Shown here in pieces: positions 1-64,000 of a DNA stretch of 64,000 nucleotides. The notes beneath the pieces are model-generated. The model made no database searches, was not told the DNA's origin, and saw only the letters and a list, made by a program, of their open reading frames with translations. The stretch comes from Catellatospora coxensis (GTDB taxonomy: Bacteria; Actinomycetota; Actinomycetes; Mycobacteriales; Micromonosporaceae). The first letter of the stretch is position 1. The number at the start of each line of letters is the position of its first letter. The position numbers and the translations under genes are program-made. Where the stretch lies: contig NZ_BONI01000010.1 in NCBI RefSeq assembly GCF_016862635.1, positions 1 through 64,000 of the forward strand, in the 5' to 3' direction.

Positions 1-1923
1 ATGCGGATGGTCGTCACCGAGCAGCCGCCTCAGACGACCCAGAACGTCCTCTTCGATGGCGCGGGCCTGACCATAATCACCGAGGCTGTGCAGAGTGAAG
101 GCCAGAATCCCGGACGCGCTGATGGTGTCCGGATGGTCATCACCGAGCAGCCGCCCACGACGACTCAGAACGTCTTCCTTCATAGCGCGGGCCTGACGGT
201 AGTCACCGAGGCTGTGCAGAGTGCTGGCCAGATTCGCGGACGCGCTGATCGTATCCAGGTGATCGTCACCGAGCAGCCGCCTCCGACGACTCAGGACGTC
301 TTCTTCGATGGTACGGGCCTGACCGTAGTCACCGAGGCTGTGCATGGTGACCGCATAGTCTTGAGCTGATCTCAGGGTGTCCAGATGGTCGGGGCCGAAG
401 GTGTTGCGGTATCGCGTGAGATTGTCTTCGATCATGGTGTTGGCGGCGCGAAAGTCGCCGAGCATGGCGGTGGCGTGGGCGAGTTCGGTGGCGGCTTTGA
501 GCGTGTGAATGTCGTTCGGGCCCAGATGGTCACGCCATTGCTGGTAAAGGTGTCTGGCAAGGTTCAGCGCGGCTGGTGTCTCGGCGCGTCGGAGAAGCTG
601 AAGAACCAGCAGGCAGGCGGCGGTGCGCAGCTGGGCGTCGTCGTTGGTGGCCGGATCCGCGGCGATCAGGTGCGGGGCTGCCGCGGACCAGGCGGGCCAG
701 GTCGCCGGGTCGTCCGTGTCCGCGGGTACTGCCGCCAAGACGACCGCGGTCGCCTGGCGACGGAGGTCGCCTACCGACTCCGGGGTGGTGTGGTGACGGA
801 TGATCGCCTGTACCAGACGGTGAACCTGGATTCCGTGGGGACCGGTTGCCGCCAGGCCGTGCTCGCCGATGGCGGTGGCCAGGTTCGGCAGCAGGCGACG
901 TTGCTGAGCGACGCTCGACAAGGGTTCATGCAGACTCTCTGCGGCACGGGCGAACATGTTCAACGGGATCGCTTCGGGCGCCAGGAACGAGCAGAGAGCC
1001 AGGAGTTGCATCGCCGCCGGGTTGTCAGCTGCCAGCCGCTGGGCCGACAGGTGCACGGTGGCCGCCAGCGAACGCGGATAGTTCAAGGGTGTGCCATCGT
1101 CGAGGATCTCGTGCGCGAAGCGGGTCAGGGCATCGAGATAGTCGTCAGTGGACATTCCGGTTCGGTTGAGAACCATGGCGGCTTGCGCGACGGCGAGCGG
1201 CAGATCACCCAGCTCAGCCGCAAGACGGTCGGCGTCTTGGCTGGACAGATGGGGTAACCGCGCCTGCAACAGGCTGACCGACTCACTGCGGTCGAACAGC
1301 CGGACCTCTACCGGGATCGCCACCTCGTCCCAGCCCGGTTGTCGGGAGGTGATGATGACGTGCCCCCCGCGGGGCGGCAGCCACTGGTTGAGCTGCCGTG
1401 GATCTTCCGCATTGTCGAAGATCAGCAGCCAGCGCCTGCTGCCGCTGACGGCGACGTGGAGGGCTTCAACGGCAGCGGGGGTGGTCACGTCAGGCTCGAC
1501 AAGACCAGACCTGACGGCGAGTTCGGCGAGGTGCCCGCCGATCAGCTCAGGGTTCTGTGATGCGACCAACCACAACACATCGTAGTCATCCGCATGCTGG
1601 CGGGCATATTCCAACGCCAGCTGGGTCTTCCCGATCCCTCCCACAGGATCCTGCGGCCGGGTCACGACACGACCCGCACGGCACAGACCCTCATGAATCT
1701 GCGTCAGCGCGGTCTCTCGGCCGACAAATCCCACATTGGCGGCACCCAAGTTCGACACCACGGCGGGCCGCTCGCGTTGATCCGATGCTGACCGGCCCAG
1801 GGGCGCAGCCGGTGACGGTTCCGGCGACCGCGGCGGCATGATGATGATCTGTTGCGCGCCGTCGCCTACGGAAACTCCGTACGCGCCCGAGGCGTCGACA
1901 TGCCGTGCCGGATCATGGTGCAC
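1..1923 (-). CDS. NLR-like NB-ARC / tetratricopeptide-repeat sensor, C-terminus cut by window edge
   Basis: This is a STAND-type ATPase with C-terminal TPRs and probably a cytoplasmic sensor. Read from the GTG at 1923, residues 16-29 contain a short motif (GVSVGDGAQQIIIM). The P-loop GGIGKT follows with its lysine at about residue 99, then LLIFDNAED (Walker B), ITSRQPGW and GDLPLAVAQAA, all typical of NB-ARC. From about residue 480 to the window edge there are 42-residue TPRs repeating LGDYxQAR and LLGDDHxDT. The reading frame stays open to base 1, so the C-terminus is missing. I chose GTG 1923 over ATG 1839 because only the longer form keeps the N-terminal motif, which matches the C-terminal tail of the gene just upstream (gap 11 bp, same strand). 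The two genes are almost certainly one operon. NB-ARC/TPR assignment is firm; the signalling role is inferred. Confidence 0.85.
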   Translation of the reverse strand, partial: MHHDPARHVDASGAYGVSVGDGAQQIIIMPPRSPEPSPAAPLGRSASDQRERPAVVSNLGAANVGFVGRETALTQIHEGLCRAGRVVTRPQDPVGGIGKTQLALEYARQHADDYDVLWLVASQNPELIGGHLAELAVRSGLVEPDVTTPAAVEALHVAVSGSRRWLLIFDNAEDPRQLNQWLPPRGGHVIITSRQPGWDEVAIPVEVRLFDRSESVSLLQARLPHLSSQDADRLAAELGDLPLAVAQAAMVLNRTGMSTDDYLDALTRFAHEILDDGTPLNYPRSLAATVHLSAQRLAADNPAAMQLLALCSFLAPEAIPLNMFARAAESLHEPLSSVAQQRRLLPNLATAIGEHGLAATGPHGIQVHRLVQAIIRHHTTPESVGDLRRQATAVVLAAVPADTDDPATWPAWSAAAPHLIAADPATNDDAQLRTAACLLVLQLLRRAETPAALNLARHLYQQWRDHLGPNDIHTLKAATELAHATAMLGDFRAANTMIEDNLTRYRNTFGPDHLDTLRSAQDYAVTMHSLGDYGQARTIEEDVLSRRRRLLGDDHLDTISASANLASTLHSLGDYRQARAMKEDVLSRRGRLLGDDHPDTISASGILAFTLHSLGDYGQARAIEEDVLGRLRRLLGDDHPH

Positions 1924-1934
1924 GACGGCGGCCC

Positions 1935-2354
1935 CTAGTTGAAAGTGACGTGCTGGACGCTGTGATCGCCGATCAAGACGCCCTTGGCATCATGCAGGGT
2001 CACTTGATACTTACCCTTTTCCTTCAACAGTTCCATGAGCTTCAGCGCCGCCGCAACGGTCGGCTCGTCGACACCGGAGCGAATCAGTCCCTCGGTCAGT
2101 TTCGCACGGCCGTCAGCAGCGTCATGCGCCTGATCCACCATCAGGTCCGCATGGCTGTCATCCACACCACCCGACCGCAGCCGGCCAACGACCAACTTCT
2201 TCAAGCCCTGGTAGGCGTCCGTCACCATCGCGGATGCGGTAGCCGACACACCAGCCGTCCCGCCCACCACGATCGCCGTCACCACTGTCGATACGTCGTC
2301 CACCCGAAACCACCCGATTCCATGCGACACAGGCCCACGAACCCAGTCGGTCAA
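1935..2354 (-). CDS. Small Bell-like effector with C-terminal RHIM-like amyloid motif
   Basis: A 139-residue protein without a classical signal peptide. Residues 20-45 form a Gly/Ala/Val-rich hydrophobic helix (VVTAIVVGGTAGVSATA) followed by DAYQGLKKLVVGRL and two amphipathic helices. This layout resembles the Bell domain described in bacterial amyloid-signalling proteins, thought to act on membranes like fungal HeLo domains. The last 15 residues are GVLIGDHSVQHVTFN. They align with the N-terminal motif of the adjacent NB-ARC/TPR protein (GV-x-I/V-GD-xxx-Q). An effector with a C-terminal motif next to an NLR with an N-terminal copy is the expected geometry for motif templating. The start is TTG 2354 with GGAGGG about 5 bases upstream; no ATG lies in a better place. 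The domain call is by pattern and not by profile search. Confidence 0.7.
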   Translation of the reverse strand: MTDWVRGPVSHGIGWFRVDDVSTVVTAIVVGGTAGVSATASAMVTDAYQGLKKLVVGRLRSGGVDDSHADLMVDQAHDAADGRAKLTEGLIRSGVDEPTVAAALKLMELLKEKGKYQVTLHDAKGVLIGDHSVQHVTFN

Positions 2355-2781
2355 TATAGCCCTCCGTCATCACGGTCCTCGACAACTGTCATTATTCGGT
2401 CATCCCTCGTCAGGGACCTGCGAAGAAAGCGGGACCACGGGCCTTGACGATGAACCGTGAACCTGCGTGCACCACTTCGAGGACGGCCGTCTCCACCAGA
2501 CACCTACTGTGGTCTTTCACGGGTTCGGCACCCGGAAGCCACCGCGCCGGCAGTGTCCGATGCTGCCCTGAGAGGTTGTCGAAGCCGAGTTTCGCATCGG
2601 GATCGTACGGAGTCTGTGACGCGTCCGGCTCAGGCCGCGCTCGCGCACGTGCCTTCCATGCCGCTTACATCATCTTGGATGTGGGCACATCAAAATAGAT
2701 GTAAGCGCGCAGAGCGGCATGTCGCCTCGGCGACTGAGTCGAGGGGCAGCCGCGCCTCCGGCGAGTCCGTACCCTGTGCTG
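2355..2781. other. 427-bp gene-free stretch
   Basis: No open frame here has actinobacterial coding character on either strand. The stretch holds the upstream region of the Bell-like gene (left part), a nested palindromic repeat at 2656-2721, and the leader of the GNAT gene. No tRNA or small RNA was recognised. Confidence 0.5.
2656..2721. repeat. Nested palindrome, copy A of a two-copy repeat
   Basis: The core 2667-2702 contains ACATC/GATGT words four times and can fold as two small hairpins or one cruciform. The inner palindrome is GATGTG-GG-CACATC (2678-2691). The middle arms CGCTTACATC (2662-2671) and GATGTAAGCG (2698-2707) are perfect. Outside these, ATGCCGCT and AGCGGCAT near 2658 and 2713 also pair. 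The core is closely similar to 39756-39791, while the outer arms differ. Confidence 0.7.
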
Positions 2782-3285
2782 ATGATCCGTTCCGCTGCTG
2801 TCGAGGACGCCGCTGCCATCGGCCGGCTCAAGGTCCGGTCGTGGCGGTCGGCGTACGCGGACTACCTGCCCGCCGCGGTGCTCGATGCGCTCGACCCGGA
2901 CCAGGAGGCCGCGGACTGGGCCGGTTACCTCGCCGCCGTCCCCGGCGAGCACCGGCTCTGGGTGGCCGTGGACGGCGGCGGCGTCGTCGGGTTCTGCCGG
3001 ACCGGGCCGGCGGGCGACGACCCGGATCTCGGTTCCCGCGCCGCCGAGGTATACGGGCTGTACGTCGACCCCGACCGTGTGGGCGCGGGGATCGGCAGAG
3101 GGCTGTTCGCGCACGCGGTCGCCGACCTGCGCGCCCGGGACTTCCGCCCGGTGTGCGTGTACGCGTACCAGCCGAATGAGAGCGCGGTGCGCTTCTACCA
3201 GCGGGCCGGTTTCTCGCTCGACGGCGTGACCCGCCTGGACGACGACGACCCGATCGGGGTACGCGAGGTCCGGCTGGTCGCCTAG
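2782..3285 (+). CDS. GNAT-family N-acetyltransferase
   Basis: A 167-residue, single-domain GCN5-related acetyltransferase that would move an acetyl group from acetyl-CoA to an unknown amine substrate in the cytoplasm. Motif A is clear (VYGLYVDPDRVGAGIGRGLF, the acetyl-CoA pyrophosphate loop), followed by NESAVRFYQRAGF, the usual GNAT C-terminal signature. I placed the start at ATG 2782 (MIRSAAVEDA) because homologous GNATs begin here; upstream in-frame codons have no fold signature. The stop overlaps the stop of the convergent lacI gene by a few bases, so the two transcripts share their 3' ends without a visible terminator. Substrate unknown. Confidence 0.88.
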   Translation: MIRSAAVEDAAAIGRLKVRSWRSAYADYLPAAVLDALDPDQEAADWAGYLAAVPGEHRLWVAVDGGGVVGFCRTGPAGDDPDLGSRAAEVYGLYVDPDRVGAGIGRGLFAHAVADLRARDFRPVCVYAYQPNESAVRFYQRAGFSLDGVTRLDDDDPIGVREVRLVA

Positions 3286-4310
3286 GCCGCCGGCGGCGGG
3301 CCGCTGCTGGCCCGCACGACCAGCGAGGGCGGCACCCGCGGGTGGCGCGCGACGCCCGGCGGCCGGTCGACGCCCAGCAGTTCCAGCAGCGCCGCGAGGC
3401 AGCGGCGGCCGACCTCGTCGAAGTCCTGCCGTACGGTGGTCAGCGGCGGCGACAGGTACGCGGCCTCGGGGATGTCGTCGAAGCCGACGACGCTGACGTC
3501 CTCCGGCACGCGTACGCCGCGCTCGTGCAGCGCCCGCAGCATGCCCAGCGCCTGCTGGTCGTTGGCGCAGAACACCGCGGTCACGTCGCCACGATCGGCG
3601 AGCCGGCGGCCCGCCTCGTAGCCCGAGCGCGGGCTCCAGTCACCGGCGAGCACCGGCGGAACGCGGCGGCCGGCCGCCTCCAGGGCCGCACGCCAGCCGT
3701 CGACCCGGTCGCGGGCCTCCAGCCAGTCCTTCGGGCCGGACAGGTGCCACACCGTCTCGTGCCCCAGGTCCAGCAGGTGCTCGACGGCCAGCCGGGCGCC
3801 CGCGACCTGGTCGACGGAGACGGTCGGCAGGTCGCCGGCCATGTCCGACTCGGCGACGACCGCCGGCACGCCGCTGGGCAGGCTGCCCGCCGCCGCGGCC
3901 GCGGTCAGCAGCGGCGCGATGATCACGACTCCCGCCACGGACTGCTCGGCCAGCCGGTTCACCGCGTCGATGACGCCGCTGCGGTCGAGCCGCTCCAGGG
4001 CCACGATGCTGATGCCGTACCCGGCGTGCCGGGCAGCCCGCTCGATGCCGAGCAGGGTGGCGGCGGGCCCGTGCAGGATGGTGTCGAAGCTGACCACGCC
4101 GATGACCCGGGAGCGCCGCCCGGCCAGCCCACGGGCCAGCGCGTTCGGGCGGTAGTTGAGCTGCTGCACCGCGCGCAGCACCCGCTCGCGGGTCTCGTCG
4201 CGCACGCTCGGGTGATCGTTCAGCACCCGCGACACGGTCTGGTGCGACACGCCGGCGAGGCGCGCGACATCCTTGATCACCGCCACTCGGGCGGCCGGCT
4301 GCTGACTCAT
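3282..4310 (-). CDS. LacI-family transcriptional regulator (copy 1)
   Basis: A 342-residue repressor with an N-terminal LacI helix-turn-helix (VIKDVARLAGVSHQTVSRVL, about residues 10-30, then hinge RPNALARGLAGRRS) and a periplasmic-binding-like effector domain (VIGVVSFDT, VVGFDDIPEAAYLSPPLTTV). ATG 4310 has GGGGG about 8 bases upstream. It is divergent from the GH127 gene at 4575 and so probably controls that promoter and its own. It is highly similar along its length to the LacI at 7483-8499; the two flank the GH127 gene. The likely effector is L-arabinose or an arabinose derivative, inferred from the neighbours. It is the best candidate to bind the TGTTATCGGTCACA site at 4426-4439. Confidence 0.9.
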   Translation of the reverse strand: MSQQPAARVAVIKDVARLAGVSHQTVSRVLNDHPSVRDETRERVLRAVQQLNYRPNALARGLAGRRSRVIGVVSFDTILHGPAATLLGIERAARHAGYGISIVALERLDRSGVIDAVNRLAEQSVAGVVIIAPLLTAAAAAGSLPSGVPAVVAESDMAGDLPTVSVDQVAGARLAVEHLLDLGHETVWHLSGPKDWLEARDRVDGWRAALEAAGRRVPPVLAGDWSPRSGYEAGRRLADRGDVTAVFCANDQQALGMLRALHERGVRVPEDVSVVGFDDIPEAAYLSPPLTTVRQDFDEVGRRCLAALLELLGVDRPPGVARHPRVPPSLVVRASSGPPPAA

Positions 4311-4412
4311 CGTGACCCCCTGTCGGCGCATCGTACCCCACCCACGATCTTCGGTTTTCAGCCTCGAACCCACCGCCCACCAGCAACCCGATGGAAACAT
4401 TTTCGGAACGTC

Positions 4413-4441
4413 TTGACGCCCGCATTGTTATCGGTCACATT
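4413..4441 (+). promoter_or_regulatory. GH127 promoter with LacI-type operator
   Basis: A -35-like TTGACG (4413-4418) is followed 7 bases later by TGTTATCGGTCACA (4426-4439), a near-palindrome with a central CG as in LacI-family operators. A weak -10 (CACATT) would lie at 4436-4441 with 17-bp spacing. The araB promoter at 17507-17535 has the same layout, and the operator matches TGTTAGCGCTCACA there at 12 of 14 positions. Confidence 0.55.
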
Positions 4442-4574
4442 CATGGGGCGGGATCGAGGGCATCCGATATAACGCTCTAACCAGGACCTTATGTTGCCTT
4501 GCCGAGATTTCCGACGGAAGCCGTGTGATCGGTAACTCCGCCGTCGCCCCGCCCACCCCTGTCAAGGAGTTCCT

Positions 4575-7319
4575 ATGTGGTCACCGCCCCTCAGCCGCCG
4601 TCGCCTGTTGCAGGCCGCCGGCGTCGCCACCGCGGCCACGGCCGCGCCCGCCCTCGTCGCCACCGAAGCCGCCGCCGCGGCGATCCCGCCGGCCCGCGCC
4701 GACGTCGGGGTGTCGGCGTACGCCTTCGATCTCTCGCAGGTGCGGCTCACCTCCGGCCGCTGGCTGGACAACCAGAACCGCACCCTGAGCTACCTGCGTG
4801 ACGTCAACGTCGACCGGCTGCTCTACGTGTTCCGCGCCAACCACCGCCTGTCCACCAACGGGGCCGCGGCCACCGGCGGCTGGGAGGCCCCGACCTTCCC
4901 GTTCCGCAGCCACAGCCAGGGCCACTTCCTCACCGCGTGGGCGCAGGCCTGGGCCGTGCTCGGCGACACCACCTGCCGCGACAAGGCCGACCAGATGGTC
5001 GCCGCGCTGGCCGCCTGCCAGGCCAACAACAACGCGGCCGGGTTCACCGCCGGGTACCTGTCCGGCTTCCCCGAGTCCGACTTCACCGCCCTGGAGGCGC
5101 GCACCCTGTCCAACGGCAACGTCCCGTACTACGCCGTCCACAAGACCCTGGCCGGCCTGCTCGACGTGTGGCGGCTGATCGGCAGCACTCAGGCCCGCGA
5201 CGTGCTGCTGGCGCTGGCCGGCTGGGTCGACTGGCGCACGGCGCGGCTGAGCAGCTCGCAGATGCAGGCCATGCTGGGCACCGAGTTCGGCGGCATGAAC
5301 GCCGTGCTGACCGACCTCTACCAGCAGACCGGCGACGCCCGCTGGCTGACCGCCGCGCAACGCTTCGACCACGCCGCCGTCTTCAACCCGCTGGCCGCCA
5401 ACTCCGACCAGCTCGCCGGGCTGCACGCCAACACCCAGGTGCCCAAGTGGATCGGCGCGGCCCGCGAGTACAAGGCGACCGGCACCACCCGCTACCGCGA
5501 CATCGCGAGCAACGCGTGGAACATCTGCGTCAACGCGCACACGTACGCCATCGGCGGCAACAGCCAGGCCGAGCACTTCCGCGCCCCGAACGCCATCGCG
5601 GCGTACCTCAACACCGACACGGCCGAGGCGTGCAACACGTACAACATGCTCAAGCTGACTCGCGAGCTGTGGCTGCTCTACCCCGACAACGCCGCGTACT
5701 TCGACTTCTACGAGCGCGCGCTGCTCAACCACCTCATCGGCCAGCAAAACCCGGCCGACAGCCACGGGCACTTCACGTACTTCACCCCGCTGAACCCGGG
5801 CGGCCGCCGCGGCGTCGGCCCGGCCTGGGGCGGCGGCACGTGGAGCACCGACTACACCACGTTCTGGTGCTGCCAGGGCACCGGCATCGAGACCAACACG
5901 AAACTCATGGACTCGATCTACTTCTACAACGGCACCACGCTGACCGTGAACCTGTACACGCCGTCGGTGCTGACCTGGACCTCCCGCGGCATCACGGTCA
6001 CCCAGACCACGGCGTACCCGGTCGGCGACACCACCACCCTGACGGTGACCGGCAGCGTGAGCGGATCGTGGTCGATGCGGCTGCGCATCCCGTCCTGGAC
6101 CACCGGGGCGACCGTCAGCGTCAACGGCGCCGTGCAGAGCATCACCACGACACCGGGCACGTACGCCACCCTGACCCGGTCCTGGACCTCGGGCGACACC
6201 GTGACCGTCAAGCTGCCCATGCGCGTGGTCATGAAGGCGGCCAACGACAACGCCAACGTCTCCGCGATCACGTACGGCCCGGTCGTGCTCGCCGGCAACT
6301 ACGGCAACACGACCCTGTCCGCGCTGCCCAGCCTCACCCCGAGCACGGTGACCCGGAGCAGCACCAGCTCGCTGGCGTTCACCGCCACCGCGAACGGGGC
6401 CACGGTCAACCTCGCGCCCTTCCACGACGCCCACGGCTACAACTACACCGTCTACTGGAACGCCTCCGGCCAGGGCGGCGGCACCGGCGGCGCGGTGTTC
6501 CGGCTCGCCAACGCGGCCAGCGGGCTGGTCCTCGGGGTGCAGAACATGTCCACGGCCGACGGCGGGCTCGCCGTGCAGTGGGCCGACAACGGCACCGCCG
6601 ACCACAACTGGGAGTTCATCGTCGACGGCTCGGCGCTGCGGCTGCGCAACGCCAACAGCGGCAAGGTGCTCGGTGTGGAGAACATGTCCACCGCCGACAA
6701 CGCCCGCGTCATGCAGTGGGCCGACAACGGCACCGCCGACCACCGCTGGACGGTCGTCGACAACGGCGACGGCTCCCACAAGCTGCGCAACGTGCACACC
6801 GGCAAGCTGCTGGCGATCCTGAGCGGCTCCACCGCCCAGGGCGCGCAGGCCGTGCAGGACCCCGACAACGGCACGGCCGACAACCTCTGGCGTTTCGTAC
6901 CCGAAGGCGCGCGGCGGATCCAGAACGTCGCCTCCGGGCTCGTGCTCGGCGTGCAGAACATGTCCACCGCCGACGGCGGCCTGGTGCTGCAGTGGGGCGA
7001 CACCGGCACCGCCGATCACCTGTGGACCGCGCTCGTAGACACGGGCGGCTACCTGCGCCTGCGCAACGGCAACAGCGCCAAGGTGCTCGGCGTCGAGAAC
7101 ATGTCCACGGCGACCGGCGCACGGATCATGCAGTGGGCCGACAACGGCACCGCCGACCACCGCTGGCGCCTGCGCCACGCGTCCAACGGCTGCTTCCGCA
7201 TCCAGTGCGCCAACGGCGGCAAGGTCCTCGCCGTCTCCGGCGCCTCCACCGCCCAGGGCGCCCAGATCGTCACCGCCGACGACTCCACCGCCACCGACCG
7301 CCTCTGGCGCTTCCTCTGA
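4575..7319 (+). CDS. Secreted GH127 beta-L-arabinofuranosidase with two ricin-type lectin domains
   Basis: A 914-residue exported enzyme that should release L-arabinofuranose from plant arabinans or arabinosylated glycans. It starts with a Tat-like signal (SRRRLLQAAG, Ala-rich h-region). The catalytic part (about 45-640) matches GH127/DUF1680. E351-x-C353 and C432-C433 (FWCCQGTG) correspond to the zinc ligands and nucleophile cysteine of the family (Glu-x-Cys and Cys-Cys in characterised HypBA1), and E333 is the likely acid/base. The C-terminus carries two beta-trefoil lectin modules with repeated GLVLGVQNMSTADGG and WADNGTADH units. ATG 4575 follows AAGGAG. It is flanked by two lacI copies and linked by operator similarity to the ara operon. 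Activity is inferred from family residues. Confidence 0.9.
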   Translation: MWSPPLSRRRLLQAAGVATAATAAPALVATEAAAAAIPPARADVGVSAYAFDLSQVRLTSGRWLDNQNRTLSYLRDVNVDRLLYVFRANHRLSTNGAAATGGWEAPTFPFRSHSQGHFLTAWAQAWAVLGDTTCRDKADQMVAALAACQANNNAAGFTAGYLSGFPESDFTALEARTLSNGNVPYYAVHKTLAGLLDVWRLIGSTQARDVLLALAGWVDWRTARLSSSQMQAMLGTEFGGMNAVLTDLYQQTGDARWLTAAQRFDHAAVFNPLAANSDQLAGLHANTQVPKWIGAAREYKATGTTRYRDIASNAWNICVNAHTYAIGGNSQAEHFRAPNAIAAYLNTDTAEACNTYNMLKLTRELWLLYPDNAAYFDFYERALLNHLIGQQNPADSHGHFTYFTPLNPGGRRGVGPAWGGGTWSTDYTTFWCCQGTGIETNTKLMDSIYFYNGTTLTVNLYTPSVLTWTSRGITVTQTTAYPVGDTTTLTVTGSVSGSWSMRLRIPSWTTGATVSVNGAVQSITTTPGTYATLTRSWTSGDTVTVKLPMRVVMKAANDNANVSAITYGPVVLAGNYGNTTLSALPSLTPSTVTRSSTSSLAFTATANGATVNLAPFHDAHGYNYTVYWNASGQGGGTGGAVFRLANAASGLVLGVQNMSTADGGLAVQWADNGTADHNWEFIVDGSALRLRNANSGKVLGVENMSTADNARVMQWADNGTADHRWTVVDNGDGSHKLRNVHTGKLLAILSGSTAQGAQAVQDPDNGTADNLWRFVPEGARRIQNVASGLVLGVQNMSTADGGLVLQWGDTGTADHLWTALVDTGGYLRLRNGNSAKVLGVENMSTATGARIMQWADNGTADHRWRLRHASNGCFRIQCANGGKVLAVSGASTAQGAQIVTADDSTATDRLWRFL

Positions 7320-7344
7320 CGCCCCACCCGCCCGTCTTTCATAA

Positions 7345-7401
7345 ACGTTGGCCTATCTCATCGAAAATTCGCGGCTCGGATTCGATGAGATAGGCCAACG
7401 T
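7345..7401. terminator. Long perfect hairpin between convergent GH127 and lacI
   Basis: Arms 7345-7365 and 7381-7401 (21 bp, ACGTTGGCCTATCTCATCGAA and complement) are perfect with a 15-base loop. The stem is longer and less GC-rich than a usual terminator. It sits between two gene 3' ends and probably stops both transcripts. Confidence 0.65.
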
Positions 7402-7482
7402 CGACGTAAAGCGGGTGCGGTGGGCGGGCGGCGAGGCGGGTGAGCGTTGTCGCTACGGGCCGGGCGGGCAGGGCAGGCCCGG

Positions 7483-8499
7483 TCAGGCGGGTGGGCCGCT
7501 GCTGGCGCGGACCATGAGGGTGGGCGCGACGCGGGGGTGCGGGGGCGCGTCCGGGGCGTCCTGGGCGTCGAGCAGGTCCAGCAATGCGGCCAGGCAGCGG
7601 CGGCCGACCTCGTCGAAGTCCTGGCGGACCGTGGTCAGCGGCGGGGACAGGTATTCGGCCTCGGGGATGTCGTCGAAGCCGACGATGCTGACGTCCTCCG
7701 GCACGCGGATGCCGCGTTCGTGCAGCGCCCGCAGCATGCCCAGAGCCTGCTGGTCGTTGGCGCAGAACACGGCGGTGACGTCGGAGCCGATCCGGTGCCC
7801 GGCCTCGTAGCCCGAGCGCGGGCTCCAGTCGCCCACGATCGCCGCCGGGACACGGCGGCCCGCGGCCTCCAGGGCCTGCCGCCAGCCGTCGACGCGGTCG
7901 CGGGCTTCCAGCCAGTCCTTCGGCCCGGTCAGGTGCCACACGGTCTCGTGGCCGAGTTCGAGCAGGTGCTCCACGGCCAGCCGGGCCCCGGCGACCTGGT
8001 CGACGGAGATGGTCGGCAGGTCCCCGGCGGTGTCGGACTCGACGACCACGGCGGGTACGCCGGTCGGCAGGCTGTGCGCCGCCGCGGCCGCGGTCATCAG
8101 CGGCGCGATGATGACGACCCCGGCCACGGACTGCTCGGTGAGCCGGTTGACCGCCTCGGTGACCCCGGCGCGGTCGAGTTTCTCCAGCGCCACGATGCTG
8201 ATGCCGTATCCCGCGTGCCGGGCCGCCCGTTCGACGCCGAGCAGGGTCGCGGCGGGGCCGTACAGGATGGTGTCGAAGCTGACCACGCCGATGACCCGCG
8301 AGCGCCGCCCGGCCAGCCCGCGGGCCAGCGCGTTGGGCCGGTAGTTGAGCTGCCGGACGGCCACGAGCACCCGTTCGCGGGTCTCGTCGCGCACGCTCGG
8401 GTGGTTGTTGAGCACCCGGGACACGGTCTGGTGCGAGACCCCGGCGAGGCGGGCGACGTCGTTCATCACCGCCGCGCGGGCGGCCTGCTGCTGGCTCAT
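7483..8499 (-). CDS. LacI-family transcriptional regulator (copy 2)
   Basis: A 338-residue LacI protein with the same architecture as the copy at 3282-4310: HTH (VMNDVARLAGVSHQTVSRVL), identical hinge region (YRPNALARGLAGRRSRVIGV), effector domain ending VGFDDIPEAEYLSPPLTTVR. Differences from copy 1 are scattered conservative changes and a few codons lost near YEAGHRIGSDVTAVF. ATG 8499 was chosen to match copy 1. It lies downstream of araA on the same strand, but a terminator-like hairpin (8567-8603) and an own upstream palindrome suggest separate transcription. It probably shares operators with copy 1 at the GH127 and araB promoters. Whether the two copies are redundant or respond to different arabinosides cannot be told here. 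Confidence 0.9.
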   Translation of the reverse strand: MSQQQAARAAVMNDVARLAGVSHQTVSRVLNNHPSVRDETRERVLVAVRQLNYRPNALARGLAGRRSRVIGVVSFDTILYGPAATLLGVERAARHAGYGISIVALEKLDRAGVTEAVNRLTEQSVAGVVIIAPLMTAAAAAHSLPTGVPAVVVESDTAGDLPTISVDQVAGARLAVEHLLELGHETVWHLTGPKDWLEARDRVDGWRQALEAAGRRVPAAIVGDWSPRSGYEAGHRIGSDVTAVFCANDQQALGMLRALHERGIRVPEDVSIVGFDDIPEAEYLSPPLTTVRQDFDEVGRRCLAALLDLLDAQDAPDAPPHPRVAPTLMVRASSGPPA

Positions 8500-8531
8500 C
8501 GCTGCTCCCCTGACGGCACATCGTATCGCAT

Positions 8532-8541
8532 GTTGATCAAC
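8532..8541. promoter_or_regulatory. Palindrome upstream of lacI copy 2
   Basis: GTTGATCAAC is a perfect 10-bp palindrome 33 bases upstream of the lacI start codon. It could be an autoregulatory site but does not match the TGTnnnCGnTnACA sites. Low certainty. Confidence 0.25.
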
Positions 8542-8566
8542 TTTCGTCGCGGGCGGCATACAGCTC

Positions 8567-8603
8567 GACGGATGCGCGCACCTTCGGGGTGGGCGCATCC
8601 GTC
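8567..8603 (-). terminator. Terminator of the ara operon
   Basis: GACGGATGCGC (8567-8577) pairs perfectly with GCGCATCCGTC (8593-8603), starting about 20 bases beyond the araA stop codon. It separates araA from lacI copy 2. Confidence 0.6.
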
Positions 8604-8622
8604 GTCTGCGGGGCGGCAGGGA

Positions 8623-10125
8623 TCAGAATCCTCGGGCCAGCCGGTAGTAGGCCTGGTTCCAGCGGATCTCGTCGGCGAAGCGGCGGGTGGTGGTGTCCGC
8701 ATCGATCACGACCAGCTCGGTGCGCGCCATCTCGGCCAGGTCGTGCAGCTCCTCGACGCCGACGGCCTGGGACAGCACGGTGTGGTGCGGGGCCCCGGCG
8801 GTGATCCACGCCTCGGCGGAGCCGGCCAGCGACGGCCGGGGACGCCATACCGCGCGGGCGACCGGCAGCTTGGGCAGCGGCTGCGGCGGGGCCACGACGT
8901 CGATCTCGTTGGCGACCAGCCGGAACCGCTCGCCCATGTCGGCCAGGCCCATGACCACGGCGGGGCCGGGCTGGGCGTCGAAGACCAGCCGGACCGGGTC
9001 CTCCCGGCCGCCGATGCTCAGCGGGTGGATCTCCACGTTCGGGGTGCCGGCGGCGATGGTCGGGCAGACCTCCAGCATGTGCGCGCCGAGCACCAGCTCG
9101 TTGCCGGGAGTGAGGTCGTACGTGTAGTCCTCCATGAACGAGGTGCCGCCGGTGGTGCCGACCGACATCGCCTTGAGGGTGCGGACCAGGACCGAGGTCT
9201 TCCAGTCGCCCTCGCCGCCGAAGCCGTAGCCGTCGGCCATCAGCCGCTGCACCGCGATGCCGGGCAGCTGGCGCAGGCCGCCGAGGTCCTCGAAGTTGGT
9301 GGTGAAGGCGCGGAAGCCGCCCGCCTCCAGGAAGTTGCGCAGGCCGGCCTCGATCCGGGCGGCGTAGCGCAGCGAGTCGTGGCGGTCACCGCCGGGACGC
9401 AGCTCGGCGGCGACGCGGAAGGTGTCGTCGTACACCTTGACCAGCTCGTCGATCTGCGCGTCGGCGACCGCCGCGACGGCGTCGACCAGGTCGTTGACGC
9501 CGTAGGTGTTGACCGAGACGCCGAAGCGCAGCTCGGCCTCGACCTTGTCGCCCTCGGTCACCGCCACGTCGCGCATGTTGTCGCCGAAGCGGGCCAGGCG
9601 CAGCGAGCGCATCGCCGACCAGCCGATCGCCGCGCGGGTCCACGCGCCGACCCGGGCGACCACCCGCGGGTCGGACACGTGGCCGGCGACGGTCTTGCGG
9701 GCGACCCCGAGCCTGGTCTGGATGTACCCGAACTCGCGGTCGCCGTGCGCGGCCTGGTTGAGATTCATGAAGTCCATGTCGATCTCGTCCCAGGGCAGCA
9801 GCACGTTCGCCTGGGTGTGCAGGTGCAGCAGCGGCGTCGTCAACGCATCCAGCCCTGAGATCCACATCTTCGCCGGGGAGAAGGTGTGCATCCAGGCGAT
9901 CACCCCGACGGCGCCCTGCGCGGCGGCCTCGCGGCACACCTGCAGGATCTCGCCGCTGGAGGTCAGGACGGGCTTCCAGACCACCCGCGCCGGGATGCCC
10001 GGCGACTCGTCGAGGATGCGGGCGATCTCCCGGGACTGGCCGGCGACCTGGCGCAGGGTCTCTTCGCCGTACATGCCCTGGCTTCCGGTGAGGAACCAGA
10101 CCTCGGGCTGGGGATGCGTTGTCAT
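8623..10125 (-). CDS. araA: L-arabinose isomerase
   Basis: A 500-residue enzyme that converts L-arabinose to L-ribulose in the cytoplasm, with Mn2+ as usual cofactor. The length is that of the family. Family signatures are visible: [17 protein letters not shown] at the N-terminus, [11 protein letters not shown], and the metal/catalytic positions in [11 protein letters not shown] (Glu), [10 protein letters not shown] (Glu), GAHMLEVCP (His) and GAPHHTVLS (His). ATG 10125 has GGAAGG upstream. It is the last gene of araB-araD-ytfQRT-yjfF-araA, 29 bp after yjfF. With araB and araD it completes the route to D-xylulose 5-phosphate. Confidence 0.97.
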
Positions 10126-10154
10126 GTGCGTGCCTTCCGCGATACGGGTCGGGG

Positions 10155-11144
10155 TTACTTCTTGCGGATGCCGATGAGGCGTTGGAGCAGGATGAACGCG
10201 AACAGCAACCCACCGATCACGATCTTGGTCCACCACGAGTTGAGGCTGCCGTCGAAGGTGATGAGGGTCTTGATCACGCCGAGGACGAGCACCCCGAGCA
10301 CGGTCCCGAAGACGTACCCGGAGCCGCCGGTGAGCACCGTGCCGCCGATGACGACCGCCGCGATGACGTCGAGCTCCATGCCGACGGCGATCAGCGGGGC
10401 GCCGGACAGCGTGTAGAACGACAGCAGGATGCCGCCGATCGCCGAGCACAGGCCGCTGATGACGTACACCGCGATCTTCGTCTGGCCGACGGGCAGGCCC
10501 ATCAGCAGCGCCGACTGCTGGTTGCCGCCGATGGCGTGCACGTTGCGGCCCAGCCGGGTGTACGCGAGCACGAACGCGCCCACGAGCACGACCGCGAACG
10601 CCACCAGCACGCTGATCGACACGAAGTTGCCCTTCGGGTCGCCGATGCGCTCCTGGGCCATCGAGGTCCAGAACGGATCCGTGATCGGGATCGACGACTT
10701 GCTGATGAACGTGCACATGCCGCGGGCGAAGAACATGCCGGCCAGGGTCACGATGAACGGCTGGATGTCGAAGAAGTGGATGACGCAGCCCATCAGGAAA
10801 CCCAGCGTCGGCCCGACGAGCAGCGCGACGACCAGCACCGCCGCCGGGTGCACACCGCCCTGCAGCAGCGACGCCGACATCATCGCGGTCATCGCCACGA
10901 CCGAGCCGACGGACAGGTCGATGCCGCCCGTGAGGATCACGAACGTCATGCCGACCGCGACGACCAGCAGGAAGCCGTTGTCGATGAAGACGTTGAAGAC
11001 GACCTGGATGTTGGAGAAGGCGCGGTACTGCGAGACGCCGACGCCGTACATGACCAGCAGCAGGGTGAGCGTGGCCAGCACCGGCACGTACCGCTGCGGG
11101 ATACGCCACCAGTCGCGGGTGGGGGTGAGCGAGCTCGTGGTCAT
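10155..11144 (-). CDS. yjfF: Sugar ABC transporter permease (YjfF-like)
   Basis: A 329-residue inner-membrane permease of the RbsC/AraH family (BPD_transp_2) with about 8-10 hydrophobic segments. The signature [20 protein letters not shown] is near residue 60 and [20 protein letters not shown] near residue 270. The length matches E. coli YjfF and it is the second of two permease genes, as in ytfQRT-yjfF. ATG 11144 overlaps the upstream permease stop by 4 bp (ATGA), which implies translational coupling and a heterodimeric channel. It should import the sugar captured by the binding protein at 13949-14950. Confidence 0.92.
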
Positions 11145-12211
11145 GCCGGCACCTGCTCCTTGCTCTGGTCGGCCGCCGTCGGCGCGGCCGGCGCGACGGG
11201 TCGCCGGCGCGCGAACCTGGCCCGGAACGCGGGGGCCTGGACGAGGCAGACGATGATCACGACCACGGCCTTGAACAGCAGTGACGTCTGCGGCGAGATG
11301 TTCATCGCGTACACGGTGGTGGTCAGGGTCTGGATGAGCAGCGCGCCGAGGATGGTGCCGCTGAGCGAGAACCGCCCGCCGGCCAGCGACGTGCCGCCGA
11401 TCACGACGGCGAGGATCGCGTCGAGCTCGATCCACAGGCCGGCGGCGTTGCCGTCGGCGCTGGACACGTTCGCGGTGACCATGAACCCGGCGATGCCGGC
11501 GCACACGGCGCTGATGACGTACACCAGGAAGGTGATGCGGGCCGAGCGGATGCCGGCCAGCCGGCTGGCCTCGGCGTTGCCGCCCACCGCCTCGATGATC
11601 ATGCCGAGCGCGGTGCGCCTGGTCACCGCGGCGACCAGCAGCGCGACACCCGCCGCGATGAAGATGGCCAGCGGCAGGGTGAGCAGGTAGCCGACGCCGA
11701 CGGACTTGTACGGCTCAGAGTTGATGGTGATGATCTGACCCTCGGTGATCAGCTGGGCCAGGCCGCGGCCGGCCACCATCAGGATCAGCGTGGCGATGAT
11801 CGGCTGGATGCCGATGATCGAGACGAGCGCCCCGTTCCACGCGCCGAGCACCAGCGACAGCCCGATGCCCAGCGCCAGCGCGACCAGCACCCCGCTCAGG
11901 GCGTTCTGGTCCGGTTGTTGGCTGATGTGCAGGCAGGCGATCGCGCCGCTGATCGCGCACATGGAGCCGACCGACAGGTCGATGCCGCCGGTGGCGATGA
12001 CCAGCGTCATGCCGAGCCCGACCAGGATCAGCGGGGCGGCCAGCCGCAGGATGTCGACGAGGCTGCCGTAGAGGTGCCCGTCCTTCATCTCGACCGTCAG
12101 GAAGCCGGGCCGGTAGATCGTGTTGGCCACCAGCAGCGCCACCAGCGCGACCGCGGGCCAGAACAGCGAGTGGGCGGTGACGGCGGCCCACCGCGCCTTC
12201 GAGGTGCTCAT
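11141..12211 (-). CDS. ytfT: Sugar ABC transporter permease (YtfT-like)
   Basis: A 356-residue permease, first of the pair. It has the same family signature ([20 protein letters not shown]) and [20 protein letters not shown], with multiple transmembrane helices and a basic, Ala/Pro-rich cytoplasmic tail ([13 protein letters not shown]). Partner of the YjfF-like protein and the tandem ATPase encoded 22 bp upstream. The tail after the last helix is longer than in the second permease; its role is unknown. Confidence 0.92.
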
Positions 12212-12233
12212 GCCTTCTCCTCGCTGTGCTCGC

Positions 12234-13775
12234 TCATGCGCGGGCCCCTTCGTGGTGCGTGCCGCTGGCGATGGTCTGCATGACGCGGTCGGCGTCCACG
12301 GTGTGGTCGTTGGCCAGCTCGGTGACCAGTTGCCGGTCCCGCATGACGGCGATCTTGTGGCTGAGCCGCAGCACCTCCTCCAGCTCGGCGGAGATGAACA
12401 GCACCGCCATGCCGCCGTCGGACAGCTGCACCACCAGCTTCTGGATCTCGGCCTTCGCGCCGACGTCGATGCCGCGGGTGGGCTCGTCGAGGATCAGCAG
12501 CCGTGGTTCGGTGATCAGCCAGCGGGCCAGCAGCACCTTCTGCTGGTTGCCGCCGGACAGGTTGCGCACCGGGATCTCGGGGTCGGCGGGGCGGATGCTC
12601 AGCGCCTTGACGTACTTGTCGACCAGCTCGTCCTGGCGGCGGCGCGGAATGGGCCGCAGCCAGCCGCGGGCGGCCTGCATGGCGAGGATGATGTTCTCGC
12701 GCACGCTCAGCTCGCCGACCAGGCCCTCGGTGCGCCGGTTCTCGGAGCAGAACGCGATGTCGTGGCCGATCGCGGCGATCGGGTTGCGCAGCGCGGCGGG
12801 CTTGCCGTCGACGGAGGTCCGGCCGTGGTCGGCCCGGTCCGCGCCGAACAGCAGGCGGGCCACCTCGGTGCGGCCGGAGCCGAGCAGCCCGGCCAGGCCG
12901 ACGACCTCGCCGGCGTGGATGGTGAGGCTGAACGGCGCCACCGAACCCTTGCGGCCCAGCTCCTCGGCCTGCAGGAACGGCGTGCTCGCCTCCAGGGCGG
13001 CCAGGTCGCGCTTGGACTGCTCGTCCAGGCTCTCCAGCACGTCGAGTTCCTTGCCGATCATCTTCTCGACCAGGGCGAGCTGCGGCAGCTCGGCGGTCGG
13101 GTACTCCCCCACCAGGCGGCCGTTGCGCAGCACCGTGATCCGGTCGGCGATGCCGTAGACCTGGTCGAGGAAGTGGGTCACGAAGATGATCGCGATGCCC
13201 TGCTCGCGCAGCTGCCGCATGATGCGGAACAGCTGCTCGACCTCCGTCGCGTCGAGGCTGGACGTCGGCTCGTCAAGGATGAGCACCCGGGCCTGGATGT
13301 CGATGGCACGGGCGATGGCGACCATCTGCTGCACGGCCAGCGAGTACGTGCCGAGCAGCTGGCTCACGTCGATGTGCAGGTCGAGCTGTGCCAGCAGGTC
13401 GCGGGCCCGGCGGCGCATCTCGCCCCAGCGGATCGCCCCGAGCGTGCGCGGCTCGCGCCCGATGAAGATGTTCTCCGCCACCGACAGGTTGGCGCAGAGG
13501 TTGACCTCCTGGTAGACGGTGCTCACCCCGGCGGCCGCGGCCTGCATCGGGCCGGTGAACGACACCTGCTGCCCGGCCAGCTCGATCGTGCCCGCGTCAT
13601 GCGAGTACACGCCGGTCAGCACCTTGATCAGGGTGGACTTGCCGGCGCCGTTCTCGCCCATGAGGGCGTGCACCTCGCCGGGGAACAGCCGGAAGTCGAC
13701 GCCGTCGAGCGCGCGCACCCCCGGGAAGGACTTGCTGATTTCGGTCATCGTCAGGACCGGTTGCCTACCCGACAT
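12234..13775 (-). CDS. ytfR: Sugar ABC transporter ATP-binding protein (YtfR-like, tandem ATPase)
   Basis: A 513-residue protein with two fused ABC domains, as in RbsA/AraG/YtfR. The first has Walker A GENGAGKST (about residues 38-46) and Walker B VLILDEPTSSLD. The second has the signature LSGGNQQKV and Walker B LLILDEPTRGID, while its Walker A is the degenerate GLLGSGRTE typical of this subfamily. ATG 13775 (MSGRQPVLTM) follows GAAAGG. It powers import through the two permeases. A strong hairpin (13911-13939) separates it from the binding-protein gene upstream and likely lowers its expression relative to that gene. Confidence 0.94.
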   Translation of the reverse strand: MSGRQPVLTMTEISKSFPGVRALDGVDFRLFPGEVHALMGENGAGKSTLIKVLTGVYSHDAGTIELAGQQVSFTGPMQAAAAGVSTVYQEVNLCANLSVAENIFIGREPRTLGAIRWGEMRRRARDLLAQLDLHIDVSQLLGTYSLAVQQMVAIARAIDIQARVLILDEPTSSLDATEVEQLFRIMRQLREQGIAIIFVTHFLDQVYGIADRITVLRNGRLVGEYPTAELPQLALVEKMIGKELDVLESLDEQSKRDLAALEASTPFLQAEELGRKGSVAPFSLTIHAGEVVGLAGLLGSGRTEVARLLFGADRADHGRTSVDGKPAALRNPIAAIGHDIAFCSENRRTEGLVGELSVRENIILAMQAARGWLRPIPRRRQDELVDKYVKALSIRPADPEIPVRNLSGGNQQKVLLARWLITEPRLLILDEPTRGIDVGAKAEIQKLVVQLSDGGMAVLFISAELEEVLRLSHKIAVMRDRQLVTELANDHTVDADRVMQTIASGTHHEGARA

Positions 13776-13910
13776 CCCATCCGACCTTTCGCTGAAGACT
13801 TGGGCAAGGGGTCGCCGCGGCCGGCCGGTCGAGGGCCGGCACGGCGGCGAGGACGTCGGCCGGTCACGGTGTGCCCCGCGGAGCCGGCTCCGTCTGCGGT
13901 GATGGAGGAC

Positions 13911-13939
13911 GGGGCCGCCGCACGGCGTGCGGCGGCCCC
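13911..13939 (-). terminator. Intra-operon attenuating hairpin between binding protein and ATPase genes
   Basis: GGGGCCGCCGCAC pairs with GTGCGGCGGCCCC (13 bp, 3-base loop) 9 bases after the binding-protein stop. Partial termination or mRNA 3'-end protection here would give more binding protein than membrane complex, as is common for ABC importers. Confidence 0.6.
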
Positions 13940-13948
13940 GAGGGTGGA

Positions 13949-14950
13949 TCAGTACTTGCGGGTCGGCAGCGCGGCCTTGGCCTGCTCCGGCGTGAAGGTG
14001 GTCTCCTGGGTCTCGATGCGCTGGGGGATGGTCTCCCCGGCCTTGACCTTCTTGACCAGGTCCATCAGCTGGGGCCCGAGCAGCGGGCTGCACTCCGCGA
14101 TGAAGTTGAACTTGCCGTCGGCCAGGGCCTGCATGCCGTCCTTGACCGCGTCGATCGTGATGATCTTGATGTCCTTGCCCGGCACCTTGCCGGCGGCGGT
14201 GATCGCCTCGAGCGCGCCCAGACCCATGTCGTCGTTGTGCGCGAACAGCACGTCGATCTTCGGGTTGGCCTTCAGGAACTGCTCCATGACGGCCTTGCCG
14301 CCGGCGCGGGTGAACTCGCCGGTCTGCGACGCGATGATCTTCAGGTTCGGGTTGGCGGCGATGGCCTCGCCGAAGCCCTTCTTGCGGTCGTTGGCCGGAG
14401 CCGAACCCGTGGTGCCCTGCAGCTCCACGATGTTCACCGGGCCGGTGGCCGTCTTGGTCTGCTCGACCAGCCACTCACCGGACAGGCGGCCCTCCTTGAC
14501 GAAGTCCGAGCCGATGAACGTCTTGTACAGCGACTTGTCCGCCGAGTCCACCGAGCGGTCGGTCAGGATGACCGGAATGCCGGCGTCCTTGGCCTCCTTG
14601 AGCACGGTGTCCCAACCCGACTCCACCACCGGCGAGAAGGCGATGACGTCGACCTTCTGCTGGATGTAGTTGCGGATCGCGGTGATCTGGTTCTCCTGCT
14701 TGCCCTGCGCGTCGTCGAACTTCAGCTCGATGCCGGCTTCCTTCGCCGACTCCTTGATCGAGTTGGTGTTCGCGGTGCGCCAGCCGCTCTCGGCGCCGAC
14801 CTGCGAGAAGCCGAGCGTCAGCTTGCCGTCGTCGGCCGGCTGCTCGCCGGTGTCGCTGTTGCCGCACGCGGCCATACCGGTCGCGAGCAGAGTTGCGGTC
14901 AGCACCGCGACGGCGCGGCGTCGCGTGATGGCCTTGCCCATGGTGAGCAT
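13949..14950 (-). CDS. ytfQ: Sugar ABC transporter substrate-binding lipoprotein (YtfQ-like)
   Basis: A 333-residue exported lipoprotein with RR-containing signal (ITRRRAVAVLTATLLATGMAAC), cleavage before Cys29, then a type-I periplasmic-binding fold (LTLGFSQVGAESGWRTANT, FAHNDDMGLGALEAI, IITIDAVKDGMQALADGK). The sequence pattern is that of YtfQ, which binds galactofuranose in E. coli. In this arabinose locus the ligand is more likely L-arabinose or L-arabinofuranose (inference). ATG 14950 has AAGGAG 6 bases upstream; a second ATG three codons later is possible. First gene of the transporter segment, 144 bp after araD. Confidence 0.93.
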   Translation of the reverse strand: MLTMGKAITRRRAVAVLTATLLATGMAACGNSDTGEQPADDGKLTLGFSQVGAESGWRTANTNSIKESAKEAGIELKFDDAQGKQENQITAIRNYIQQKVDVIAFSPVVESGWDTVLKEAKDAGIPVILTDRSVDSADKSLYKTFIGSDFVKEGRLSGEWLVEQTKTATGPVNIVELQGTTGSAPANDRKKGFGEAIAANPNLKIIASQTGEFTRAGGKAVMEQFLKANPKIDVLFAHNDDMGLGALEAITAAGKVPGKDIKIITIDAVKDGMQALADGKFNFIAECSPLLGPQLMDLVKKVKAGETIPQRIETQETTFTPEQAKAALPTRKY

Positions 14951-15068
14951 GCGATCTCCTTGGATGAGGATGGGCCTACCCCCGCGCGCCGTGTGGGACG
15001 CCGGCGCGCGGCTTTCGCTGTGGTGCGGGTGGAGCGGTGATGGTGCGGTGAGAGGATCGGGTGGTGCG

Positions 15069-15091
15069 ACCGCCGGCGCCGAACCGGCGGT
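15069..15091 (-). terminator. Hairpin after araD
   Basis: ACCGCCGG and CCGGCGGT pair around a 7-base loop, only a few bases beyond the araD stop. It may partly separate araBD from the transporter-araA transcript. Confidence 0.45.
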
Positions 15092-15094
15092 GGT

Positions 15095-15757
15095 CTAGCG
15101 GCCGGCCTGGCCGTACACGTTCTGGTAGCGGTCGTACAGGGAGTCCACGTCGGCCTGCGCCATCGGCAGCGGCTGCCCGAGCACCCTGGCCAGGTGCGCG
15201 GTGCGCGCGACGTCCTCGCACATCACCGCGGCCTTGACCGCGGCGCGGGCGTCCTTGCCGATGGTGAACACCCCGTGGTTGCGCATCAGCACCGCCGGCG
15301 AGCGGTGCCCGGTCAGCGTCTCGACGATGCCCTTGCCGATGTCGTCACCGCCGATCAGCGCGAACGGCCCGATCGGGATCTCCCCGCCGAACTCGTCGGC
15401 CTGCGCGGTCAGGTGGCACGCGATGGCCTCGCCCCGTGCCGCCCAGGCGGTGGCGTACGTGCTGTGCGTGTGCACCACGCCGCCCACCTCCGGCATGGCC
15501 CGGTAGACGTAGGCGTGCGCGGCGGTGTCGCTCGACGGCGACAGGTCACCCTCGACGACCACGCCGTCCAGATCACAGACGATCATGTTCTCCGCGGCGA
15601 GGTCGTCGTAGGACACCCCGCTGGGCTTGATGACCATCAGCTCCTGCCCCGGCACCCGCGCCGACACGTTCCCGGAGGTCCAGGCCACCAGCTGGTATCG
15701 GGTCAGCTCGGCGTGCAGAGCCGCCACGGTCTTCCGCAGCTCGGCGATGACGCTCAT
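15095..15757 (-). CDS. araD: L-ribulose-5-phosphate 4-epimerase
   Basis: A 220-residue class II aldolase/epimerase that converts L-ribulose 5-phosphate to D-xylulose 5-phosphate. Zinc-binding HTHSTYATAW and the downstream MRNHGVFTIGKD histidine are present, as are the phosphate/substrate loops SGNVSAR and KPSGVSYDDL. Length is close to the E. coli enzyme. It lies 52 bp after araB in the same direction. The identification rests on family pattern plus araB/araA context, which separates it from L-fuculose-phosphate aldolase. Confidence 0.94.
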   Translation of the reverse strand: MSVIAELRKTVAALHAELTRYQLVAWTSGNVSARVPGQELMVIKPSGVSYDDLAAENMIVCDLDGVVVEGDLSPSSDTAAHAYVYRAMPEVGGVVHTHSTYATAWAARGEAIACHLTAQADEFGGEIPIGPFALIGGDDIGKGIVETLTGHRSPAVLMRNHGVFTIGKDARAAVKAAVMCEDVARTAHLARVLGQPLPMAQADVDSLYDRYQNVYGQAGR

Positions 15758-15809
15758 GCCCGCTCCTCGCCGGCGTCGGCCTGCCCCATGATTCGCTCGC
15801 GAAGCTCGC

Positions 15810-17477
15810 TCATGCCGCCACCCCCAACGTGACCGTCGGCTTGTCGGCCGAGTGGTGGTGGGCGGCGTTGCGGATGGCGCGCAGGCGCGTCATGACGTCG
15901 TTCGCGCCGCGCCCGAAGTGGTCGTGCAGCAGCTCGTACTCGGCGTAGAGCGCGTCGTAGGCGCGAGCCCGGTCCGGGTCGGGCTGGTAGACGCCCCGCT
16001 CGACGCGGCCCATCGCCTCCGACGCCTCGTGCACGTCGGCGTACGCCCCGGCGGCGACCGCGGCGTGGATCGCCGAGCCCAGCGCCGGGCCCTGAGCCGA
16101 GCCGATGATGCTCAGCGGCCGCCCGGTCACGTCGGCGTAGATCTGCATCAGCAGCCGGTTCGTGGTCAGGCCGCCTGCGACGACCAGCTCGGTGACCGGC
16201 ACCCCCGCCGCCGCGAACGCCTCGATGATCATGCGGGTGCCGTACGCGGTCGACTCCAGCAGCGCCCGGTAGATGTCCGCCGGGCGGGTGGCCAGGGTCA
16301 GGCCGACGATCAGGCCGCTCAGGTCGTGGTTGACCAGCAGCGAGCGGTTGCCGTTCCACCAGTCCAGCGCGATCAGCCCGTGCGCGCCGACCGGCTGCGC
16401 CGCGGCGAGCTCGGACAGCCGCTCGTGCGAGTCGAAGCCCGCCGGGGCCGCGTGGTCGACGAACCAGCCGAAGATGTCGCCGACGCCGCTCTGCCCGGCC
16501 TCGTAGCCCCAGGCGCCCGCGCTGATGCCGCCGTCGACGACGCCGCACATGCCCGACACCTCGGCCGGCACGGTGCCGTTGACGACGTGGCAGGTCGAGG
16601 TGCCCATGATGGCGACCAGGCGGCCCGGGTCGAGGGCCTGCGCGGCGGCGGCGGTGACGTGCGCGTCGACGTTGCCGACCGCGACCGCGATGCCCTCCGG
16701 CAGACCCGTCCACGCGGCGGCCTCGGCGGTCAGCGAGCCGGCGCGGCCGCCCAGCGGCAGCAGCGGACCGTCCAACTTGGCCGTGAAGCCCGCGAACCCG
16801 GGGTTCAGCGCGGCGAGGTAGTCCTTCGACGGGTACGCCCCGTCCTGGAAGATGCCCTTGTAGCCGGCGGTGCAGACGTTGCGGGTCTCGACCCCGCACA
16901 GCTGCCAGATGATCCAGTCCGCGGCCTCGATCCAGCGCTCGGCCCGGTCGTAGACCTCCGGGTCCTCTTCGAGCAGCTGCAGGCCCTTGGCGTACTGCCA
17001 TTCCGCGGAGATCTTGCCGCCGTAGCGGCCGATCCACGGCTCGCCGCGCTCGTGGGCCAGGGCGTTGATGCGGTCGGCGTGCGGCTGCGCGGCGTGGTGC
17101 TTCCACAGCTTCACCCACGCGTGCGGGCGGTGGCGCAGCTCGGGCAGCTCGCACAGCGGCGTGCCGTCGGCCAGCGCCGGCAGCACCGTGCACGCGGTGA
17201 AGTCGGTGCCGATGCCGATCACGTCGGCCGGGTCGACGCCCGCCGCGGCCAGCGCCGCCGGGACCGCGTTGCGCAGCACGTCGCGGTAGTCGTCGGGGTC
17301 CTGCAGCGCCCAGTCCGGCGGCAGCGGCGCGCCGGACGCGGCGAGCACGCCGTCCATGACGCCGTGGCGGTACTCGTGCACCGCCGTGCCGACCTCGGCA
17401 CCGTCGCTGACGCGGACCACCAGGGCCCGGCCGGACAGCGTGCCGTAGTCGACACCGACGACGTACCGGTCGCTCAT
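15810..17477 (-). CDS. araB: L-ribulokinase
   Basis: A 555-residue FGGY-family kinase that phosphorylates L-ribulose to L-ribulose 5-phosphate with ATP. The N-terminal phosphate loop is VVGVDYGTLSGRALVVRV, where TLSGR is typical of ribulokinase as opposed to xylulokinase. IMGTSTCHVVNG and VAGGLTTNRLLMQIYADV mark the second actin-like lobe. ATG 17477 has GGAGG about 10 bases upstream (CGGAGGAAGAC). It is the first gene of the operon, with promoter and operator at 17507-17535. Confidence 0.95.
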   Translation of the reverse strand: MSDRYVVGVDYGTLSGRALVVRVSDGAEVGTAVHEYRHGVMDGVLAASGAPLPPDWALQDPDDYRDVLRNAVPAALAAAGVDPADVIGIGTDFTACTVLPALADGTPLCELPELRHRPHAWVKLWKHHAAQPHADRINALAHERGEPWIGRYGGKISAEWQYAKGLQLLEEDPEVYDRAERWIEAADWIIWQLCGVETRNVCTAGYKGIFQDGAYPSKDYLAALNPGFAGFTAKLDGPLLPLGGRAGSLTAEAAAWTGLPEGIAVAVGNVDAHVTAAAAQALDPGRLVAIMGTSTCHVVNGTVPAEVSGMCGVVDGGISAGAWGYEAGQSGVGDIFGWFVDHAAPAGFDSHERLSELAAAQPVGAHGLIALDWWNGNRSLLVNHDLSGLIVGLTLATRPADIYRALLESTAYGTRMIIEAFAAAGVPVTELVVAGGLTTNRLLMQIYADVTGRPLSIIGSAQGPALGSAIHAAVAAGAYADVHEASEAMGRVERGVYQPDPDRARAYDALYAEYELLHDHFGRGANDVMTRLRAIRNAAHHHSADKPTVTLGVAA

Positions 17478-17506
17478 GTCTTCCTCCGCTCGGTTGCTGG
17501 CACACA

Positions 17507-17535
17507 GTGTTAGCGCTCACATCAAGGGGCGTCAA
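17507..17535 (-). promoter_or_regulatory. araB promoter with overlapping LacI-type operator
   Basis: On the minus strand TTGACG (17535-17530) and TAACAC (17512-17507) are 17 bp apart. The operator TGTGAGCGCTAACA (17521-17508) overlaps the -10. This is consistent with repression by one or both LacI proteins and release by an arabinose-derived ligand. The stretch 17478-17901 has no gene; it holds this site, a second copy at 17648-17676 and a hairpin. Confidence 0.65.
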
Positions 17536-17647
17536 GACATGCCATCGCAACAGATACGTAACGGCCGCTTGCGCTGAGCGACCCAAGAAATTACGCAACT
17601 CCGGGGTTCAGACGGCACGCCCGGGTCCAGCCGCTTTCCGGCATCCC

Positions 17648-17676
17648 TTGACGGCAACCGATGTGTGCGTTAACAC
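17648..17676 (+). promoter_or_regulatory. Second, outward-facing copy of the ara promoter/operator
   Basis: TTGACG (17648-17653), an 8-base gap, operator TGTGTGCGTTAACA (17662-17675) and TAACAC (17671-17676) at 17-bp spacing reproduce the araB layout on the opposite strand. The operator matches the araB one at 12 of 14 positions. No protein gene follows on this strand before the hairpin at 17759. It could be an auxiliary operator for looping or the promoter of a short RNA. Confidence 0.45.
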
Positions 17677-17758
17677 TATCGCTGCAAATCGAGTCCGGAA
17701 CACAGCCGGATCGAGTCCGCGGACTTGCCGTTCGCCCGGTGGCGGCGGCAGCTCGACG

Positions 17759-17806
17759 GCGGGCGGGGGTGGCACTTCATGCGGTGAGAGCGGCACCCCC
17801 GCCCGC
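17759..17806. terminator. Strong hairpin downstream of the L,D-transpeptidase gene
   Basis: GCGGGCGGGGGTG (17759-17771) and CACCCCCGCCCGC (17794-17806) form a perfect 13-bp stem. It can end the L,D-transpeptidase transcript (minus strand) and any plus-strand transcript from the promoter at 17648. Confidence 0.6.
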
Positions 17807-17901
17807 TCCCGGCGGCGTCCGTCCGTCGTGGACGGCCGCCGCGGGCACGCTCGCAACCCGCAGGCCCTGGTCCGGGCCTACGGGAGGAGGGAGAACGACC
17901 G

Positions 17902-19176
17902 TCAGGCGGCCGGCGAGGGCGAAGGCGAAGGCGCGTCCGGCGACGGCGTGTACGGGATCGCGCTGCCCTTGACGTACTCGTCCCAGGGCTTGTCGAAGTC
18001 GGTCCAGCCGTTGCCGTACTGCAGCCTGCGCGGCGTGCCCTTGGTGATCACGGGATCGCCGATCATCGTCTGCTCGAACAGCCACTTCGCGTCGGCCGTG
18101 GACATGTTCACGCAGCCGTGCGAGACGTTGCGCACGCCCTGGTCCTTCACCGACCACGGGGCCGCGTGGATGAACTCCCCGCCCCAGGTCAGCCGCTGCG
18201 CGTAGACGATGTTCGTCCGGTAGCGGTTGTTCGGGTCGGGGTCGCTGGTCGTGTCGAACACCGTCTTGGCGAGCCGCTCGATGATCACTGTGGTGCCGCT
18301 CGACGACGGCATGCTCGCCCGGCCCAGGCTGACCTTGATGGTCCGCACGGTGACGCCGTCCTTGACGACCTTCATCACCTTCGGCTTGGCCTTGTCGTCG
18401 ATCGTCATGACCAGCGAGCGGCCGATGGAGCAGGTCAGCGTCGAGTTGCGGGCCCCGAACCACCCGTCGCCCAGGGGCAGCCCGCCCGCGCGCACGTCGA
18501 CGAACACCTTCGTGCCCGCCTGCCAGAACTCCCGGGGCCGCCAGTGCAGCTCGTCATCGGTGTACCAGGTCCAGATGCCCTCCTGCGCCGGAGTCGTCTC
18601 CACCAGCAGCCGCCGCTGCAACGCCGCGCGCTGCGCCACGGGAATCTTGCGGCTGATCCGGAAGATCAACGGCATGCCGACGCCGACAACCGCGCCGTCG
18701 GGCAGGAAGCTGACGACCCGGACGGTCTGGGTCGGCTGGGCCATCGTCGTGAAGGTCGACGTGGCCGTGGCGGGCCTGCCGTCGTCACCGGTCGCGGTGA
18801 CCGTGACCGTGTAGGCCGTCCCGTACGCCAGGGCCTTGGCGGGCAGCCAGCCCCTGCCGTCGGGGTGCATCTCACCCGGCACGTCCGCACCGGCCGCGTC
18901 CTTGAGCACGACCTGCGTGGAGACGGCGTCGGTCGCGGTGAACACGATCTCGGCGGAGGCGGGCACCTCGATCGCCTCGGCGGCCGGTTCGGTGACGACG
19001 ACCTTGGCCTTGGGTGGCGGGGCGTCCGGGCTCTGGCCTCCGGGCGACCCGGTTCCCGACGGGGCCTTGCGGCCGGTGCACGCGGCCAGGCCGATCGCGG
19101 CGCCCGTCAGGCCCAGGGCGGCCAGGGCGGAACGGCGCGTCAGCGGACCCAGGTCGGGGCGGGGGAAGGAGGGCAT
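17902..19176 (-). CDS. L,D-transpeptidase lipoprotein (YkuD domain)
   Basis: A 424-residue exported enzyme that makes 3-3 crosslinks in peptidoglycan. It has a signal with twin Arg (LTRRSALAALGLTGAAIG) and lipobox LAAC, then two Ig-like domains (about 55-270) as in mycobacterial Ldt proteins, then the YkuD catalytic domain with the conserved His (GGEFIHAAPW) and the active-site Cys in NVSHGCVNMS. The tail is Pro/Ser-rich. ATG 19176 follows GAGGAA. The gene stands alone, with a strong hairpin about 95 bases downstream. Family is clear; which Ldt paralogue it corresponds to is not determined. Confidence 0.93.
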   Translation of the reverse strand: MPSFPRPDLGPLTRRSALAALGLTGAAIGLAACTGRKAPSGTGSPGGQSPDAPPPKAKVVVTEPAAEAIEVPASAEIVFTATDAVSTQVVLKDAAGADVPGEMHPDGRGWLPAKALAYGTAYTVTVTATGDDGRPATATSTFTTMAQPTQTVRVVSFLPDGAVVGVGMPLIFRISRKIPVAQRAALQRRLLVETTPAQEGIWTWYTDDELHWRPREFWQAGTKVFVDVRAGGLPLGDGWFGARNSTLTCSIGRSLVMTIDDKAKPKVMKVVKDGVTVRTIKVSLGRASMPSSSGTTVIIERLAKTVFDTTSDPDPNNRYRTNIVYAQRLTWGGEFIHAAPWSVKDQGVRNVSHGCVNMSTADAKWLFEQTMIGDPVITKGTPRRLQYGNGWTDFDKPWDEYVKGSAIPYTPSPDAPSPSPSPAA

Positions 19177-19476
19177 GCGTTCCTCACCGGCTAGTACGGA
19201 CCGACACCGGCCCGTGGGTGGCGCGGGCAGGCCTCGACGATCCCGGCCAACTGTACGCGGCGATACGCGAAGGGTGCTCACGACGGCCGTCCGGCCCCTG
19301 CCGCCCGGCGAACCGCGGACCGTCCGGCCGTGTCCGGTCTCCCGCGCCCGGACGCACCCCGACGAGCAGCACTTTCACCGCAAGGCGCGACCGTCCTGTC
19401 CGGACGCTCGGGTCCGGCCGCCGCCACGGTGACACGGTCATCCCACGACATCCGAGCCGAACAGAAGGAGTCACGG

Positions 19477-20037
19477 ATGAGCATCCGGCACAGGCTGGCA
19501 ACCCTGGTCCTGGCCGCGGCAGTCGCGGCGGTGACCGGTCTGGCGGCCGCGGGGCCCGCGAACGCGGCGCCCACGGCGCAGGACAACCAGACCATGGGGG
19601 TCGGGGTCTTCGAGCAGATCCGCAACGAGTACTCGTACAAGTGCCTGATCCCGAAGGGCAATTCCAGCAACCACAACGCCCCGATCGTGCAGCGCAGCTG
19701 CGAGAACCGGCCGCACCACCGCTGGGCGCTGTTCCCGACCGGCAACGGCTACTACTGGATCGTCAACCAGGGCAGCGGCCTGTGCCTCGACCTCCTGGCC
19801 AACAGCGAGGACGAGGTGCAGATCGGCACCCGGGTGCAGCAGTTCACCTGCAACGCGGCGTACACCAGCGAGGAGTGGACCCCGATCTCGTACTTCGGCA
19901 CCGGGCGCTACCTGTACCAGAACAAGGTCAAGGGCCTGTGCCTGGACGTGCTGGGCCGCTCCACCGGCAACGACGTCCCGCTGCAGGTCATCGAGTGCAA
20001 GCTGTACGAGCCCGCGCAGCAGTTCTACTACCAGTGA
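19477..20037 (+). CDS. Secreted ricin-B-type lectin-fold protein
   Basis: A 186-residue small exported protein with signal peptide (LATLVLAAAVAAVTG, cleavage near PANA-AP) and a single beta-trefoil (RICIN-like) domain. Repeats with paired Cys and QxW-like endings are visible (SGLCLDLLANSEDEVQIG, KGLCLDVLGRSTGND, ending YEPAQQFYYQ). No catalytic domain, so probably a carbohydrate-binding protein or inhibitor. ATG 19477 follows AGAAGGAG. The gene is convergent with the NB-ARC gene at 20066, with only 28 bp between them. The 300 bp upstream (19177-19476) holds no other gene. Confidence 0.82.
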   Translation: MSIRHRLATLVLAAAVAAVTGLAAAGPANAAPTAQDNQTMGVGVFEQIRNEYSYKCLIPKGNSSNHNAPIVQRSCENRPHHRWALFPTGNGYYWIVNQGSGLCLDLLANSEDEVQIGTRVQQFTCNAAYTSEEWTPISYFGTGRYLYQNKVKGLCLDVLGRSTGNDVPLQVIECKLYEPAQQFYYQ

Positions 20038-20065
20038 GAACGGTCCCGCCCGGCGGGGCGTCGCC

Positions 20066-22399
20066 TCAGGCGGCGTCCAGCCGGGCGCGCACCGCGTGCG
20101 CGTCGTCGTGGCCGATCCGGTCGAGGATCTCCCACGCCTCCGCCAGCGCCGCCCGCGCGGCGGCCCGGTCCCCGGCGGCGAGCCGGGTCTCGGCGAGGTT
20201 CCGCAGCGTGGCCGCCGTGCCGAACCGGTCGCCGTCGGCCCGGAACATCTCCAGCGCCCGCTCGTAGCACGACACGGCCGCGGCAAGCTCCCCGAGATGG
20301 TGGTGCGCGTACCCGAGGCTGTCCAGGGTGTCGGCGACGCCCTGCGGGTCGGTGATCCGCTGCAGCCGCTCCAGCGCCCGGCGGCAGTGGGCGACGGCCT
20401 GGCGGTAGTCGCCGAGCAGGCCGAGCTGCCAGCCCACCGCGTTGAGCGTGTACGCCTCCCCCGCCGCGTTGCCCGAAGCGGTGAACAGTTCCAGCGCCCG
20501 CCGCGAGTGCTCCAGCGCCTCCCGGTGCCGGTCCGCCCGCTCCAGGGTCTGGCCGAGATTCAGGAACGTCTGGGCCAGCCCGGCGGTGTCACCGAGGTCG
20601 GCGAAGTCGTCCAGGGCCTGCTTGAGCTGCCCGTGGGACTCGTCGTGGCGGCCCAGCCGGGAGCAGGCCCGGGCCAGGTCGCGGTGCGCGTGCGCCTGCC
20701 CGGCGAGATCGCCGTCCCGCTCGGCCGCGCCCAGCACCAGCTCCTGGAGCTCGTGCCACTGCGCCCACCTCGCCCGCCGGTCCAGGTGACCGGACAGGGA
20801 CCAGGCGAGCTGCCAGGCGTGCCGGCCGAACCCCGTGCCGCAGGCCTGCCGGATCTCGGCCGCCAGCACGGCCAGCTCGGCGTCGAACCAGGTCTGGGCC
20901 GCCCGGCTGTCGGCGAGAGCCACGGCCGTCACGCCGTCGCCCGGCGGCGCGAGGGTGATGTCGCTGAACGGCGGGTGCAGCAGGACCGCGGCGCGGTGGG
21001 CCGTGTGCAGGTAGTGGTCGAGCAGCCGCTTGCCGGCGGCACGGCGGTCGGCGGCGCTGTCGGTCTCGTGCGCCAGCTCGCGGGCGTACGCCCGCACCAG
21101 GTCGTGCATCGCGTACCGGCCCGGACGATGCTCGGTGAGCAGGCCCGCGTCGCCCAGTCCGGCCAGCAGCCGCCGCGCCGAGCCGACCGGCACGTCCACC
21201 AGGCTCGCCGCCGCCACCGGCGTGATGTCACCACCCGCGGCCAGGCCCAGCAGCCGCAGCGTGCGCGCCGCCGCCGCGTCGAGAGTGCGGTACGACCAGG
21301 AGAACACGGCGCGCACGTCGGTGGACTCGTCGCCGGTCCGCAGCGCCTCCAGCTCCCCCGGCTCGTCGCGCAGCTCCCGGGCCAGCTCCGCCAGCGACAG
21401 CGCGGGCTGCAGGGCGACCCGGCAGGCCGCGACGCTCAGCGCCAGCGGCAGCCGGGCACACGCCCGCACGATCCGGTCGGCGGCGTCGCGTTCGGCGTGC
21501 AGCCGCTGCTCGCCGATACGGGAGGCGAGCAGGTCCGCGGACTCCCCCGGGCTGAGCGGGTCCAGGTGCAGCACCTGCGCGGCCTGCGCCACGACCAGCC
21601 CCGCCAGGCGGCTGCGGCTGGTCACCACCGCTCGGCAGCCCGGCCCGCTCGGCAGCAGCGGCCGCACCTGCTCGGCGTCCCGGGCGTTGTCCAGCACCAC
21701 CAGCATCCGTCGCTTCGCGAGCAGGCTGCGGTACAGCACGAGCTGCGCGTCGGGGCTGGTCGGCATCCGGTCGGGCGGCACCCCGAGCGCCTCCAGGAAG
21801 CCGCGGGTCGCCTCGACGGCCGACATGACGGCCCCGGAGGGCTCGAATCCACGCAGGTCGACATAGAGCTGACCATCGGGGAACCGAGTGGCGGCCTGGT
21901 GCGCCCAGTCGACGGCCAGCGACGTCTTGCCGATGCCCGGTGGCCCCGTGACGATCACAGGACCGGCTGCCGCCGTCAGTACCGCCAGCTCGGGCTTCCG
22001 CCCGACGAAGTGCCGCGCACGGTGCGGCAGACCCTGCGGCCGGACCTGATCCGCCTGGGCGGCTTCCAGCACGACGGACACAGGCTCCTCGCTGAGGAGC
22101 TGTTCCACCGCCGCGTGCCGCCGCCGCCAGTACTCCTCCACACCGAACCTGGCTGACAGGCTCGCGGACCGGCCCTGCTGCCGGGCGTACGCGTGGCAGT
22201 GGGCCGCGATGGCACGGACGACCCGCCAGTCGGGCAGCCGCTCGACGCGGCCGTTCAGGATCGCCCCGAGCTGGCTCTTGCCCAGCCCGACCTCGGCCGC
22301 CAGCACCCGCAGACTCGGCCCGCCCGCCTCCTCGCGCAGACGACGCAGATCGTCGCAGAGCCGGGTCATGAGTTCACGGGCACCGCCGACGGCCGGCAT
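20066..22399 (-). CDS. XRE-HTH / NB-ARC / TPR regulator
   Basis: A 777-residue STAND protein with an N-terminal XRE-like helix-turn-helix (LRVLAAEVGLGKSQLGAILN, about residues 28-50). The ATPase follows at about 125-420 (GPPGIGKTSLAVDWAHQ Walker A, RRMLVVLDNARD Walker B, ARLPLALSVAA). C-terminal TPRs contain LGRHDESHGQLKQAL, ADRHREALEHSRRALELF and LGELAAAVSCYERALEMF. The architecture resembles AfsR/SARP-type signal-integrating regulators without the SARP domain. It is divergent from the Trypco1-protease cassette across about 190 bp (22400-22590), so it may control it. Target and ligand are unknown. Confidence 0.88.
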   Translation of the reverse strand: MPAVGGARELMTRLCDDLRRLREEAGGPSLRVLAAEVGLGKSQLGAILNGRVERLPDWRVVRAIAAHCHAYARQQGRSASLSARFGVEEYWRRRHAAVEQLLSEEPVSVVLEAAQADQVRPQGLPHRARHFVGRKPELAVLTAAAGPVIVTGPPGIGKTSLAVDWAHQAATRFPDGQLYVDLRGFEPSGAVMSAVEATRGFLEALGVPPDRMPTSPDAQLVLYRSLLAKRRMLVVLDNARDAEQVRPLLPSGPGCRAVVTSRSRLAGLVVAQAAQVLHLDPLSPGESADLLASRIGEQRLHAERDAADRIVRACARLPLALSVAACRVALQPALSLAELARELRDEPGELEALRTGDESTDVRAVFSWSYRTLDAAAARTLRLLGLAAGGDITPVAAASLVDVPVGSARRLLAGLGDAGLLTEHRPGRYAMHDLVRAYARELAHETDSAADRRAAGKRLLDHYLHTAHRAAVLLHPPFSDITLAPPGDGVTAVALADSRAAQTWFDAELAVLAAEIRQACGTGFGRHAWQLAWSLSGHLDRRARWAQWHELQELVLGAAERDGDLAGQAHAHRDLARACSRLGRHDESHGQLKQALDDFADLGDTAGLAQTFLNLGQTLERADRHREALEHSRRALELFTASGNAAGEAYTLNAVGWQLGLLGDYRQAVAHCRRALERLQRITDPQGVADTLDSLGYAHHHLGELAAAVSCYERALEMFRADGDRFGTAATLRNLAETRLAAGDRAAARAALAEAWEILDRIGHDDAHAVRARLDAA

Positions 22400-22590
22400 C
22401 GTTCTCCCCCAGATCGACGACTACCACCAGCCTAGGCATCCGGCCGTGCACACCATGTCCAGGATCGGACGATGTCGACTTGCTGTCCTCATCGGTCGGC
22501 GAGGTGGTGGGAACTCCCGCCGCGCAACGCCTGCGTCAGCTTCCATGCTGATCGCTGGCGAGCGCTTGACGCGCCTGAAAGCATCGGCAC

Positions 22591-22899
22591 ATGGTCGATC
22601 CAATGATCCGGGTTGAGGTCGTCGCCCTGGAGCCGGGCGGTGGCCGCCAGATATCGCGGCAGGATCGCGTCACCGAGTTGCTGCGGGAACGCGCGCTCGA
22701 CATCGAGGCGGCAATCGCCGAGGCCGCTCGGATAGCCGGCACCGGACTGGTCAGCTCGCATCAGCATGGCGACTGGCAGGTAACCAGCTTGGAGGCGCGC
22801 TTCGGCCTGACGCTCACCGCCGAGGCGGGCGTCATCGTCGGCAAGGCGTCGACCGAGGCATGCTTCGAGATCACGCTTACTGTGCAGCGGCGGGAATAG
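22591..22899 (+). CDS. Trypsin-co-occurring domain 1 (Trypco1) protein
   Basis: A 102-residue single-domain protein. The pattern fits the Trypco1/CU044_2847-type family: an N-terminal beta-strand pair, a helix (RALDIEAAIAEAARIAGTGL), then WQVTSLEARFGLTLTAEAGVIVGKASTEA with FEITLTVQRR at the end. Such proteins are known next to trypsin-like proteases in actinobacterial conflict-type systems, possibly as regulatory or targeting subunits. It lies 3 bp before the protease gene. A start at the ATG five codons later (MIRVEVVALE) is also possible. Call by pattern and context. Confidence 0.7.
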   Translation: MVDPMIRVEVVALEPGGGRQISRQDRVTELLRERALDIEAAIAEAARIAGTGLVSSHQHGDWQVTSLEARFGLTLTAEAGVIVGKASTEACFEITLTVQRRE

Positions 22900-22902
22900 C
22901 GC

Positions 22903-23739
22903 GTGGGCAAGCAGGACTACTGGGTGGAGATCTCGTTTCGCGGCATGCCGTGCGGTGCCGGTTTCCTGCTGACCCGCAGGCATGTGCTGACCGCCGCGCA
23001 CTGCCTGCGCCGACGCGGGGTCAAGCAGAGCGACGGCGTCGTCGTGTCGCGCGACAGCGGCCAGTCGGTGGAGGGCACCGTACTGGAGGTCGACCCGGGC
23101 CGCGACGTCGCGCTGATCCGAGTCAATGCCAAACTCGGCTGGGCTGTGCAGCCGGTCGTCACGGATCGCGGAGAGAAAGGCGACGAGTGGATGTCGCCGT
23201 ACCGGCCTGAGCCTGCCGACCCGGAGCTCAAGGGCTGGGTGTTGACCAACGCGACCGGGTTCGAGTCCAGTGGCGGCGCGACCATCGAAGCGCTGGAACT
23301 TCAGGTGCGGCAGATGCTGGGCGACTATTCGGGCTACAGCGGAAGCCCCGTGCAGCTGGAGCGACACGGCGGACCCGGCTTGGGCGCGCCCGTGGCCGTG
23401 ATCGGGATGTTGATCGAGCAGGATCTGCACCGGGTCCGGCGGGCTGAGGCCACCAACGTCCTGTTCGCGATCACCGTCGCCGAGGCCATAGGCGCGTTCG
23501 AGGACCTGCAACTGCCCGCGCAGTTCTCCAGGCTCGGCCCGCCGCCGGTGGCGGAGACGGTGTCCGAGGCAGCCGGGAGGCACTTCGCCGGTGCCCGTGC
23601 GTCGATCGCCGAGATCAAGGCGATGGTCGACGAGGGGCTCGTGTCCGACATGGAGCTGACCGAGCAGACGAAAGCGCTGCTGCGCATGGCCGGACAGCGG
23701 ACCATCGATTGGGCAGGCGGTCATGAGTCGGCTCGCTGA
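22903..23739 (+). CDS. Cytoplasmic trypsin-like serine protease
   Basis: A 278-residue S1-fold protease without a signal peptide. The catalytic triad reads H33 (VLTAAHC), D68 (GRDVALIRV) and S146 (GYSGSPV). Residues 200-278 form a helical extension (EIKAMVDEGLVSDMELTEQT) that may contact partners. The start is GTG 22903, 3 bp after the Trypco1 stop, and its end overlaps the next gene by 17 bp, so the three genes are one operon. Intracellular proteases of this type are proposed as effectors or processing factors in NTP-dependent conflict systems; the substrate is unknown. Confidence 0.85.
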   Translation: MGKQDYWVEISFRGMPCGAGFLLTRRHVLTAAHCLRRRGVKQSDGVVVSRDSGQSVEGTVLEVDPGRDVALIRVNAKLGWAVQPVVTDRGEKGDEWMSPYRPEPADPELKGWVLTNATGFESSGGATIEALELQVRQMLGDYSGYSGSPVQLERHGGPGLGAPVAVIGMLIEQDLHRVRRAEATNVLFAITVAEAIGAFEDLQLPAQFSRLGPPPVAETVSEAAGRHFAGARASIAEIKAMVDEGLVSDMELTEQTKALLRMAGQRTIDWAGGHESAR

Positions 23740-25006
23740 GTCCGTCGCCGCCGCCGAGGCCGCGCTGCAATCGTCCACCGGACGTGAGGAAGTCATTCTG
23801 CTCACCGGCTCCCTCGACGCTCGTGACATCGCGGAATCAGTCGACTCGGCGCTCTATCTCGCGGGCCTGATGAACGCGCTGCAGCTCACCTCGGGTGTCG
23901 ACCGGGTCCTCGACCTGTCGCGTGGCGCATTCCCGGAGTCGACGGCGCAGATCGAGAACGTGCGCGGCATCCTCGCGCTGCGCCGTGGAGAGCCGCACGC
24001 CGCGCTGCGTGCCCTGCGGGCGGCGATGGCCGAGCCCGCAGACCCCGGCCTCGCGTCTCGGATTCTGGTCAACCTCGCAACCGCACTGCTCCAAGCCGGA
24101 GAACACGTCGGGGCGGGGGAAACGGCCGAACTGGTACTCCGCCGGGCTTCCGACCCACGGGTGAGGACGCGCGCGGAGGCGGTTCTGGCCGTGGTGCTGG
24201 AACTGCTGGCGCGGCGCGCACACACGCAGATCGAACGGGCGCGCACCCACGGTGACTCGGAAGGCGTGCAGACGGCGATCGAGGTGCTGGAGACGGCCGC
24301 GCAGCGACTCGGGGCGGTCGTGGGCAACGCCGATCCGAGAACCGGTGGCGTGCGGGCGTTGCTGGCTTCGGCCGAACTGACCGCGTCCGTTCCAGGCCCA
24401 TCGACGCCATCGCGTGCCGCCAGACGCGTGCTGATCGCGGAGGATGAGGCGCTGATCCGGCTCGACCTCGCGGAGATGCTCACCGAGGAGGGCTACGACG
24501 TGGTCGGGGAGGCGGGCGACGGCGAGACGGCCGTGCGCCTGGCCGAGGAGTTGCGCCCCGATCTGTGCATCCTCGATCTCAAGATGCCGATCATGGACGG
24601 TCTGGCAGCAGCCGAGAAGATCGCAGGTTCGAAGATCGCACCCGTGATCATTCTGACCGCGTTCAGTCAGCGCGATCTGGTCGAGCGGGCGCGCGCGGCG
24701 GGTGCCATGGCATATCTGGTCAAACCATTCCAGCGCAGTGATCTGGTCCCGGCCATCGAGATCGCGATCTCGCGCTTCGCCGAGATCACCGCGCTCGAGG
24801 CCGAGGTCGCCGGGCTTGCCGATCGGCTGGAGACCCGCAAGGTCGTGGAACGGGCAAAGGGTGCGTTGATGTCAGGTTATGGCATGACAGAGCCGCAGGC
24901 CTTCAAGTGGATCCAACGCACTGCCATGGACCACCGCCTGACGATGCGCGAATTGGCCGAGCGAATCGTCGCCGAGACCAGCCCGGAGACAGGCTGGCAT
25001 GGATAG
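23723..25006 (+). CDS. TPR-like domain fused to REC-ANTAR antiterminator
   Basis: A 427-residue protein. Residues 1-222 are helical and TPR-like (ENVRGILALRRGEPHAALRALR, then SRILVNLATALLQAGEHVGA). After a short Pro/Ser linker comes a complete receiver domain (235-349; acidic D241/E242, phospho-acceptor D285 in CILDLKMP, T312, K334) and an ANTAR RNA-binding domain (about 355-416; ERAKGALMSGYGMTEPQAF). The REC-ANTAR part is the canonical PdtaR type, which binds paired hairpins in mRNA leaders to prevent termination. Homologues of that part normally start at about residue 232 here and stand alone. No ribosome-binding site is evident at the junction (near 24425), so a real fusion is likely. It overlaps the protease gene by 17 bp. 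Confidence 0.85.
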   Translation: MSRLAESVAAAEAALQSSTGREEVILLTGSLDARDIAESVDSALYLAGLMNALQLTSGVDRVLDLSRGAFPESTAQIENVRGILALRRGEPHAALRALRAAMAEPADPGLASRILVNLATALLQAGEHVGAGETAELVLRRASDPRVRTRAEAVLAVVLELLARRAHTQIERARTHGDSEGVQTAIEVLETAAQRLGAVVGNADPRTGGVRALLASAELTASVPGPSTPSRAARRVLIAEDEALIRLDLAEMLTEEGYDVVGEAGDGETAVRLAEELRPDLCILDLKMPIMDGLAAAEKIAGSKIAPVIILTAFSQRDLVERARAAGAMAYLVKPFQRSDLVPAIEIAISRFAEITALEAEVAGLADRLETRKVVERAKGALMSGYGMTEPQAFKWIQRTAMDHRLTMRELAERIVAETSPETGWHG

Positions 25007-25103
25007 GCGGAGGTAGCCACCCGTCGGCACATCGCGCGTCGGCCGCGGCTGCATCGCGCCGAGGACCCTCACCCGCCGCCGACCGCACCGCTCAGCCGCA
25101 GGA

Positions 25104-25475
25104 TCAGCGGAACCCGTCGCGGAGCCGGCGGAAGAAGCCGCCCTCCATCGGCAGCGGGGCGGCCGGCGGCGGGGCCTCCCGGCGCTGGCGGGCGATCGGC
25201 TGGTCGTAGTCGGTGCGCGCGATGGCGTCGATGACCTGCTCCTCGGTGAAGTCCTCGGAGCCGGGGATGTGCGGGACGAACCCGACGAGCATCCCGTCGC
25301 GCAGCACCTGCGCCTCCAGGCCCGCGGTGCCGTCGGTGTCCCACAGCGCCTCGCGGCCGTCGGGCAGGGCGATCCGGACACCGACCTTGCGGTGCCCACC
25401 GCCGAGGGACAGGTGCGCGGGGACCCCGCGGTCACGCAGACGGTCCACCACTCGCCGGGCACGGTTCTCGTCCAT
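25104..25475 (-). CDS. Conserved hypothetical protein
   Basis: A 123-residue soluble protein I do not recognise. The first 90 residues form an alpha/beta unit (RARRVVDRLRDRGVPAHL, KVGVRIALPDGREALWDTDG, MLVGFVPHIPGSEDFTEEQV) that looks like a small fold for sensing or regulating; the C-terminus is Pro-rich and ends in FFRRLRDGFR. The start is ATG 25475 (MDENRARR). It converges with the TPR-REC-ANTAR gene and diverges from the gene at 25580. Confidence 0.65.
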   Translation of the reverse strand: MDENRARRVVDRLRDRGVPAHLSLGGGHRKVGVRIALPDGREALWDTDGTAGLEAQVLRDGMLVGFVPHIPGSEDFTEEQVIDAIARTDYDQPIARQRREAPPPAAPLPMEGGFFRRLRDGFR

Positions 25476-25579
25476 GCGCCCACGGTAGCCAGCCACGCTG
25501 GGCAGATGCTGGGAACCACGCCGAGGCCCCGGGCACGGTTGCTTGGACAGACCGGACCGCCCTTCCTACGCTGGCGGGC

Positions 25580-26545
25580 ATGACCGGTGGCGATTCGGTG
25601 CTCGACTGGCTGCTCGACGCGGATCCCGCGATCCGCTGGCAGGTGATGCGCGACCTGCTCGACGCCCCGCAGCCGCAGTGGTCGGCCGAGCGGGCCGCGG
25701 TCGAGACGAGCGGCTGGGGTGCCCGACTGCTCGGCCTGGCCGACGAAGACGGGCAGTGGGCGGGCGGCGCGTTCGCCCCGCGCGGGTTCGAACCGCAGGA
25801 GTGGCACGAGGTCGGGCAGCCGTGGACGGCCACCTCGTTCACGCTGCAGCAGCTGCGCGAGTTCGGTCTCGACCCCGGCTCGGAGTCGGCCGCCCGCACC
25901 GTCGCGCTGGTCGGTACCCACTCGCGCTGGGACCACGACGGCCAGCCCTACTGGGAGGGCGAGGTCGAGGAGTGCATCAACGGCCGGACCCTCGCCGACG
26001 GCGCGTACTTCGGCGTCGACGTCTCGCCCCTCGCCGAGCGGCTCAGCGGCGAGCGCCTCGCCGACGGCGGGTGGAACTGCTCGCGGCAGTACGGCTCGCT
26101 CCGCTCGTCCTTCCACAGCACCATCAACGTGCTGGAAGGGCTGCTGGAGTTCGAGCGGGCCACCGGCGGCACCCCGCAGACCCGGTCGGCGCGCGCCTCG
26201 GGCGAGGAGTATCTGCTGGCACGCGGCCTGTTCCGCCGCCTGAGCACCGGTGAACCAGCCGACGAGCAGTTCCTGAGCCTCATGTATCCGCACCGCTGGC
26301 ACTACGACGTGCTGCGCGGGCTGGACCATTTCCGTGCCGCGGCCGCGCTGACCGGCGCGACCCGCGATCCGAGGCTGGGCGACGCGGTCGCCTACCTGCG
26401 CTCGCGACGGCTGCCGGACGGCACGTGGCCCCTCGACAGCAGGCTGCGCGGCCGGGTCTGGTTCGACCTGGACGACGGGCCGGGCAAGCCGTCGCGCTGG
26501 GTGACCCTGCGCGCGATGCGGGTGCTCGCCTGGTGGGACCGATGA
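25580..26545 (+). CDS. Prenyltransferase/squalene-cyclase-like repeat protein
   Basis: A 321-residue soluble protein with (alpha/alpha) toroid features as in terpenoid-cyclase/prenyltransferase folds: repeated motifs around DGGWNCSRQYGSLRSSFHST and LPDGTWPLDSRLRG, and SVLDWLLDADPAIRWQVMRD at the start. The DXDD catalytic motif of squalene-hopene cyclases is not seen, so catalysis is doubtful. ATG 25580 is preceded by a GGCGGGC stretch. The stop is followed at once by a perfect 18-bp hairpin. Function unknown. Confidence 0.75.
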   Translation: MTGGDSVLDWLLDADPAIRWQVMRDLLDAPQPQWSAERAAVETSGWGARLLGLADEDGQWAGGAFAPRGFEPQEWHEVGQPWTATSFTLQQLREFGLDPGSESAARTVALVGTHSRWDHDGQPYWEGEVEECINGRTLADGAYFGVDVSPLAERLSGERLADGGWNCSRQYGSLRSSFHSTINVLEGLLEFERATGGTPQTRSARASGEEYLLARGLFRRLSTGEPADEQFLSLMYPHRWHYDVLRGLDHFRAAAALTGATRDPRLGDAVAYLRSRRLPDGTWPLDSRLRGRVWFDLDDGPGKPSRWVTLRAMRVLAWWDR

Positions 26546-26588
26546 CGAAGTCATGCACGCCGGTGGTCTCCCGGCGTGCATGACTTCG
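26546..26588. terminator. Perfect 18-bp hairpin between convergent genes
   Basis: CGAAGTCATGCACGCCGG (26546-26563) pairs perfectly with 26571-26588 across a 7-base loop. It begins on the base after the stop codon of the gene at 25580 and lies 10 bases from the stop of the opposing gene, so it serves both. Confidence 0.7.
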
Positions 26589-26598
26589 CTGCGGAAGG

Positions 26599-28686
26599 CT
26601 ACGGGCGCGGCTTGCCGCCGTATGGCTTCTTCTTCTTGACCACCACCCGCTCGGCCGGGTCGTCACAGCGGGTCCGGACTTCCTGGTTGCCGTCGTCGCC
26701 GCTGTAGGAGGCGACCCACCGGTAGGTGCCGGGCACGCGCGGCCGGAACTCCTCCGAGCGGTACCGGCCGTTGCCGTCGACGTCGACGGTCGAGGTGAAC
26801 ACCGGCCGCCCGGAGCAGGTCTCGTCGCCGGGGCCGTACAGCTCGAAGGTGATCGTCCCGGTCGGCGCGACGCCGCCGGACAGGAAGGCCCGGTCGTAGA
26901 TCTCCTTGCCGAGGTAGGTGTCACGCGAGGCCTCGGTGCTCAGCGTCGGGGTGACCGTGCCCGAGCCGACCACCACCCACTCGTCCCGATCGGTGCACGG
27001 CGTGGTGACCTGCGCGTTGTTCTCGTCACCGTTGTACGTGGCAACCCACCGGTAGGTGCCCGGCGCTGTCGGCCTGGTCCGTTCGGAATCGTAGGAGGTG
27101 GCGTCGGTGAGGGTCACCGTGGAGGTGAACACGGCCGGACCGGTGCACATGGCGTTGTCCGGACCGTACAGGCGGAACGTGATCGTGCCCGTCGGGCTGT
27201 CTCCGCCGGTCAGCGTCGCGGTGTCCCAGATCTCCCCACCGAGGGCCACGTCGTCCGACGCGACCGTGTCCAGCGCCGGCGTCACCACCGCCGGGTTGAC
27301 CACCACCCATTCGAGTTCGTCGGCGCACGAGGTCGCTGCCGGCTGATTGAACCGGTCACCGCTGTAGGTGGCGATCCACCGGTACGTTCCCGCAGCCAGG
27401 GGGGTGAAGTCGTCGGACTGGTAGAGACCGTCCCGGGTCACGGTCCGTGTCGTGGTGAACGCGGCCGTGCCGGTGCACATGGCGTTGTCCGGGCCGTACG
27501 CCTGGAACGTGATCGTGCCGGTCGGGTTGTTGCCGCCCGCCAGCCTCGCGACGTCGTGGATCTGCCCGCCGAACGTGATGTCCGCCGACGCGACGGTGGT
27601 CAGGTCCGGCGTGGCCCGTGCGACGCAGTTCAGGGGGGCGGTGAACGGGAAGTAGTGCATCTCGCCGCCGTCGGCCGCGGCGGTGCCGTGGATGAGGCTG
27701 GCCACGATGACCTGGCCCTCGATGTTGTTGGAGTTCAAGTCGGTCACGTCGGCGTTGGGGGCGTACAGCGTGCCCTCCAGCACCGAAGAGCCCGTCAGGG
27801 TGATCGCGGTCGCCGTCGGGAAGTTCCACAGCAGGAAGGGCGCGTCGGTGCCGCCGATGCCGGCCGGGGTGGGCACGGTCCAGTTGAACGTGTTGCCGGG
27901 TGCGGTGTCGACGTTGATCAGCAGGGGCGTGCCGGAGGTCGGCGGGGTCACGAAGGTGAGCGTGGAGATGTTGGCCAGGTTGGCGGCCGTGATGTTCAGG
28001 ACGTTGGTGCCCGCGCCGAGGTTGATGTAGGCGTTGGTCATGGGCGGCAGGTTCTGCGGCAGGTCGTCGCCGTTGGCGTTCTTGAGGACGACGGTGTTGG
28101 TGCAGCCGGCGAGGTCGGTCGACGAGCTGCGGAAGTCGGCGAAGGCGGTGGCGAAGTCGATGCCGGAGTCGCGCAGGACGGAGTCGACCGGCTGCTCGAC
28201 CCGGAGTTCCACGCGTGGCGTCGAGCCGTAGGAGGCGCCCTCGGCAACGATGTGGGTGTTCCCCGAGTTGCCGCCGTCGTCGGTGTCGCGCACATCGGCC
28301 CCGGTCGGGTCGCCCAGCTTGGCGTAGCCCTGCTGCACGTCCAGGATGGTCGCGCTGCTGGCGGTGAAGTTGATGGCACCGCCGATGACCAGGGCGCTGG
28401 GCACGTCGTCGAGGGGAGCCTCGTACGTGCCCGGTGACGCCCCGGCGACCTCGTAGCTGCCGCCGATGGTGAGGGTGCCGCCCAGCGCCACCGGACCTTC
28501 GGTCTCGTTGCCGGTGAGGGTGGCGTCGCCTTCGGCGAAGACGTTGAAGCCCAGAGCGGCGGCCGTCGGTGAGGCGGGGCTCACCGCTCGGGCCGGATCA
28601 GGGGCGACCATGACCAGCATCGCGGAGGCTGCCGCGCTCAGCAATGCCGTGGCGGCGACGATGCCGCGCATCCGAGTTGTCTGCAT
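26599..28686 (-). CDS. Choice-of-anchor A family secreted protein with three Ig-like repeats
   Basis: About 695 residues, exported (RGIVAATALLSAAASAML... with cleavage near PARA-VS). The first half is a choice-of-anchor A domain: LGFNVFAEGDATLTGNETEG, AYINLGAGTNVLNITA, LLWNFPTATAITLTGSSVLEG-type beta-helix segments ending VIVASLIHG. The second half has three repeats of about 107 residues sharing PTGTITFxxYGPxxxxCxG and PGTYRWVATYxGD. The end is basic (VVKKKKPYGGKPRP) with no LPXTG anchor. Translation could also start at ATG 28725 or 28734; none has a good ribosome-binding site. Probably a surface or matrix protein. Convergent hairpin downstream, divergent GH2 upstream. Confidence 0.8.
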   Translation of the reverse strand: MQTTRMRGIVAATALLSAAASAMLVMVAPDPARAVSPASPTAAALGFNVFAEGDATLTGNETEGPVALGGTLTIGGSYEVAGASPGTYEAPLDDVPSALVIGGAINFTASSATILDVQQGYAKLGDPTGADVRDTDDGGNSGNTHIVAEGASYGSTPRVELRVEQPVDSVLRDSGIDFATAFADFRSSSTDLAGCTNTVVLKNANGDDLPQNLPPMTNAYINLGAGTNVLNITAANLANISTLTFVTPPTSGTPLLINVDTAPGNTFNWTVPTPAGIGGTDAPFLLWNFPTATAITLTGSSVLEGTLYAPNADVTDLNSNNIEGQVIVASLIHGTAAADGGEMHYFPFTAPLNCVARATPDLTTVASADITFGGQIHDVARLAGGNNPTGTITFQAYGPDNAMCTGTAAFTTTRTVTRDGLYQSDDFTPLAAGTYRWIATYSGDRFNQPAATSCADELEWVVVNPAVVTPALDTVASDDVALGGEIWDTATLTGGDSPTGTITFRLYGPDNAMCTGPAVFTSTVTLTDATSYDSERTRPTAPGTYRWVATYNGDENNAQVTTPCTDRDEWVVVGSGTVTPTLSTEASRDTYLGKEIYDRAFLSGGVAPTGTITFELYGPGDETCSGRPVFTSTVDVDGNGRYRSEEFRPRVPGTYRWVASYSGDDGNQEVRTRCDDPAERVVVKKKKPYGGKPRP

Positions 28687-28821
28687 GTCTGAGGTATATC
28701 GGCCGTTCAGGCCTTTTAGCCTCATTATCTCCATTTAAGCGTATCAGAGCCATTAGAAGATTAATGTCCCGTTTGATACCCGCTGCCCGCCAGCCGGATG
28801 TGTCCAGGCGATGGCCAGACC

Positions 28822-28851
28822 TTGACAGTCGTATATCTATACGAGTATCAA
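28822..28851 (+). promoter_or_regulatory. GH2 gene promoter with palindrome between -35 and -10
   Basis: TTGACA (28822-28827) and TATCAA (28846-28851) are 18 bp apart in an unusually AT-rich stretch. TCGTATA-TC-TATACGA (28829-28844) fills the spacer and is a likely operator. A second palindrome ATAACGTTAT (28862-28871) follows near the transcription start. Confidence 0.5.
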
Positions 28852-28956
28852 TTAGCTGCAAATAACGTTATAGAGCCGTCCCTCTCGCCCCTCCACGACC
28901 ACGATGAGGCCTTCGGCGACGCCTCGTCAGGCCCGGTAACGATCCTGGGAGACCCC

Positions 28957-31611
28957 ATGCACCCAGCACGTCATCGACGGCGCCTGCTCACTGCCGTCCT
29001 CCATGGCGCCATCGGCATCCTCACCGTCCTCGGCAGCCTCGCCGCCGCGGCTCCGGCCACGGCCGCCCCCGCCCAGCCCTCCCCGCTGACCACCCCGTGG
29101 ACCGGTCAGGCGCTCAACGGCACCCCGCTGCCGGAGTACCCCCGCCCGCAGATGACCCGCCCCGACTGGCTGAACCTCAACGGCGAGTGGCAGTTGAGCC
29201 AGTCCACCACCAACAGCGCGCCCGTGTTCGGCCAGAACCTGCCCGAGCGGGTCAACGTGCCGTTCCCGGTCGAGTCGGCGCTGTCGGGCATCAAGCGGCC
29301 CGCCAACGACAACCGCTACTACCTGACCTACCGGCGCACCTTCACCGTGCCCGCCGGCTGGGCCGGCCGCCGGGTGCAGCTGCACTTCGGCGCGGTCGAC
29401 TGGCGCACCACGGTATGGGTCAACGGCGTGCAGGTCGGCACGCACACCGGCGGCTACGACCGGTTCGAGTTCGACGTCACGGCACAGCTCAACGGCGGCA
29501 CCAACGAGCTCGTCGTGCGGGTGTTCGACCCGACCGACTCGGGTGCCGAGGGCAGCAACCCGGCCCGCGGCAAGCAGGTCCGCAACCCCGGCGGCATCTT
29601 CTACATCCCCACGTCCGGCATCTGGCAGACGGTGTGGATGGAGCCGACGCCGACCGCGTCGATCTACAGCGCCGACCTGTACGCCAACCTGAGCAACAAC
29701 ACCCTGCGGATCAAGGTGTTCACCCGCGGCGACGTGACCGGGCACTCGGTGTACGCGGAGGCGCTCAACGGCACCACCGTCGTCGGCACCGCCACCGGCG
29801 GTTTCACCGAGTTCACCGTGCCGGTGCCGAGCGCGCGCCGCTGGTCGCCGGACGACCCGTTCCTGTACAACCTGCGGCTGTCGCTGCGCAACAGCTCGGG
29901 CGCGACCGTCGACCAGACCACGCACTACTTCGGTATGCGCGAGGTCGGCAAGGCCGTGCTCAACGGCAAGCTGATGCCGACCCTCAACGGCCAGTTCGTC
30001 ATGCACAACGGCACCCTCGACCAGGGCTTCTGGCCCGACGGCCTGTACACCGCGCCCACCGACGCGGCGCTCGCCGGCGACCTGCAGAAGATCAAGGACC
30101 TGGGCTTCAACATGGTCCGCAAGCACATCAAGGTCGAACCGCAGCGCTGGTTCTACCACGCCGACCGCCTCGGGCTGCTGGTCTGGCAGGACATGCCGAG
30201 CAAGGGCGACCCGGGCACCGCCGCCCAGCAGGCGCAGTGGGAGACCGAGCTGCGCGAGCTGGTCGACGAGCACCGCTCCTCGCCCGCCGTGGTGGTGTAC
30301 GTGCCGTTCAACGAGGGCTGGGGCGAGTGGAACCTCGCCGACACGTCCCGCATCGCGCAGAACGTCAAGAACCAGGACCCGACCCGCCTGGTCAACCCGC
30401 ACAGCGGCTACAACTGCTGCAACTCCAAAGGCGACCCCGGCAACGGCGACATCATGGACTGGCACGTGTACGTCGGCCCGGACTCCCCGACCCCGACGGC
30501 CACCCGCGTCGCCACCCTCGGCGAGTACGGCGGCATGGGCCTGCGCACGCCCGGCCACGAGTACAGCCCGAACGGCAACTTCGGGGCGTACGAGATGCAC
30601 ACCAGCACCCAGTCCATCACGGACCGCTTCGTCGGGCTGATCAACTCGTCGACGAACCTGATGTACACCCGGGGCCTGTCCGGATTGGTCTACACGCAGC
30701 CGTTCGACGTCGAGGGCGAGGTCAACGGCTTCTGGACGTACGACCGGCAGGTGCTGAAGTTCGACGCGGCCCGGGTGCGGGCCGCCAACCAGGCCATCAT
30801 CGCCGCGTCGAAGGCGCTGAACACGGGCCCGCCGCCCGGCCAGCGCATCATCGGTCCCGGCGGCAAGTGCGTCGACGTCGCCGCCGACGACACCGGCGGC
30901 AACGGCGCGGCCGTGCAGCTGTGGGACTGCCAGGCGACCTCCGGCGACCAGCGCTGGACCTGGAACGGCAACACGCTGCGCACGCTGGGCCGGTGCATGG
31001 ACGCCACCGGCAACGGCACCGCCAACGGCACGCTCATCCAGCTGTGGGACTGCAACGGCGGCGGCGCGCAGCAGTGGGTGCAGCAGGCCAACGGCTCGCT
31101 GCGCAACCCGCAGTCCGGCCGCTGCCTCGACTCGCCGAACGGCTCCACCGCCAACGGCGCGCGGCTGCGACTGTGGGACTGCAACGGCAGCGCGGCTCAG
31201 GTGTTCCGGGTCGGCGGCGGCTCCACCGCGGCGAGCAACATCATCGGCCCCGGCGGCAAGTGCGTCGACGTCGCCGCCGACGACACCGGCGGCAACGGCG
31301 CGGCGGTCCAGCTGTGGGACTGCCAGGCCGTCGCCGTGGACCAGAAGTGGGCCTGGGACGTCACCGCCCTGCGCACCCTGAACCGCTGCATGGACGCCAC
31401 CGGCAACGGCACCGCAAACGGCACGCTCATCCAGCTGTGGGACTGCAACGGCGGCGGTGCCCAGCAGTGGATTCCGCAGGCCAACGGCTCGCTGCGCAAC
31501 CCGCAGTCCGGCCGCTGCCTCGACTCGCCGAACGGCTCCACCGCCAACGGCGCGCGGCTGCAACTGTGGGACTGCAACGGCAGCCCCGCCCAGCAGTTCC
31601 TGAAGCAGTAG
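28957..31611 (+). CDS. Secreted GH2-family glycosidase with two ricin-type lectin domains
   Basis: An 884-residue exported enzyme. After the signal (RRRLLTAVLHGAIGILTVLG) come the sugar-binding jelly roll (LHFGAVDWRTTVWVNGVQVG), the Ig-like domain and the GH2 TIM barrel with acid/base E453 (FNEGWGEW) and probable nucleophile E523 (LGEYGGMG). Two beta-trefoil lectin modules follow (from 30847 and 31240, offset 131 codons), almost identical to each other (GGKCVDVAADDTGGNGAAVQ, SGRCLDSPNGSTANGAR). ATG 28957 follows CTGGGAGA. GH2 covers beta-galactosidase, glucuronidase, mannosidase and others; specificity cannot be read here. Confidence 0.88.
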   Translation: MHPARHRRRLLTAVLHGAIGILTVLGSLAAAAPATAAPAQPSPLTTPWTGQALNGTPLPEYPRPQMTRPDWLNLNGEWQLSQSTTNSAPVFGQNLPERVNVPFPVESALSGIKRPANDNRYYLTYRRTFTVPAGWAGRRVQLHFGAVDWRTTVWVNGVQVGTHTGGYDRFEFDVTAQLNGGTNELVVRVFDPTDSGAEGSNPARGKQVRNPGGIFYIPTSGIWQTVWMEPTPTASIYSADLYANLSNNTLRIKVFTRGDVTGHSVYAEALNGTTVVGTATGGFTEFTVPVPSARRWSPDDPFLYNLRLSLRNSSGATVDQTTHYFGMREVGKAVLNGKLMPTLNGQFVMHNGTLDQGFWPDGLYTAPTDAALAGDLQKIKDLGFNMVRKHIKVEPQRWFYHADRLGLLVWQDMPSKGDPGTAAQQAQWETELRELVDEHRSSPAVVVYVPFNEGWGEWNLADTSRIAQNVKNQDPTRLVNPHSGYNCCNSKGDPGNGDIMDWHVYVGPDSPTPTATRVATLGEYGGMGLRTPGHEYSPNGNFGAYEMHTSTQSITDRFVGLINSSTNLMYTRGLSGLVYTQPFDVEGEVNGFWTYDRQVLKFDAARVRAANQAIIAASKALNTGPPPGQRIIGPGGKCVDVAADDTGGNGAAVQLWDCQATSGDQRWTWNGNTLRTLGRCMDATGNGTANGTLIQLWDCNGGGAQQWVQQANGSLRNPQSGRCLDSPNGSTANGARLRLWDCNGSAAQVFRVGGGSTAASNIIGPGGKCVDVAADDTGGNGAAVQLWDCQAVAVDQKWAWDVTALRTLNRCMDATGNGTANGTLIQLWDCNGGGAQQWIPQANGSLRNPQSGRCLDSPNGSTANGARLQLWDCNGSPAQQFLKQ

Positions 31612-31681
31612 GTGAACCCGGTGGTGGCGGCGCTTTCCGCGCCGTCGCCACCACGGGCCGCCGCCCGCGCGCCCGTCACCA

Positions 31682-31735
31682 GTTTCGGGGGAAGTGCACG
31701 AATCGGTTCGATGATTCGTGCACTTCCCCCGAAAC
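31682..31735. terminator. Perfect 23-bp hairpin between convergent genes
   Basis: Arm 31682-31704 begins GTTTCGGGGGAAGTGCACG and pairs without mismatch with 31713-31735 across an 8-base loop. It lies between the GH2 gene and the intradiol dioxygenase gene, 3' to 3'. Its sequence resembles the hairpin at 50783-50833. Confidence 0.7.
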
Positions 31736-31756
31736 AGCGGGGACGCGGCGGGCGGG

Positions 31757-32584
31757 TCAGCGGCGGCGCCAGAGGGCGGGGGTGTTCGGGGGTTCCCAGC
31801 CGGGGAGGGAGGTGTGGGCAATCTGGCAGGTGTATGCCAGGCCGCTGTAGGTGACCTGGGCGCCGACGGCGTACGGCTGGTAGGGCTGCCAGGTGCCGCC
31901 ACCGCCGGGCGGGGTGGGGCTCGGTGACGCCGTCGCCGTCGGGGACGGCGAGGGCGGGGTGCCTGGCACGTTCAGCACGAAGTCGAACGTGGCCTGGCGG
32001 GCCGAGCCGACCTGCTGCACGTTCATCAGCAGGGCCGGGTCGAACAGGGAGTCGGTGCTGTTGCGGGGCTCGTTCGGGAAGTACAGCTGCGTGGTCAGGA
32101 TCGGGCGGCCCGGCGCCTGCACCTTGACGTGGATGTGCCGGGTGCGGCCGGGGTAGAGGCCGGGCACGATGGTGGACAGGGTGAACCGGCCCTGGGCGTC
32201 GCTGAACTGATGGCCGCGGAAGCGGTTGCCGACGTTGTCGTACGCGCCGGCGTTGTCGGCCTGCCAGAAGTCCAGCAGCGCCCCGGCGATGGGCTGGCAG
32301 GCCAGGCCGACGACGTAGCCGGTCACGGTCAGCCGGGTGCCCGCGCCGTCGACCATGGCGGTGCGCAGCGGCGAGCCGGGTTTGAAGTACGGCCCCTCCA
32401 TCTGCGGCGGGGTGAGATCGTCGTCGTCGCAGGACTCGGGCGTGACCGCGAGCGGCTGCCCGGAGGGCGTGCTCGCCAGCGCGGGCACTCCGGCCAGCAG
32501 CGGCACGGCCGGCACCACCAGCGCCGCGCGCAGCAGGGACTTGCGGGTGATGCGCGGGGTGCGGTCTTCTTCTCGATCACTCAT
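31757..32584 (-). CDS. Secreted intradiol ring-cleavage dioxygenase with C-terminal CBM5/12-like module
   Basis: A 275-residue exported non-haem Fe(III) dioxygenase for catechol-type rings. It has a Tat-like signal (ITRKSLLRAALVVPAVPLL). Probable iron ligands are Y115 (AYDNV), Y144 (GLYPG), H150 and H152 (RHIHVKV). A Pro/Ser/Thr linker follows from about residue 207, then a small chitin/cellulose-binding-type module (WQPYQPYAVGAQVTYSGLAY, TSLPGWEPPNTPALW). A similar secreted dioxygenase-CBM protein is known from a biomass-degrading Streptomyces, so action on lignin-derived catechols near plant fibre is plausible. ATG 32584 has GGAGA upstream. It lies 34 bp after an AraC gene on the same strand. 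Confidence 0.85.
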   Translation of the reverse strand: MSDREEDRTPRITRKSLLRAALVVPAVPLLAGVPALASTPSGQPLAVTPESCDDDDLTPPQMEGPYFKPGSPLRTAMVDGAGTRLTVTGYVVGLACQPIAGALLDFWQADNAGAYDNVGNRFRGHQFSDAQGRFTLSTIVPGLYPGRTRHIHVKVQAPGRPILTTQLYFPNEPRNSTDSLFDPALLMNVQQVGSARQATFDFVLNVPGTPPSPSPTATASPSPTPPGGGGTWQPYQPYAVGAQVTYSGLAYTCQIAHTSLPGWEPPNTPALWRRR

Positions 32585-32618
32585 GGCAGGTCTCCTTCGT
32601 GGGACGTCGCCGGAAACG

Positions 32619-33530
32619 CTAGAGCGGCGCATAGCCACCATTCGATGGACGTGATCGGGTGTTCGTGGTGTTTTCGGCGGGTCCCCACGTCCAGGACGCC
32701 GCCCGCCGGAACTCCCCCGCGCTCGACCCGGTCTCCCTGCGGAAGAACCGGCAGAAGTACGCCTGGTCGGCGAAGCCCAGCTCGCGGGCGATCTGCGCGA
32801 TGCTCAGCCGGGTGCCCGCCAGCAGCCGCATCGCCTCCACGGTGCGGGCGTGGCGGATCAGCTCGCCGGGCGAGCGCCCGGTCACGTCGCGGACCGCCTC
32901 ACCCAGGTAACCCTGCGAGACGCCCAGCGCCGCGGCGCATTCGCGGACCGAGAGAGCCCCGCCGCGCGGCCCGGTCAGCAGGTCGAGGAACCGTGCCGCC
33001 AGCTCGGCGCGCTGCCCCGTCGCCGCGGGCGGGGCAGACAGACCCGTGGCGCGGGCCGCCTTGGTCAGCAGGACGCGCAGGTATGCCTGCACCACCCCGA
33101 GCGAGTCCGCGGCAGGCTCGTCGTACTCCCGGCGCATCCGGCCGACCAGCGTGAACGCCTCGTCCGCGACGTCGGGGGCGAGGGTGCGGCACGGCTGGTG
33201 GCCGAGCAGGTGCAGCAGTTCCCGGACGCGGGGGCACCCGGCGAGGAACTCCTCGCCGAACAGGATCAGAGAACCGTCCAGGTCGGCGGCGTCCTGCCAG
33301 TGGTGGGCGCGGCCGGGCAGCACCACGGCGAGCTGCGGCGGCTCCAGCGGGTACGCCTCGAGGTCCACCACGTGCGCGCCGGTGCCCGCACGGACCAGCA
33401 CCACCTCGTAGAAGGTGTGCCGGTGCGGGAACGGGGCGTGCGACAGGGGGCCGAGCGCGTCGAACGTGTCGATCGCGAACGGCACCGACAGCGGCTGCGG
33501 CACCGTGAGCCGGTGCAGTGGCAGGGACAT
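32619..33530 (-). CDS. AraC-family transcriptional regulator
   Basis: A 303-residue regulator with an N-terminal cupin-type sensor (PFPHRHTFYEVVLVRAGTG, about residues 32-60) and a C-terminal pair of AraC helix-turn-helix motifs (AAALGVSQGYLGEAVRDVTG and IAQIARELGFADQAYFCRFF). ATG 33530 follows a GGGGG run. The only gene closely downstream is the secreted dioxygenase, which it likely activates in response to an aromatic or sugar ligand (inference). Confidence 0.88.
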   Translation of the reverse strand: MSLPLHRLTVPQPLSVPFAIDTFDALGPLSHAPFPHRHTFYEVVLVRAGTGAHVVDLEAYPLEPPQLAVVLPGRAHHWQDAADLDGSLILFGEEFLAGCPRVRELLHLLGHQPCRTLAPDVADEAFTLVGRMRREYDEPAADSLGVVQAYLRVLLTKAARATGLSAPPAATGQRAELAARFLDLLTGPRGGALSVRECAAALGVSQGYLGEAVRDVTGRSPGELIRHARTVEAMRLLAGTRLSIAQIARELGFADQAYFCRFFRRETGSSAGEFRRAASWTWGPAENTTNTRSRPSNGGYAPL

Positions 33531-33657
33531 CCCCCGAGCCTGCGGCCTCGATCCACCGCACGGCAGATGTCAGCCCGGTCCTATCACGCCCTGATGGGCA
33601 CCCGCCGCGACCGAAGATCGCCGGGGTAAGGTCCACCTTCCGAACGGGGGAGGAACG

Positions 33658-34167
33658 ATGTACGACCGTGGTGACCTGGTGCGCGTCTATCTCGGTGCGC
33701 AGGGCGAGGGCTTCGGCGGCTACTACGCCGACTCCGCGACGTTCAACGCGGCGCTGAAGGCCCACTACGAGGCGATGCTCGGCGGGCTGGAGCAGCTCTT
33801 CGGCCTGCGCCTGAGCATGAACGGCGTCGCATCGTTCGACAACCGCGTGCTGTTCATGCTGTTCACCTCGACGACCCGGTCGTTGCTCGCGCTCCGCACC
33901 CCGTGGTCGGGCTTCCTGGAGTCGAGCCTGCTGGTCAAGAAGATCGAGGAGGCGGGCGCGAACGGGCAGCGCGTCATGGCGGCGACCGAGCGCATCGTGC
34001 GGCTCACTGACGAGTCGCACCAGGTCCACCTGGACATGCTGGACGCGCTCGTCGCCGCGATGTTGGGCGACCGCGCCGAGGCGACCTTCTCCGCCGACGA
34101 TCTGCGGGCGCTCGGGGTCGACGTCACCGGACCCGACCCGAACGACTACCCGCTCTACGAGGACTGA
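33658..34167 (+). CDS. Hypothetical protein
   Basis: A 169-residue, soluble, mostly helical protein I do not recognise. It has no signal, no membrane segments and few Cys; it begins MYDRGDLVRVYLGAQGEGFG and ends in an acidic stretch (GPDPNDYPLYED). A good ribosome-binding site (GGGGAGGAAC) precedes ATG 33658. Codon use is like its neighbours. It stands alone between the divergent AraC gene and the S1 protease. Confidence 0.65.
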   Translation: MYDRGDLVRVYLGAQGEGFGGYYADSATFNAALKAHYEAMLGGLEQLFGLRLSMNGVASFDNRVLFMLFTSTTRSLLALRTPWSGFLESSLLVKKIEEAGANGQRVMAATERIVRLTDESHQVHLDMLDALVAAMLGDRAEATFSADDLRALGVDVTGPDPNDYPLYED

Positions 34168-34251
34168 CCCAGGTCAGGCGTTTTCCTACCGTAAACAATA
34201 TGACCTGTTTGGAAATACAAGGTTTCCAGTGGGGTTCCTAGATTCCCCGGT

Positions 34252-35607
34252 GTGACACCGAAATCCAGACTCTTCACTGCACTGATCGCCGTGGCGGCCC
34301 TCTCATCCGCCATGGTGATCACGTCGGCGGCCAGCGCCGGCTCCCATCCCGCGCCCGCTCCCCTGCCCGTCGCCGCGGACCGCGGCATGGTCTACGAGCT
34401 GGCCCGCACCCTGCGTATCAGCCCCGACCAGGCGCTGGCCCGGCTGGGCCGCGAGGCGGCGTTCGCCCGCGCCGAGCAGAACCTGCGCCGTACGCTCGGC
34501 GACCGCTTCGGCGGGGCCTACCTCGACCCGGACGCCGCGACCCTGACCGTGGCCGTGACCAGCGCCGCCGACAGCGCCAGGGTGCGGGCGGCCGGGGCAG
34601 TCCCGGTCACCGTCGCGCACAGCGAGGCCCGGCTGGTCCACGAGACGGCCCGGCTCGACCTGCGGGCCGCCGCCGCGCCGAAGCAGGTCCCCGGCTGGTA
34701 CCCGGACGTGCGCAGCAACCGCGTCGTCGTCCTCTACCGGGACGGCGCGCTGAACACCGCCCGCACGTGGGCCGCGGCGAGCGGCCTCGACACCGCCGTG
34801 GTCCGCTTCGAGGCCAGCGCCGAGCAGCCGCGGCCGCTGATCGACATCGTCGGCGGCAACGCGTACTACATCGGCAGCGGCACCCGCTGCTCGGTCGGCT
34901 TCGCGGTCACCGGCGGCTTCGTCACCGCAGGACACTGCGGCAGCACCGGGGCGAGCACCACCCAGCCCAGCGGATCGTTCGCCGGATCGAGCTTCCCCGG
35001 CAACGACTACGCCTGGGTGCGTACCGCGGCCGGCAACACGCCGCGGGCGCAGGTCAACCGGTACCCGGGCACGGTGCCCGTCGCCGGTTCGCAGGCCGCC
35101 GGGGTCGGCGCGTCGGTGTGCCGCTCGGGTTCCACCACGGGTTGGCACTGCGGCACCATCAACGCCCTCAACAGCTCGGTGACGTACCCGCAGGGCACGG
35201 TGACCGGCCTGATCCGCACCAACGTCTGCGCCGAACCCGGCGACTCGGGCGGCTCGCTCATCGCCGGTGACCAGGCGCAGGGCGTGACGTCCGGCGGCTC
35301 CGGCAACTGCAGCTCGGGCGGCACGACGTACTTCCAGCCGGTCAACGAGATCCTGCAGACCTACGGCCTGACCCTGACGGTCAGCGGCGGCACGCCGCCG
35401 ACGAACCCGCCGAGCCCGACCGCCGGGCCGAGCGGGCCGCCGCCGGGCTGCGGCGGGCTGCCCGGCTGGAGTTCGACGACGGCGTACGCCCCCGGCGTGA
35501 ACGTCGCCCACAACGGCCGCCGCTACGAGTCGACCTGGTGGTCCACCGGCGCGGTGCCGAGCGACCCCGGCTCGTGGGCCGTCTGGGCCGACCGCGGCGC
35601 CTGCTGA
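34252..35607 (+). CDS. Secreted S1 (streptogrisin/alpha-lytic type) serine protease with CBM5/12
   Basis: A 451-residue pre-pro-protease. It has a signal peptide (LFTALIAVAALSSAMVITSA), a propeptide of about 165 residues acting as folding aid, and a mature domain starting near DIVGGNAYYIG. The triad is H228 (TAGHCG), D252 (NDYAW) and S332 (EPGDSGGS), with paired Cys as in streptogrisins. A Pro/Thr linker and a chitin-binding-type module (GWSSTTAYAPGVNVAHNGRR ... TWWSTGA) end the protein. The start is GTG 34252; no ribosome-binding site is seen and a TAGATT box lies 8 bases upstream, so leaderless translation is possible. Followed by a hairpin and an M4 protease with the same end module. Confidence 0.9.
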   Translation: MTPKSRLFTALIAVAALSSAMVITSAASAGSHPAPAPLPVAADRGMVYELARTLRISPDQALARLGREAAFARAEQNLRRTLGDRFGGAYLDPDAATLTVAVTSAADSARVRAAGAVPVTVAHSEARLVHETARLDLRAAAAPKQVPGWYPDVRSNRVVVLYRDGALNTARTWAAASGLDTAVVRFEASAEQPRPLIDIVGGNAYYIGSGTRCSVGFAVTGGFVTAGHCGSTGASTTQPSGSFAGSSFPGNDYAWVRTAAGNTPRAQVNRYPGTVPVAGSQAAGVGASVCRSGSTTGWHCGTINALNSSVTYPQGTVTGLIRTNVCAEPGDSGGSLIAGDQAQGVTSGGSGNCSSGGTTYFQPVNEILQTYGLTLTVSGGTPPTNPPSPTAGPSGPPPGCGGLPGWSSTTAYAPGVNVAHNGRRYESTWWSTGAVPSDPGSWAVWADRGAC

Positions 35608-35626
35608 ACGCACGACCCTCCCCTCA

Positions 35627-35663
35627 GGTGGCCTGGGCGTCCCGGAGAGACGCCCAGGCCACC
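35627..35663 (+). terminator. Terminator after the S1 protease gene
   Basis: GGTGGCCTGGGCGTC (35627-35641) and its complement (35649-35663) form a perfect 15-bp stem with a 7-base loop, between the two protease genes. Confidence 0.7.
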
Positions 35664-35693
35664 GCCCTCCACCCCGCAGAAGGAGTCCATCCC

Positions 35694-38042
35694 GTGAAGT
35701 CCACCGGCATCCGGATCACGCTCGCGGCCACCGCCGCGGCCGTGGGCCTCGCCCTGGTGATCCCAGGAGTTTCCGGCGCCAGACCCGCCGACACCCCCGC
35801 GCCCGCCGCCGACCCGGCCGCGCTCGCCGTCGCCGCCGCCGACCGGGCCGCCGACGGCGGCTACGACGCGCTGGCCAAGGGCCCGCACGAATCCTTCGTA
35901 CGCCGCGACGTCGTCGCCGGTTCCGGCGGATTCCGGTACGTCTCCTACGAGCGCACCCACCGCGGCCTGCCTGTGCTCGGCGGCGACGCCGTCGTGGCGA
36001 CCGACCGCACCGGCACGGTACGCGGCACCAGCTCCGCGCTCGGCCGGGGCGTGCGCCTGGCCTCGATCATCCCGACGGTCTCGGCCGCGCAGGCCGCGTC
36101 CGTCGCCCGGCGGCAGCTCGACACCGTCGGCCAGGCGACTCCGCCACGGCTGGCCGTCTTCGCCACCCCGGCGCGCGACCGGCTGGCGTACGAGATCGTG
36201 CTCGAAGGCGTGCGCAAGAACGCGCCGAGCCGCCTGCACGTCGTGGTCGACGCCCGCACCGGCGCGCTCCTCGACGTGCGCGACGACGTGCGCATGGGCA
36301 CCGGCAACGGCTACTACAACGGCCAGGTCTCGATCACCACCAGCGGTTCCGGCAGTTCCTGGTCCATGACGGACAACAGCCGTCCGGGCATCCGCTGCGG
36401 CGGCCAGGGCGGCACCGCGTACACCGGCACCGACGACACCTGGGGCAACGGCTCCGGCACCAACCTGGAGACCGCCTGCGTCGACGCCCTCTACGCGGTG
36501 CAGCGCGAGTGGGACATGCTCAGCTCGTGGCTGGGCCGCAACGGCATCAACGGCTCCGGCGGCGGCTTCCCGGCCCGGGTCGGGCTGGCCGAGGTCAACG
36601 CGTACTGGAACGGCAGCTACACCAACTTCGGCCGCAACCAGGCGGGCACCGGGCAGGCCACGCCGATCGACGTGGTCGCGCACGAGTACGGCCACGCGAT
36701 CTTCCAGACCACGCCGGGCGGGGCCGGGTCCGGCAACGAGAACGGCGGCCTCAACGAGTCCACCGGCGACATCTTCGGCGCGCTGACCGAGGCGTACGCC
36801 AACAACCCCAACGACCCGCCGGACTACCTCGTCGGCGAGGAGGTCAACCTCACCGGCTCGGGCCCGATCCGCAACATGTACAACCCGTCGGCGCTCGGCG
36901 ACCCGAACTGCTACTCCTCGGCGATCCCGAGCACCGAGGTGCACGCCGCGGCCGGCCCGAACAACCACTGGTTCTACCTGACCGCGGTCGGCTCGGCCGG
37001 CGGTGGCGGCAACCCGGCCAGCCCGACCTGCAACGGCTCCACGGTCACCGGCATCGGCCTGCAGAAGGCCGGGCAGATCTACATGGCCGCGCTGAACATG
37101 AAAACGTCGTCCTGGCGTTACGTCAACGTGCGTACGGCGACGCTGCGCGCGGCGGTCAACCTGTTCGGCGCGTCCTCGGCCGAGTGCCGCACCGTCAAGG
37201 CGGCCTGGGACGCGGTCAGCGTGCCCGCGCAGTCCGGTGAGGCGCAGTGCAGCACCGCGCCCGGCAACGACTTCTCGCTGTCGGTATCCCCGGGCAGCGG
37301 CACCGTGCAGCGCGGCTCGACCGTCACCACGACCGTGGTCACGGCCACCACCTCGGGCAGCGCGCAGACGGTGAACCTCACCGCGAACGGCCTGCCCTCG
37401 GGTGTCACGGCGAGCTTCAGCCCGGCGTCGGTCACCTCCGGCGGCTCCAGCACGCTCACCCTGACCGCGAGCGCGAGCGCGGCGACCGGCTCGGCGGGGG
37501 TCACCGTCACCGGGACCGGCTCGGCGACGCACAGCGCGACGTACACGGTGACGGTCACCAGCGTGCCGAGCGGCGACGACTTCAGCGTCTCGCTGTCGCC
37601 GTCGTCCGCGAGCGTCGCGGCGGGCAGTTCGACCAGCGCGACCGTCGCCACGGCGACCACGTCGGGCAGCGCGCAGGCGGTGAACCTGTCGGTGACCGGC
37701 GCGCCGACCGGGGTCACGGCGTCGGTGAGCCCGGGGTCGGTGACCTCGGGCGGCGGCGCGACGCTGTCGGTGTCGGTCGCGGCGGGCACCCCGGCGGGCA
37801 TGTACCCGCTGACGGTCACGGCGGCGGGCACGTCGGCCACGCACACGGCCGTGTTCACGCTGACGGTGACCGGGGGCGGCGGCTGCGGCGGCCTGCCGGC
37901 GTGGAGTTCCACGACGCCGTACTCGCCGGACGACGTCGTGTCGCACAACGGCCGCCGTTGGAAGGCCACCTGGTGGTCGACCGGCGCCGAGCCGGGCGCG
38001 CCCGGCTCGTGGGCGGTCTGGTCCGACCAGGGCGCCTGCTGA
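35694..38042 (+). CDS. Secreted M4-family (thermolysin-like) metalloprotease with Ig-like repeats and CBM5/12
   Basis: A 782-residue pre-pro-enzyme. It has a signal peptide and an FTP/PepSY-type propeptide (FRYVSYERTHRGLPVLGGDA). The catalytic domain has zinc motif H330-E-Y-G-H334, third ligand E355 (NESTGD) and the later catalytic His (EVHAAAGPNNHWFYL). Two tandem Ig-like repeats of about 100 residues follow (each with TTSGSAQxVNL and VTSGG), then a chitin-binding-type module nearly identical to that of the S1 protease upstream. The start is GTG 35694 with AGAAGGAG upstream. It probably degrades structural protein in fungal or arthropod material together with its neighbour. Confidence 0.92.
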   Translation: MKSTGIRITLAATAAAVGLALVIPGVSGARPADTPAPAADPAALAVAAADRAADGGYDALAKGPHESFVRRDVVAGSGGFRYVSYERTHRGLPVLGGDAVVATDRTGTVRGTSSALGRGVRLASIIPTVSAAQAASVARRQLDTVGQATPPRLAVFATPARDRLAYEIVLEGVRKNAPSRLHVVVDARTGALLDVRDDVRMGTGNGYYNGQVSITTSGSGSSWSMTDNSRPGIRCGGQGGTAYTGTDDTWGNGSGTNLETACVDALYAVQREWDMLSSWLGRNGINGSGGGFPARVGLAEVNAYWNGSYTNFGRNQAGTGQATPIDVVAHEYGHAIFQTTPGGAGSGNENGGLNESTGDIFGALTEAYANNPNDPPDYLVGEEVNLTGSGPIRNMYNPSALGDPNCYSSAIPSTEVHAAAGPNNHWFYLTAVGSAGGGGNPASPTCNGSTVTGIGLQKAGQIYMAALNMKTSSWRYVNVRTATLRAAVNLFGASSAECRTVKAAWDAVSVPAQSGEAQCSTAPGNDFSLSVSPGSGTVQRGSTVTTTVVTATTSGSAQTVNLTANGLPSGVTASFSPASVTSGGSSTLTLTASASAATGSAGVTVTGTGSATHSATYTVTVTSVPSGDDFSVSLSPSSASVAAGSSTSATVATATTSGSAQAVNLSVTGAPTGVTASVSPGSVTSGGGATLSVSVAAGTPAGMYPLTVTAAGTSATHTAVFTLTVTGGGGCGGLPAWSSTTPYSPDDVVSHNGRRWKATWWSTGAEPGAPGSWAVWSDQGAC

Positions 38043-38054
38043 CGGGTGGGGGGT

Positions 38055-38096
38055 GGAGCAGGGGCCGGATGCCTGAGCGCGGCCGGCCCCTGCTCC
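38055..38096 (+). terminator. Terminator after the M4 protease gene
   Basis: GGAGCAGGGGCCGG (38055-38068) pairs perfectly with CCGGCCCCTGCTCC (38083-38096), 13 bases after the stop codon. Confidence 0.7.
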
Positions 38097-38157
38097 GTGA
38101 CCGGGGCGAAGGCACGTCCGTCGGGCGCGGTTCCGCGCGGTGGCTAAGCTGGTCGCC

Positions 38158-38538
38158 GTGACCACCGCCGATCAGTTCGCCCGCGCCAAGTACGTCAGCC
38201 TGACGACCTACCGCAAGGACGGCACGCCCGTCGCCACGCCGGTGTGGCTGGCGGTCGACGGCGGCGAGCTGTTCGTCATCTCCGACTCCGACGCGTGGAA
38301 GGTCAAGCGCGTCCGGCGCACGAGCCGCGTGACGGTGGCCGCGTGCGACGTCCGGGGCCGGGTCGCCCCCGACGCCGTGCCCGTGGAGGGCACCGCCCGG
38401 GTCCTCGACGACACCGGCTCGCAGCGGGTTCGGCAGCTGATCGCCCGCAAGTACTGGATGTCGCGGGTGGGCAACTGGGCGGCGCGTGTCCTGCACCTGC
38501 CGAAGAAGCCGGTCGTCGGCATCGCCGTGACCTTCTGA
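38158..38538 (+). CDS. PPOX-class flavin/F420-dependent oxidoreductase
   Basis: A 126-residue split-barrel protein of the pyridoxamine 5'-phosphate oxidase-like family (ARAKYVSLTTYRKDGTPVATPV, LFVISDSDAWKVKRVRRTSRVTVAACD). In actinobacteria such small members often use F420. I chose GTG 38158 (then TTADQFARA), which matches the usual N-terminus; GTG 38140 in the same frame would add six residues. Neither has a strong ribosome-binding site. Substrate unknown. Confidence 0.85.
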   Translation: MTTADQFARAKYVSLTTYRKDGTPVATPVWLAVDGGELFVISDSDAWKVKRVRRTSRVTVAACDVRGRVAPDAVPVEGTARVLDDTGSQRVRQLIARKYWMSRVGNWAARVLHLPKKPVVGIAVTF

Positions 38539-38678
38539 GCGCACCCTCAGCCGGGACCGGTCACCACCAGGAGAACAGAGTTTCCTCCACCGAAACGGTT
38601 GCATCCGAGCCGGACGGGTAAGAAGCTGTCCTGAACCCGCGCAATCGGCGACGGGCTATCGGGCTGGAGGCGCTCGCG

Positions 38679-39725
38679 ATGAAGGTTACCGACCTGCGGG
38701 CGAGCCGGGCGCTGCTCGGCGCGATCGTCGCCGGCCTGCTCATGACGGGCCTCATCGCGCTGAGCGCCGGCTGGCTGGCCCGGCCGGACCTGCTGCCCGA
38801 CACCGGCCCCTCCTGGTACGTGTGGCAGCGCCCCGAACGCTCCACGCTGATCATGGCCGGCGTCTGGTCCCTGTACGCCCTGCACCAGGTCGGCTTCTGG
38901 GCCCTGATCTGGTACGGCCAGCAGCGCGTCGGCAGGTACACCGGCCGGCTGCACCTGGTCAACGTCGCCGCGCTCGCGTTCAACACGGCCTTCGTGCTGC
39001 TCCACTTCGCACAGACCCAGCTCTGGTACGACGGCCTCGCCCAGGACGTGTCGATCTGGTCGTCGCAGTTCTCCGTCATCATCCTGCTGGTCTGGGTGCT
39101 GCTCATGGAGAACGACCGGCGCGGCCTGCTCTTCGGCAGGACGATCCCGACGCCGGGCGGCGCGGGCGTACGCGAGTGGGCGCGCAAGTACCACGGCTAC
39201 TACTTCGCGTGGGCGGCCGTGTACACGTTCTGGTACCACCCGATGGAGACCACCACCGGGCACCTGATCGGGTTCCTGTACATGTTCCTGATCCTGGTGC
39301 AGGGCAGCCTGTTCCTGACCCGCGCGCACGTGAACCGCTGGTGGACGGTGACGTTGGAGGTCATGGTGCTGTTCCACGGCGCGATCGTCGCCCTGAACAG
39401 CCCGAAGCAGCTGTGGTTCCAGTTCGGCTGGGGCTTCGCCACGATCTTCGTCGTCACCCAGATGCACGGGCTGGGCCTGTCCCGCCGGGTGCGGTGGCTG
39501 ATCGGCCTGGCCTACGTCGGCTCGGTCGGCGTCGTTGTCTCGATCCTCGGCACGGCGAAGCTGGCCACGCTGCCCCGGGTGCCCGCGGCGGAGTACGTCG
39601 GCGTGTTCATCCTCGCCGCGATCTTCGCGGCCGGGCTGTGGATCGCCCGGCGGCTCAGGCCCCGCCCCACTACGCAGGACGACACTCCGACGCCGGTGCG
39701 CAGCGACGATCAGGTCACCGTCTGA
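38679..39725 (+). CDS. Polytopic membrane protein of unknown function
   Basis: A 348-residue integral membrane protein with about eight hydrophobic helices (AIVAGLLMTGLIALSAGWL, FNTAFVLLHFAQTQLW, FSVIILLVWVLLM, IGFLYMFLILVQGSLFL, VGVFILAAIFAAGLWIA) and a short charged cytoplasmic tail. Conserved-looking His and Trp residues lie in helices (ALHQVGFWALIW, YTFWYHPMETTTGHL), which might bind haem or metal, but no known family is recognised. A GGAGG site precedes ATG 38679. It converges with the TetR operon across the nested palindrome at 39738-39811. Confidence 0.8.
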   Translation: MKVTDLRASRALLGAIVAGLLMTGLIALSAGWLARPDLLPDTGPSWYVWQRPERSTLIMAGVWSLYALHQVGFWALIWYGQQRVGRYTGRLHLVNVAALAFNTAFVLLHFAQTQLWYDGLAQDVSIWSSQFSVIILLVWVLLMENDRRGLLFGRTIPTPGGAGVREWARKYHGYYFAWAAVYTFWYHPMETTTGHLIGFLYMFLILVQGSLFLTRAHVNRWWTVTLEVMVLFHGAIVALNSPKQLWFQFGWGFATIFVVTQMHGLGLSRRVRWLIGLAYVGSVGVVVSILGTAKLATLPRVPAAEYVGVFILAAIFAAGLWIARRLRPRPTTQDDTPTPVRSDDQVTV

Positions 39726-39737
39726 TCCGGCCAGGCG

Positions 39738-39811
39738 AGGTGTCGCTCGCGGGCCACATCATTGGTGATGTGCCACATCAATAAAAGATGTGGCCTGCCG
39801 ACGCGACACCT
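39738..39811. repeat. Nested palindrome, copy B of a two-copy repeat
   Basis: Three nested arm pairs are perfect: AGGTGTCGC (39738-39746) with 39803-39811; GGCCACATC (39752-39760) with GATGTGGCC (39787-39795); and inner GATGTG-C-CACATC (39767-39779). The core closely matches copy A at 2667-2702, the outer arms do not. It lies between convergent genes and may act as a terminator. Confidence 0.7.
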
Positions 39812-39826
39812 GGTCCCGGCCGTCGG

Positions 39827-40444
39827 TCACACCGGCGGCAGGACCACGTCCAGGGTGGCGGCCCACTGCCGCAGCACCCGGGCCCGGCGGGCCGTGTCGT
39901 CGTGCAGCAGCTCGCCCAGGCCGAGGCCGCGCGCCAGGTCCAGGGTCGCCTGCACGGTCTCCCGCGCGCCCGGAGTCTGCTCGTCGACGCGCAGCAGCTC
40001 GACCGCCATGCCGTGCGCGGTGCGCCCGAGCGCCGCCTCCAGCGGTCGCACCTGATCCCGCAGCGACGCGTCCACCGCCGCCGCGGTCCACACGTGCAGC
40101 GCTGCCCGGAACAGCGGTCCGCGATACAGCCCCACCAGCACGGCCAGCACCTGCTCCGTACGCCGGGGACCGCTGCGCAGGCCCGCGACGGCGCCCTCGA
40201 TCTCGGTGGCGCGCACCTCGGTCATGTGCTCGATCAGCCCGGTGACCAGGTCCTCCCGGGTCGGGAAGTGGTGCTGGGCCGCGCCGCGGGAGACCCCGGC
40301 GCGCTCGGCGACGACGGCGACCGTCGTGCCCGACCACCCGAGTTCCGCCATGCACTGCACCGAGGCCTCCAGCAGCCGCCGGCGGGTGGCGCGGCTGCGG
40401 TCCTGCTGCGGTTCACGTACGGGGGTGGTCGGCACGGCGATCAC
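39827..40444 (-). CDS. TetR-family transcriptional regulator
   Basis: A 205-residue repressor with an N-terminal TetR helix-turn-helix (SRATRRRLLEASVQCMAELG, then TTVAVVAERAGVSRGAAQHH) and a C-terminal ligand/dimer domain. The start is GTG 40444 with AGGTAG just upstream; GTG 40435 is possible. It lies 11 bp after the acyl-CoA dehydrogenase gene as the last gene of the operon starting at 47806, and likely represses that operon through the palindrome at 47858-47871. Confidence 0.85.
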   Translation of the reverse strand: MIAVPTTPVREPQQDRSRATRRRLLEASVQCMAELGWSGTTVAVVAERAGVSRGAAQHHFPTREDLVTGLIEHMTEVRATEIEGAVAGLRSGPRRTEQVLAVLVGLYRGPLFRAALHVWTAAAVDASLRDQVRPLEAALGRTAHGMAVELLRVDEQTPGARETVQATLDLARGLGLGELLHDDTARRARVLRQWAATLDVVLPPV

Positions 40445-40455
40445 GCTACCTGGGC

Positions 40456-41610
40456 TCAGTAGGACCGGGGCAGGCCCAGGCTGTGCTGGGCGACGAAGTT
40501 GAGGATCATCTCCCGGCTGACCGGGGCGATCCGCCCGAGCCGCGACGCGACCAGCAGCGTGGCCAGCCCGTACTCGGTGGCCAGCCCGTTGCCGCCGTGG
40601 GTCTGGATGGCCTGGTCGACGGTCTTCACGGTGGCCTCCCCGGCCGCGTACTTGGCCATGTTCGCCGCCTCGCCCGCCGCCTGGTCGTCGCCGCTGTCGT
40701 AGAGGAACGCCGCCTCGCGGGTCATCAGCCGGGCCAGCTCGACCTCGATGTGGCAGGCCGCGAGCGGGTGGCTGATCGCCTGGTGCGCGCCGATCGGCGG
40801 CCCCCACACGGTGCGGTTCTTGGCGTACTCGACGGCCCGCCCGAGCGCGTACCGGGCCATGCCTAGCGCGAACGCCGAGGCCATGATGCGCTCGGGGTTC
40901 AGCCCCGCGAACAGCTGCAGCAGCCCCGCGTCCGCGCTGCCGACCAGGGCGTCGTCGGGCAGCCGTACCTCGTCGAGGAACAGGTTGTACTGCTTCTCCG
41001 GCGCGACCAGCTCGGTCGGGATCTGCTGCGCGGTGAACCCGGGCGCGTCGGTCGGCACCACGAACAGCACGGGCTTGAGCCGCCCGGTGCGCTCGTCGGC
41101 GGTACGCCCCACGACCAGCACGGCCTCGGCTTCGTCGATACCGGAGATGTAGGTCTTGCGGCCGGACAGCAGCCAGCCGTCGCCGTCGCGGGTCGCGGTG
41201 GTGGTGAGCTTGTGCGAGTTCGAACCGGCGTCGGGTTCGGTGATCGCGAACGCGAAGATCTTCGTCCCGTCGGCCAGCCCCGGCAGCCAGCGCCGCTTCT
41301 GCTCCGGGGTGCCGAAGCGGGAGATCACCGTGGCGCAGATCGCCGGGGAGACGACCATCATCAGCAGCGGGCAGCCCGCCGCGCCGAGTTCCTCGCAGAC
41401 CGCGGCGAGGTCGCCGATGCCGCCGCCTCCGCCGCCGTACTCCTCGGGCACGTGCACGCCCAGGTAGCCGAGCCGGCCGGCCTCCTGCCACAGCTCGGTG
41501 GTCTTCTCCCCGGCGCGGGTGCAGCGCAGGTAGTAGTCGTGGCCGTACTTGCCGGCCAGGTCGGACACGGCGCGGCGCAGGGCCTGGCGCTCGTCGCTCT
41601 CGAGGATCAC
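40456..41610 (-). CDS. Acyl-CoA dehydrogenase
   Basis: A 384-residue FAD flavoenzyme that introduces an alpha,beta double bond into an acyl-CoA. N-terminal helices, the beta-barrel (FAFAITEPDAGSNSHKLTTT, WLLSGRKTYISG) and C-terminal helices (NPERIMASAFALGMARYALG, IQTHGGNGLATEYG) are all present. The start is GTG 41610, overlapping the biotin carboxylase stop by 4 bp (GTGA). In the operon it may produce the unsaturated acyl-CoA that the carboxylase then acts on, as in leucine or acyclic terpene breakdown. Confidence 0.93.
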   Translation of the reverse strand: MILESDERQALRRAVSDLAGKYGHDYYLRCTRAGEKTTELWQEAGRLGYLGVHVPEEYGGGGGGIGDLAAVCEELGAAGCPLLMMVVSPAICATVISRFGTPEQKRRWLPGLADGTKIFAFAITEPDAGSNSHKLTTTATRDGDGWLLSGRKTYISGIDEAEAVLVVGRTADERTGRLKPVLFVVPTDAPGFTAQQIPTELVAPEKQYNLFLDEVRLPDDALVGSADAGLLQLFAGLNPERIMASAFALGMARYALGRAVEYAKNRTVWGPPIGAHQAISHPLAACHIEVELARLMTREAAFLYDSGDDQAAGEAANMAKYAAGEATVKTVDQAIQTHGGNGLATEYGLATLLVASRLGRIAPVSREMILNFVAQHSLGLPRSY

Positions 41611-43592
41611 GGTTGGGCCTCCGGGTCGGCGGGGGTGACGACCGCGAGCACCGCGCCGACCTCGACCTGGTGGCCGACGGCCACGGGCAGGTGGGTCACG
41701 GTGCCGCCGGTCGGGGCGGTGATCTCGTGCTGCATCTTCATGGCCTCCAGCCACAGCAGCGGCTGGCCGGCGGTGACCTGGTCGCCCTCGGCGACGGCGA
41801 CGCGGATGACGGCCCCGGGCAGCGGTGCGAGCAGCGACCCGCTGGCGACCTGGACCTGCGCCACCGGGAACCGTTCGACCGGGCGCAGGCTGACCGGCCC
41901 GAGCACCGAGTCGACACAGACCATCTCCGGGTACGTCGCGACGGTGAACACGTGCCGCACGTTGCCGCGCCCCAGCTCCACCCGGGTCGCCGTGACCTCG
42001 CCGACGACGACCTCGGGCTCGTCCTCGACCCGTACGCCGTCGCGGGTGCGCCGGTAGCCGACGTCGATCCGCCCGGCCGGGGCCTGGTAGGCGCGGGTCT
42101 GCGGGGCGGAGGCGACGTTGCGCCAGCCGCCCGGCAGTCCGGTCACGACGGTCGCGCTCGCCCGCTCGGCAGCCGACGCGGCCAGCGCCGCGGCGTACGC
42201 CGACAGCCGCTGCGCGTCCTCGCCGGCCAGCGGCCGGGCGAGCATGTCGAGCCCGTGCTGCTCGAAGAACGCGGTGTCGATCCGCCCGGCCAGGAACGCC
42301 GGATGCCGCAGCACGTTGACGAGCAGATCCCGGTTCGTGACGAGCCCGTGGATCCGCGCCTGCGCCAGCGCTCCCGCCAGGGCCCGCGCGGCCTGCGACC
42401 GCGTCGGCGCCCACACGATCACCTTCGCCAGCATCGGATCGTAATGCGGCGTAACCACATCCCCACCCGCAAACCCACTGTCCACGCGCACCACCACCGC
42501 GCCGGCCGCCACCGGCGCGGGCACGCCGAATTCGGTGGTGGTGGGGAGGGTGAAGGTATGGAGGGGGCCGGTTTGGGGGCGCCAGGTGTGGGCGGGGTCC
42601 TCGGCGTAGAGGCGGACCTCGATGGCGTGGCCGTGGATTGCGGGCGGGGTGGGCGGGAGGGGGTGGCCTTCGGCGATGTCCAGTTGGAGGGCGACCAGGT
42701 CCAGGCCGGTGACGAGTTCGGTGACGGGGTGTTCGACCTGGAGGCGAGTGTTCATCTCCAGGAAGTGGAACGAGCCGTCGGGCGCGGCCAGGAATTCGAC
42801 GGTGCCCGCGCCGCGGTAGCCGATCGCGGCCGCGGCGGCGGTGGCGGCGGCGTGCAGGCGTTCGCGCATGGCCGGGTCGACCATCGGTGAGGGGGCCTCC
42901 TCGACGACCTTCTGGTGGCGGCGCTGGATGGAGCACTCGCGCTCGCCGACCGCCCAGATCGTGCCGTGCGCGTCGGCCATGACCTGCACCTCGATGTGCC
43001 GCCCGGTGGCCAGGTAGGGCTCGCAGAACACGGTCGGGTCACCGAACGCGGCGGCGGCCTCGGCGCGGGCGGCCTCGACCTGTTCGGGCAGCGCGGCGAG
43101 GTCGTGCACGACGCGCATGCCGCGGCCGCCGCCACCGGCCGACGCCTTGATGAGCACGGGCAAATCGGCCTCGGTGACCGTGGCGGGGTCGAGTTCGGGC
43201 AGCACGGGCACGCCCGCGGCGGCCATCAGCTTCTTCGACGCGATCTTCGAGCCCATCGCGTCGATGGCGTCCGGCGAGGGCCCGATCCAGGTCAGCCCGG
43301 CGTCGATGACCGCCTGGGCGAACGCGGCGTTCTCGGACAGGAAGCCGTAGCCGGGGTGCACGGCGTCCGCGCCGGCCGCGAGCGCGGCCTCGATGACGAG
43401 GTCGGCGCGCAGGTAGGTGTCGGCGGCGGTGACGCCGGGCAGCCGTACCGCGATGTCTGCTTCTGTGGCGTGCAGGGCCCGGGTGTCGGCGTCGGAGTGC
43501 ACGGCGACGGTGGTGATGCCGCGTTCGCGGCAGGTGCGGAAGACGCGGCGGGCGATCTCGCCCCGGTTGGCGACCAGCAGTCGGGAGATCAT
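41607..43592 (-). CDS. Acyl-CoA carboxylase alpha subunit (biotin carboxylase + BCCP)
   Basis: A 661-residue biotin-dependent subunit. Biotin carboxylase domains at about 1-445 have the ATP-grasp glycine loop (KASAGGGGRGMRVV), RRHQKVVEEAPSP and EMNTRLQVEHPVTE. A middle domain follows. The biotinyl carrier at the C-terminus carries the biotin Lys in LEAMKMQHEI. It carboxylates biotin with ATP and bicarbonate for the carboxyltransferase encoded 4 bp upstream. The pairing with AtuA-like and acyl-CoA dehydrogenase genes suggests geranyl- or methylcrotonyl-CoA-type carboxylase and not acetyl-CoA; exact substrate is inferred. Confidence 0.93.
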   Translation of the reverse strand: MISRLLVANRGEIARRVFRTCRERGITTVAVHSDADTRALHATEADIAVRLPGVTAADTYLRADLVIEAALAAGADAVHPGYGFLSENAAFAQAVIDAGLTWIGPSPDAIDAMGSKIASKKLMAAAGVPVLPELDPATVTEADLPVLIKASAGGGGRGMRVVHDLAALPEQVEAARAEAAAAFGDPTVFCEPYLATGRHIEVQVMADAHGTIWAVGERECSIQRRHQKVVEEAPSPMVDPAMRERLHAAATAAAAAIGYRGAGTVEFLAAPDGSFHFLEMNTRLQVEHPVTELVTGLDLVALQLDIAEGHPLPPTPPAIHGHAIEVRLYAEDPAHTWRPQTGPLHTFTLPTTTEFGVPAPVAAGAVVVRVDSGFAGGDVVTPHYDPMLAKVIVWAPTRSQAARALAGALAQARIHGLVTNRDLLVNVLRHPAFLAGRIDTAFFEQHGLDMLARPLAGEDAQRLSAYAAALAASAAERASATVVTGLPGGWRNVASAPQTRAYQAPAGRIDVGYRRTRDGVRVEDEPEVVVGEVTATRVELGRGNVRHVFTVATYPEMVCVDSVLGPVSLRPVERFPVAQVQVASGSLLAPLPGAVIRVAVAEGDQVTAGQPLLWLEAMKMQHEITAPTGGTVTHLPVAVGHQVEVGAVLAVVTPADPEAQP

Positions 43593-43596
43593 CTCG

Positions 43597-45192
43597 TCAC
43601 ATCCGGAAGACGCCGTAGGGACCCGGGCCGGGGTCGGGGGCCGATTGCACCGCGGACAGGCACAGGCCGAGCACGGTGCGGGTGTCGCGGGGGTCGATGA
43701 CGCCGTCGTCGTAGCCGAGCCCGGACAGCACCATCGGCAGCGACTCCGCCTCGATCTGGTTCTCGACCATGGTGCGGACGACCTGGTCGGTGTCCTCGTC
43801 GTAGGGCCGCCCGGCCGCGGCGGCCGACTGCCGCGAGACGATCGACAGCACGCCCGCGAGCTGCGCGCCGCCCATCACCGCGGACTTCGCGCTCGGCCAC
43901 GCGAACAGGAAGCGCGGGTCGTACGCCCGCCCGCACATGCCGTAGTGCCCCGCGCCGTAGGACGCGCCGATCAGCACCGAGATGTGCGGCACGGTGCTGT
44001 TGGACACCGCGTTGATCATCATCGCGCCGTGTTTGATGATGCCGCCCTGCTCGTAGTCCTTGCCGACCATGTAGCCGGTCGTGTTGTGCAGGAACAGCAG
44101 CGGGGTGCGGGTCTGGTTGGCGAGCTGGATGAACTGCGCCGCCTTCTGCGACTCCGCGCTGAACAGCACCCCGCGCGCGTTGGCCAGGACGCCGACCGGG
44201 AAGCCGTGCACGCTGGCCCAGCCGGTGGCCAGGCTCGCGCCGTACTCCGGTTTGAACTCGTCGAAGCGGGAGCCGTCGACGACCCGGGCGATCACCTCAC
44301 GCGGGTCGAACGGGGTGCGCAGGTCCGGTGGCACGATGCCGAGCAGCTCCTCGGCGTCGAAGACAGGCTCGTCGGCGTCCGGCGACGGAGCCGCGCCGAG
44401 CTTGCGCCAGCGCAGCGACGCGACGATGCGCCGCCCCATGCCGATCGCCTGCACCTCGTCGTCGGCCAGGTAGTCGGCCAGGCCCGAGACGCGGGCGTGC
44501 ATCGCCGCGCCGCCCAGCGACTCCTCGTCGGCGTCCTCGCCCGTGGCCATCTTGACCAGCGGCGGGCCGGCCAGGAACACCTGCGACCGCTCTTTGATCA
44601 TGACGACGTGGTCGCTCATGCCCGGCACGTACGCCCCGCCCGCGGTGGAGTTGCCGAACACCAGCGTCACCGTCGGGACACCTGCCGCGGACAGGCGCGT
44701 CAAGTCGCGGAACAGCCGCCCGCCGGGGATGAAGATGTCCTTCTGGCTCTGCAGGTCGGCCCCGCCCGACTCGACCAGGTTCACCAGCGGCAGCCGGTTC
44801 TCCCGCGCGATGTCCATCGCCCGCAGGGTCTTGCGCAGGGTGTACGGATTGGACGCCCCTCCGCGCACCGTCGGATCGTTCGCGATGATCATGCATTCGG
44901 TGTTCTCGACGACGCCGATCGCGGTGACCACGCTCGCCCCGACCGGGTAGTCGGTGCCGTACGCCGCCAGCGCCGACAGCTCCAGCAGCGGCGAGTCCCG
45001 GTCCACCAGCAGCTCGATGCGCTCGCGCGGCAGCAGCTTGCCCCGGTCGTGATGCCGCTTGACGTACTTCGGCCCACCCCCGCCCAGCGCCTTGGCGTGC
45101 TCGGCGTCGAGCGCGGCGAGTTTGTCCAGCAGCGCGTCGCGGTTGCCCGCGTACGCGGCCGCGCCGGTGTCCAGGGTGGATCTCAGGATCAC
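43597..45192 (-). CDS. Acyl-CoA carboxylase beta subunit (carboxyltransferase)
   Basis: A 531-residue carboxyltransferase of the MCC/GCC type. It shows KYVKRHHDRGKLLPRERIEL, FGNSTAGGAYVPGMSDH, LFLHNTTGYMVGKDYEQGG, the oxyanion-hole glycines, and AWPSAKSAVMGGAQLAGVL near the C-terminus. It transfers CO2 from biotin to an acyl-CoA. GTG 45192 overlaps the stop of the AtuA-like gene by 4 bp. It forms the holoenzyme with the subunit at 41607-43592. Confidence 0.93.
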   Translation of the reverse strand: MILRSTLDTGAAAYAGNRDALLDKLAALDAEHAKALGGGGPKYVKRHHDRGKLLPRERIELLVDRDSPLLELSALAAYGTDYPVGASVVTAIGVVENTECMIIANDPTVRGGASNPYTLRKTLRAMDIARENRLPLVNLVESGGADLQSQKDIFIPGGRLFRDLTRLSAAGVPTVTLVFGNSTAGGAYVPGMSDHVVMIKERSQVFLAGPPLVKMATGEDADEESLGGAAMHARVSGLADYLADDEVQAIGMGRRIVASLRWRKLGAAPSPDADEPVFDAEELLGIVPPDLRTPFDPREVIARVVDGSRFDEFKPEYGASLATGWASVHGFPVGVLANARGVLFSAESQKAAQFIQLANQTRTPLLFLHNTTGYMVGKDYEQGGIIKHGAMMINAVSNSTVPHISVLIGASYGAGHYGMCGRAYDPRFLFAWPSAKSAVMGGAQLAGVLSIVSRQSAAAAGRPYDEDTDQVVRTMVENQIEAESLPMVLSGLGYDDGVIDPRDTRTVLGLCLSAVQSAPDPGPGPYGVFRM

Positions 45193-46997
45193 AGCAGTTC
45201 CTCCGGGATGTCGACATACCGCGAACGCAGCCACTCGCCCAGGCCCTTGCCCTGCGGATCGAACCGGGTGCCCGCGGACACGCCGTCGCCGAGCAGCCCG
45301 TCGACGACGAAGTTCAGCGCCCGCAGATTCGGCAGCAGGTGCCGGGTGACGGGCCGCCCCGCCGCCTCCGGCAGCAGCTTCACCAGCGCGTCCTCGGTCA
45401 GCGTCGCCGCCAGCCACGCGTACGCGGCCTCGCCGCCCGCCCAGACGCCGATGTTGGCGCTGCCGCCCTTGTCCCCGCTGCGCGCCCCGGCGACCAGCCC
45501 CAGCGGCCCGCGCCGGGTCGGCCCGCCGCCGGTCCACACCGGCACCGCCGCCGCGACAACCGGTTCGGCGGCGGTCGGCCCGGATCCGGTGCCGTCGACG
45601 GCGCGTTGTGCCACACCGCCGGCCGGAACACCGGCCGACGACGGCGCGTCGGAGCCGAGCGGCTCGATCGTGTGCCCGGTGCCGTCAGGCAGGACCACCA
45701 CGTGCGGGACCTGCTCGGCCGGGACGGCCGCCGAGGTGAACACCCCGAACGGGGTCGCGTCACCGGGCGGGGCGAGCAGCGTGAAGCCCGGGTAGCTGGA
45801 CAGTGCCAGCTCGACGGCCGCCCCGCTGAAGGCGCGCCCGGCCAGGGACGGGTCGGGGTCCTTGACGGCGGCGTGCAGCAGCGCGCTGGCCTCCTCCTGC
45901 CCGTCCGCGTCAGCGTGGTCGGTGCGGGCCAGCCGCCACACCAGCTCGGCAGGCTTGCGCTTCAGCGACGCTGCGAGCTGCTCGCGGGCCAGCGCCGCCT
46001 TCGCCTCGACGTCGAGTCCGGTGATCAGGAAGGTGACGTCGTTGCGGAACCCGCCGAGCGAGTTCAGCCCGACCTTCAGCGTCGCCGGCGGCGCCTCACC
46101 GCGTACCCCGCTGATGCGCACCCGGTCGGGGCCGTCCTCGGCCAGCACGACCGTGTCCAGCCGCGTGGTGACGTCGGGGCCGAGGTAGCGCGGGCCGTCC
46201 ACCTCGTACAGCAGCTGCGCGGTGACCGTGCCCGTGTTCACGACGCCGCCGGTGCCCGGGTGCTTGGTGATCACACTGGTGCCGTCGGCGTGCACCTCGG
46301 CGATCGGGAACCCGGGCAGGCCGATGGCGTGCTCGGTGAAGAACGCGTAGTTGCCGCCGGTGGCCTGCGCGCCGCACTCGATCACGTGCCCGGCGGCGAC
46401 GGCACCGGCGAGGGCGTCGAAGTCGTCGCGCGCCCAGCCGAAGTGGGCCGCCGCCGGGCCGACGACCAGCGAGGCGTCGGTCACCCGCCCGGTGACCACG
46501 ATGTCGGCTCCCTGCCGCAGGGCATGGGCTATGCCCCACGCGCCGAGGTAGGCGTTCGCGGCGATCGGCGCGCCCAACCCCAGCTCGTCGGCGCGTTCCA
46601 GCAGGTCGTCACCGGTCACGTACGCGATGCGCGGGCTCAGCCCGAGCCGCCCGGCGAGCGCGCCGAGCGCCTGGGCGAGCCCGGCCGGGTTGAGCCCGCC
46701 CGCGTTGGCGACGATCGTGACGCCCCGGTCGAGGGCCGGGCCGAGGCACTGCTCCAGCTGCCGCAGGAACGTCTTGGCGTATCCGGTGGCCGGGTCCTTC
46801 ATCCGGTCGCGGGCCAGGATCAGCATGGTCAGCTCGGCGAGGTAGTCGCCGGTGAGCACGTCGACCGGACCGCCTTCGAGCATCTCCCGCATCGCCGAGG
46901 CCCGGTCCCCGTAGAAGCCCGAGACGTTCGCGATCCGCAGCGGCGCGCTCGCCGGCCGTTCGTCGCGATCGGCCTCGGTGTTCCCGTGCCCGCTCAT
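45189..46997 (-). CDS. AtuA-like acyclic terpene utilization protein (DUF1446)
   Basis: A 602-residue two-part protein. The N-terminal DUF1446 domain (about 20-450) has [53 protein letters not shown] and [15 protein letters not shown]. The C-terminal AtuA-like domain (about 485-590) has [20 protein letters not shown]. AtuA of Pseudomonas is required for citronellol/geraniol use, although its exact reaction is not settled. It overlaps both neighbours by 4 bp, so translation of the whole operon is coupled. Confidence 0.88.
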
Positions 46998-47806
46998 GCG
47001 ACGCCCTCCGCCGCGAACTGGCCGGGTGCGCGGCCCGTGCCGGGTGGGCCGGCGAAGGCCTGGGCGATGTCGAGCCAGCGGTCCGCGTCGGCTCCCTCGG
47101 CGCGTACGGCGAGGTCGGCGCGGTGCCGCCGCTGCGTGACCAGCAGGCAGAAGTCGAGGGCGGGGCCGGTGACCCGCTGCGCGGCCTCCTCCGGTCCCCA
47201 GGTCCAGTCGTCGCCGTCCGGGCCGGTGAGCCGGACGTGGAACGGCGCGATCGGCGCGTCGAGGCCGTGGGCGGCGTAGGCGAAGTCGCGGGCGCGTACG
47301 CCGATGTGGGCGACGTGGCGCAGCCGGCCGGTCGGGGTCCGGGTGACGCCGAAGGTGTCGGCGAGGTCCTGGCCGTGCGCCCAGGTCTCCATGATGCGGG
47401 CGGTGGCCATGGACGCGGCGCTCATCGGCGGCCCGTACCAGGGCAGCCGGGTGCCCGGCGGCACGGTGGCGAGCGCGGCCCGCAGCCTGCCCCGGGTCTC
47501 CCGCCAGCGGCCGAGCAGCTGCTCGGGTGGCAGCACGGCGAGCCGGTCGGCTCCGGCGTCGACGAACCGCAGCGGGTCCGGCGAGTCGGCGATCTCCTGC
47601 AGCGCGTCGGCGAAGCCGGCGGGATCGGTCGCGGCGAGAAGGGAGCGCTCGTCGGTCCACAGCAGATGGCCGATCTGGTGCGCCACGGTCCAGCCGGCGG
47701 CCGGGGTCGGCGCCGCCCACCGGTCCGGTGCCAGATCCGCGACGAGCCGGTCGGCGTCGGCGCTCTCGGCGTCGAGATCGGCCAGCAGCGCCTCGAGTTC
47801 CGCCAT
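46994..47806 (-). CDS. TIGR03084-type DinB-like metal-binding protein
   Basis: A 270-residue protein of the DinB/maleylpyruvate isomerase superfamily, often found with AtuA-like and acyl-CoA carboxylase genes in actinobacteria. Metal-binding His are expected in [31 protein letters not shown] and [14 protein letters not shown]. It is the first gene of the operon, so its upstream region (47807-47914) holds the promoter and a TetR-type palindrome. The role is unknown, possibly thiol-dependent isomerisation. Confidence 0.85.
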
Positions 47807-47857
47807 GCGGGGTGCTCCCTCCAGTCGGTTCCACCCTTCCTGCGGGCCACAAAAAAG

Positions 47858-47871
47858 TCAAGCGTGCTTGA
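47858..47871 (-). promoter_or_regulatory. TetR-type operator of the acyl-CoA carboxylase operon
   Basis: TCAAGCGTGCTTGA is a perfect 14-bp palindrome about 50 bases before the first start codon; on the minus strand it overlaps a TTGACT -35-like box. The TetR encoded at the end of the same operon is the likely ligand. Confidence 0.6.
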
Positions 47872-47914
47872 TTTATTCTGCGCGCTGATGGTCCCCGTTC
47901 GGGGCCAGACCCGA

Positions 47915-48316
47915 TCAAAGGGGGTTCACGTACCGCCAGTGGCCGGCTTCGCGCAGGAAGCGGCTGTGCTCCTCCAGCACGCCGGGTCGGCCGCCGTCGC
48001 GGTAGTGGGCCCGGAACAGCACCGCGCCCTCGGTGTCGAACATCGAGCCTCGGTCGGTGGCGAGCACCTCCAACGCGGTGTAGCGCGGGCCGCCGGCCAG
48101 GTCCAGCTCGGTCGGCCGGGTGCTGGAATGCCAGGTGCGCAGCAGGTACGCCACGTCCCCGAGCGCGAACGCGCTGTACCGCGAGCGCATCAGCTGCTCC
48201 GCGGTCGGGGCTTCGCCGCCGTGGTGCCAGCGCCCGCAGCACTCCTCATACGGCCGGCCGGTCCCGCAGGGGCAGACGGCGGGCTGCGGGTCGGGCTTCC
48301 TGCGTGCTCGTGCCAT
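47915..48316 (-). CDS. YchJ-family SEC-C zinc protein (UPF0225)
   Basis: A 133-residue protein with an N-terminal SEC-C-like zinc motif (CPCGTGRPYEECCGRW) followed by an NTF2-like domain (AEQLMRSRYSAFALGDVAYL, FRAHYRDGG). The family is widespread and its biochemical role is not known. ATG 48316 was chosen to match the usual N-terminus; ATG 48325 in frame is possible. Confidence 0.85.
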   Translation of the reverse strand: MARARRKPDPQPAVCPCGTGRPYEECCGRWHHGGEAPTAEQLMRSRYSAFALGDVAYLLRTWHSSTRPTELDLAGGPRYTALEVLATDRGSMFDTEGAVLFRAHYRDGGRPGVLEEHSRFLREAGHWRYVNPL

Positions 48317-48384
48317 GGTCACCATGATCGCTCATCGGGTGCCCGACCGGCCGGGGGCCGCTCCGGCACCGGAAACGGAGCAGC

Positions 48385-48882
48385 TCAGCGGCCGTTCTGC
48401 ACGAGCATGACGGCCAGGCAGACCACGGCGGCGGTGGTCGCCACCGTGCGCACGAGATTCCATCGCGCCCACTTCGCCTCGTCGAACCTCGCCCGCACGC
48501 CGGCCAGGTCGGTGATCCGGTCGGGGTCTCCGGCCGCCTTGATCGCATTGTTCATCGGCACGTTGACCGCGACGGTGATGACCAAGACCAGCAGGTACAG
48601 CACCAGCGCGGCGAACGCCCAAGCCAGTGCCGCGCCGCCCGGTCCTGTCAGCAGCAGGACGACGGACGCCGCCGTGAACACAAAAGCGCCGAGGAAGCCG
48701 CCGAGCATGAACCACGGGTTGATGATCGCCCGGTCGAGGGCCTGGAACGCGCCGACGAACGTCCGGTCGTCGGTACGCCGGAGCCCGGGCATCACGGTGT
48801 GGGCGTACAGGCCGAACACCCCCGCCATGATCCCCATCGTCACCGTTGCCGCCACCTGCACGATCATCCGAACAGCGTCCAC
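48385..48882 (-). CDS. DUF1772 / anthrone-oxygenase-like membrane protein
   Basis: A 165-residue protein with four transmembrane helices (VQVAATVTMGIMAGVFGLYA, FMLGGFLGAFVFTAASVVLL, FAALVLYLLVLVITVAVNVP, TVATTAAVVCLAVMLV) and NVPMNNAIKA before the last helix pair, the DUF1772 hallmark. Fungal relatives are anthrone oxygenases; in bacteria the substrate is unknown. It diverges from nothing nearby and lies 61 bp from the DUF429 gene in the same direction. Confidence 0.78.
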   Translation of the reverse strand: MDAVRMIVQVAATVTMGIMAGVFGLYAHTVMPGLRRTDDRTFVGAFQALDRAIINPWFMLGGFLGAFVFTAASVVLLLTGPGGAALAWAFAALVLYLLVLVITVAVNVPMNNAIKAAGDPDRITDLAGVRARFDEAKWARWNLVRTVATTAAVVCLAVMLVQNGR

Positions 48883-48943
48883 ATCGCCCCCTCGGTCCGA
48901 GCACTACCCGCGTGATCCTATGCGGCTCCGCGGAATCGCCTGC

Positions 48944-49633
48944 TCAGGTCCAGATCGCACACCGCAGCCCATCGCTGAAGACCTCGGGCTCCTCCGGGCG
49001 GCAGACAGCCGTGCCGCACAACACCCGCCGGGCCGACCAGGCAGCGGCTGCCGCGTCCAACACGTCGTCGACGCCTGCGACATGGCCCGCCGCGCCGAGG
49101 TCACCGGCAGGCAGGACACCCTCGGCGGCCAGCAGGGCCCGGCGGCGTTCCACTCCCGCCCACGTCGTCTTGCGGTCGGTCAGCGGCGCGGACGCCATGG
49201 CCGCAAACGACAACTCCGGGTGCACCTCGACGACGCGGCGCTGCTGTCCGCGTACCCAATCGTCAACGTCGAAGATCTTCTTGCGCAGCCCGTAGGCCTG
49301 CTGCGAGATGCCCTTCGCTCCGGCTTCGCGGTGCAGCGCGTTCGCGGTCGCGTGGTTCTCTGCCCGCAGCGCCTGCCGGGCCGGCGTCGAAAAGACCGAC
49401 TTCCAGCGGGGCCCCGCGGCCTGGCGTGCGAGTTCGTCCGCGGCGCGAACGCCCTGATCAGGCAACCCGATCGGGATGTCGATCGCAACGACCTGTGCCA
49501 CGCCGTCCGCATCTGCCAGCAGCACCAGTTCTGCGATCGTCGGCGCGAATATCGCGGCGACCTCGTCGCCGGCGAGGACGATCCCGACCCAGCCCGCCTT
49601 GCACGCATCGACTCCGAGCACCCGTCCTGTCAT
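48944..49633 (-). CDS. DUF429 domain protein (RNase H-like fold)
   Basis: A 229-residue DUF429 protein with RVLGVDACKAGWVGIVLAGD at the start, AIDIPIGLPDQGVRAAD and VVEVHPELSFAAMA. These acidic positions fit an RNase H-like fold, suggesting a predicted nuclease, but no activity is established. ATG 49633 follows GGGAGG. Upstream (49634-49836) is a short intergenic region shared with the divergent PfkB kinase. Confidence 0.85.
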   Translation of the reverse strand: MTGRVLGVDACKAGWVGIVLAGDEVAAIFAPTIAELVLLADADGVAQVVAIDIPIGLPDQGVRAADELARQAAGPRWKSVFSTPARQALRAENHATANALHREAGAKGISQQAYGLRKKIFDVDDWVRGQQRRVVEVHPELSFAAMASAPLTDRKTTWAGVERRRALLAAEGVLPAGDLGAAGHVAGVDDVLDAAAAAWSARRVLCGTAVCRPEEPEVFSDGLRCAIWT

Positions 49634-49836
49634 GCGCCCAGCCTCCCACGACGCCACGATCGCGCCCAGCCTGCGCGGCCGCCGAGCAGGCCACCGCCTA
49701 CGGCATGGACGGAGCGTTCGATATGCGTGATCCGCGGCATCATGGCGTAGGGGCTGCGAGAGGATCAAGGTGCGGTTAGGGTGGGCAGGCCCGCCGCTCC
49801 GGGTACACGATCATCCATCGGGGGAGGCGGTCTGCC

Positions 49837-50751
49837 ATGTCCACGTATGACGTGCTGGTGCTCGGCGGTGTCGGCGTCGACACCATCGTGCCGGTGCCCG
49901 AGCTGGCGGTCCCGCCGGGCGACTTCCTGCCGGCGTCGCCGATCCGCGACTACGTCGCACACTCCGGCAACGGTGTCGCGCTGGGCTTTCACGCGCTGGG
50001 CCTGCGTACCAAACTGATCGACTTCCTCGGCGACGACATGCTCGGCGCGATGGTGCTGGCCCGCTACGCCGAACTCGGCCTGGACTTCAGCCACGTCACC
50101 GCCCCGAACGGCACCCCGCGCGCCGTGAACCTCGTCGACAAGGCCGGCCACCGGTTCTCGTTCATGGACCACCGCCACCCCGCCGATCTGGTGCTGCCGC
50201 AGGACTTCTACCTGCCCTACCTGCGGCAGGCGCGGCACGCGCACATCGCCGCGCCGCGGGCCGCGGGCGCGTTCGCCGACGCCCACCGGCTGGGCGTGAC
50301 CACCTCCACCGACCTGCACTCCTGGGACGGCGAACTCGACTGGGTATGGCCGCTGGCCCGCGCCGCCGACCTGGTGTTCCTCAGCGCCCAGGCGGCCCCG
50401 GAGCGTATCGACGACATCCTGCTCGCGGTGCTCGGCACCGGCCGGGCGCAGGTGGTCGTCGCGACCGACGGCGCGGCCGGCTGCCGCGTCGCCACCAGGG
50501 ACACCCCGGGGGTACGCCGGTTCCCGGCCGTCGCACCCGAACGGCCCGTGATCGACAGCAACGGGGCGGGCGACGGGTTCAGCACCGCGTTCATGAGCCG
50601 CTGGCTGACCGGCCGTCCGATCGAGGAGTGCGTACTGGCCGGATCGGTGTCGGGCGCGTTCGCCTGCGGCGCGGCCGGCACCCACGAGGAGCTGATCACC
50701 GCAGACCAGCTCGCCGCGGCCATGGCCCGAACCGGCCACGCCGCAGCCTGA
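49837..50751 (+). CDS. PfkB-family carbohydrate kinase
   Basis: A 304-residue ribokinase-fold kinase. The N-terminal signature is VLVLGGVGVDTIVPVPELAV, and the C-terminal anion hole/catalytic Asp motif is SNGAGDGFSTAFMSRWL (GAGD). It phosphorylates a sugar or nucleoside with ATP. There are no sugar transporter or isomerase genes beside it, so the substrate cannot be proposed. A GGGGGAGG site precedes ATG 49837. Confidence 0.88.
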   Translation: MSTYDVLVLGGVGVDTIVPVPELAVPPGDFLPASPIRDYVAHSGNGVALGFHALGLRTKLIDFLGDDMLGAMVLARYAELGLDFSHVTAPNGTPRAVNLVDKAGHRFSFMDHRHPADLVLPQDFYLPYLRQARHAHIAAPRAAGAFADAHRLGVTTSTDLHSWDGELDWVWPLARAADLVFLSAQAAPERIDDILLAVLGTGRAQVVVATDGAAGCRVATRDTPGVRRFPAVAPERPVIDSNGAGDGFSTAFMSRWLTGRPIEECVLAGSVSGAFACGAAGTHEELITADQLAAAMARTGHAAA

Positions 50752-50782
50752 CCACCGGGTCGGCCCGGTGGGCGCAACGCAG

Positions 50783-50833
50783 TTTCGGGGAGACTGCAGC
50801 AATCGGGCGCTGCATTGCCGCAGTTTCCCCGAA
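50783..50833. terminator. Long near-perfect hairpin between convergent genes
   Basis: TTCGGGGAGACTGCAGCAAT (50783-50802) pairs with 50814-50833 with one G-T pair and one mismatch, loop 11 bases. It lies between the PfkB kinase and SDR genes, 3' to 3', and resembles the hairpin at 31682-31735. Confidence 0.6.
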
Positions 50834-50872
50834 CCTGCGACCGGCGCAGGCCGGCGCGCCCACCGGACCCGG

Positions 50873-51709
50873 TCAGGACTGGGGCGGGTAGTCGGTGGAG
50901 ACGGTGACGTCGGCCCACTTCTCCGTCTCGGCGGCGCGGGACGCCGCGGACTCGCGGGCCCGGTTCAGTGCGTCGGAGCCGAGCAGCAGCCGCAGCGGCG
51001 GATCGGCGGCGTCGGCGAGGTCGATGATCACCTTGGCGGCCCGGACCGGGTCGCCGGGTTCGACGTACTCCGCCCGATATTTCAGCATCGCGCCGACGGA
51101 CGGCTCGTAGTCCGGCCCGACCGGGGCCGCGAGCTGGGACGCCCCGCCGCTCCACTTGGTGCGGAACCCGCCAGGCTCCACGATGGTGACCTTCACCCCG
51201 AACGGCCTCACCTCGTTCGCGAGCACCTCGGAGTAGCCCTCGACACCGAACTTCGCGGTCTGGTACGCCCCCAGCCCCGGCGTGCCGCCGGCCCGCCCGC
51301 CGATGGACGAGAACTGGATGACGTGGCCGTGCCGCTGCGCACGCAGCACCGGCAGCGCGGCCTTGGTGACGTTCACGACGCCGAAGAGGTTCGTCTCGAT
51401 CTGGGCGCGGAAGTCCTCGTCCGGCGTCTCCTCCAGCGAGCCGGACACCGCGTAGCCGGCGTTGTTGACCAGGATGTCGAGACTTCCGAACGCCTCGACG
51501 GTGGCCTGCACGGCGGCGCGGGACGCCGCGGGGTCGGTGACGTCCAGGGTCACCGCCCGGATCTGGTCGCCGTACTTGCGCACCAGGTCGTCGAGGGTTT
51601 CGGGCCGACGGGCGGTGGCGACGACGTTGTCGCCGTGCTCAAGCACGGCCCGGGTGAGTTCGTAGCCGAAACCGCTGGAGGTCCCGGTGATGAGCCAGTT
51701 CTTCGCCAT
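50873..51709 (-). CDS. Short-chain dehydrogenase/reductase
   Basis: A 278-residue classical SDR. The NAD(P) motif is ITGTSSGFGYEL (TGxxxGxG), then NNAG, catalytic Ser in QFSSIGG and YxxxK in YQTAKFG. Length and order match the family. ATG 51709 follows GGGGGG. It lies 36 bp after a TetR gene and is likely co-transcribed and controlled by it. Substrate unknown. Confidence 0.92.
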   Translation of the reverse strand: MAKNWLITGTSSGFGYELTRAVLEHGDNVVATARRPETLDDLVRKYGDQIRAVTLDVTDPAASRAAVQATVEAFGSLDILVNNAGYAVSGSLEETPDEDFRAQIETNLFGVVNVTKAALPVLRAQRHGHVIQFSSIGGRAGGTPGLGAYQTAKFGVEGYSEVLANEVRPFGVKVTIVEPGGFRTKWSGGASQLAAPVGPDYEPSVGAMLKYRAEYVEPGDPVRAAKVIIDLADAADPPLRLLLGSDALNRARESAASRAAETEKWADVTVSTDYPPQS

Positions 51710-51745
51710 GAGTCCCCCTGTTGATCTGTTCAAGGCGGTTCTTCG

Positions 51746-52366
51746 TCAGCGTGGGTCCGGGTCGTCCACCCAGGCCGGGACCAGGCCGACGAGCACGTCG
51801 ACCAGGTCGCCGCGCGGGCATGGGCTCGGCTCGGTGAGCCAGTGCACGATCGCGGCGGCCAGGCCGTGGCCGAGGAACACGGCGGTCGTCGCCAGTTCAC
51901 CCGGCGGCCGCGCCGGCGCGATCCGCAACCGCTGGAAGTAGTACCCGATGTTGTCGGCGAGCTGCTGCCCGAACCGGGCCGTCGCGGCCCCGCCCTCGGC
52001 CGAGCCGAACACGGCCAGCAACTCGACGCGCTGGCCCTCGACCTGGTCGAGGATGTGCCCGAGCACGATCCGGGAGGCGTGCCGCCCGGTGGCCTCGCCG
52101 ATCAGCCGCACCTGCACGTCCTGCTCGGAGATCGCCCGCAGGGCCTGCTCCAGGACGTACACCGCCAGGCTGCCCGTGGTGTCGAAGTGCGCGTAGAAGG
52201 AGGACCGGTTCAGGCCCGCCTCCGCCACGATCTCGCTCACCGACACCGGGGCACCAGGGTGCCGTCCCGCCACGGCGGTGAACGCCTCAGCGAGCCTGGC
52301 CCGGGTGCGTACGGCCCGAGGGTCGCGACTGTGCGTCCCCCTGACCTCAGCTCCTGTTCCCACCAC
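51746..52366 (-). CDS. TetR-family transcriptional regulator
   Basis: A 206-residue TetR-type protein with the helix-turn-helix VSVSEIVAEAGLNRSSFYAHF (about residues 41-61; middle part SEIVAEAGLNRSSFY). The first residues are polar and include RDPRAVRTRARLAEAF. It precedes the SDR gene on the same strand and probably autoregulates the pair. The region upstream to 52641 holds no gene but a large multi-stem hairpin. Confidence 0.88.
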   Translation of the reverse strand: MVGTGAEVRGTHSRDPRAVRTRARLAEAFTAVAGRHPGAPVSVSEIVAEAGLNRSSFYAHFDTTGSLAVYVLEQALRAISEQDVQVRLIGEATGRHASRIVLGHILDQVEGQRVELLAVFGSAEGGAATARFGQQLADNIGYYFQRLRIAPARPPGELATTAVFLGHGLAAAIVHWLTEPSPCPRGDLVDVLVGLVPAWVDDPDPR

Positions 52367-52479
52367 GCCACACTAGCCAGCTCAGCGGCACTTCACCAAC
52401 ATTTGTCGGAGAAATGTTCGGCCACCCGCCCATGCACCGCACGTTTGCCCGACTTGCCGGCACCTGTGCTCATGCGAAA

Positions 52480-52589
52480 CGCATTTGCTCTGCACCCAAA
52501 GCCTTGCTCTGCACCCGTCGGCGCAACAGGCCCACACCCCTGTTGCGCGGGTGGGTGCAGAGCAAGCGAATGGGTGCAGAGCAAATGCG
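52480..52589. repeat. Three-stem, 110-base inverted repeat
   Basis: An outer stem of 18 bp (52480-52497 with 52572-52589), a middle stem of 13 bp (52504-52516 with 52553-52565) and an inner stem of 10 bp (52521-52530 with 52539-52548) are all perfect, separated by 6x6 and 4x4 internal loops. TTGCTCTGCACCC occurs in both outer and middle arms, so the structure also contains a direct repeat. It lies between two minus-strand genes. Confidence 0.75.
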
Positions 52590-52641
52590 CTCGGCGAGCA
52601 GTCCTGAGCAGGTCACGCCAGCCGAGCAGGCAGAACCGCGC

Positions 52642-53169
52642 TCACCAGCGCAGGGTCAGCAGCTGCCCCGGCCATTCACGGCCGGGCTGCTCGACGGAGA
52701 AGGTGTCTCCCCTGGTGAAACCCTGCTTCTCGTAGTAGCGCACCAGTGCCCCTTGGCCCCCGGCGAAGCAGTCCAGTCGGATCAGCGCGACGCCCTGGGC
52801 GACCGCCAGTTCACGCGCATGTGCCAGCAGCACGGCGCCGGCGCCCCGGCCCGACACGGACCGACTTGAGATCAGCAGCTGGACGTAGAGTTCGGGCTCC
52901 TCGGCAGGGGGCACGTACGGCAGGGCTTCGCCGACCGAGAGCGCGCCGACCACGGCCGCGTCGCGCTCGGCGATCCACAGTCCGCCGCCGCTGGCGAATC
53001 CCTCGATCTGGGCGATGCGCTTGGGGTTGGTGGAGTGCGGCTCCGAGCCCCACTGGTCCTCCCGCCCGATCGACACCAGCCACTCGGTCGCCTGGTCCAT
53101 CAAGGCGAGCACGGCGGCGACATCGTCCAGGCCGCCGGAACGGATCGTCAAGGGGATCGAGTCGGGCAC
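52642..53169 (-). CDS. GNAT-family N-acetyltransferase
   Basis: A 175-residue single-domain acetyltransferase with LYVQLLISSRSVSGRGAGAV as motif A (RxxGxG/A variant) and GGQGALVRYYEKQGFTRGD as C-terminal signature. The start is GTG 53169 (then PDSIPLTIRSGG). No operon partner. Substrate unknown. Confidence 0.85.
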   Translation of the reverse strand: MPDSIPLTIRSGGLDDVAAVLALMDQATEWLVSIGREDQWGSEPHSTNPKRIAQIEGFASGGGLWIAERDAAVVGALSVGEALPYVPPAEEPELYVQLLISSRSVSGRGAGAVLLAHARELAVAQGVALIRLDCFAGGQGALVRYYEKQGFTRGDTFSVEQPGREWPGQLLTLRW

Positions 53170-53206
53170 CCGATGATCATAATGTTCCTCGCCTCGGCCG
53201 GGCACG

Positions 53207-53244
53207 GCTGTGGCCGGTCCGGACGTGCCCGGACCGGCCACAGC
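53207..53244 (-). terminator. Terminator of the beta-helix gene
   Basis: GCTGTGGCCGGTCCGG (53207-53222) and its exact complement (53229-53244) form a 16-bp stem with a 6-base loop just after the stop at 53259. Confidence 0.7.
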
Positions 53245-53258
53245 GTGCGGCACCTGGA

Positions 53259-55154
53259 CTACGGAGCCGGGTAGTCCACGACGTACACCGGCGCGCCGAT
53301 GCGGGTCGTGTCAGCCGGGTCGCCGAGCCCGTTGACCACGTGGTCGATCGTGCCGGCGCTCAGGTTGACGGTCATGATGTGGTGCAGCTTCACACCGGGC
53401 CGGTTCGGCGCCTCGAAGCCGTTCTCGGTGTGGATCGACGGGTTGTTCTGGTTGAACACGTACACGCCGCCGCCGTACAGGGTGTGCGTGCGCACGTGGT
53501 CGCCGACCTTGTAACCCGCGTAGCCTTCGACGTCGCCGTTCATCCAGTCGGCCTGCGTCGGCGGGTCGTAGGGCAGCTCGTTCTGGTACAGGATGGTGCG
53601 GCCGTTCTCGCCGTTCCAGACGGTGTTGTACTTCTGGAAGTGCTCGACGAACAGGCCGTTGGCGTTGACCCGGTCACCGTTGATGACCGCGCCGAACCGG
53701 CCGGTGTTGGTGTTCCACCGCTCGGTGTCGGTGAAGCCCTCCACGCCGTGGTCGCCGCGCCACACCCAGGTGTGGTCGATGAGCACGTCGTTGCTGTTGA
53801 CCTGCAGCGCGGTGTCGGTCTTGCCGATGTGCGGGCCGCCGACGCGGAAGTACACGTCCGACAGCGTGGTCGGGTTGCTCGGCGTGGACCAGCGCAGCAG
53901 GTTGTGCTTGCGGCCGACGCGCAGCAGCACCGGCGACTCCTGCAGGCCCGCGTCGATGGTGACGCCGGCGATGATGACGCCCGGCACGTCGGCGACGTCC
54001 AGCGGCACGGAGCCGTTGACCGCCGTCAGCGTCGCCTGGCCCAGTCCCAGCACCACGGTGTCGGGGCGCCACACCTCGATGCTGCGGGCGATGTCGTACA
54101 CGCCCGGGGTCAGCAGCAGGTGCTTGCCCAGCGCGAGCGCAACATTGATCTTGGCAACGGAGTCGCCCGGCTTCGCGATGTAGAAGTCGCTCAGCGGCAC
54201 GGTGCGGCCGGGGGTCATCCCGTCGGCCCACGAGACGCCCTTGGTGTCGAACCGCGCCGAGGGCACCCGCACCTGATACCTACCCTGGGCGTCCACGAAC
54301 AGGAACGGCTTCTCCCGGCTGACCGGGGTGGTGTCCAGCGTGGTGTACGGCGGGTTCGGGAACGCCTCGTCGGTCGGCGCGCCGACCACTCCCGTGAACA
54401 CCTGGTTCCACACGCCGTTGGACCAGCCGTCGACCTGGCTGTTACGGGTCAGCCACTGCTGCTGCGAGCCGCTGACCACGAACGGCAGCTTCGAGTCCGC
54501 GATGAAACCGCCGCTGGCGTACTGCGGACCCGCGGTGCAGTAGTCCATCAGGGACAGGTTCGCACCGGTGATGTTGAGCCGGCGCATCGAGACCGCCTGC
54601 GACACACCCCAGAAGTTCGCCGAGGCGCGGCAGCCGTCCTGCCCGGCGGCGTTGACGTTGACCGTCAGGTTGGACAGGGTGCGCCAGAAGTTGACCAGCG
54701 CGAGGCAGTTGCTGGTGCCGCCGTCGGCCAGGCAGCGGTTGTACACCTCGATCTTGCCGTTGATCACCACGTCGGTCGGCGACGCGCCCAGGCCGGCGAT
54801 CTCGGTGTAATAGCCCACCTTGATCTGGAGCGGCTGCTCGGCGGTGCCGTAGGTGCCCGGCTTGAACAGGAACGCGTACCGGTTGGGAGCCATCTCGTTG
54901 TCGACCTGAGCCGCGTGCGTCGCGTCCAGGGTGGCCTGGATCTGGCTGACCGGCATGCTCGGGTCGAAGACGGTGACGTTCGCGCCGAAGTTCGGCGTGC
55001 CGGACGACGACGGGGTCGCGGCGGCAGCCGGGCCGGTGCTGCCGGCGACCACGACGGCGGCGGCGAGCGCCGACGTCAGGCCGAGCGTCACCTTCCGGCG
55101 TACGCGGCGGCCCGCGGACGGTGCCGTGGCACTGCCGGGACTCGTGCTCATCAT
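53259..55154 (-). CDS. Secreted right-handed beta-helix protein, probable polysaccharide-active enzyme
   Basis: A 631-residue exported protein with RR signal (RRVRRKVTLGLTSALAAAVV, cleavage near PAAA-AT). The rest is rich in short beta-strands and Asn ladders typical of pectin-lyase-like helices (TDVVINGKIEVYN, LSNLTVNVNAAGQDGC, SLMDYCTAGPQYASGGF, VLIDHTWVWRGDHGVEG, GYKVGDHVRTHTLYGGGVYV). Similar actinobacterial proteins are often mislabelled as adenylyl cyclase. A glycan-degrading role is likely but unproven. ATG 55154 follows AGAGGA. A LacI-type palindrome lies upstream at 55249-55260. Confidence 0.78.
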   Translation of the reverse strand: MMSTSPGSATAPSAGRRVRRKVTLGLTSALAAAVVVAGSTGPAAAATPSSSGTPNFGANVTVFDPSMPVSQIQATLDATHAAQVDNEMAPNRYAFLFKPGTYGTAEQPLQIKVGYYTEIAGLGASPTDVVINGKIEVYNRCLADGGTSNCLALVNFWRTLSNLTVNVNAAGQDGCRASANFWGVSQAVSMRRLNITGANLSLMDYCTAGPQYASGGFIADSKLPFVVSGSQQQWLTRNSQVDGWSNGVWNQVFTGVVGAPTDEAFPNPPYTTLDTTPVSREKPFLFVDAQGRYQVRVPSARFDTKGVSWADGMTPGRTVPLSDFYIAKPGDSVAKINVALALGKHLLLTPGVYDIARSIEVWRPDTVVLGLGQATLTAVNGSVPLDVADVPGVIIAGVTIDAGLQESPVLLRVGRKHNLLRWSTPSNPTTLSDVYFRVGGPHIGKTDTALQVNSNDVLIDHTWVWRGDHGVEGFTDTERWNTNTGRFGAVINGDRVNANGLFVEHFQKYNTVWNGENGRTILYQNELPYDPPTQADWMNGDVEGYAGYKVGDHVRTHTLYGGGVYVFNQNNPSIHTENGFEAPNRPGVKLHHIMTVNLSAGTIDHVVNGLGDPADTTRIGAPVYVVDYPAP

Positions 55155-55248
55155 TGCGTGCAGGTCCTCTCTGCTGGGACTGGTCGGCACGGATGACCGC
55201 GCTCTCGCCTGTGCGAGGTAGGCCCGGCACGCCAAAGCGAATGCCGGA

Positions 55249-55260
55249 GAGAGCGCTCTC
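55249..55260 (-). promoter_or_regulatory. CebR/LacI-like operator upstream of the beta-helix gene
   Basis: GAGAGCGCTCTC is a perfect 12-bp palindrome about 95 bases before the start codon and resembles the TGGGAGCGCTCCCA sites of cellulose-type LacI regulators. No LacI gene lies beside it. The gap 55155-55458 has no gene or other signal that I can see. Confidence 0.45.
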
Positions 55261-55458
55261 CCGTGCCTGTCCCCCGGAGCGTAGCCGAGCGGACTCATTC
55301 TGGAAATCTCCGGTGTGGACGATGTCGTATCGACCGGATCGCCGGTACCGGTCACGAGACACCGCGGTGACCTGTCGGCGGTCCTGCCGGCGCGGCCCGG
55401 GTCGCTTGTCCCTCGATCAGTCCCCGACAGCAGGCGTGACGGCCCGGCGCGAGCGAGG

Positions 55459-56124
55459 TCACCGGCAGTACTGGACGTGCAGTTCCGCGTAGGGACGGTG
55501 CGGCTGCGTGAACCGGCTGTTCCCGATCGGGAGCTCGGCGCAGCGGTGCCCGTCCGGCGTCCGCGCGAGGTGGGCCGGGCCGTCCTCGGCGAGTTCGCGA
55601 ATCTGCTCGGCGCGCAGCTCGTACGCCTCCCGGCTGCCGGTCAGCACGAGCGTGTCAGCGGCGACCGACCACAGCAGGTGGTCACGGAACTCCCGGTGCC
55701 AGGTCCGGCGATGGTCGGCGACCGGCCGGCTCGGCCAGGTTCCGGGCGGCAGGGTGACGGTGTGCGGCCTGCCCGCGCCCAGCCGGGCGCGGACCTCCTT
55801 CCACCGCGAGGGCGGGAACGCCAGGCTGTGGTGCAGCAGCACCAGGTCCAGCGGCCGGCCCCAGTCGCACGGATCGGCGGCGGCCGCCGCTCGCAGCGGC
55901 AGGTGGACGATGGTGTGCGGCGACCGAGCGGCCAATCCCCAGGCCAGGGCGAACATCGCGGCCGAGTGTTTGTCCACGCAGAACTGCAGACCGAGGCGGC
56001 CCTCGCGCAGACCCGCGAACGCGGGCGGTCGGGCCGGGCGGACGACACGGTAGGAGCGGCTCCCGAGCCGGACCGCGCTCACGAGCACCGGCCAGGACTG
56101 CTCGGCCAGGCGGATCACCACCAC
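55459..56124 (-). CDS. Hypothetical protein
   Basis: A 221-residue soluble protein I do not recognise. It has alternating strand/helix pattern (FCVDKHSAAMFALAWGLAAR, LDLVLLHHSLAFPPSRWKEV, LLWSVAADTLVLTGSREAYE) and no signal, membrane segment or Cys motif. It begins at GTG 56124. The codon use is like its neighbours and the frame is the only one of coding character here. Diverges from the EF-hand gene at 56283. Confidence 0.6.
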   Translation of the reverse strand: MVVIRLAEQSWPVLVSAVRLGSRSYRVVRPARPPAFAGLREGRLGLQFCVDKHSAAMFALAWGLAARSPHTIVHLPLRAAAAADPCDWGRPLDLVLLHHSLAFPPSRWKEVRARLGAGRPHTVTLPPGTWPSRPVADHRRTWHREFRDHLLWSVAADTLVLTGSREAYELRAEQIRELAEDGPAHLARTPDGHRCAELPIGNSRFTQPHRPYAELHVQYCR

Positions 56125-56282
56125 GTCACCGCTGCTCGCCCAACCTGGACACCGCTTCGCATCGCACGATCATCGACGCCGTCCGCGGGCCTTGGCAACC
56201 GGCTTTCCGCCCGCCACCCTTCCGAATGAAGTGTGTTTGCCCGATATCGACTTTATGTGCTGGTGCACCATAGATTTCGGGT

Positions 56283-56828
56283 ATGGCTACTGAGATGCAG
56301 CTCCGCAAGCTGGACAAGGCCTTCGGCCACCTCGACAACGACCGCAGCGGTTTCGTCGAGCAGCAGGACCTGACCAACCTGGGCGTACGCCTGCTGGCCG
56401 AGTTCGGCACCGCGCACGACGCGCCGAAGGCGCTGCGGATCGCCGAGGACTTCGCCACCTTCTGGCAGGAGCTGGCCAAGGCCCTGGACGTCGACCACGA
56501 CCAGCGGCTCAGCCCGCAGGAGTGGCGCCAGGGCTTCACCGAGGCGTTCGTGCACGGCGACGCCTTCGACCGCAGCTTCCGCCCCGGCGCGCTGGCCGTG
56601 CTGCACCTGGCCGACACCGACGACGACGGGCGGGTCAGCCGGGACGAGTTCGCCACCATGCAGCGCGCCTTCGGCACCCCGGTCGGCGAGATCAACCTGG
56701 CCTTCGACAAGCTCGACGCCGACGAGGACGGCTACCTCACCATCGAGGAGCTGATGCTCGGCGTACGCCAGTTCTACATCGGAGCCGACGAGACCGCCCC
56801 CGGCAACTGGTTCTTCGGCCGCGTCTGA
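56283..56828 (+). CDS. EF-hand calcium-binding protein (calerythrin-like)
   Basis: A 181-residue cytoplasmic protein with four EF-hand loops: DNDRSGFVEQQD (18-29), DVDHDQRLSPQE, DTDDDGRVSRDE and DADEDGYLTIEE. All four carry Asp/Asn at the metal positions and an acidic residue at position 12. The size and the paired-hand spacing match calerythrin-type sarcoplasmic-like proteins of actinobacteria, which buffer or sense Ca2+. A strong terminator follows. Confidence 0.9.
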   Translation: MATEMQLRKLDKAFGHLDNDRSGFVEQQDLTNLGVRLLAEFGTAHDAPKALRIAEDFATFWQELAKALDVDHDQRLSPQEWRQGFTEAFVHGDAFDRSFRPGALAVLHLADTDDDGRVSRDEFATMQRAFGTPVGEINLAFDKLDADEDGYLTIEELMLGVRQFYIGADETAPGNWFFGRV

Positions 56829-56846
56829 ACCCGGACCCGGTGACCA

Positions 56847-56871
56847 GGGGGGCGTGCCGCGGCACGCCCCC
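56847..56871. terminator. Bidirectional terminator
   Basis: A GGGGGCGTGCC / GGCACGCCCCC hairpin with a 2-base loop lies between the convergent EF-hand and zinc-ribbon genes. Confidence 0.75.
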
Positions 56872-56885
56872 TCCCGCTGTCCAGG

Positions 56886-57329
56886 TCAGACCTGGTCGAG
56901 CAGCATCCCGCTCGGGCCGTAGCCGATCTTCCAGTCGTCGTAGACGCCGATCTCCGCGCAGGACTGGCAGCGCAGCGCGACGTAGAGCCAGCGCACGTCG
57001 TCCGATTCGTCGTCGTACAGGGAGAAGCCGACCGCGGCGGCGAACTCCTCGTGCCCGCAGTTGCACGCGCAGACCTCGGCGTCGTCCTCGTCGTCCCAGT
57101 ACTCCGCGCTGTCGGCGATGAACCCGTGGACTCCGCAGGCCACGCAGGTCCGGCGTACCGCACCCGTGTCGTCGGCCATGGCGGCGACCTCGAAGACCCG
57201 CCCGCCGCAGGACCGGCACACGCACTCGCGCACCTCGTGCACGGGGTGGGCGTCGTCCTCCGGGCGCAGCAGGAACTCCGTCAGTTCCTCGTACGCGTCC
57301 GCTTGCGCCGTTGCGGCCGATCCGCCCAT
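56886..57329 (-). CDS. Hypothetical protein with CxxC zinc-ribbon pairs
   Basis: A 147-residue acidic protein with three Cys pairs (CVCRSCGG, RTCVACGVHG, CACNCGHE) and a fourth near the end (LRCQSCAE), which suggests two zinc ribbons. There is no known family that I recognise. ATG 57329 follows GGGAGG. Convergent with the EF-hand gene and divergent from the AbiEii-like gene. Confidence 0.7.
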   Translation of the reverse strand: MGGSAATAQADAYEELTEFLLRPEDDAHPVHEVRECVCRSCGGRVFEVAAMADDTGAVRRTCVACGVHGFIADSAEYWDDEDDAEVCACNCGHEEFAAAVGFSLYDDESDDVRWLYVALRCQSCAEIGVYDDWKIGYGPSGMLLDQV

Positions 57330-57503
57330 GTCGCCTCCCTTGCGGCGAACGCGCCGTCCGCGTTCACCGCGGCATCATGCATGCCTGGTCCGACAGTGCG
57401 TGCAGCCCCCTGGGAGGTCGCCCGATCTCCGTCGGTGGTAACGGACGCCCGTCCGCGAAAACACCCCGCCAAGACAAGATCTTTCGCTTGTATGGTGTCC
57501 CCC

Positions 57504-59081
57504 ATGCCCGCGCACCCCGAGATCACCGGCGACTTCGAGATCCATGTGACCGTGTCGGAACACGAGACACGCGCCCTGGCCGATTTCGCCGAGCGGCACC
57601 AGGTCAAGTTCGTGCACGTGGTCCTGGACCGCGGGACGACCCGCTCCCAGCCGATGCTGACCCTGGCCGGCAGCGGAACGCTGGCCGACCAGCGCGTCCT
57701 TGCCGCGGAGTGGGGAAAGCGGCTGCGCGACGCCAGGGTGCACCCGGTACGCACGAAGATCGAGGCCGCGCCGTGGTGCACGGGGCTGCCGGCCACCGAC
57801 GCCGACGCCGCTGCCGAGCCGCCCGGCCGCTACTTCGAGCACCACGTGAAGCTGGTGCTGCCCGCCGGGGACGTGGCGTCCCTGGTGGCCGTCGCCACGC
57901 TGGCCGAGCAGCACGACGCGCGGCTGTCCCGCAACGCGCGCCGCGTCCGCGACGACGGGCGGCAGGAGCGCTTCCTCACCCAGCGCTGCCGCGGCGTCGG
58001 CCTCACCTCCGCCCGCGACCGGCTCGACCGGCTCGTCGCCGCGCTGCGCGAGGCCTCCTGGGAGATCGCGTCCGTGGAGCAGGAGTACGTCGTGTACGAC
58101 AACCACCTCCCCCTTGACGCGGGCTGGCTCGCGCCTGCTCCGGCACCGCGACGGCGAGACGACCAGCGGCGTACGGCACCGCCCCGCGGGCCCGGCTACC
58201 CGGTCACCTATCAACCACTGCCCGACACCCCCGGGGTGTCCCAGGGCGTGGCCTTCGACCCGGCACACATGCAGCACACCAGCGCCTACCGGCCGAGCGA
58301 GCCCGTGTTCGACGACCCGGGCGCGGCCCGGCAGTGGACGCGCGCCCGCCGGCAGGCCATGACCGAGTTGCTGAACGCGGTGCAACGCACCCCGTACGCC
58401 GGGCAGCTCGTGCTGCGGGGCAGCGCCGTCCTGGCCGCCTGGTTCGGCGCGGAGGCCCGCGAGCCCGGCGACGTCGACTTCGTCGTCGAGCCGTTCTGGA
58501 TGAGCAGCAAGAGCGCCGAGGCCACCGCGATGCTCGACGCGATCCTCGACGAGCTGCGCGCCCGGCCCGGCGTGAGCCTCGACCCGAGCCGGGCCGCCCA
58601 CGCCGAGATCTGGACCTACGAACGCGCCGACGGGCGCCGCCTGGTGATCCCGTTCACCGCGCCGGGCGTGCCCGACGGCTCGGTGCAGGTCGACTTCGTT
58701 TTCAACGAGCACCTGCCGACCGAGCCGGTCGCGGTCGCGCTCGACGGCGTCGACACGGCGATGCGGGCCGCCTCACCCGCCCTGTCGCTGGCCTGGAAGC
58801 TGATGTGGCTGGCCACCGACACACATCCGCAGGGCAAGGACCTCTACGACGCGGCCCTGCTCGCCGAGCACACGGCGGTGGACCTGGAACTCGTCCGCGA
58901 CCTGCTCCGGCTCGAGATACCCGGCGAGCAGGCCGACGCCTTCACCGCCGAGTCGGTGCTGGACTGGACCGTCGACTGGGAGAACTTCACCCGCGAATAC
59001 CCGACCGTCACCGGCGACGGCGAGACCTGGCAGCGACGCCTCGCCCTGGCCCTGTACCGAAGCTGGTCCGCGAGCGCCTGA
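57504..59081 (+). CDS. AbiEii/AbiGii-type nucleotidyltransferase fused to a tandem N-terminal domain
   Basis: A 525-residue protein. Residues 1-220 contain two related units beginning DFEIHVTVSEHETRALADFA and YFEHHVKLVLPAGDVASLVA. The C-terminal half matches AbiEii-like nucleotidyltransferases: LRGSAVLAAWFGAEAREPGD with VDFVV gives the G-S-x(n)-D-x-D type motif, and SLAWKLMWLATDTHPQGKDL is the usual KLxA...RxKD-like segment. Family members are type IV toxins or housekeeping nucleotidyltransferases. No AbiEi antitoxin is beside it, so a toxin-antitoxin role is not supported. ATG 57504 chosen; ATG 57492 is in frame. Confidence 0.75.
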   Translation: MPAHPEITGDFEIHVTVSEHETRALADFAERHQVKFVHVVLDRGTTRSQPMLTLAGSGTLADQRVLAAEWGKRLRDARVHPVRTKIEAAPWCTGLPATDADAAAEPPGRYFEHHVKLVLPAGDVASLVAVATLAEQHDARLSRNARRVRDDGRQERFLTQRCRGVGLTSARDRLDRLVAALREASWEIASVEQEYVVYDNHLPLDAGWLAPAPAPRRRDDQRRTAPPRGPGYPVTYQPLPDTPGVSQGVAFDPAHMQHTSAYRPSEPVFDDPGAARQWTRARRQAMTELLNAVQRTPYAGQLVLRGSAVLAAWFGAEAREPGDVDFVVEPFWMSSKSAEATAMLDAILDELRARPGVSLDPSRAAHAEIWTYERADGRRLVIPFTAPGVPDGSVQVDFVFNEHLPTEPVAVALDGVDTAMRAASPALSLAWKLMWLATDTHPQGKDLYDAALLAEHTAVDLELVRDLLRLEIPGEQADAFTAESVLDWTVDWENFTREYPTVTGDGETWQRRLALALYRSWSASA

Positions 59082-59118
59082 CCGTGGCGCTGCGGGAGCT
59101 GTCTGGCATGGTGGTGCG

Positions 59119-59451
59119 GTGCTGATCTACAAGATCCTGCTGCCGGCGGAGTGGGCGGCGTTCGAGCGGGCGGGGCGGTTCGACGGTTCGCCGTTCGATC
59201 ATGAGTCCGGGTTCGTGCACCTGTCCTCGCGCAAGCAGGTCGCGGCCACCGCGCTGCGGGTGTTCGGCGACGAGCCGGAGCTTGTCGTGGTCGCCGTGGA
59301 CACGCAGGCGGTCGAGGAGTCGCTGCGCTGGGAGGAATCCCGCGACCGCGGCGTTTTCCCGCACGTGTACGGTCCACTGCCGCGCAGCGCCGTGGTCGCG
59401 GTGCACCACGTCGCCGGGGCCGCGGCGGTCGACGACGCGCTGCCCCGGTAG
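59119..59451 (+). CDS. DUF952 domain protein
   Basis: A 110-residue protein of the DUF952 family: LIYKILLPAEWAAFERAGRF at the start, GFVHLSSRKQVAATALRVF and FPHVYGPLPRSAVVAV. The conserved His and Arg positions suggest an ADP-ribose-related fold, with no established activity. The start is GTG 59119, 37 bp after the AbiEii-like gene. Convergent with the MmcQ/YjbR gene after 10 bp. Confidence 0.88.
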   Translation: MLIYKILLPAEWAAFERAGRFDGSPFDHESGFVHLSSRKQVAATALRVFGDEPELVVVAVDTQAVEESLRWEESRDRGVFPHVYGPLPRSAVVAVHHVAGAAAVDDALPR

Positions 59452-59461
59452 GCCCACCGAA

Positions 59462-59824
59462 CTAGTCGAGTTGCCGGGCGAGGTCGTCCGGGGCGCGCAT
59501 GCGCCACGCGTCGGTGACCAGTTCCGTGAGCCGGGCGACGTCGACCCGGGGCAGCCGCAGCATGACCAGCGGGAACCCGTCGTAGCCCGGTGTGGTGAAG
59601 AACAGGTCGGGCTCGCCGAGCAGCAGGGCCTGCTTCTCCGCCTCGTCGCCGACGTACAGCACCGCGATGTCGGTGCGGATGACGCGCGGCCTGCCCGGCC
59701 GGCGCTCGGGGTAGGACCAGACGAAACCCTTGTTCGCGACCCGGAAGTCGAAGCCCTCGCTGTCGATCTCGACCACCTCGGGCAGGCCGAGCGCCAGACG
59801 GCGTACGTCGTCCGCGTCAGCCAC
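59462..59824 (-). CDS. MmcQ/YjbR-family protein
   Basis: A 120-residue CyaY-like fold protein (VRRLALGLPEVVEID, FRVANKGFVWSY, IAVLYVGDEAEKQALLLGEP, AWRMRAPDDLARQL). Family members are putative DNA-binding proteins of unknown function. GTG 59824 has GGAAGG about 6 bases upstream. Confidence 0.88.
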   Translation of the reverse strand: MADADDVRRLALGLPEVVEIDSEGFDFRVANKGFVWSYPERRPGRPRVIRTDIAVLYVGDEAEKQALLLGEPDLFFTTPGYDGFPLVMLRLPRVDVARLTELVTDAWRMRAPDDLARQLD

Positions 59825-59903
59825 CGATCCGCCTTCCCACTGCCGTCTGCCGCACGACCACAGGCTAACGCGGAGGTCGGACACGACCGCGCTACCCCGG
59901 CGG

Positions 59904-60647
59904 TCAGGCAGCGGCGTCTGCCGTGAGGGCGTCCGCGAGCAGCGCCGCCCACATCCGGTAACCGGCGGCGCTGGGGTGGAAGCCGTCCTCGGCGTACAGG
60001 CCGGGCTCGTCGATGCGCGGGCTGGGCACGTGCAGCGCGGACGGCGAGCTCGCGGCGGCGCGGGCCAGGCGGCGGTCGAGGTGCCGGGCGTGCAGTGCGA
60101 GCAGGGCCCGGGTCGGCTGGGGCAGGGTCGGGAAGCCCGCAACGTCCGGCACGCCCGCGAGCACGATGCGCCCACTGGGGCGCAGCCGCGGCCGCAGCGC
60201 GGTGATCAGCGCGCCGATGTCGGCCTGCCAGGCGCGGCCGGAGCGCATCTCCAGCACGTCGTTGACGCCGAGCGCGACCACGACGGCGTCGTAGGTCTCG
60301 TCGGGCAGCTGCGGGACCAGCCGGGTCAGGGTCTTGCGCGCGCTGAACCCGGTGTTGGCGGTGACCCGCCAGGCCACGGGACGGCCGCGGTGCCGGGCGA
60401 GTCCCGCCGCGAGCGCGGGTGCGAGCCCGTCGGCCTGGCTGGGCACGCCGACTCCGGCTGCCGTCGACTCTCCCAGCACCAGCACAGCCAAGGGGTCCGG
60501 GCCCGGTCCGCCCTCGACGCCGTGGCGTTCCCCGGCCGCCTCAGGCAGCACGGGCGTCCGGCGGCGCACCCGGACACCCTGCGTGAGCAGGATCGGCGCG
60601 ACGGCGAAGGCCAGCGGACGGCTGGCGCGGACGGCGATCTGACCCAT
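59904..60647 (-). CDS. SGNH/GDSL-family hydrolase
   Basis: A 247-residue esterase-fold protein. Block I is LVLGESTAAGVGV (Ser in GES rather than GDS), block III is VVVALGVNDVLEM (GxND), and block V is DGFHPSAAGYRMW (DxxH). The N-terminus has a weak hydrophobic segment (PLAFAVAPILLTQGV) that could anchor or export it. Substrate likely an acyl or acetyl ester of a sugar or lipid. It lies 78 bp after the transporter gene in the same direction. Confidence 0.88.
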   Translation of the reverse strand: MGQIAVRASRPLAFAVAPILLTQGVRVRRRTPVLPEAAGERHGVEGGPGPDPLAVLVLGESTAAGVGVPSQADGLAPALAAGLARHRGRPVAWRVTANTGFSARKTLTRLVPQLPDETYDAVVVALGVNDVLEMRSGRAWQADIGALITALRPRLRPSGRIVLAGVPDVAGFPTLPQPTRALLALHARHLDRRLARAAASSPSALHVPSPRIDEPGLYAEDGFHPSAAGYRMWAALLADALTADAAA

Positions 60648-60725
60648 GATCCGGATGCTAACCCGGCCGGCCCGGCGGGCGCCGCCGGCCTCTTCGTCCG
60701 GCGTGATCCGATGAGCGCCCGCCGA

Positions 60726-62054
60726 TCAGCGCAGCGTGCGGTCCAGGGTGTAGCGGCGCTGCAGCAGCATGGCGACGACCATCAGGACCGCCGGGACGAC
60801 GCCGAAGCCGAGGCGGATCATCGTGTGCGCGGTATCGGACTGCACGACCTCCGTGCCCGCGCTGCTGGCGACGAAGCCGCCGATGGCCAGGCAGGCCGCG
60901 TACACGTACGGCCCGAGCGCGCCGCCGGTGGCCTCGGCCGCGGTCCACACGCCGGTGTAGGTGCCGGCGCGGGTGGTGCCGTCCGCGCCGCTCGCCCGGA
61001 TCACGTCGGGCATCATCGAGAACGGCAGCAGCTGCATCGCCGCGAACGCGATGCCGAGCACGGCGACCGCACCGATCAGCACCGGCAGACCCGCCGCGCT
61101 GCCGAACGCGAGCACGATCGAGCCGACGACGAACGCGCCCTGGGCGATGAGCAGGCCGGGCTGCTTGCCGATGCGGCGGGCCACCACGACCCAGACCGGG
61201 GTGGCGATCAGCGCCGGGGCGACGAACGCGGCGACCAGCACGGTGGTCAGGCCGGGGCGGCCGAGTTCGTACTCGGCGAAGTAGGGCACGGCGGCCAGCA
61301 CCAGGTGGCTGGTGGTGGACATGGCCAGGTAGGAGCCGACGAGCCAGCGGAACTGCGGGTCGCGCAGCGCCACCAGGAGGGTACGCAGCCCCGCCTTGCC
61401 GTGCCCGGCGGTCACCGGGCTCGGGGCGGCCGCGGTCAGCCGCCGCACGCCGCCGATGCCGATCAGCATGGTGACCAGCATCGACGCGCCGAGCACCAGG
61501 CCCATCAGGGCGTACCCGGAGCGGGTAGGGTCCTCCTTGCCCGCGAGCATCGGCGCGAGCACGCCGCTGAGCAGGATGCCGACGGTCAGCACGACCATCC
61601 GGAAGCCCATCAGGCGGGTGCGCTCGTGGTAGCCGATGGCCAGGTCGGCGGGCGTGGACAGGTAGGGCACCTGGTACGCGGCGAAGAGCAGGTTGCCCGC
61701 GATGAACGCGACGGCGACCCAGGCGGCGGCGGAGTTGCCGAGCAGGCCGCCGGGCACCAGGAACAGGGCGGCGAAGGCGAGCGGCAAGCCGCAGCCGAGC
61801 ATCATCAGGACGCGGCGGTGCCCGCGCCGGGCCAGGTCGGTGTCGGAGAGGTGGCCGACCCACGGGTGCAGCAGCACGTCGGCGATCTTCGGCAGCAGCA
61901 GCACGAACCCGGCGACCAGCGGAGCGACGGCGAGCACGTCGGTGAGGAAGTAGAGCAGCAGCAGGCCCGGTACGGTGACCCAGGTGCCCATGCCCAGTGA
62001 CCCGCTCGCGAAGGCCAGCATGCCGCCGCGGGACAGCCGCGCCGCCTCGTCCAT
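60726..62054 (-). CDS. GPH/MFS-type sugar:cation symporter
   Basis: A 442-residue membrane protein with about 12 transmembrane helices of the MFS_2/GPH family: GWYFLTD-like segment (LLLLYFLTDVLAVAPLVAGF), KIADVLLHPWVGHLSDTDLA (DP-x-GxxSD-type loop) and ARRGHRRVLMM. Members import glycosides with H+ or Na+. ATG 62054 has an AGGAGG site, but the IS element begins just beyond it, so its native promoter is displaced. Divergent TetR gene at 63920 may be its former regulator. Confidence 0.9.
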   Translation of the reverse strand: MDEAARLSRGGMLAFASGSLGMGTWVTVPGLLLLYFLTDVLAVAPLVAGFVLLLPKIADVLLHPWVGHLSDTDLARRGHRRVLMMLGCGLPLAFAALFLVPGGLLGNSAAAWVAVAFIAGNLLFAAYQVPYLSTPADLAIGYHERTRLMGFRMVVLTVGILLSGVLAPMLAGKEDPTRSGYALMGLVLGASMLVTMLIGIGGVRRLTAAAPSPVTAGHGKAGLRTLLVALRDPQFRWLVGSYLAMSTTSHLVLAAVPYFAEYELGRPGLTTVLVAAFVAPALIATPVWVVVARRIGKQPGLLIAQGAFVVGSIVLAFGSAAGLPVLIGAVAVLGIAFAAMQLLPFSMMPDVIRASGADGTTRAGTYTGVWTAAEATGGALGPYVYAACLAIGGFVASSAGTEVVQSDTAHTMIRLGFGVVPAVLMVVAMLLQRRYTLDRTLR

Positions 62055-62073
62055 CAGTCCTCCTTGAGGGGAT

Positions 62074-62091
62074 CACCGGCTTTAGCCGGTG
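62074..62091. repeat. Left-end hairpin of the IS element
   Basis: CACCGGC-TTTA-GCCGGTG is a perfect 7-bp stem with a 4-base loop, as used by HUH transposases for end recognition. It lies 20 bases from the ATG of the transporter gene. Confidence 0.65.
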
Positions 62092-62199
62092 GGGGAATCG
62101 AAGGCCGCTGCGGGGCGGCCGCATCCATGCGTGCGTGAGGCTTCGAAGTCGGCTTCACTCGTGAATGGACATTGCTCGTATACTCGGTGTGTTTCTGCG

Positions 62200-62600
62200 G
62201 CCAGGAAGGTCTGCCGATTCTCCGGTGTGTATGAACCTCCGGGCTGCACGTCGTGTGGTTCCCGAAGTTCCGCCGTCCGGTCCTCGGTGGCCGGGTCGCG
62301 TAACGCCTGGACGAGTTGGTCCGAGCCGAGGCAGACGGACGGGGGTGGGAGATCGTGGCGCTGGAGGTGATGCCAGACCACGTCCACCTGTTCGTCAAGC
62401 ACCACCCGAAGGACTCCGCGTCATACGTCGCGAACCGGTTCAAGGGCTTTTCTTCCCGCATCCTGCGCGAGGAGTTCCTACATCTGCGCTCGAAGCTGCC
62501 CACCTTGTGGTCGTCGTCGCACTTCGCCGCGTCGGTTGACGCCGTGAGCGGCGCCCAGTGGGAGCGGCTCTGGAGGAAAATTCGGGGCGACGTGTCGTGA
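62200..62600 (+). pseudogene. tnpA: tnpA (HUH Y1 transposase) pseudogene
   Basis: The frame ending at 62600 contains HVVWFPKFRRPVLGGRV, WEIVALEVMPDHVHLFVKHH (the HUH motif), FKGFSSRILREEF and SSHFAASVDAVS, all typical of IS200 TnpA. It has an in-frame TAA at 62301-62303 and a TGA at 62232-62234, and the N-terminus is in another frame. After AVS it jumps to QWERLWRK; intact homologues have about nine more residues here that include the catalytic Tyr. The protein cannot be active. The end overlaps the tnpB start (GTGA). Confidence 0.85.
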
Positions 62601-63817
62601 TCCGCGCCTACAAGTTCCTCCTGCGACCTACCGTGCGCCAGGAGCAGGCCTTGGCCGAGATGCTGGCCGACCACCGGTCGCTGTACAACGCCGCCCTGCA
62701 GGAACGTCGTGACGCCTACCGGCACGCGTCGAAGACCACGATCCGCTACGGCGATCAGTCCGCCCAGTTGAAACACATCCGTGCGTTCGACCCCGAACGG
62801 CAGGGCCGCTGGTCGTTCTCCTCCCAGCAGGCCACCCTGCGGCGGCTGGACAAGGCGTTCGCCGCGTTCTTCGGCCGCGTCAAAGCCGGAAAGACCCCCG
62901 GCTACCCCCGCTTCAAAGGAGCCGGGCACTTCAACACCGTGACCTTCCCGAAAGACGGCGACGGCTGCCGCTGGAACAGCACCCCAGACGACACCCAGAG
63001 CAGGGTCCGTCTGCAGGGTGTGGGGCACGTTCGGGTGCACCAGCACCGGCCGGTCGACGGCCGTGTGAAGACCGTATCGGTCAAACGTGAAGGCCGCCGC
63101 TGGTACCTGGTCCTGTCCTGCGACAACGTCGCTGCGCAGCCGCTGCCACCCACGGGCAGCATCGTCGGAGTCGACGTCGGCACCGTGCACTTTCTCACCG
63201 ACTCCAACGGTACGCACGAGCCGAACCCGAAGTTCCTGCGCACGACGGCCGGCGAGCTGGCCGCAGCCCAGCAGCACCTTTCGACGTATCCGCAGCGCAC
63301 CAGACGCCGCACGAGAAAGCACCGGGCCGCCGCCCGCAAGGTCGCCGACCTGCACCGCAAGATCGCGCGCAGGCGGCTCGACCATCACCACAAGACGGCC
63401 TTGAGGCTGGTGCGCCGGCACGACGTGATCGGGCACGAGAACCTGAACATCGCGGGTATGACCAGCAAGCCCGCGCCCAAGCCCGATCCCGGAAACGACG
63501 GCGTGTTCCTGCCCAACCAGGCCGCCGCCAAGTCCGGGCTCAACCACGCCATCCTCGACGCAGGTTGGGGACAGTTCCTGGCAATCCTCGCGAACAAGGC
63601 TGAGAGCGCCGGTCGCCGAACGATTCCAGTGGACGCCCGCAACACCTCCCGCACCTGCCCGCCCCAGATCGGCGGCTGCGGGCACGTCGCGAAGGAAAAC
63701 CGCGTCAACCAAGCCGAGTTCGAGTGCGTCAACTGCGGTCTGGTCGAACACGCCGACCGGGTAGGCGCGCTCAACGTTCTCTACAGGACCGGGCTGGTCC
63801 TCTGCGCCGGCGGCTAG
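62597..63817 (+). CDS. tnpB: TnpB RNA-guided nuclease (IS605 family)
   Basis: A 406-residue TnpB. The N-terminal domain starts IRAYKFLLRPTVRQEQALAE. The RuvC nuclease has all three acidic residues: D193 (VGVDVGTVHF), E281 (GHENLN) and D387 (HADRVGALN). A zinc ribbon sits between them (RTCPPQIGGCGHV ... ECVNCGLV). TnpB is known to cut DNA guided by an RNA from the element's right end and to help keep the element in the genome. The start is GTG 62597, coupled to tnpA. Confidence 0.92.
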   Translation: MIRAYKFLLRPTVRQEQALAEMLADHRSLYNAALQERRDAYRHASKTTIRYGDQSAQLKHIRAFDPERQGRWSFSSQQATLRRLDKAFAAFFGRVKAGKTPGYPRFKGAGHFNTVTFPKDGDGCRWNSTPDDTQSRVRLQGVGHVRVHQHRPVDGRVKTVSVKREGRRWYLVLSCDNVAAQPLPPTGSIVGVDVGTVHFLTDSNGTHEPNPKFLRTTAGELAAAQQHLSTYPQRTRRRTRKHRAAARKVADLHRKIARRRLDHHHKTALRLVRRHDVIGHENLNIAGMTSKPAPKPDPGNDGVFLPNQAAAKSGLNHAILDAGWGQFLAILANKAESAGRRTIPVDARNTSRTCPPQIGGCGHVAKENRVNQAEFECVNCGLVEHADRVGALNVLYRTGLVLCAGG

Positions 63818-63833
63818 CCACCGACGCAGGAAG

Positions 63834-63853
63834 CCCGCGCGTTCACGCGTGGG
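63834..63853 (+). ncRNA. Right-end hairpin, predicted 3' part of the TnpB guide RNA scaffold
   Basis: CCCGCGCG-TTCA-CGCGTGGG folds with one G-T pair just after the tnpB stop, followed by TGGAGTCAC. In this family the guide RNA overlaps the end of tnpB and this hairpin, and the guide comes from the flanking sequence after the right end (here from about 63863). The precise boundaries are inferred. Confidence 0.5.
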
Positions 63854-63890
63854 TGGAGTCACACCCTCTCCTCGCTCTTACGCGCATGTA

Positions 63891-63908
63891 ATCCAACGTT
63901 TGCTGGAT
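63891..63908. promoter_or_regulatory. TetR-type operator next to the right-edge tetR gene
   Basis: ATCCA-ACGTTTGC-TGGAT is an interrupted palindrome 12 bases before the start codon, placed to autoregulate the TetR gene and, before the IS insertion, the divergent transporter. Confidence 0.45.
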
Positions 63909-63919
63909 AGTAGGGCACG

Positions 63920-64000
63920 ATGGAGCGCATGACTACACCCCGACGGGGACCGGGCCGCCCCCGGCGCGCGGACCAGCGCGCCACCCCCGACGTGATCATC
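63920..64000 (+). CDS. TetR-family regulator, N-terminal fragment cut by window edge
   Basis: The first 27 residues (MERMTTPRRGPGRPRRADQR then ATPDVII) look like the disordered head of a TetR protein just before the helix-turn-helix. ATG 63920 with AGGG upstream is preferred over ATG 63929. The rest lies outside the window, so the family is a probable call only. Confidence 0.55.
   Translation, partial: MERMTTPRRGPGRPRRADQRATPDVII

What the first reader, a model, noticed from the sequence alone, without database searches (positions are those of the whole stretch)
22591..25006. Trypco1 - protease - TPR-REC-ANTAR cassette with a fused antiterminator
The third gene continues in one frame from a helical, TPR-like region (1-222) into a complete PdtaR-type REC-ANTAR protein with all phosphorylation residues. 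Genes 1 and 2 are a Trypco1 protein and a cytoplasmic trypsin-like protease. A protease operon ending in an RNA-binding antiterminator would link proteolysis, phosphorelay and transcription elongation. I know of no described system with this composition. It may have arisen by insertion of a conflict cassette in front of an ancestral pdtaR gene.
Basis: partly seen in the sequence, partly recalled or inferred. Interest (0 to 1): 0.75.

Follow-up and report, generated by a model that had tools for sequence, protein, structure and literature searches.

The report
Protease cassette with captured host proteins
In a soil actinobacterium, a three-gene protease cassette ends in a protein fused to a spare copy of one of the cell's own regulators, and in related bacteria the same slot holds spare copies of other core proteins, which looks like bait for invaders but has not been tested.

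Summary
Window 22591-25006 is a compact operon: Trypco1, trypsin-like protease (triad H33/D68/S146 intact), and a 427-aa protein joining a helical TPR region (1-222) to a nearly complete PdtaR (235-419). It was not made by inserting a cassette before the ancestral gene: the syntenic pdtaR is intact on another contig, and only about 550 bp of coding sequence is shared.

The larger finding is that PdtaR is one of many interchangeable modules. In 27 compared cassettes (Micromonosporaceae and a Streptomyces-like genus) the TPR protein ends in a copy of a known host protein in 14: AfsR (5), ribosomal S1 (3), BldN-family sigma (2), PdtaR, UMP kinase, SigF-type sigma, DUF742. Of 12 genomes checked, 11 keep a separate copy. 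Fused AfsR genes do not form one clade (AU p 5e-38); three of five sit beside their own genome's AfsR; one fused S1 is 99.7% DNA-identical to the resident gene. Host genes were captured, or re-homogenised, repeatedly.

Best reading, inferred: a protease-armed conflict system whose variable C-terminus is an integrated decoy of host proteins. Rivals: protease-released regulator, targeting module. No function was tested.

The parts
22591..22899 (+). Trypco1 protein, 102 aa (gene 1)
   Evidence: Pfam PF19493 41.5 bits over cut-off 24.6; NCBIfam NF041216 33.1 over 23; Trypco1 hits also at 21 of 30 other protease loci scanned, two of which were in the profile's seed
22903..23739 (+). Trypsin-like protease, 278 aa (gene 2)
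   Evidence: Trypsin_2 43.8 bits over cut-off 27.6; recurs beside Trypco1 and a TPR third gene
22999..23001 (+). catalytic His33 of the protease
   Evidence: profile alignment of protease sequences
23104..23106 (+). catalytic Asp68 of the protease
23338..23340 (+). catalytic Ser146 of the protease (GDYSGYSGSPV)
23723..23739 (+). 17-nt overlap of genes 2 and 3 (possible translational coupling, inferred)
   Evidence: ORF coordinates
23723..24388 (+). Gene 3, residues 1-222: constant helical TPR region of the third component
   Evidence: profile of 26 other third-gene N-termini matches at 79.3 bits, E 4.4e-24; 12-helix AlphaFold2 model
24389..24424 (+). Gene 3, residues 223-234: linker
   Evidence: pLDDT under 50 at 224-232
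24425..24979 (+). Gene 3, residues 235-419: extra, nearly complete copy of PdtaR (captured module)
   Evidence: 87% identity to the resident pdtaR over 231-420; matches PDB 1s8n over 225-419, E 8.7e-81; DNA homology to the own resident is 24425-24976, to 29 relatives' pdtaR loci within 24413-24988
24428..24757 (+). REC domain (residues 236-345), acceptor D285
   Evidence: PF00072 97.1 bits
24815..24970 (+). ANTAR domain (residues 365-416)
   Evidence: PF03861

Best explanation
The locus is a three-gene Trypco1-protease-TPR conflict cassette. The third component has a constant TPR region and an exchangeable C-terminal slot, here filled by an extra copy of the host's PdtaR. Shown by sequence: the architecture, the exchange of modules, the capture of nearly complete host proteins, and retention of the resident gene. 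Inferred: the captured module is an integrated decoy (bait). The TPR protein would hold the protease, with Trypco1 as its cofactor or inhibitor, in an inactive complex. An invader protein that binds or modifies PdtaR in order to take over transcription would strike the fused copy too. The change would pass through the TPR solenoid and switch on the protease, which would cut host or invader proteins and stop growth before the invader spreads.
For: In 27 cassettes compared by a protease tree, 14 third genes end in a copy of a known host protein: AfsR 5, S1 3 (one divergent), BldN-family sigma 2, PdtaR, UMP kinase, SigF-type sigma, DUF742. Three score over the NCBIfam equivalog cut-off: UMP kinase 259.8/243.9, S1 947.6/691, AfsR 1714.3/1430. 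Of 12 genomes checked, 11 keep a separate copy. Fused AfsR copies are not one clade (AU p 4.8e-38) and 3 of 5 are sister to their own genome's AfsR: repeated capture, or gene conversion that keeps the copy host-like. A fused S1 is 99.7% DNA-identical to the resident gene. The module changes at least 17 times on the protease tree (floor 15 for 16 labels). N-termini 58% identical carry AfsR in one genome and SigF in another. S1 and UMP kinase make little sense as released effectors (judgement). Some copies are strongly changed (sigma in L158 45% identical to its resident, dN/dS 0.66; S1 in L214 35% to the S1 of L220), as a bait may be. Kaur et al. 2020 (PMC7159879, passages read) proposed decoys for inactive effector domains of related systems.
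Against: No phage or invader protein is known here to hit PdtaR, AfsR or PyrH; none was sought. The window's PdtaR copy keeps every phosphorylation residue and the ANTAR core, with dN/dS about 0.10, which fits a working regulator equally well. Of 27 slots, 4 hold enzyme-like domains (CHAT, HAD, hydrolase-like with TM, 2) and 5 hold unknown domains, so the slot may be an effector slot. In L213, L214 and L220, two of which carry S1-type modules, all three catalytic residues are lost, so proteolysis cannot be the output there; the third S1 cassette, L156, has an intact triad. Separate SigF and DUF742 genes were not checked, and in G786 no full separate S1 was found. An origin of the window's PdtaR copy from its own lineage is neither shown nor rejected (AU p 0.084 for sister to the resident). 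Nothing shows that any of these cassettes defends against phage.
Confidence: 0.42

Rival explanations
1. Tethered regulator: the TPR part holds an extra PdtaR (or sigma factor, AfsR) inactive; on a trigger the protease cuts the linker and frees a working regulator that reprograms gene expression.
For: Many modules are regulators (PdtaR, 3 sigma factors, AfsR). Functional residues and purifying selection in the window copy. A low-confidence linker at 224-232. The L160 sigma module lacks the first 130 residues of its resident relative's longest ORF, which would fit release of a mature sigma (processing of BldN is recalled, not tested). Kaur et al. (passages) propose that proteolysis releases effectors.
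Against: Does not explain S1 or UMP kinase, which the cell already makes (judgement). The protease is catalytically dead in L220 and L214, which carry S1-type modules. Strongly changed modules in L158 and L214.
Confidence: 0.22
2. Targeting module: the host-protein copy carries the protease to that protein's partners (RNA polymerase, nascent RNA, ribosome, PyrH hexamer), which are then destroyed as a suicide response.
For: S1, sigma factors and ANTAR proteins bind central machines (recalled); several modules are nearly complete and could keep these contacts.
Against: Pseudoproteases in L213, L214 and L220. DUF742 and AfsR have no obvious suicide target (judgement).
Confidence: 0.18
3. The C-terminal slot is an ordinary variable effector slot; captured host genes are chance fusions that add little, and the TPR region does the sensing.
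For: CHAT, HAD, hydrolase-like and unknown domains occupy the slot in others; two cassettes have no extra module (L159, L213).
Against: AfsR alone was captured or homogenised several times; purifying selection on the window's copy.
Confidence: 0.13
4. Assembly error, or two separate genes read as one.
For: The genome is in 222 contigs; a GTG at 24350 with a weak upstream GAGAA could start a second, PdtaR-only product.
Against: The same TPR-module architecture stands in frame in other genera, in several single-contig genomes; no better start at the junction; the copy differs from the resident at about 10% of residues, so it is not a misplaced piece of it.
Confidence: 0.03

Closest known systems
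Trypco1 / trypsin-like peptidase pairs of VMAP (MoxR-vWA) ternary conflict systems (Kaur et al. 2020, PMC7159879; passages read)
   Same: Trypco1 next to a trypsin-like peptidase; a highly variable module; receiver and S1-like domains are named there among effectors of vWA proteins; decoys proposed for inactive effector domains
   Different: No MoxR, vWA or VMAP domain matched here; the variable module sits on a TPR protein and is often a nearly complete copy of a host protein. The paper's main text holds no 'ANTAR', 'sigma factor' or 'housekeeping' (counts)
PdtaR (Rv1626-type REC-ANTAR antiterminator; PDB 1s8n; the name PdtaR for it is recalled)
   Same: Residues 225-419 align over nearly the whole solved protein, E 8.7e-81; 87% identical to the resident copy over 231-420
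   Different: Fused behind a TPR region in a protease operon; an extra copy beside an intact, syntenic pdtaR
Integrated-decoy immune receptors of plants (NLR-ID; recalled, not tested)
   Same: Extra copy of a host protein fused to an immune-type scaffold, with different proteins in different lineages
   Different: Bacterial; TPR protein plus trypsin-like protease in place of an NLR; binding by an invader protein unknown
Avs1b / LmuA defence proteases (PADLOC, NCBIfam)
   Same: Weak trypsin-fold similarity (Avs1b 30.6 bits against a cut-off of 1500; LmuA 29.3 bits)
   Different: Avs1b far below its cut-off; profile lengths (1931 and 425) and architecture differ

Membership tests
Trypco1-trypsin pair | Trypco1 domain encoded next to a trypsin-like peptidase | tested here: met
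   PF19493 and PF13365 over cut-off in adjacent genes; Trypco1 also at 21 of 30 other protease loci scanned
Trypco1-trypsin pair | Catalytic triad of the peptidase | tested here: met
   H33, D68, S146
VMAP / MoxR-vWA ternary system | MoxR ATPase, vWA protein and VMAP nearby | tested here: not met
   No such Pfam hit in the three genes or the five flanking genes scanned; genes further out were not scanned
PdtaR (REC-ANTAR) | REC phosphorylation residues and ANTAR domain | tested here: met
   E240, D241, D285, T312, K334; PF00072 and PF03861 over cut-off
PdtaR (REC-ANTAR) | Free-standing response regulator at the conserved locus | tested here: not met
   Fused; the conserved locus is on C65
PdtaR (REC-ANTAR) | Phosphorylated by a cognate PdtaS kinase; binds two-hairpin RNA | not testable with these tools
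   needs biochemistry; no kinase gene was sought
Integrated-decoy receptor | Extra copy of a host protein fused to an immune scaffold, original kept | tested here: met
   11 of 12 genomes checked keep a separate copy; the immune nature of the scaffold is inferred
Integrated-decoy receptor | Invader protein binds the fused copy and triggers the response | not testable with these tools
   needs experiment
Avs1 / Lamassu | Family score over the curated cut-off | tested here: not met
   Avs1b 30.6 bits against 1500; LmuA 29.3 bits, PADLOC output gives no cut-off

The most novel reading that the evidence does not exclude
Bacterial integrated-decoy immunity: a protease-armed TPR receptor family of actinomycetes that repeatedly captures, and keeps up to date by recombination, whole copies of the host's own transcription, translation and nucleotide-metabolism proteins as bait. 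Its list of captured genes would then be a readout of which host proteins invaders attack.
Probability: 0.4. Interest if true: 0.94.

Novelty: new variant of a known kind. Interest (0 to 1): 0.82.

Why it matters
If the slot is bait, these cassettes would be a bacterial counterpart of integrated-decoy immune receptors, and the set of captured proteins (AfsR, S1, sigma factors, PdtaR, UMP kinase) would be a testable prediction of which host functions actinophages attack. Even if the modules are released regulators or targeting devices, a conflict cassette that repeatedly picks up the cell's own core genes, AfsR several times, is a process that I have not found described in the papers searched. 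It also gives a handle on Trypco1: in the 27 loci compared, Trypco1 was found only where the protease triad is intact (19 of 21 against 0 of 6).

Tried and rejected
Insertion of a cassette in front of ancestral pdtaR: rejected by synteny of the resident gene. Two genes or assembly error: disfavoured by in-frame architecture elsewhere and no good start at the junction; an extra start at 24350 is not excluded. Mobile spread: no relative of the protease in plasmids or phages (tblastn of P0002, E 1e-5). The viral-contig scan used one short conserved peptide pattern and its 26 candidates were not relatives. Direct search with the N-terminal TPR region: 12 of 300 and 5 of 296 genomes, all but the window's own weak; the best outside hit (G152, E 4.1e-7) lies in what proved to be the S1 cassette. 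Provenance of the window's PdtaR copy: it lies in a supported clade of the window's genus and neighbouring genera (99/93), but AU tests reject neither an own-genus clade (p 0.356), nor the subclade of the resident (p 0.23), nor sister to the resident alone (p 0.084); unresolved. dN/dS of the G717 S1 pair was dropped because the protein alignment ran into unrelated N-terminal sequence. The fold search listed 50 rows, PdtaR/EutV and receiver-domain proteins first, and gave no verdict on the TPR part.

Rows left out: of the 13 regions (L161-L168) were set aside as other Trypco1/trypsin architectures by ORF layout, size and, for five of them, Pfam. Of 25 regions fetched, L216 (third gene apparently broken), L217 (protease fragment), L218 and L221 (other architecture) were left out of the 27-row tree and of the Trypco1/triad count; L217 was used in the N-terminal profile. 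Of these four, L217, L218 and L221 have a Trypco1 hit; triads of L216, L218 and L221 were not checked. Hits G511 and G527 were not fetched. The N-terminus boundaries for one search were set by eye; L207 and L216 were not in that profile. A third AfsR-like copy of G809 (with a stop) was not in the AfsR tree. Labels that rest on similarity rather than a family scan: L200-L202 and L206 AfsR; L205 and L207 BTAD part (52 and 56% to L203 over about 264 and 208 residues); L211 hydrolase-like (46% to L176); L177 and L219 (40-51% among the four of that group).
Full report
What is there. Window 22591-25006 holds three same-strand genes with 3 nt between genes 1 and 2 and a 17-nt overlap of genes 2 and 3. 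Gene 1 is Trypco1 and gene 2 a trypsin-like protease, both over their Pfam cut-offs. Gene 3 (427 aa) joins a helical region 1-222 to REC (236-345) and ANTAR (365-416). The junction is a short low-confidence linker (224-232) in an AlphaFold2 model with mean pLDDT 82.8, whose N-terminal part has 12 helices; the alignment behind it covered only the PdtaR part. The REC-ANTAR part aligns with PDB 1s8n over 225-419 at E 8.7e-81 and keeps the acidic pair E240/D241, acceptor D285, T312 and K334. Among columns at least 97% conserved in 110 other PdtaR rows (not all independent) it departs at two, both conservative (I286L, V411L).

Not the ancestral gene. The window's genome has four ANTAR matches, the window's among them. 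One, at C65:26511-27080, is 87% identical to the fused part over residues 231-420. Its flanks align with those of pdtaR in same-genus genomes, in G010 over 3070 bp at 89%. A 10-kb piece of the window aligns with the 29 relatives' pdtaR loci only within 24413-24988. One search covered 61 genomes; outside the window's own gene no listed match begins before residue 185, so none covers the TPR region (the list was cut at the weak end). The genus is Catellatospora by the resident PdtaR, identical in sequence to those of four named Catellatospora species. The protease profile has no match at E 1e-25 in the 10 same-genus relatives (one of them, G003, has a weak trypsin match at 9.8e-4 to P0002), so the cassette is an accessory locus. 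Fused against resident: dS 0.72, dN 0.071, dN/dS 0.10 (Nei-Gojobori), which means purifying selection. Where in the clade of this and neighbouring genera it came from is not resolved.

The cassette family. Search with the protease (20 of 300 family genomes at E 0.001, 6 of 394 class genomes at 1e-12, 19 of 315 genomes of one genus at 1e-25, 12 of 290 family genomes at 1e-25) led to loci with the same three-part layout. I fetched 38 regions and kept 26 plus the window for the protease tree; the 12 others are listed in Tried and rejected. A profile of 26 third-gene N-termini made without the window matches its residues 1-222 colinearly at 79.3 bits; no shuffle was reported, and one other TPR gene of the window scored 20.9 bits.

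The exchangeable C-terminus. Labels in the 27-row tree: PdtaR (window); S1 (L156, L220) and divergent S1 (L214); UMP kinase (L157); BldN-family sigma (L158, L160); SigB/F/G-type sigma (L204); AfsR (L200-L203, L206); BTAD part only (L205, L207); DUF742 (L175); CHAT (L208); HAD (L209); TM plus hydrolase-like (L176, L211; the Pfam match of L176 is below cut-off); an unnamed domain shared at 40-51% identity (L177, L212, L215, L219); unnamed (L210); no extra module (L159 more TPR, L213 short). NCBIfam puts L157 over the UMP kinase equivalog cut-off, L220 over that of 30S S1, L203 over that of AfsR and L204 over the SigB/F/G subfamily cut-off; the two BldN-family matches are below the cut-off. So 14 of 27 are copies of known host proteins, 2 more may be shortened AfsR, 4 are enzyme-like, 5 unknown and 2 have none. 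Parsimony needs 17 module changes on the protease tree; 16 labels force at least 15. Close N-termini carry different modules: L203 AfsR and L204 SigF share 58% over 300 columns.

The genome keeps the original. Of 12 genomes checked, 11 have a separate copy: pdtaR in G000; S1 in G717 and G152; UMP kinase in G281; sigma in G130 and G065; AfsR in G831, G749, G793, G910 and G952. In G786 (78% complete) no full separate S1 was found. For SigF (G979) and DUF742 (G619) this was not checked. Identity of fused to resident ranges from 1453 of 1457 bases (G717 S1, both on one 10-Mb contig) to 45% of residues (G065 sigma). NG86 dN/dS of fused against resident: UMP kinase 0.23, L160 sigma 0.14, AfsR L203 0.18, S1 L156 0.37, L158 sigma 0.66. 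The capture is nearly complete for AfsR L203 (resident residues 6-996 of 996), UMP kinase (7-251 of 252) and S1 in L220 (model positions 6-485 of 486); partial for S1 in L156 (86-428 of the 485-residue query) and for the two BldN-family sigmas, which lack the residents' N-terminal parts (lengths are longest ORFs).

Repeated capture or recombination. In a tree of five fused and nine resident AfsR proteins from eight genomes, fused copies of G793, G952 and G831 are each sister to the resident of the same genome (100/99, 99/99, 100/99). Those of G749 and G910 form a pair of their own. Holding the five fused copies together is rejected (AU p 4.8e-38). With so few residents in the tree the true nearest relative may be another strain's gene, and gene conversion would give the same pattern as recapture; either way the fused copy follows the host's own protein.

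Protease state and Trypco1. The triad is intact in the window and 20 other tree rows, lost at all three positions in L213, L214 and L220, and the serine is lost in L177, L215 and L219. Trypco1 was found at 19 of 21 loci with an intact triad (in L156 behind the third gene, in L160 on the other strand; not found at L157 and L159) and at 0 of 6 with a lost one (Fisher p 9.5e-5). These are about two independent losses on the tree, so the test overstates independence. It suggests that Trypco1 acts on the active protease, as cofactor or inhibitor (inference). The L213/L214/L220 loci have a 500-550-aa gene upstream instead, and L177, L216 and L219 a gene of 184-194 aa that begins with a hydrophobic stretch (read by eye).

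Mechanism. I rank integrated decoy first (0.42), then protease-released regulator (0.22), targeting module (0.18), and an ordinary effector slot with chance fusions (0.13). S1, UMP kinase, strongly changed sigma and S1 copies, dead proteases in two of the three S1-type cassettes, and the sequence tracking of AfsR favour decoy. Enzyme-like modules and the intact, conserved PdtaR in the window do not. That the cassette is a defence system at all rests on the published Trypco1-trypsin association and its accessory distribution, not on any test.

Relation to print. Kaur et al. 2020 (PMC7159879, passages) named Trypco1, placed Trypco-trypsin pairs with VMAP ternary systems, list receiver and S1-like domains among effectors of vWA proteins, and suggest decoys for inactive enzyme versions. 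A 2024 paper (PMC10907252, passages) finds Trypco1 as adapter in DGR-linked systems. PMC8195603 (passages) mentions receiver domains and ECF sigma genes in other such systems. Panoptes (PMC12657218) was seen in a search listing only. Searches listed no paper on captured host proteins on a Trypco1-protease-TPR cassette; they cover open-licence PMC papers only and most listed papers were not opened, so an account elsewhere is possible. I therefore file it as a new variant of a known kind.

Noticed in passing
window 62316-63817 +: IS200/IS605-type pair: Y1 transposase piece (94 aa) and a 419-aa TnpB/OrfB with Cas12f1-like TNB domain.
   Followed up: no
window 20066-22399 -: NB-ARC + TPR (STAND-type) protein directly beside the cassette on the other strand.
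   Followed up: partly
window 1-1923 -: TPR protein with a weak DUF7779 match, cut by the window edge; it also gives the background TPR score.
   Followed up: no
window 26599-28734 - and 19447-20034 +: Ice-binding-like adhesive protein with Ig-like repeats, and a ricin-B lectin protein.
   Followed up: no
L213, L214, L220: Sister cassette group with a pseudoprotease (H, D and S all replaced) and a 500-550-aa upstream gene in place of Trypco1.
   Followed up: partly
L177, L212, L215, L219: Unnamed conserved C-terminal domain on the TPR protein (40-51% identity among the four); in three of the four the protease serine is lost.
   Followed up: partly
L220 5598-7054 (G717): Fused S1 is 99.7% DNA-identical to the resident rpsA about 2.7 Mb away on the same contig: very recent capture or gene conversion.
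   Followed up: yes
G786: Only a fused S1, 35% identical to the S1 query, and no full separate S1 was found; the genome is listed as 78% complete.
   Followed up: no
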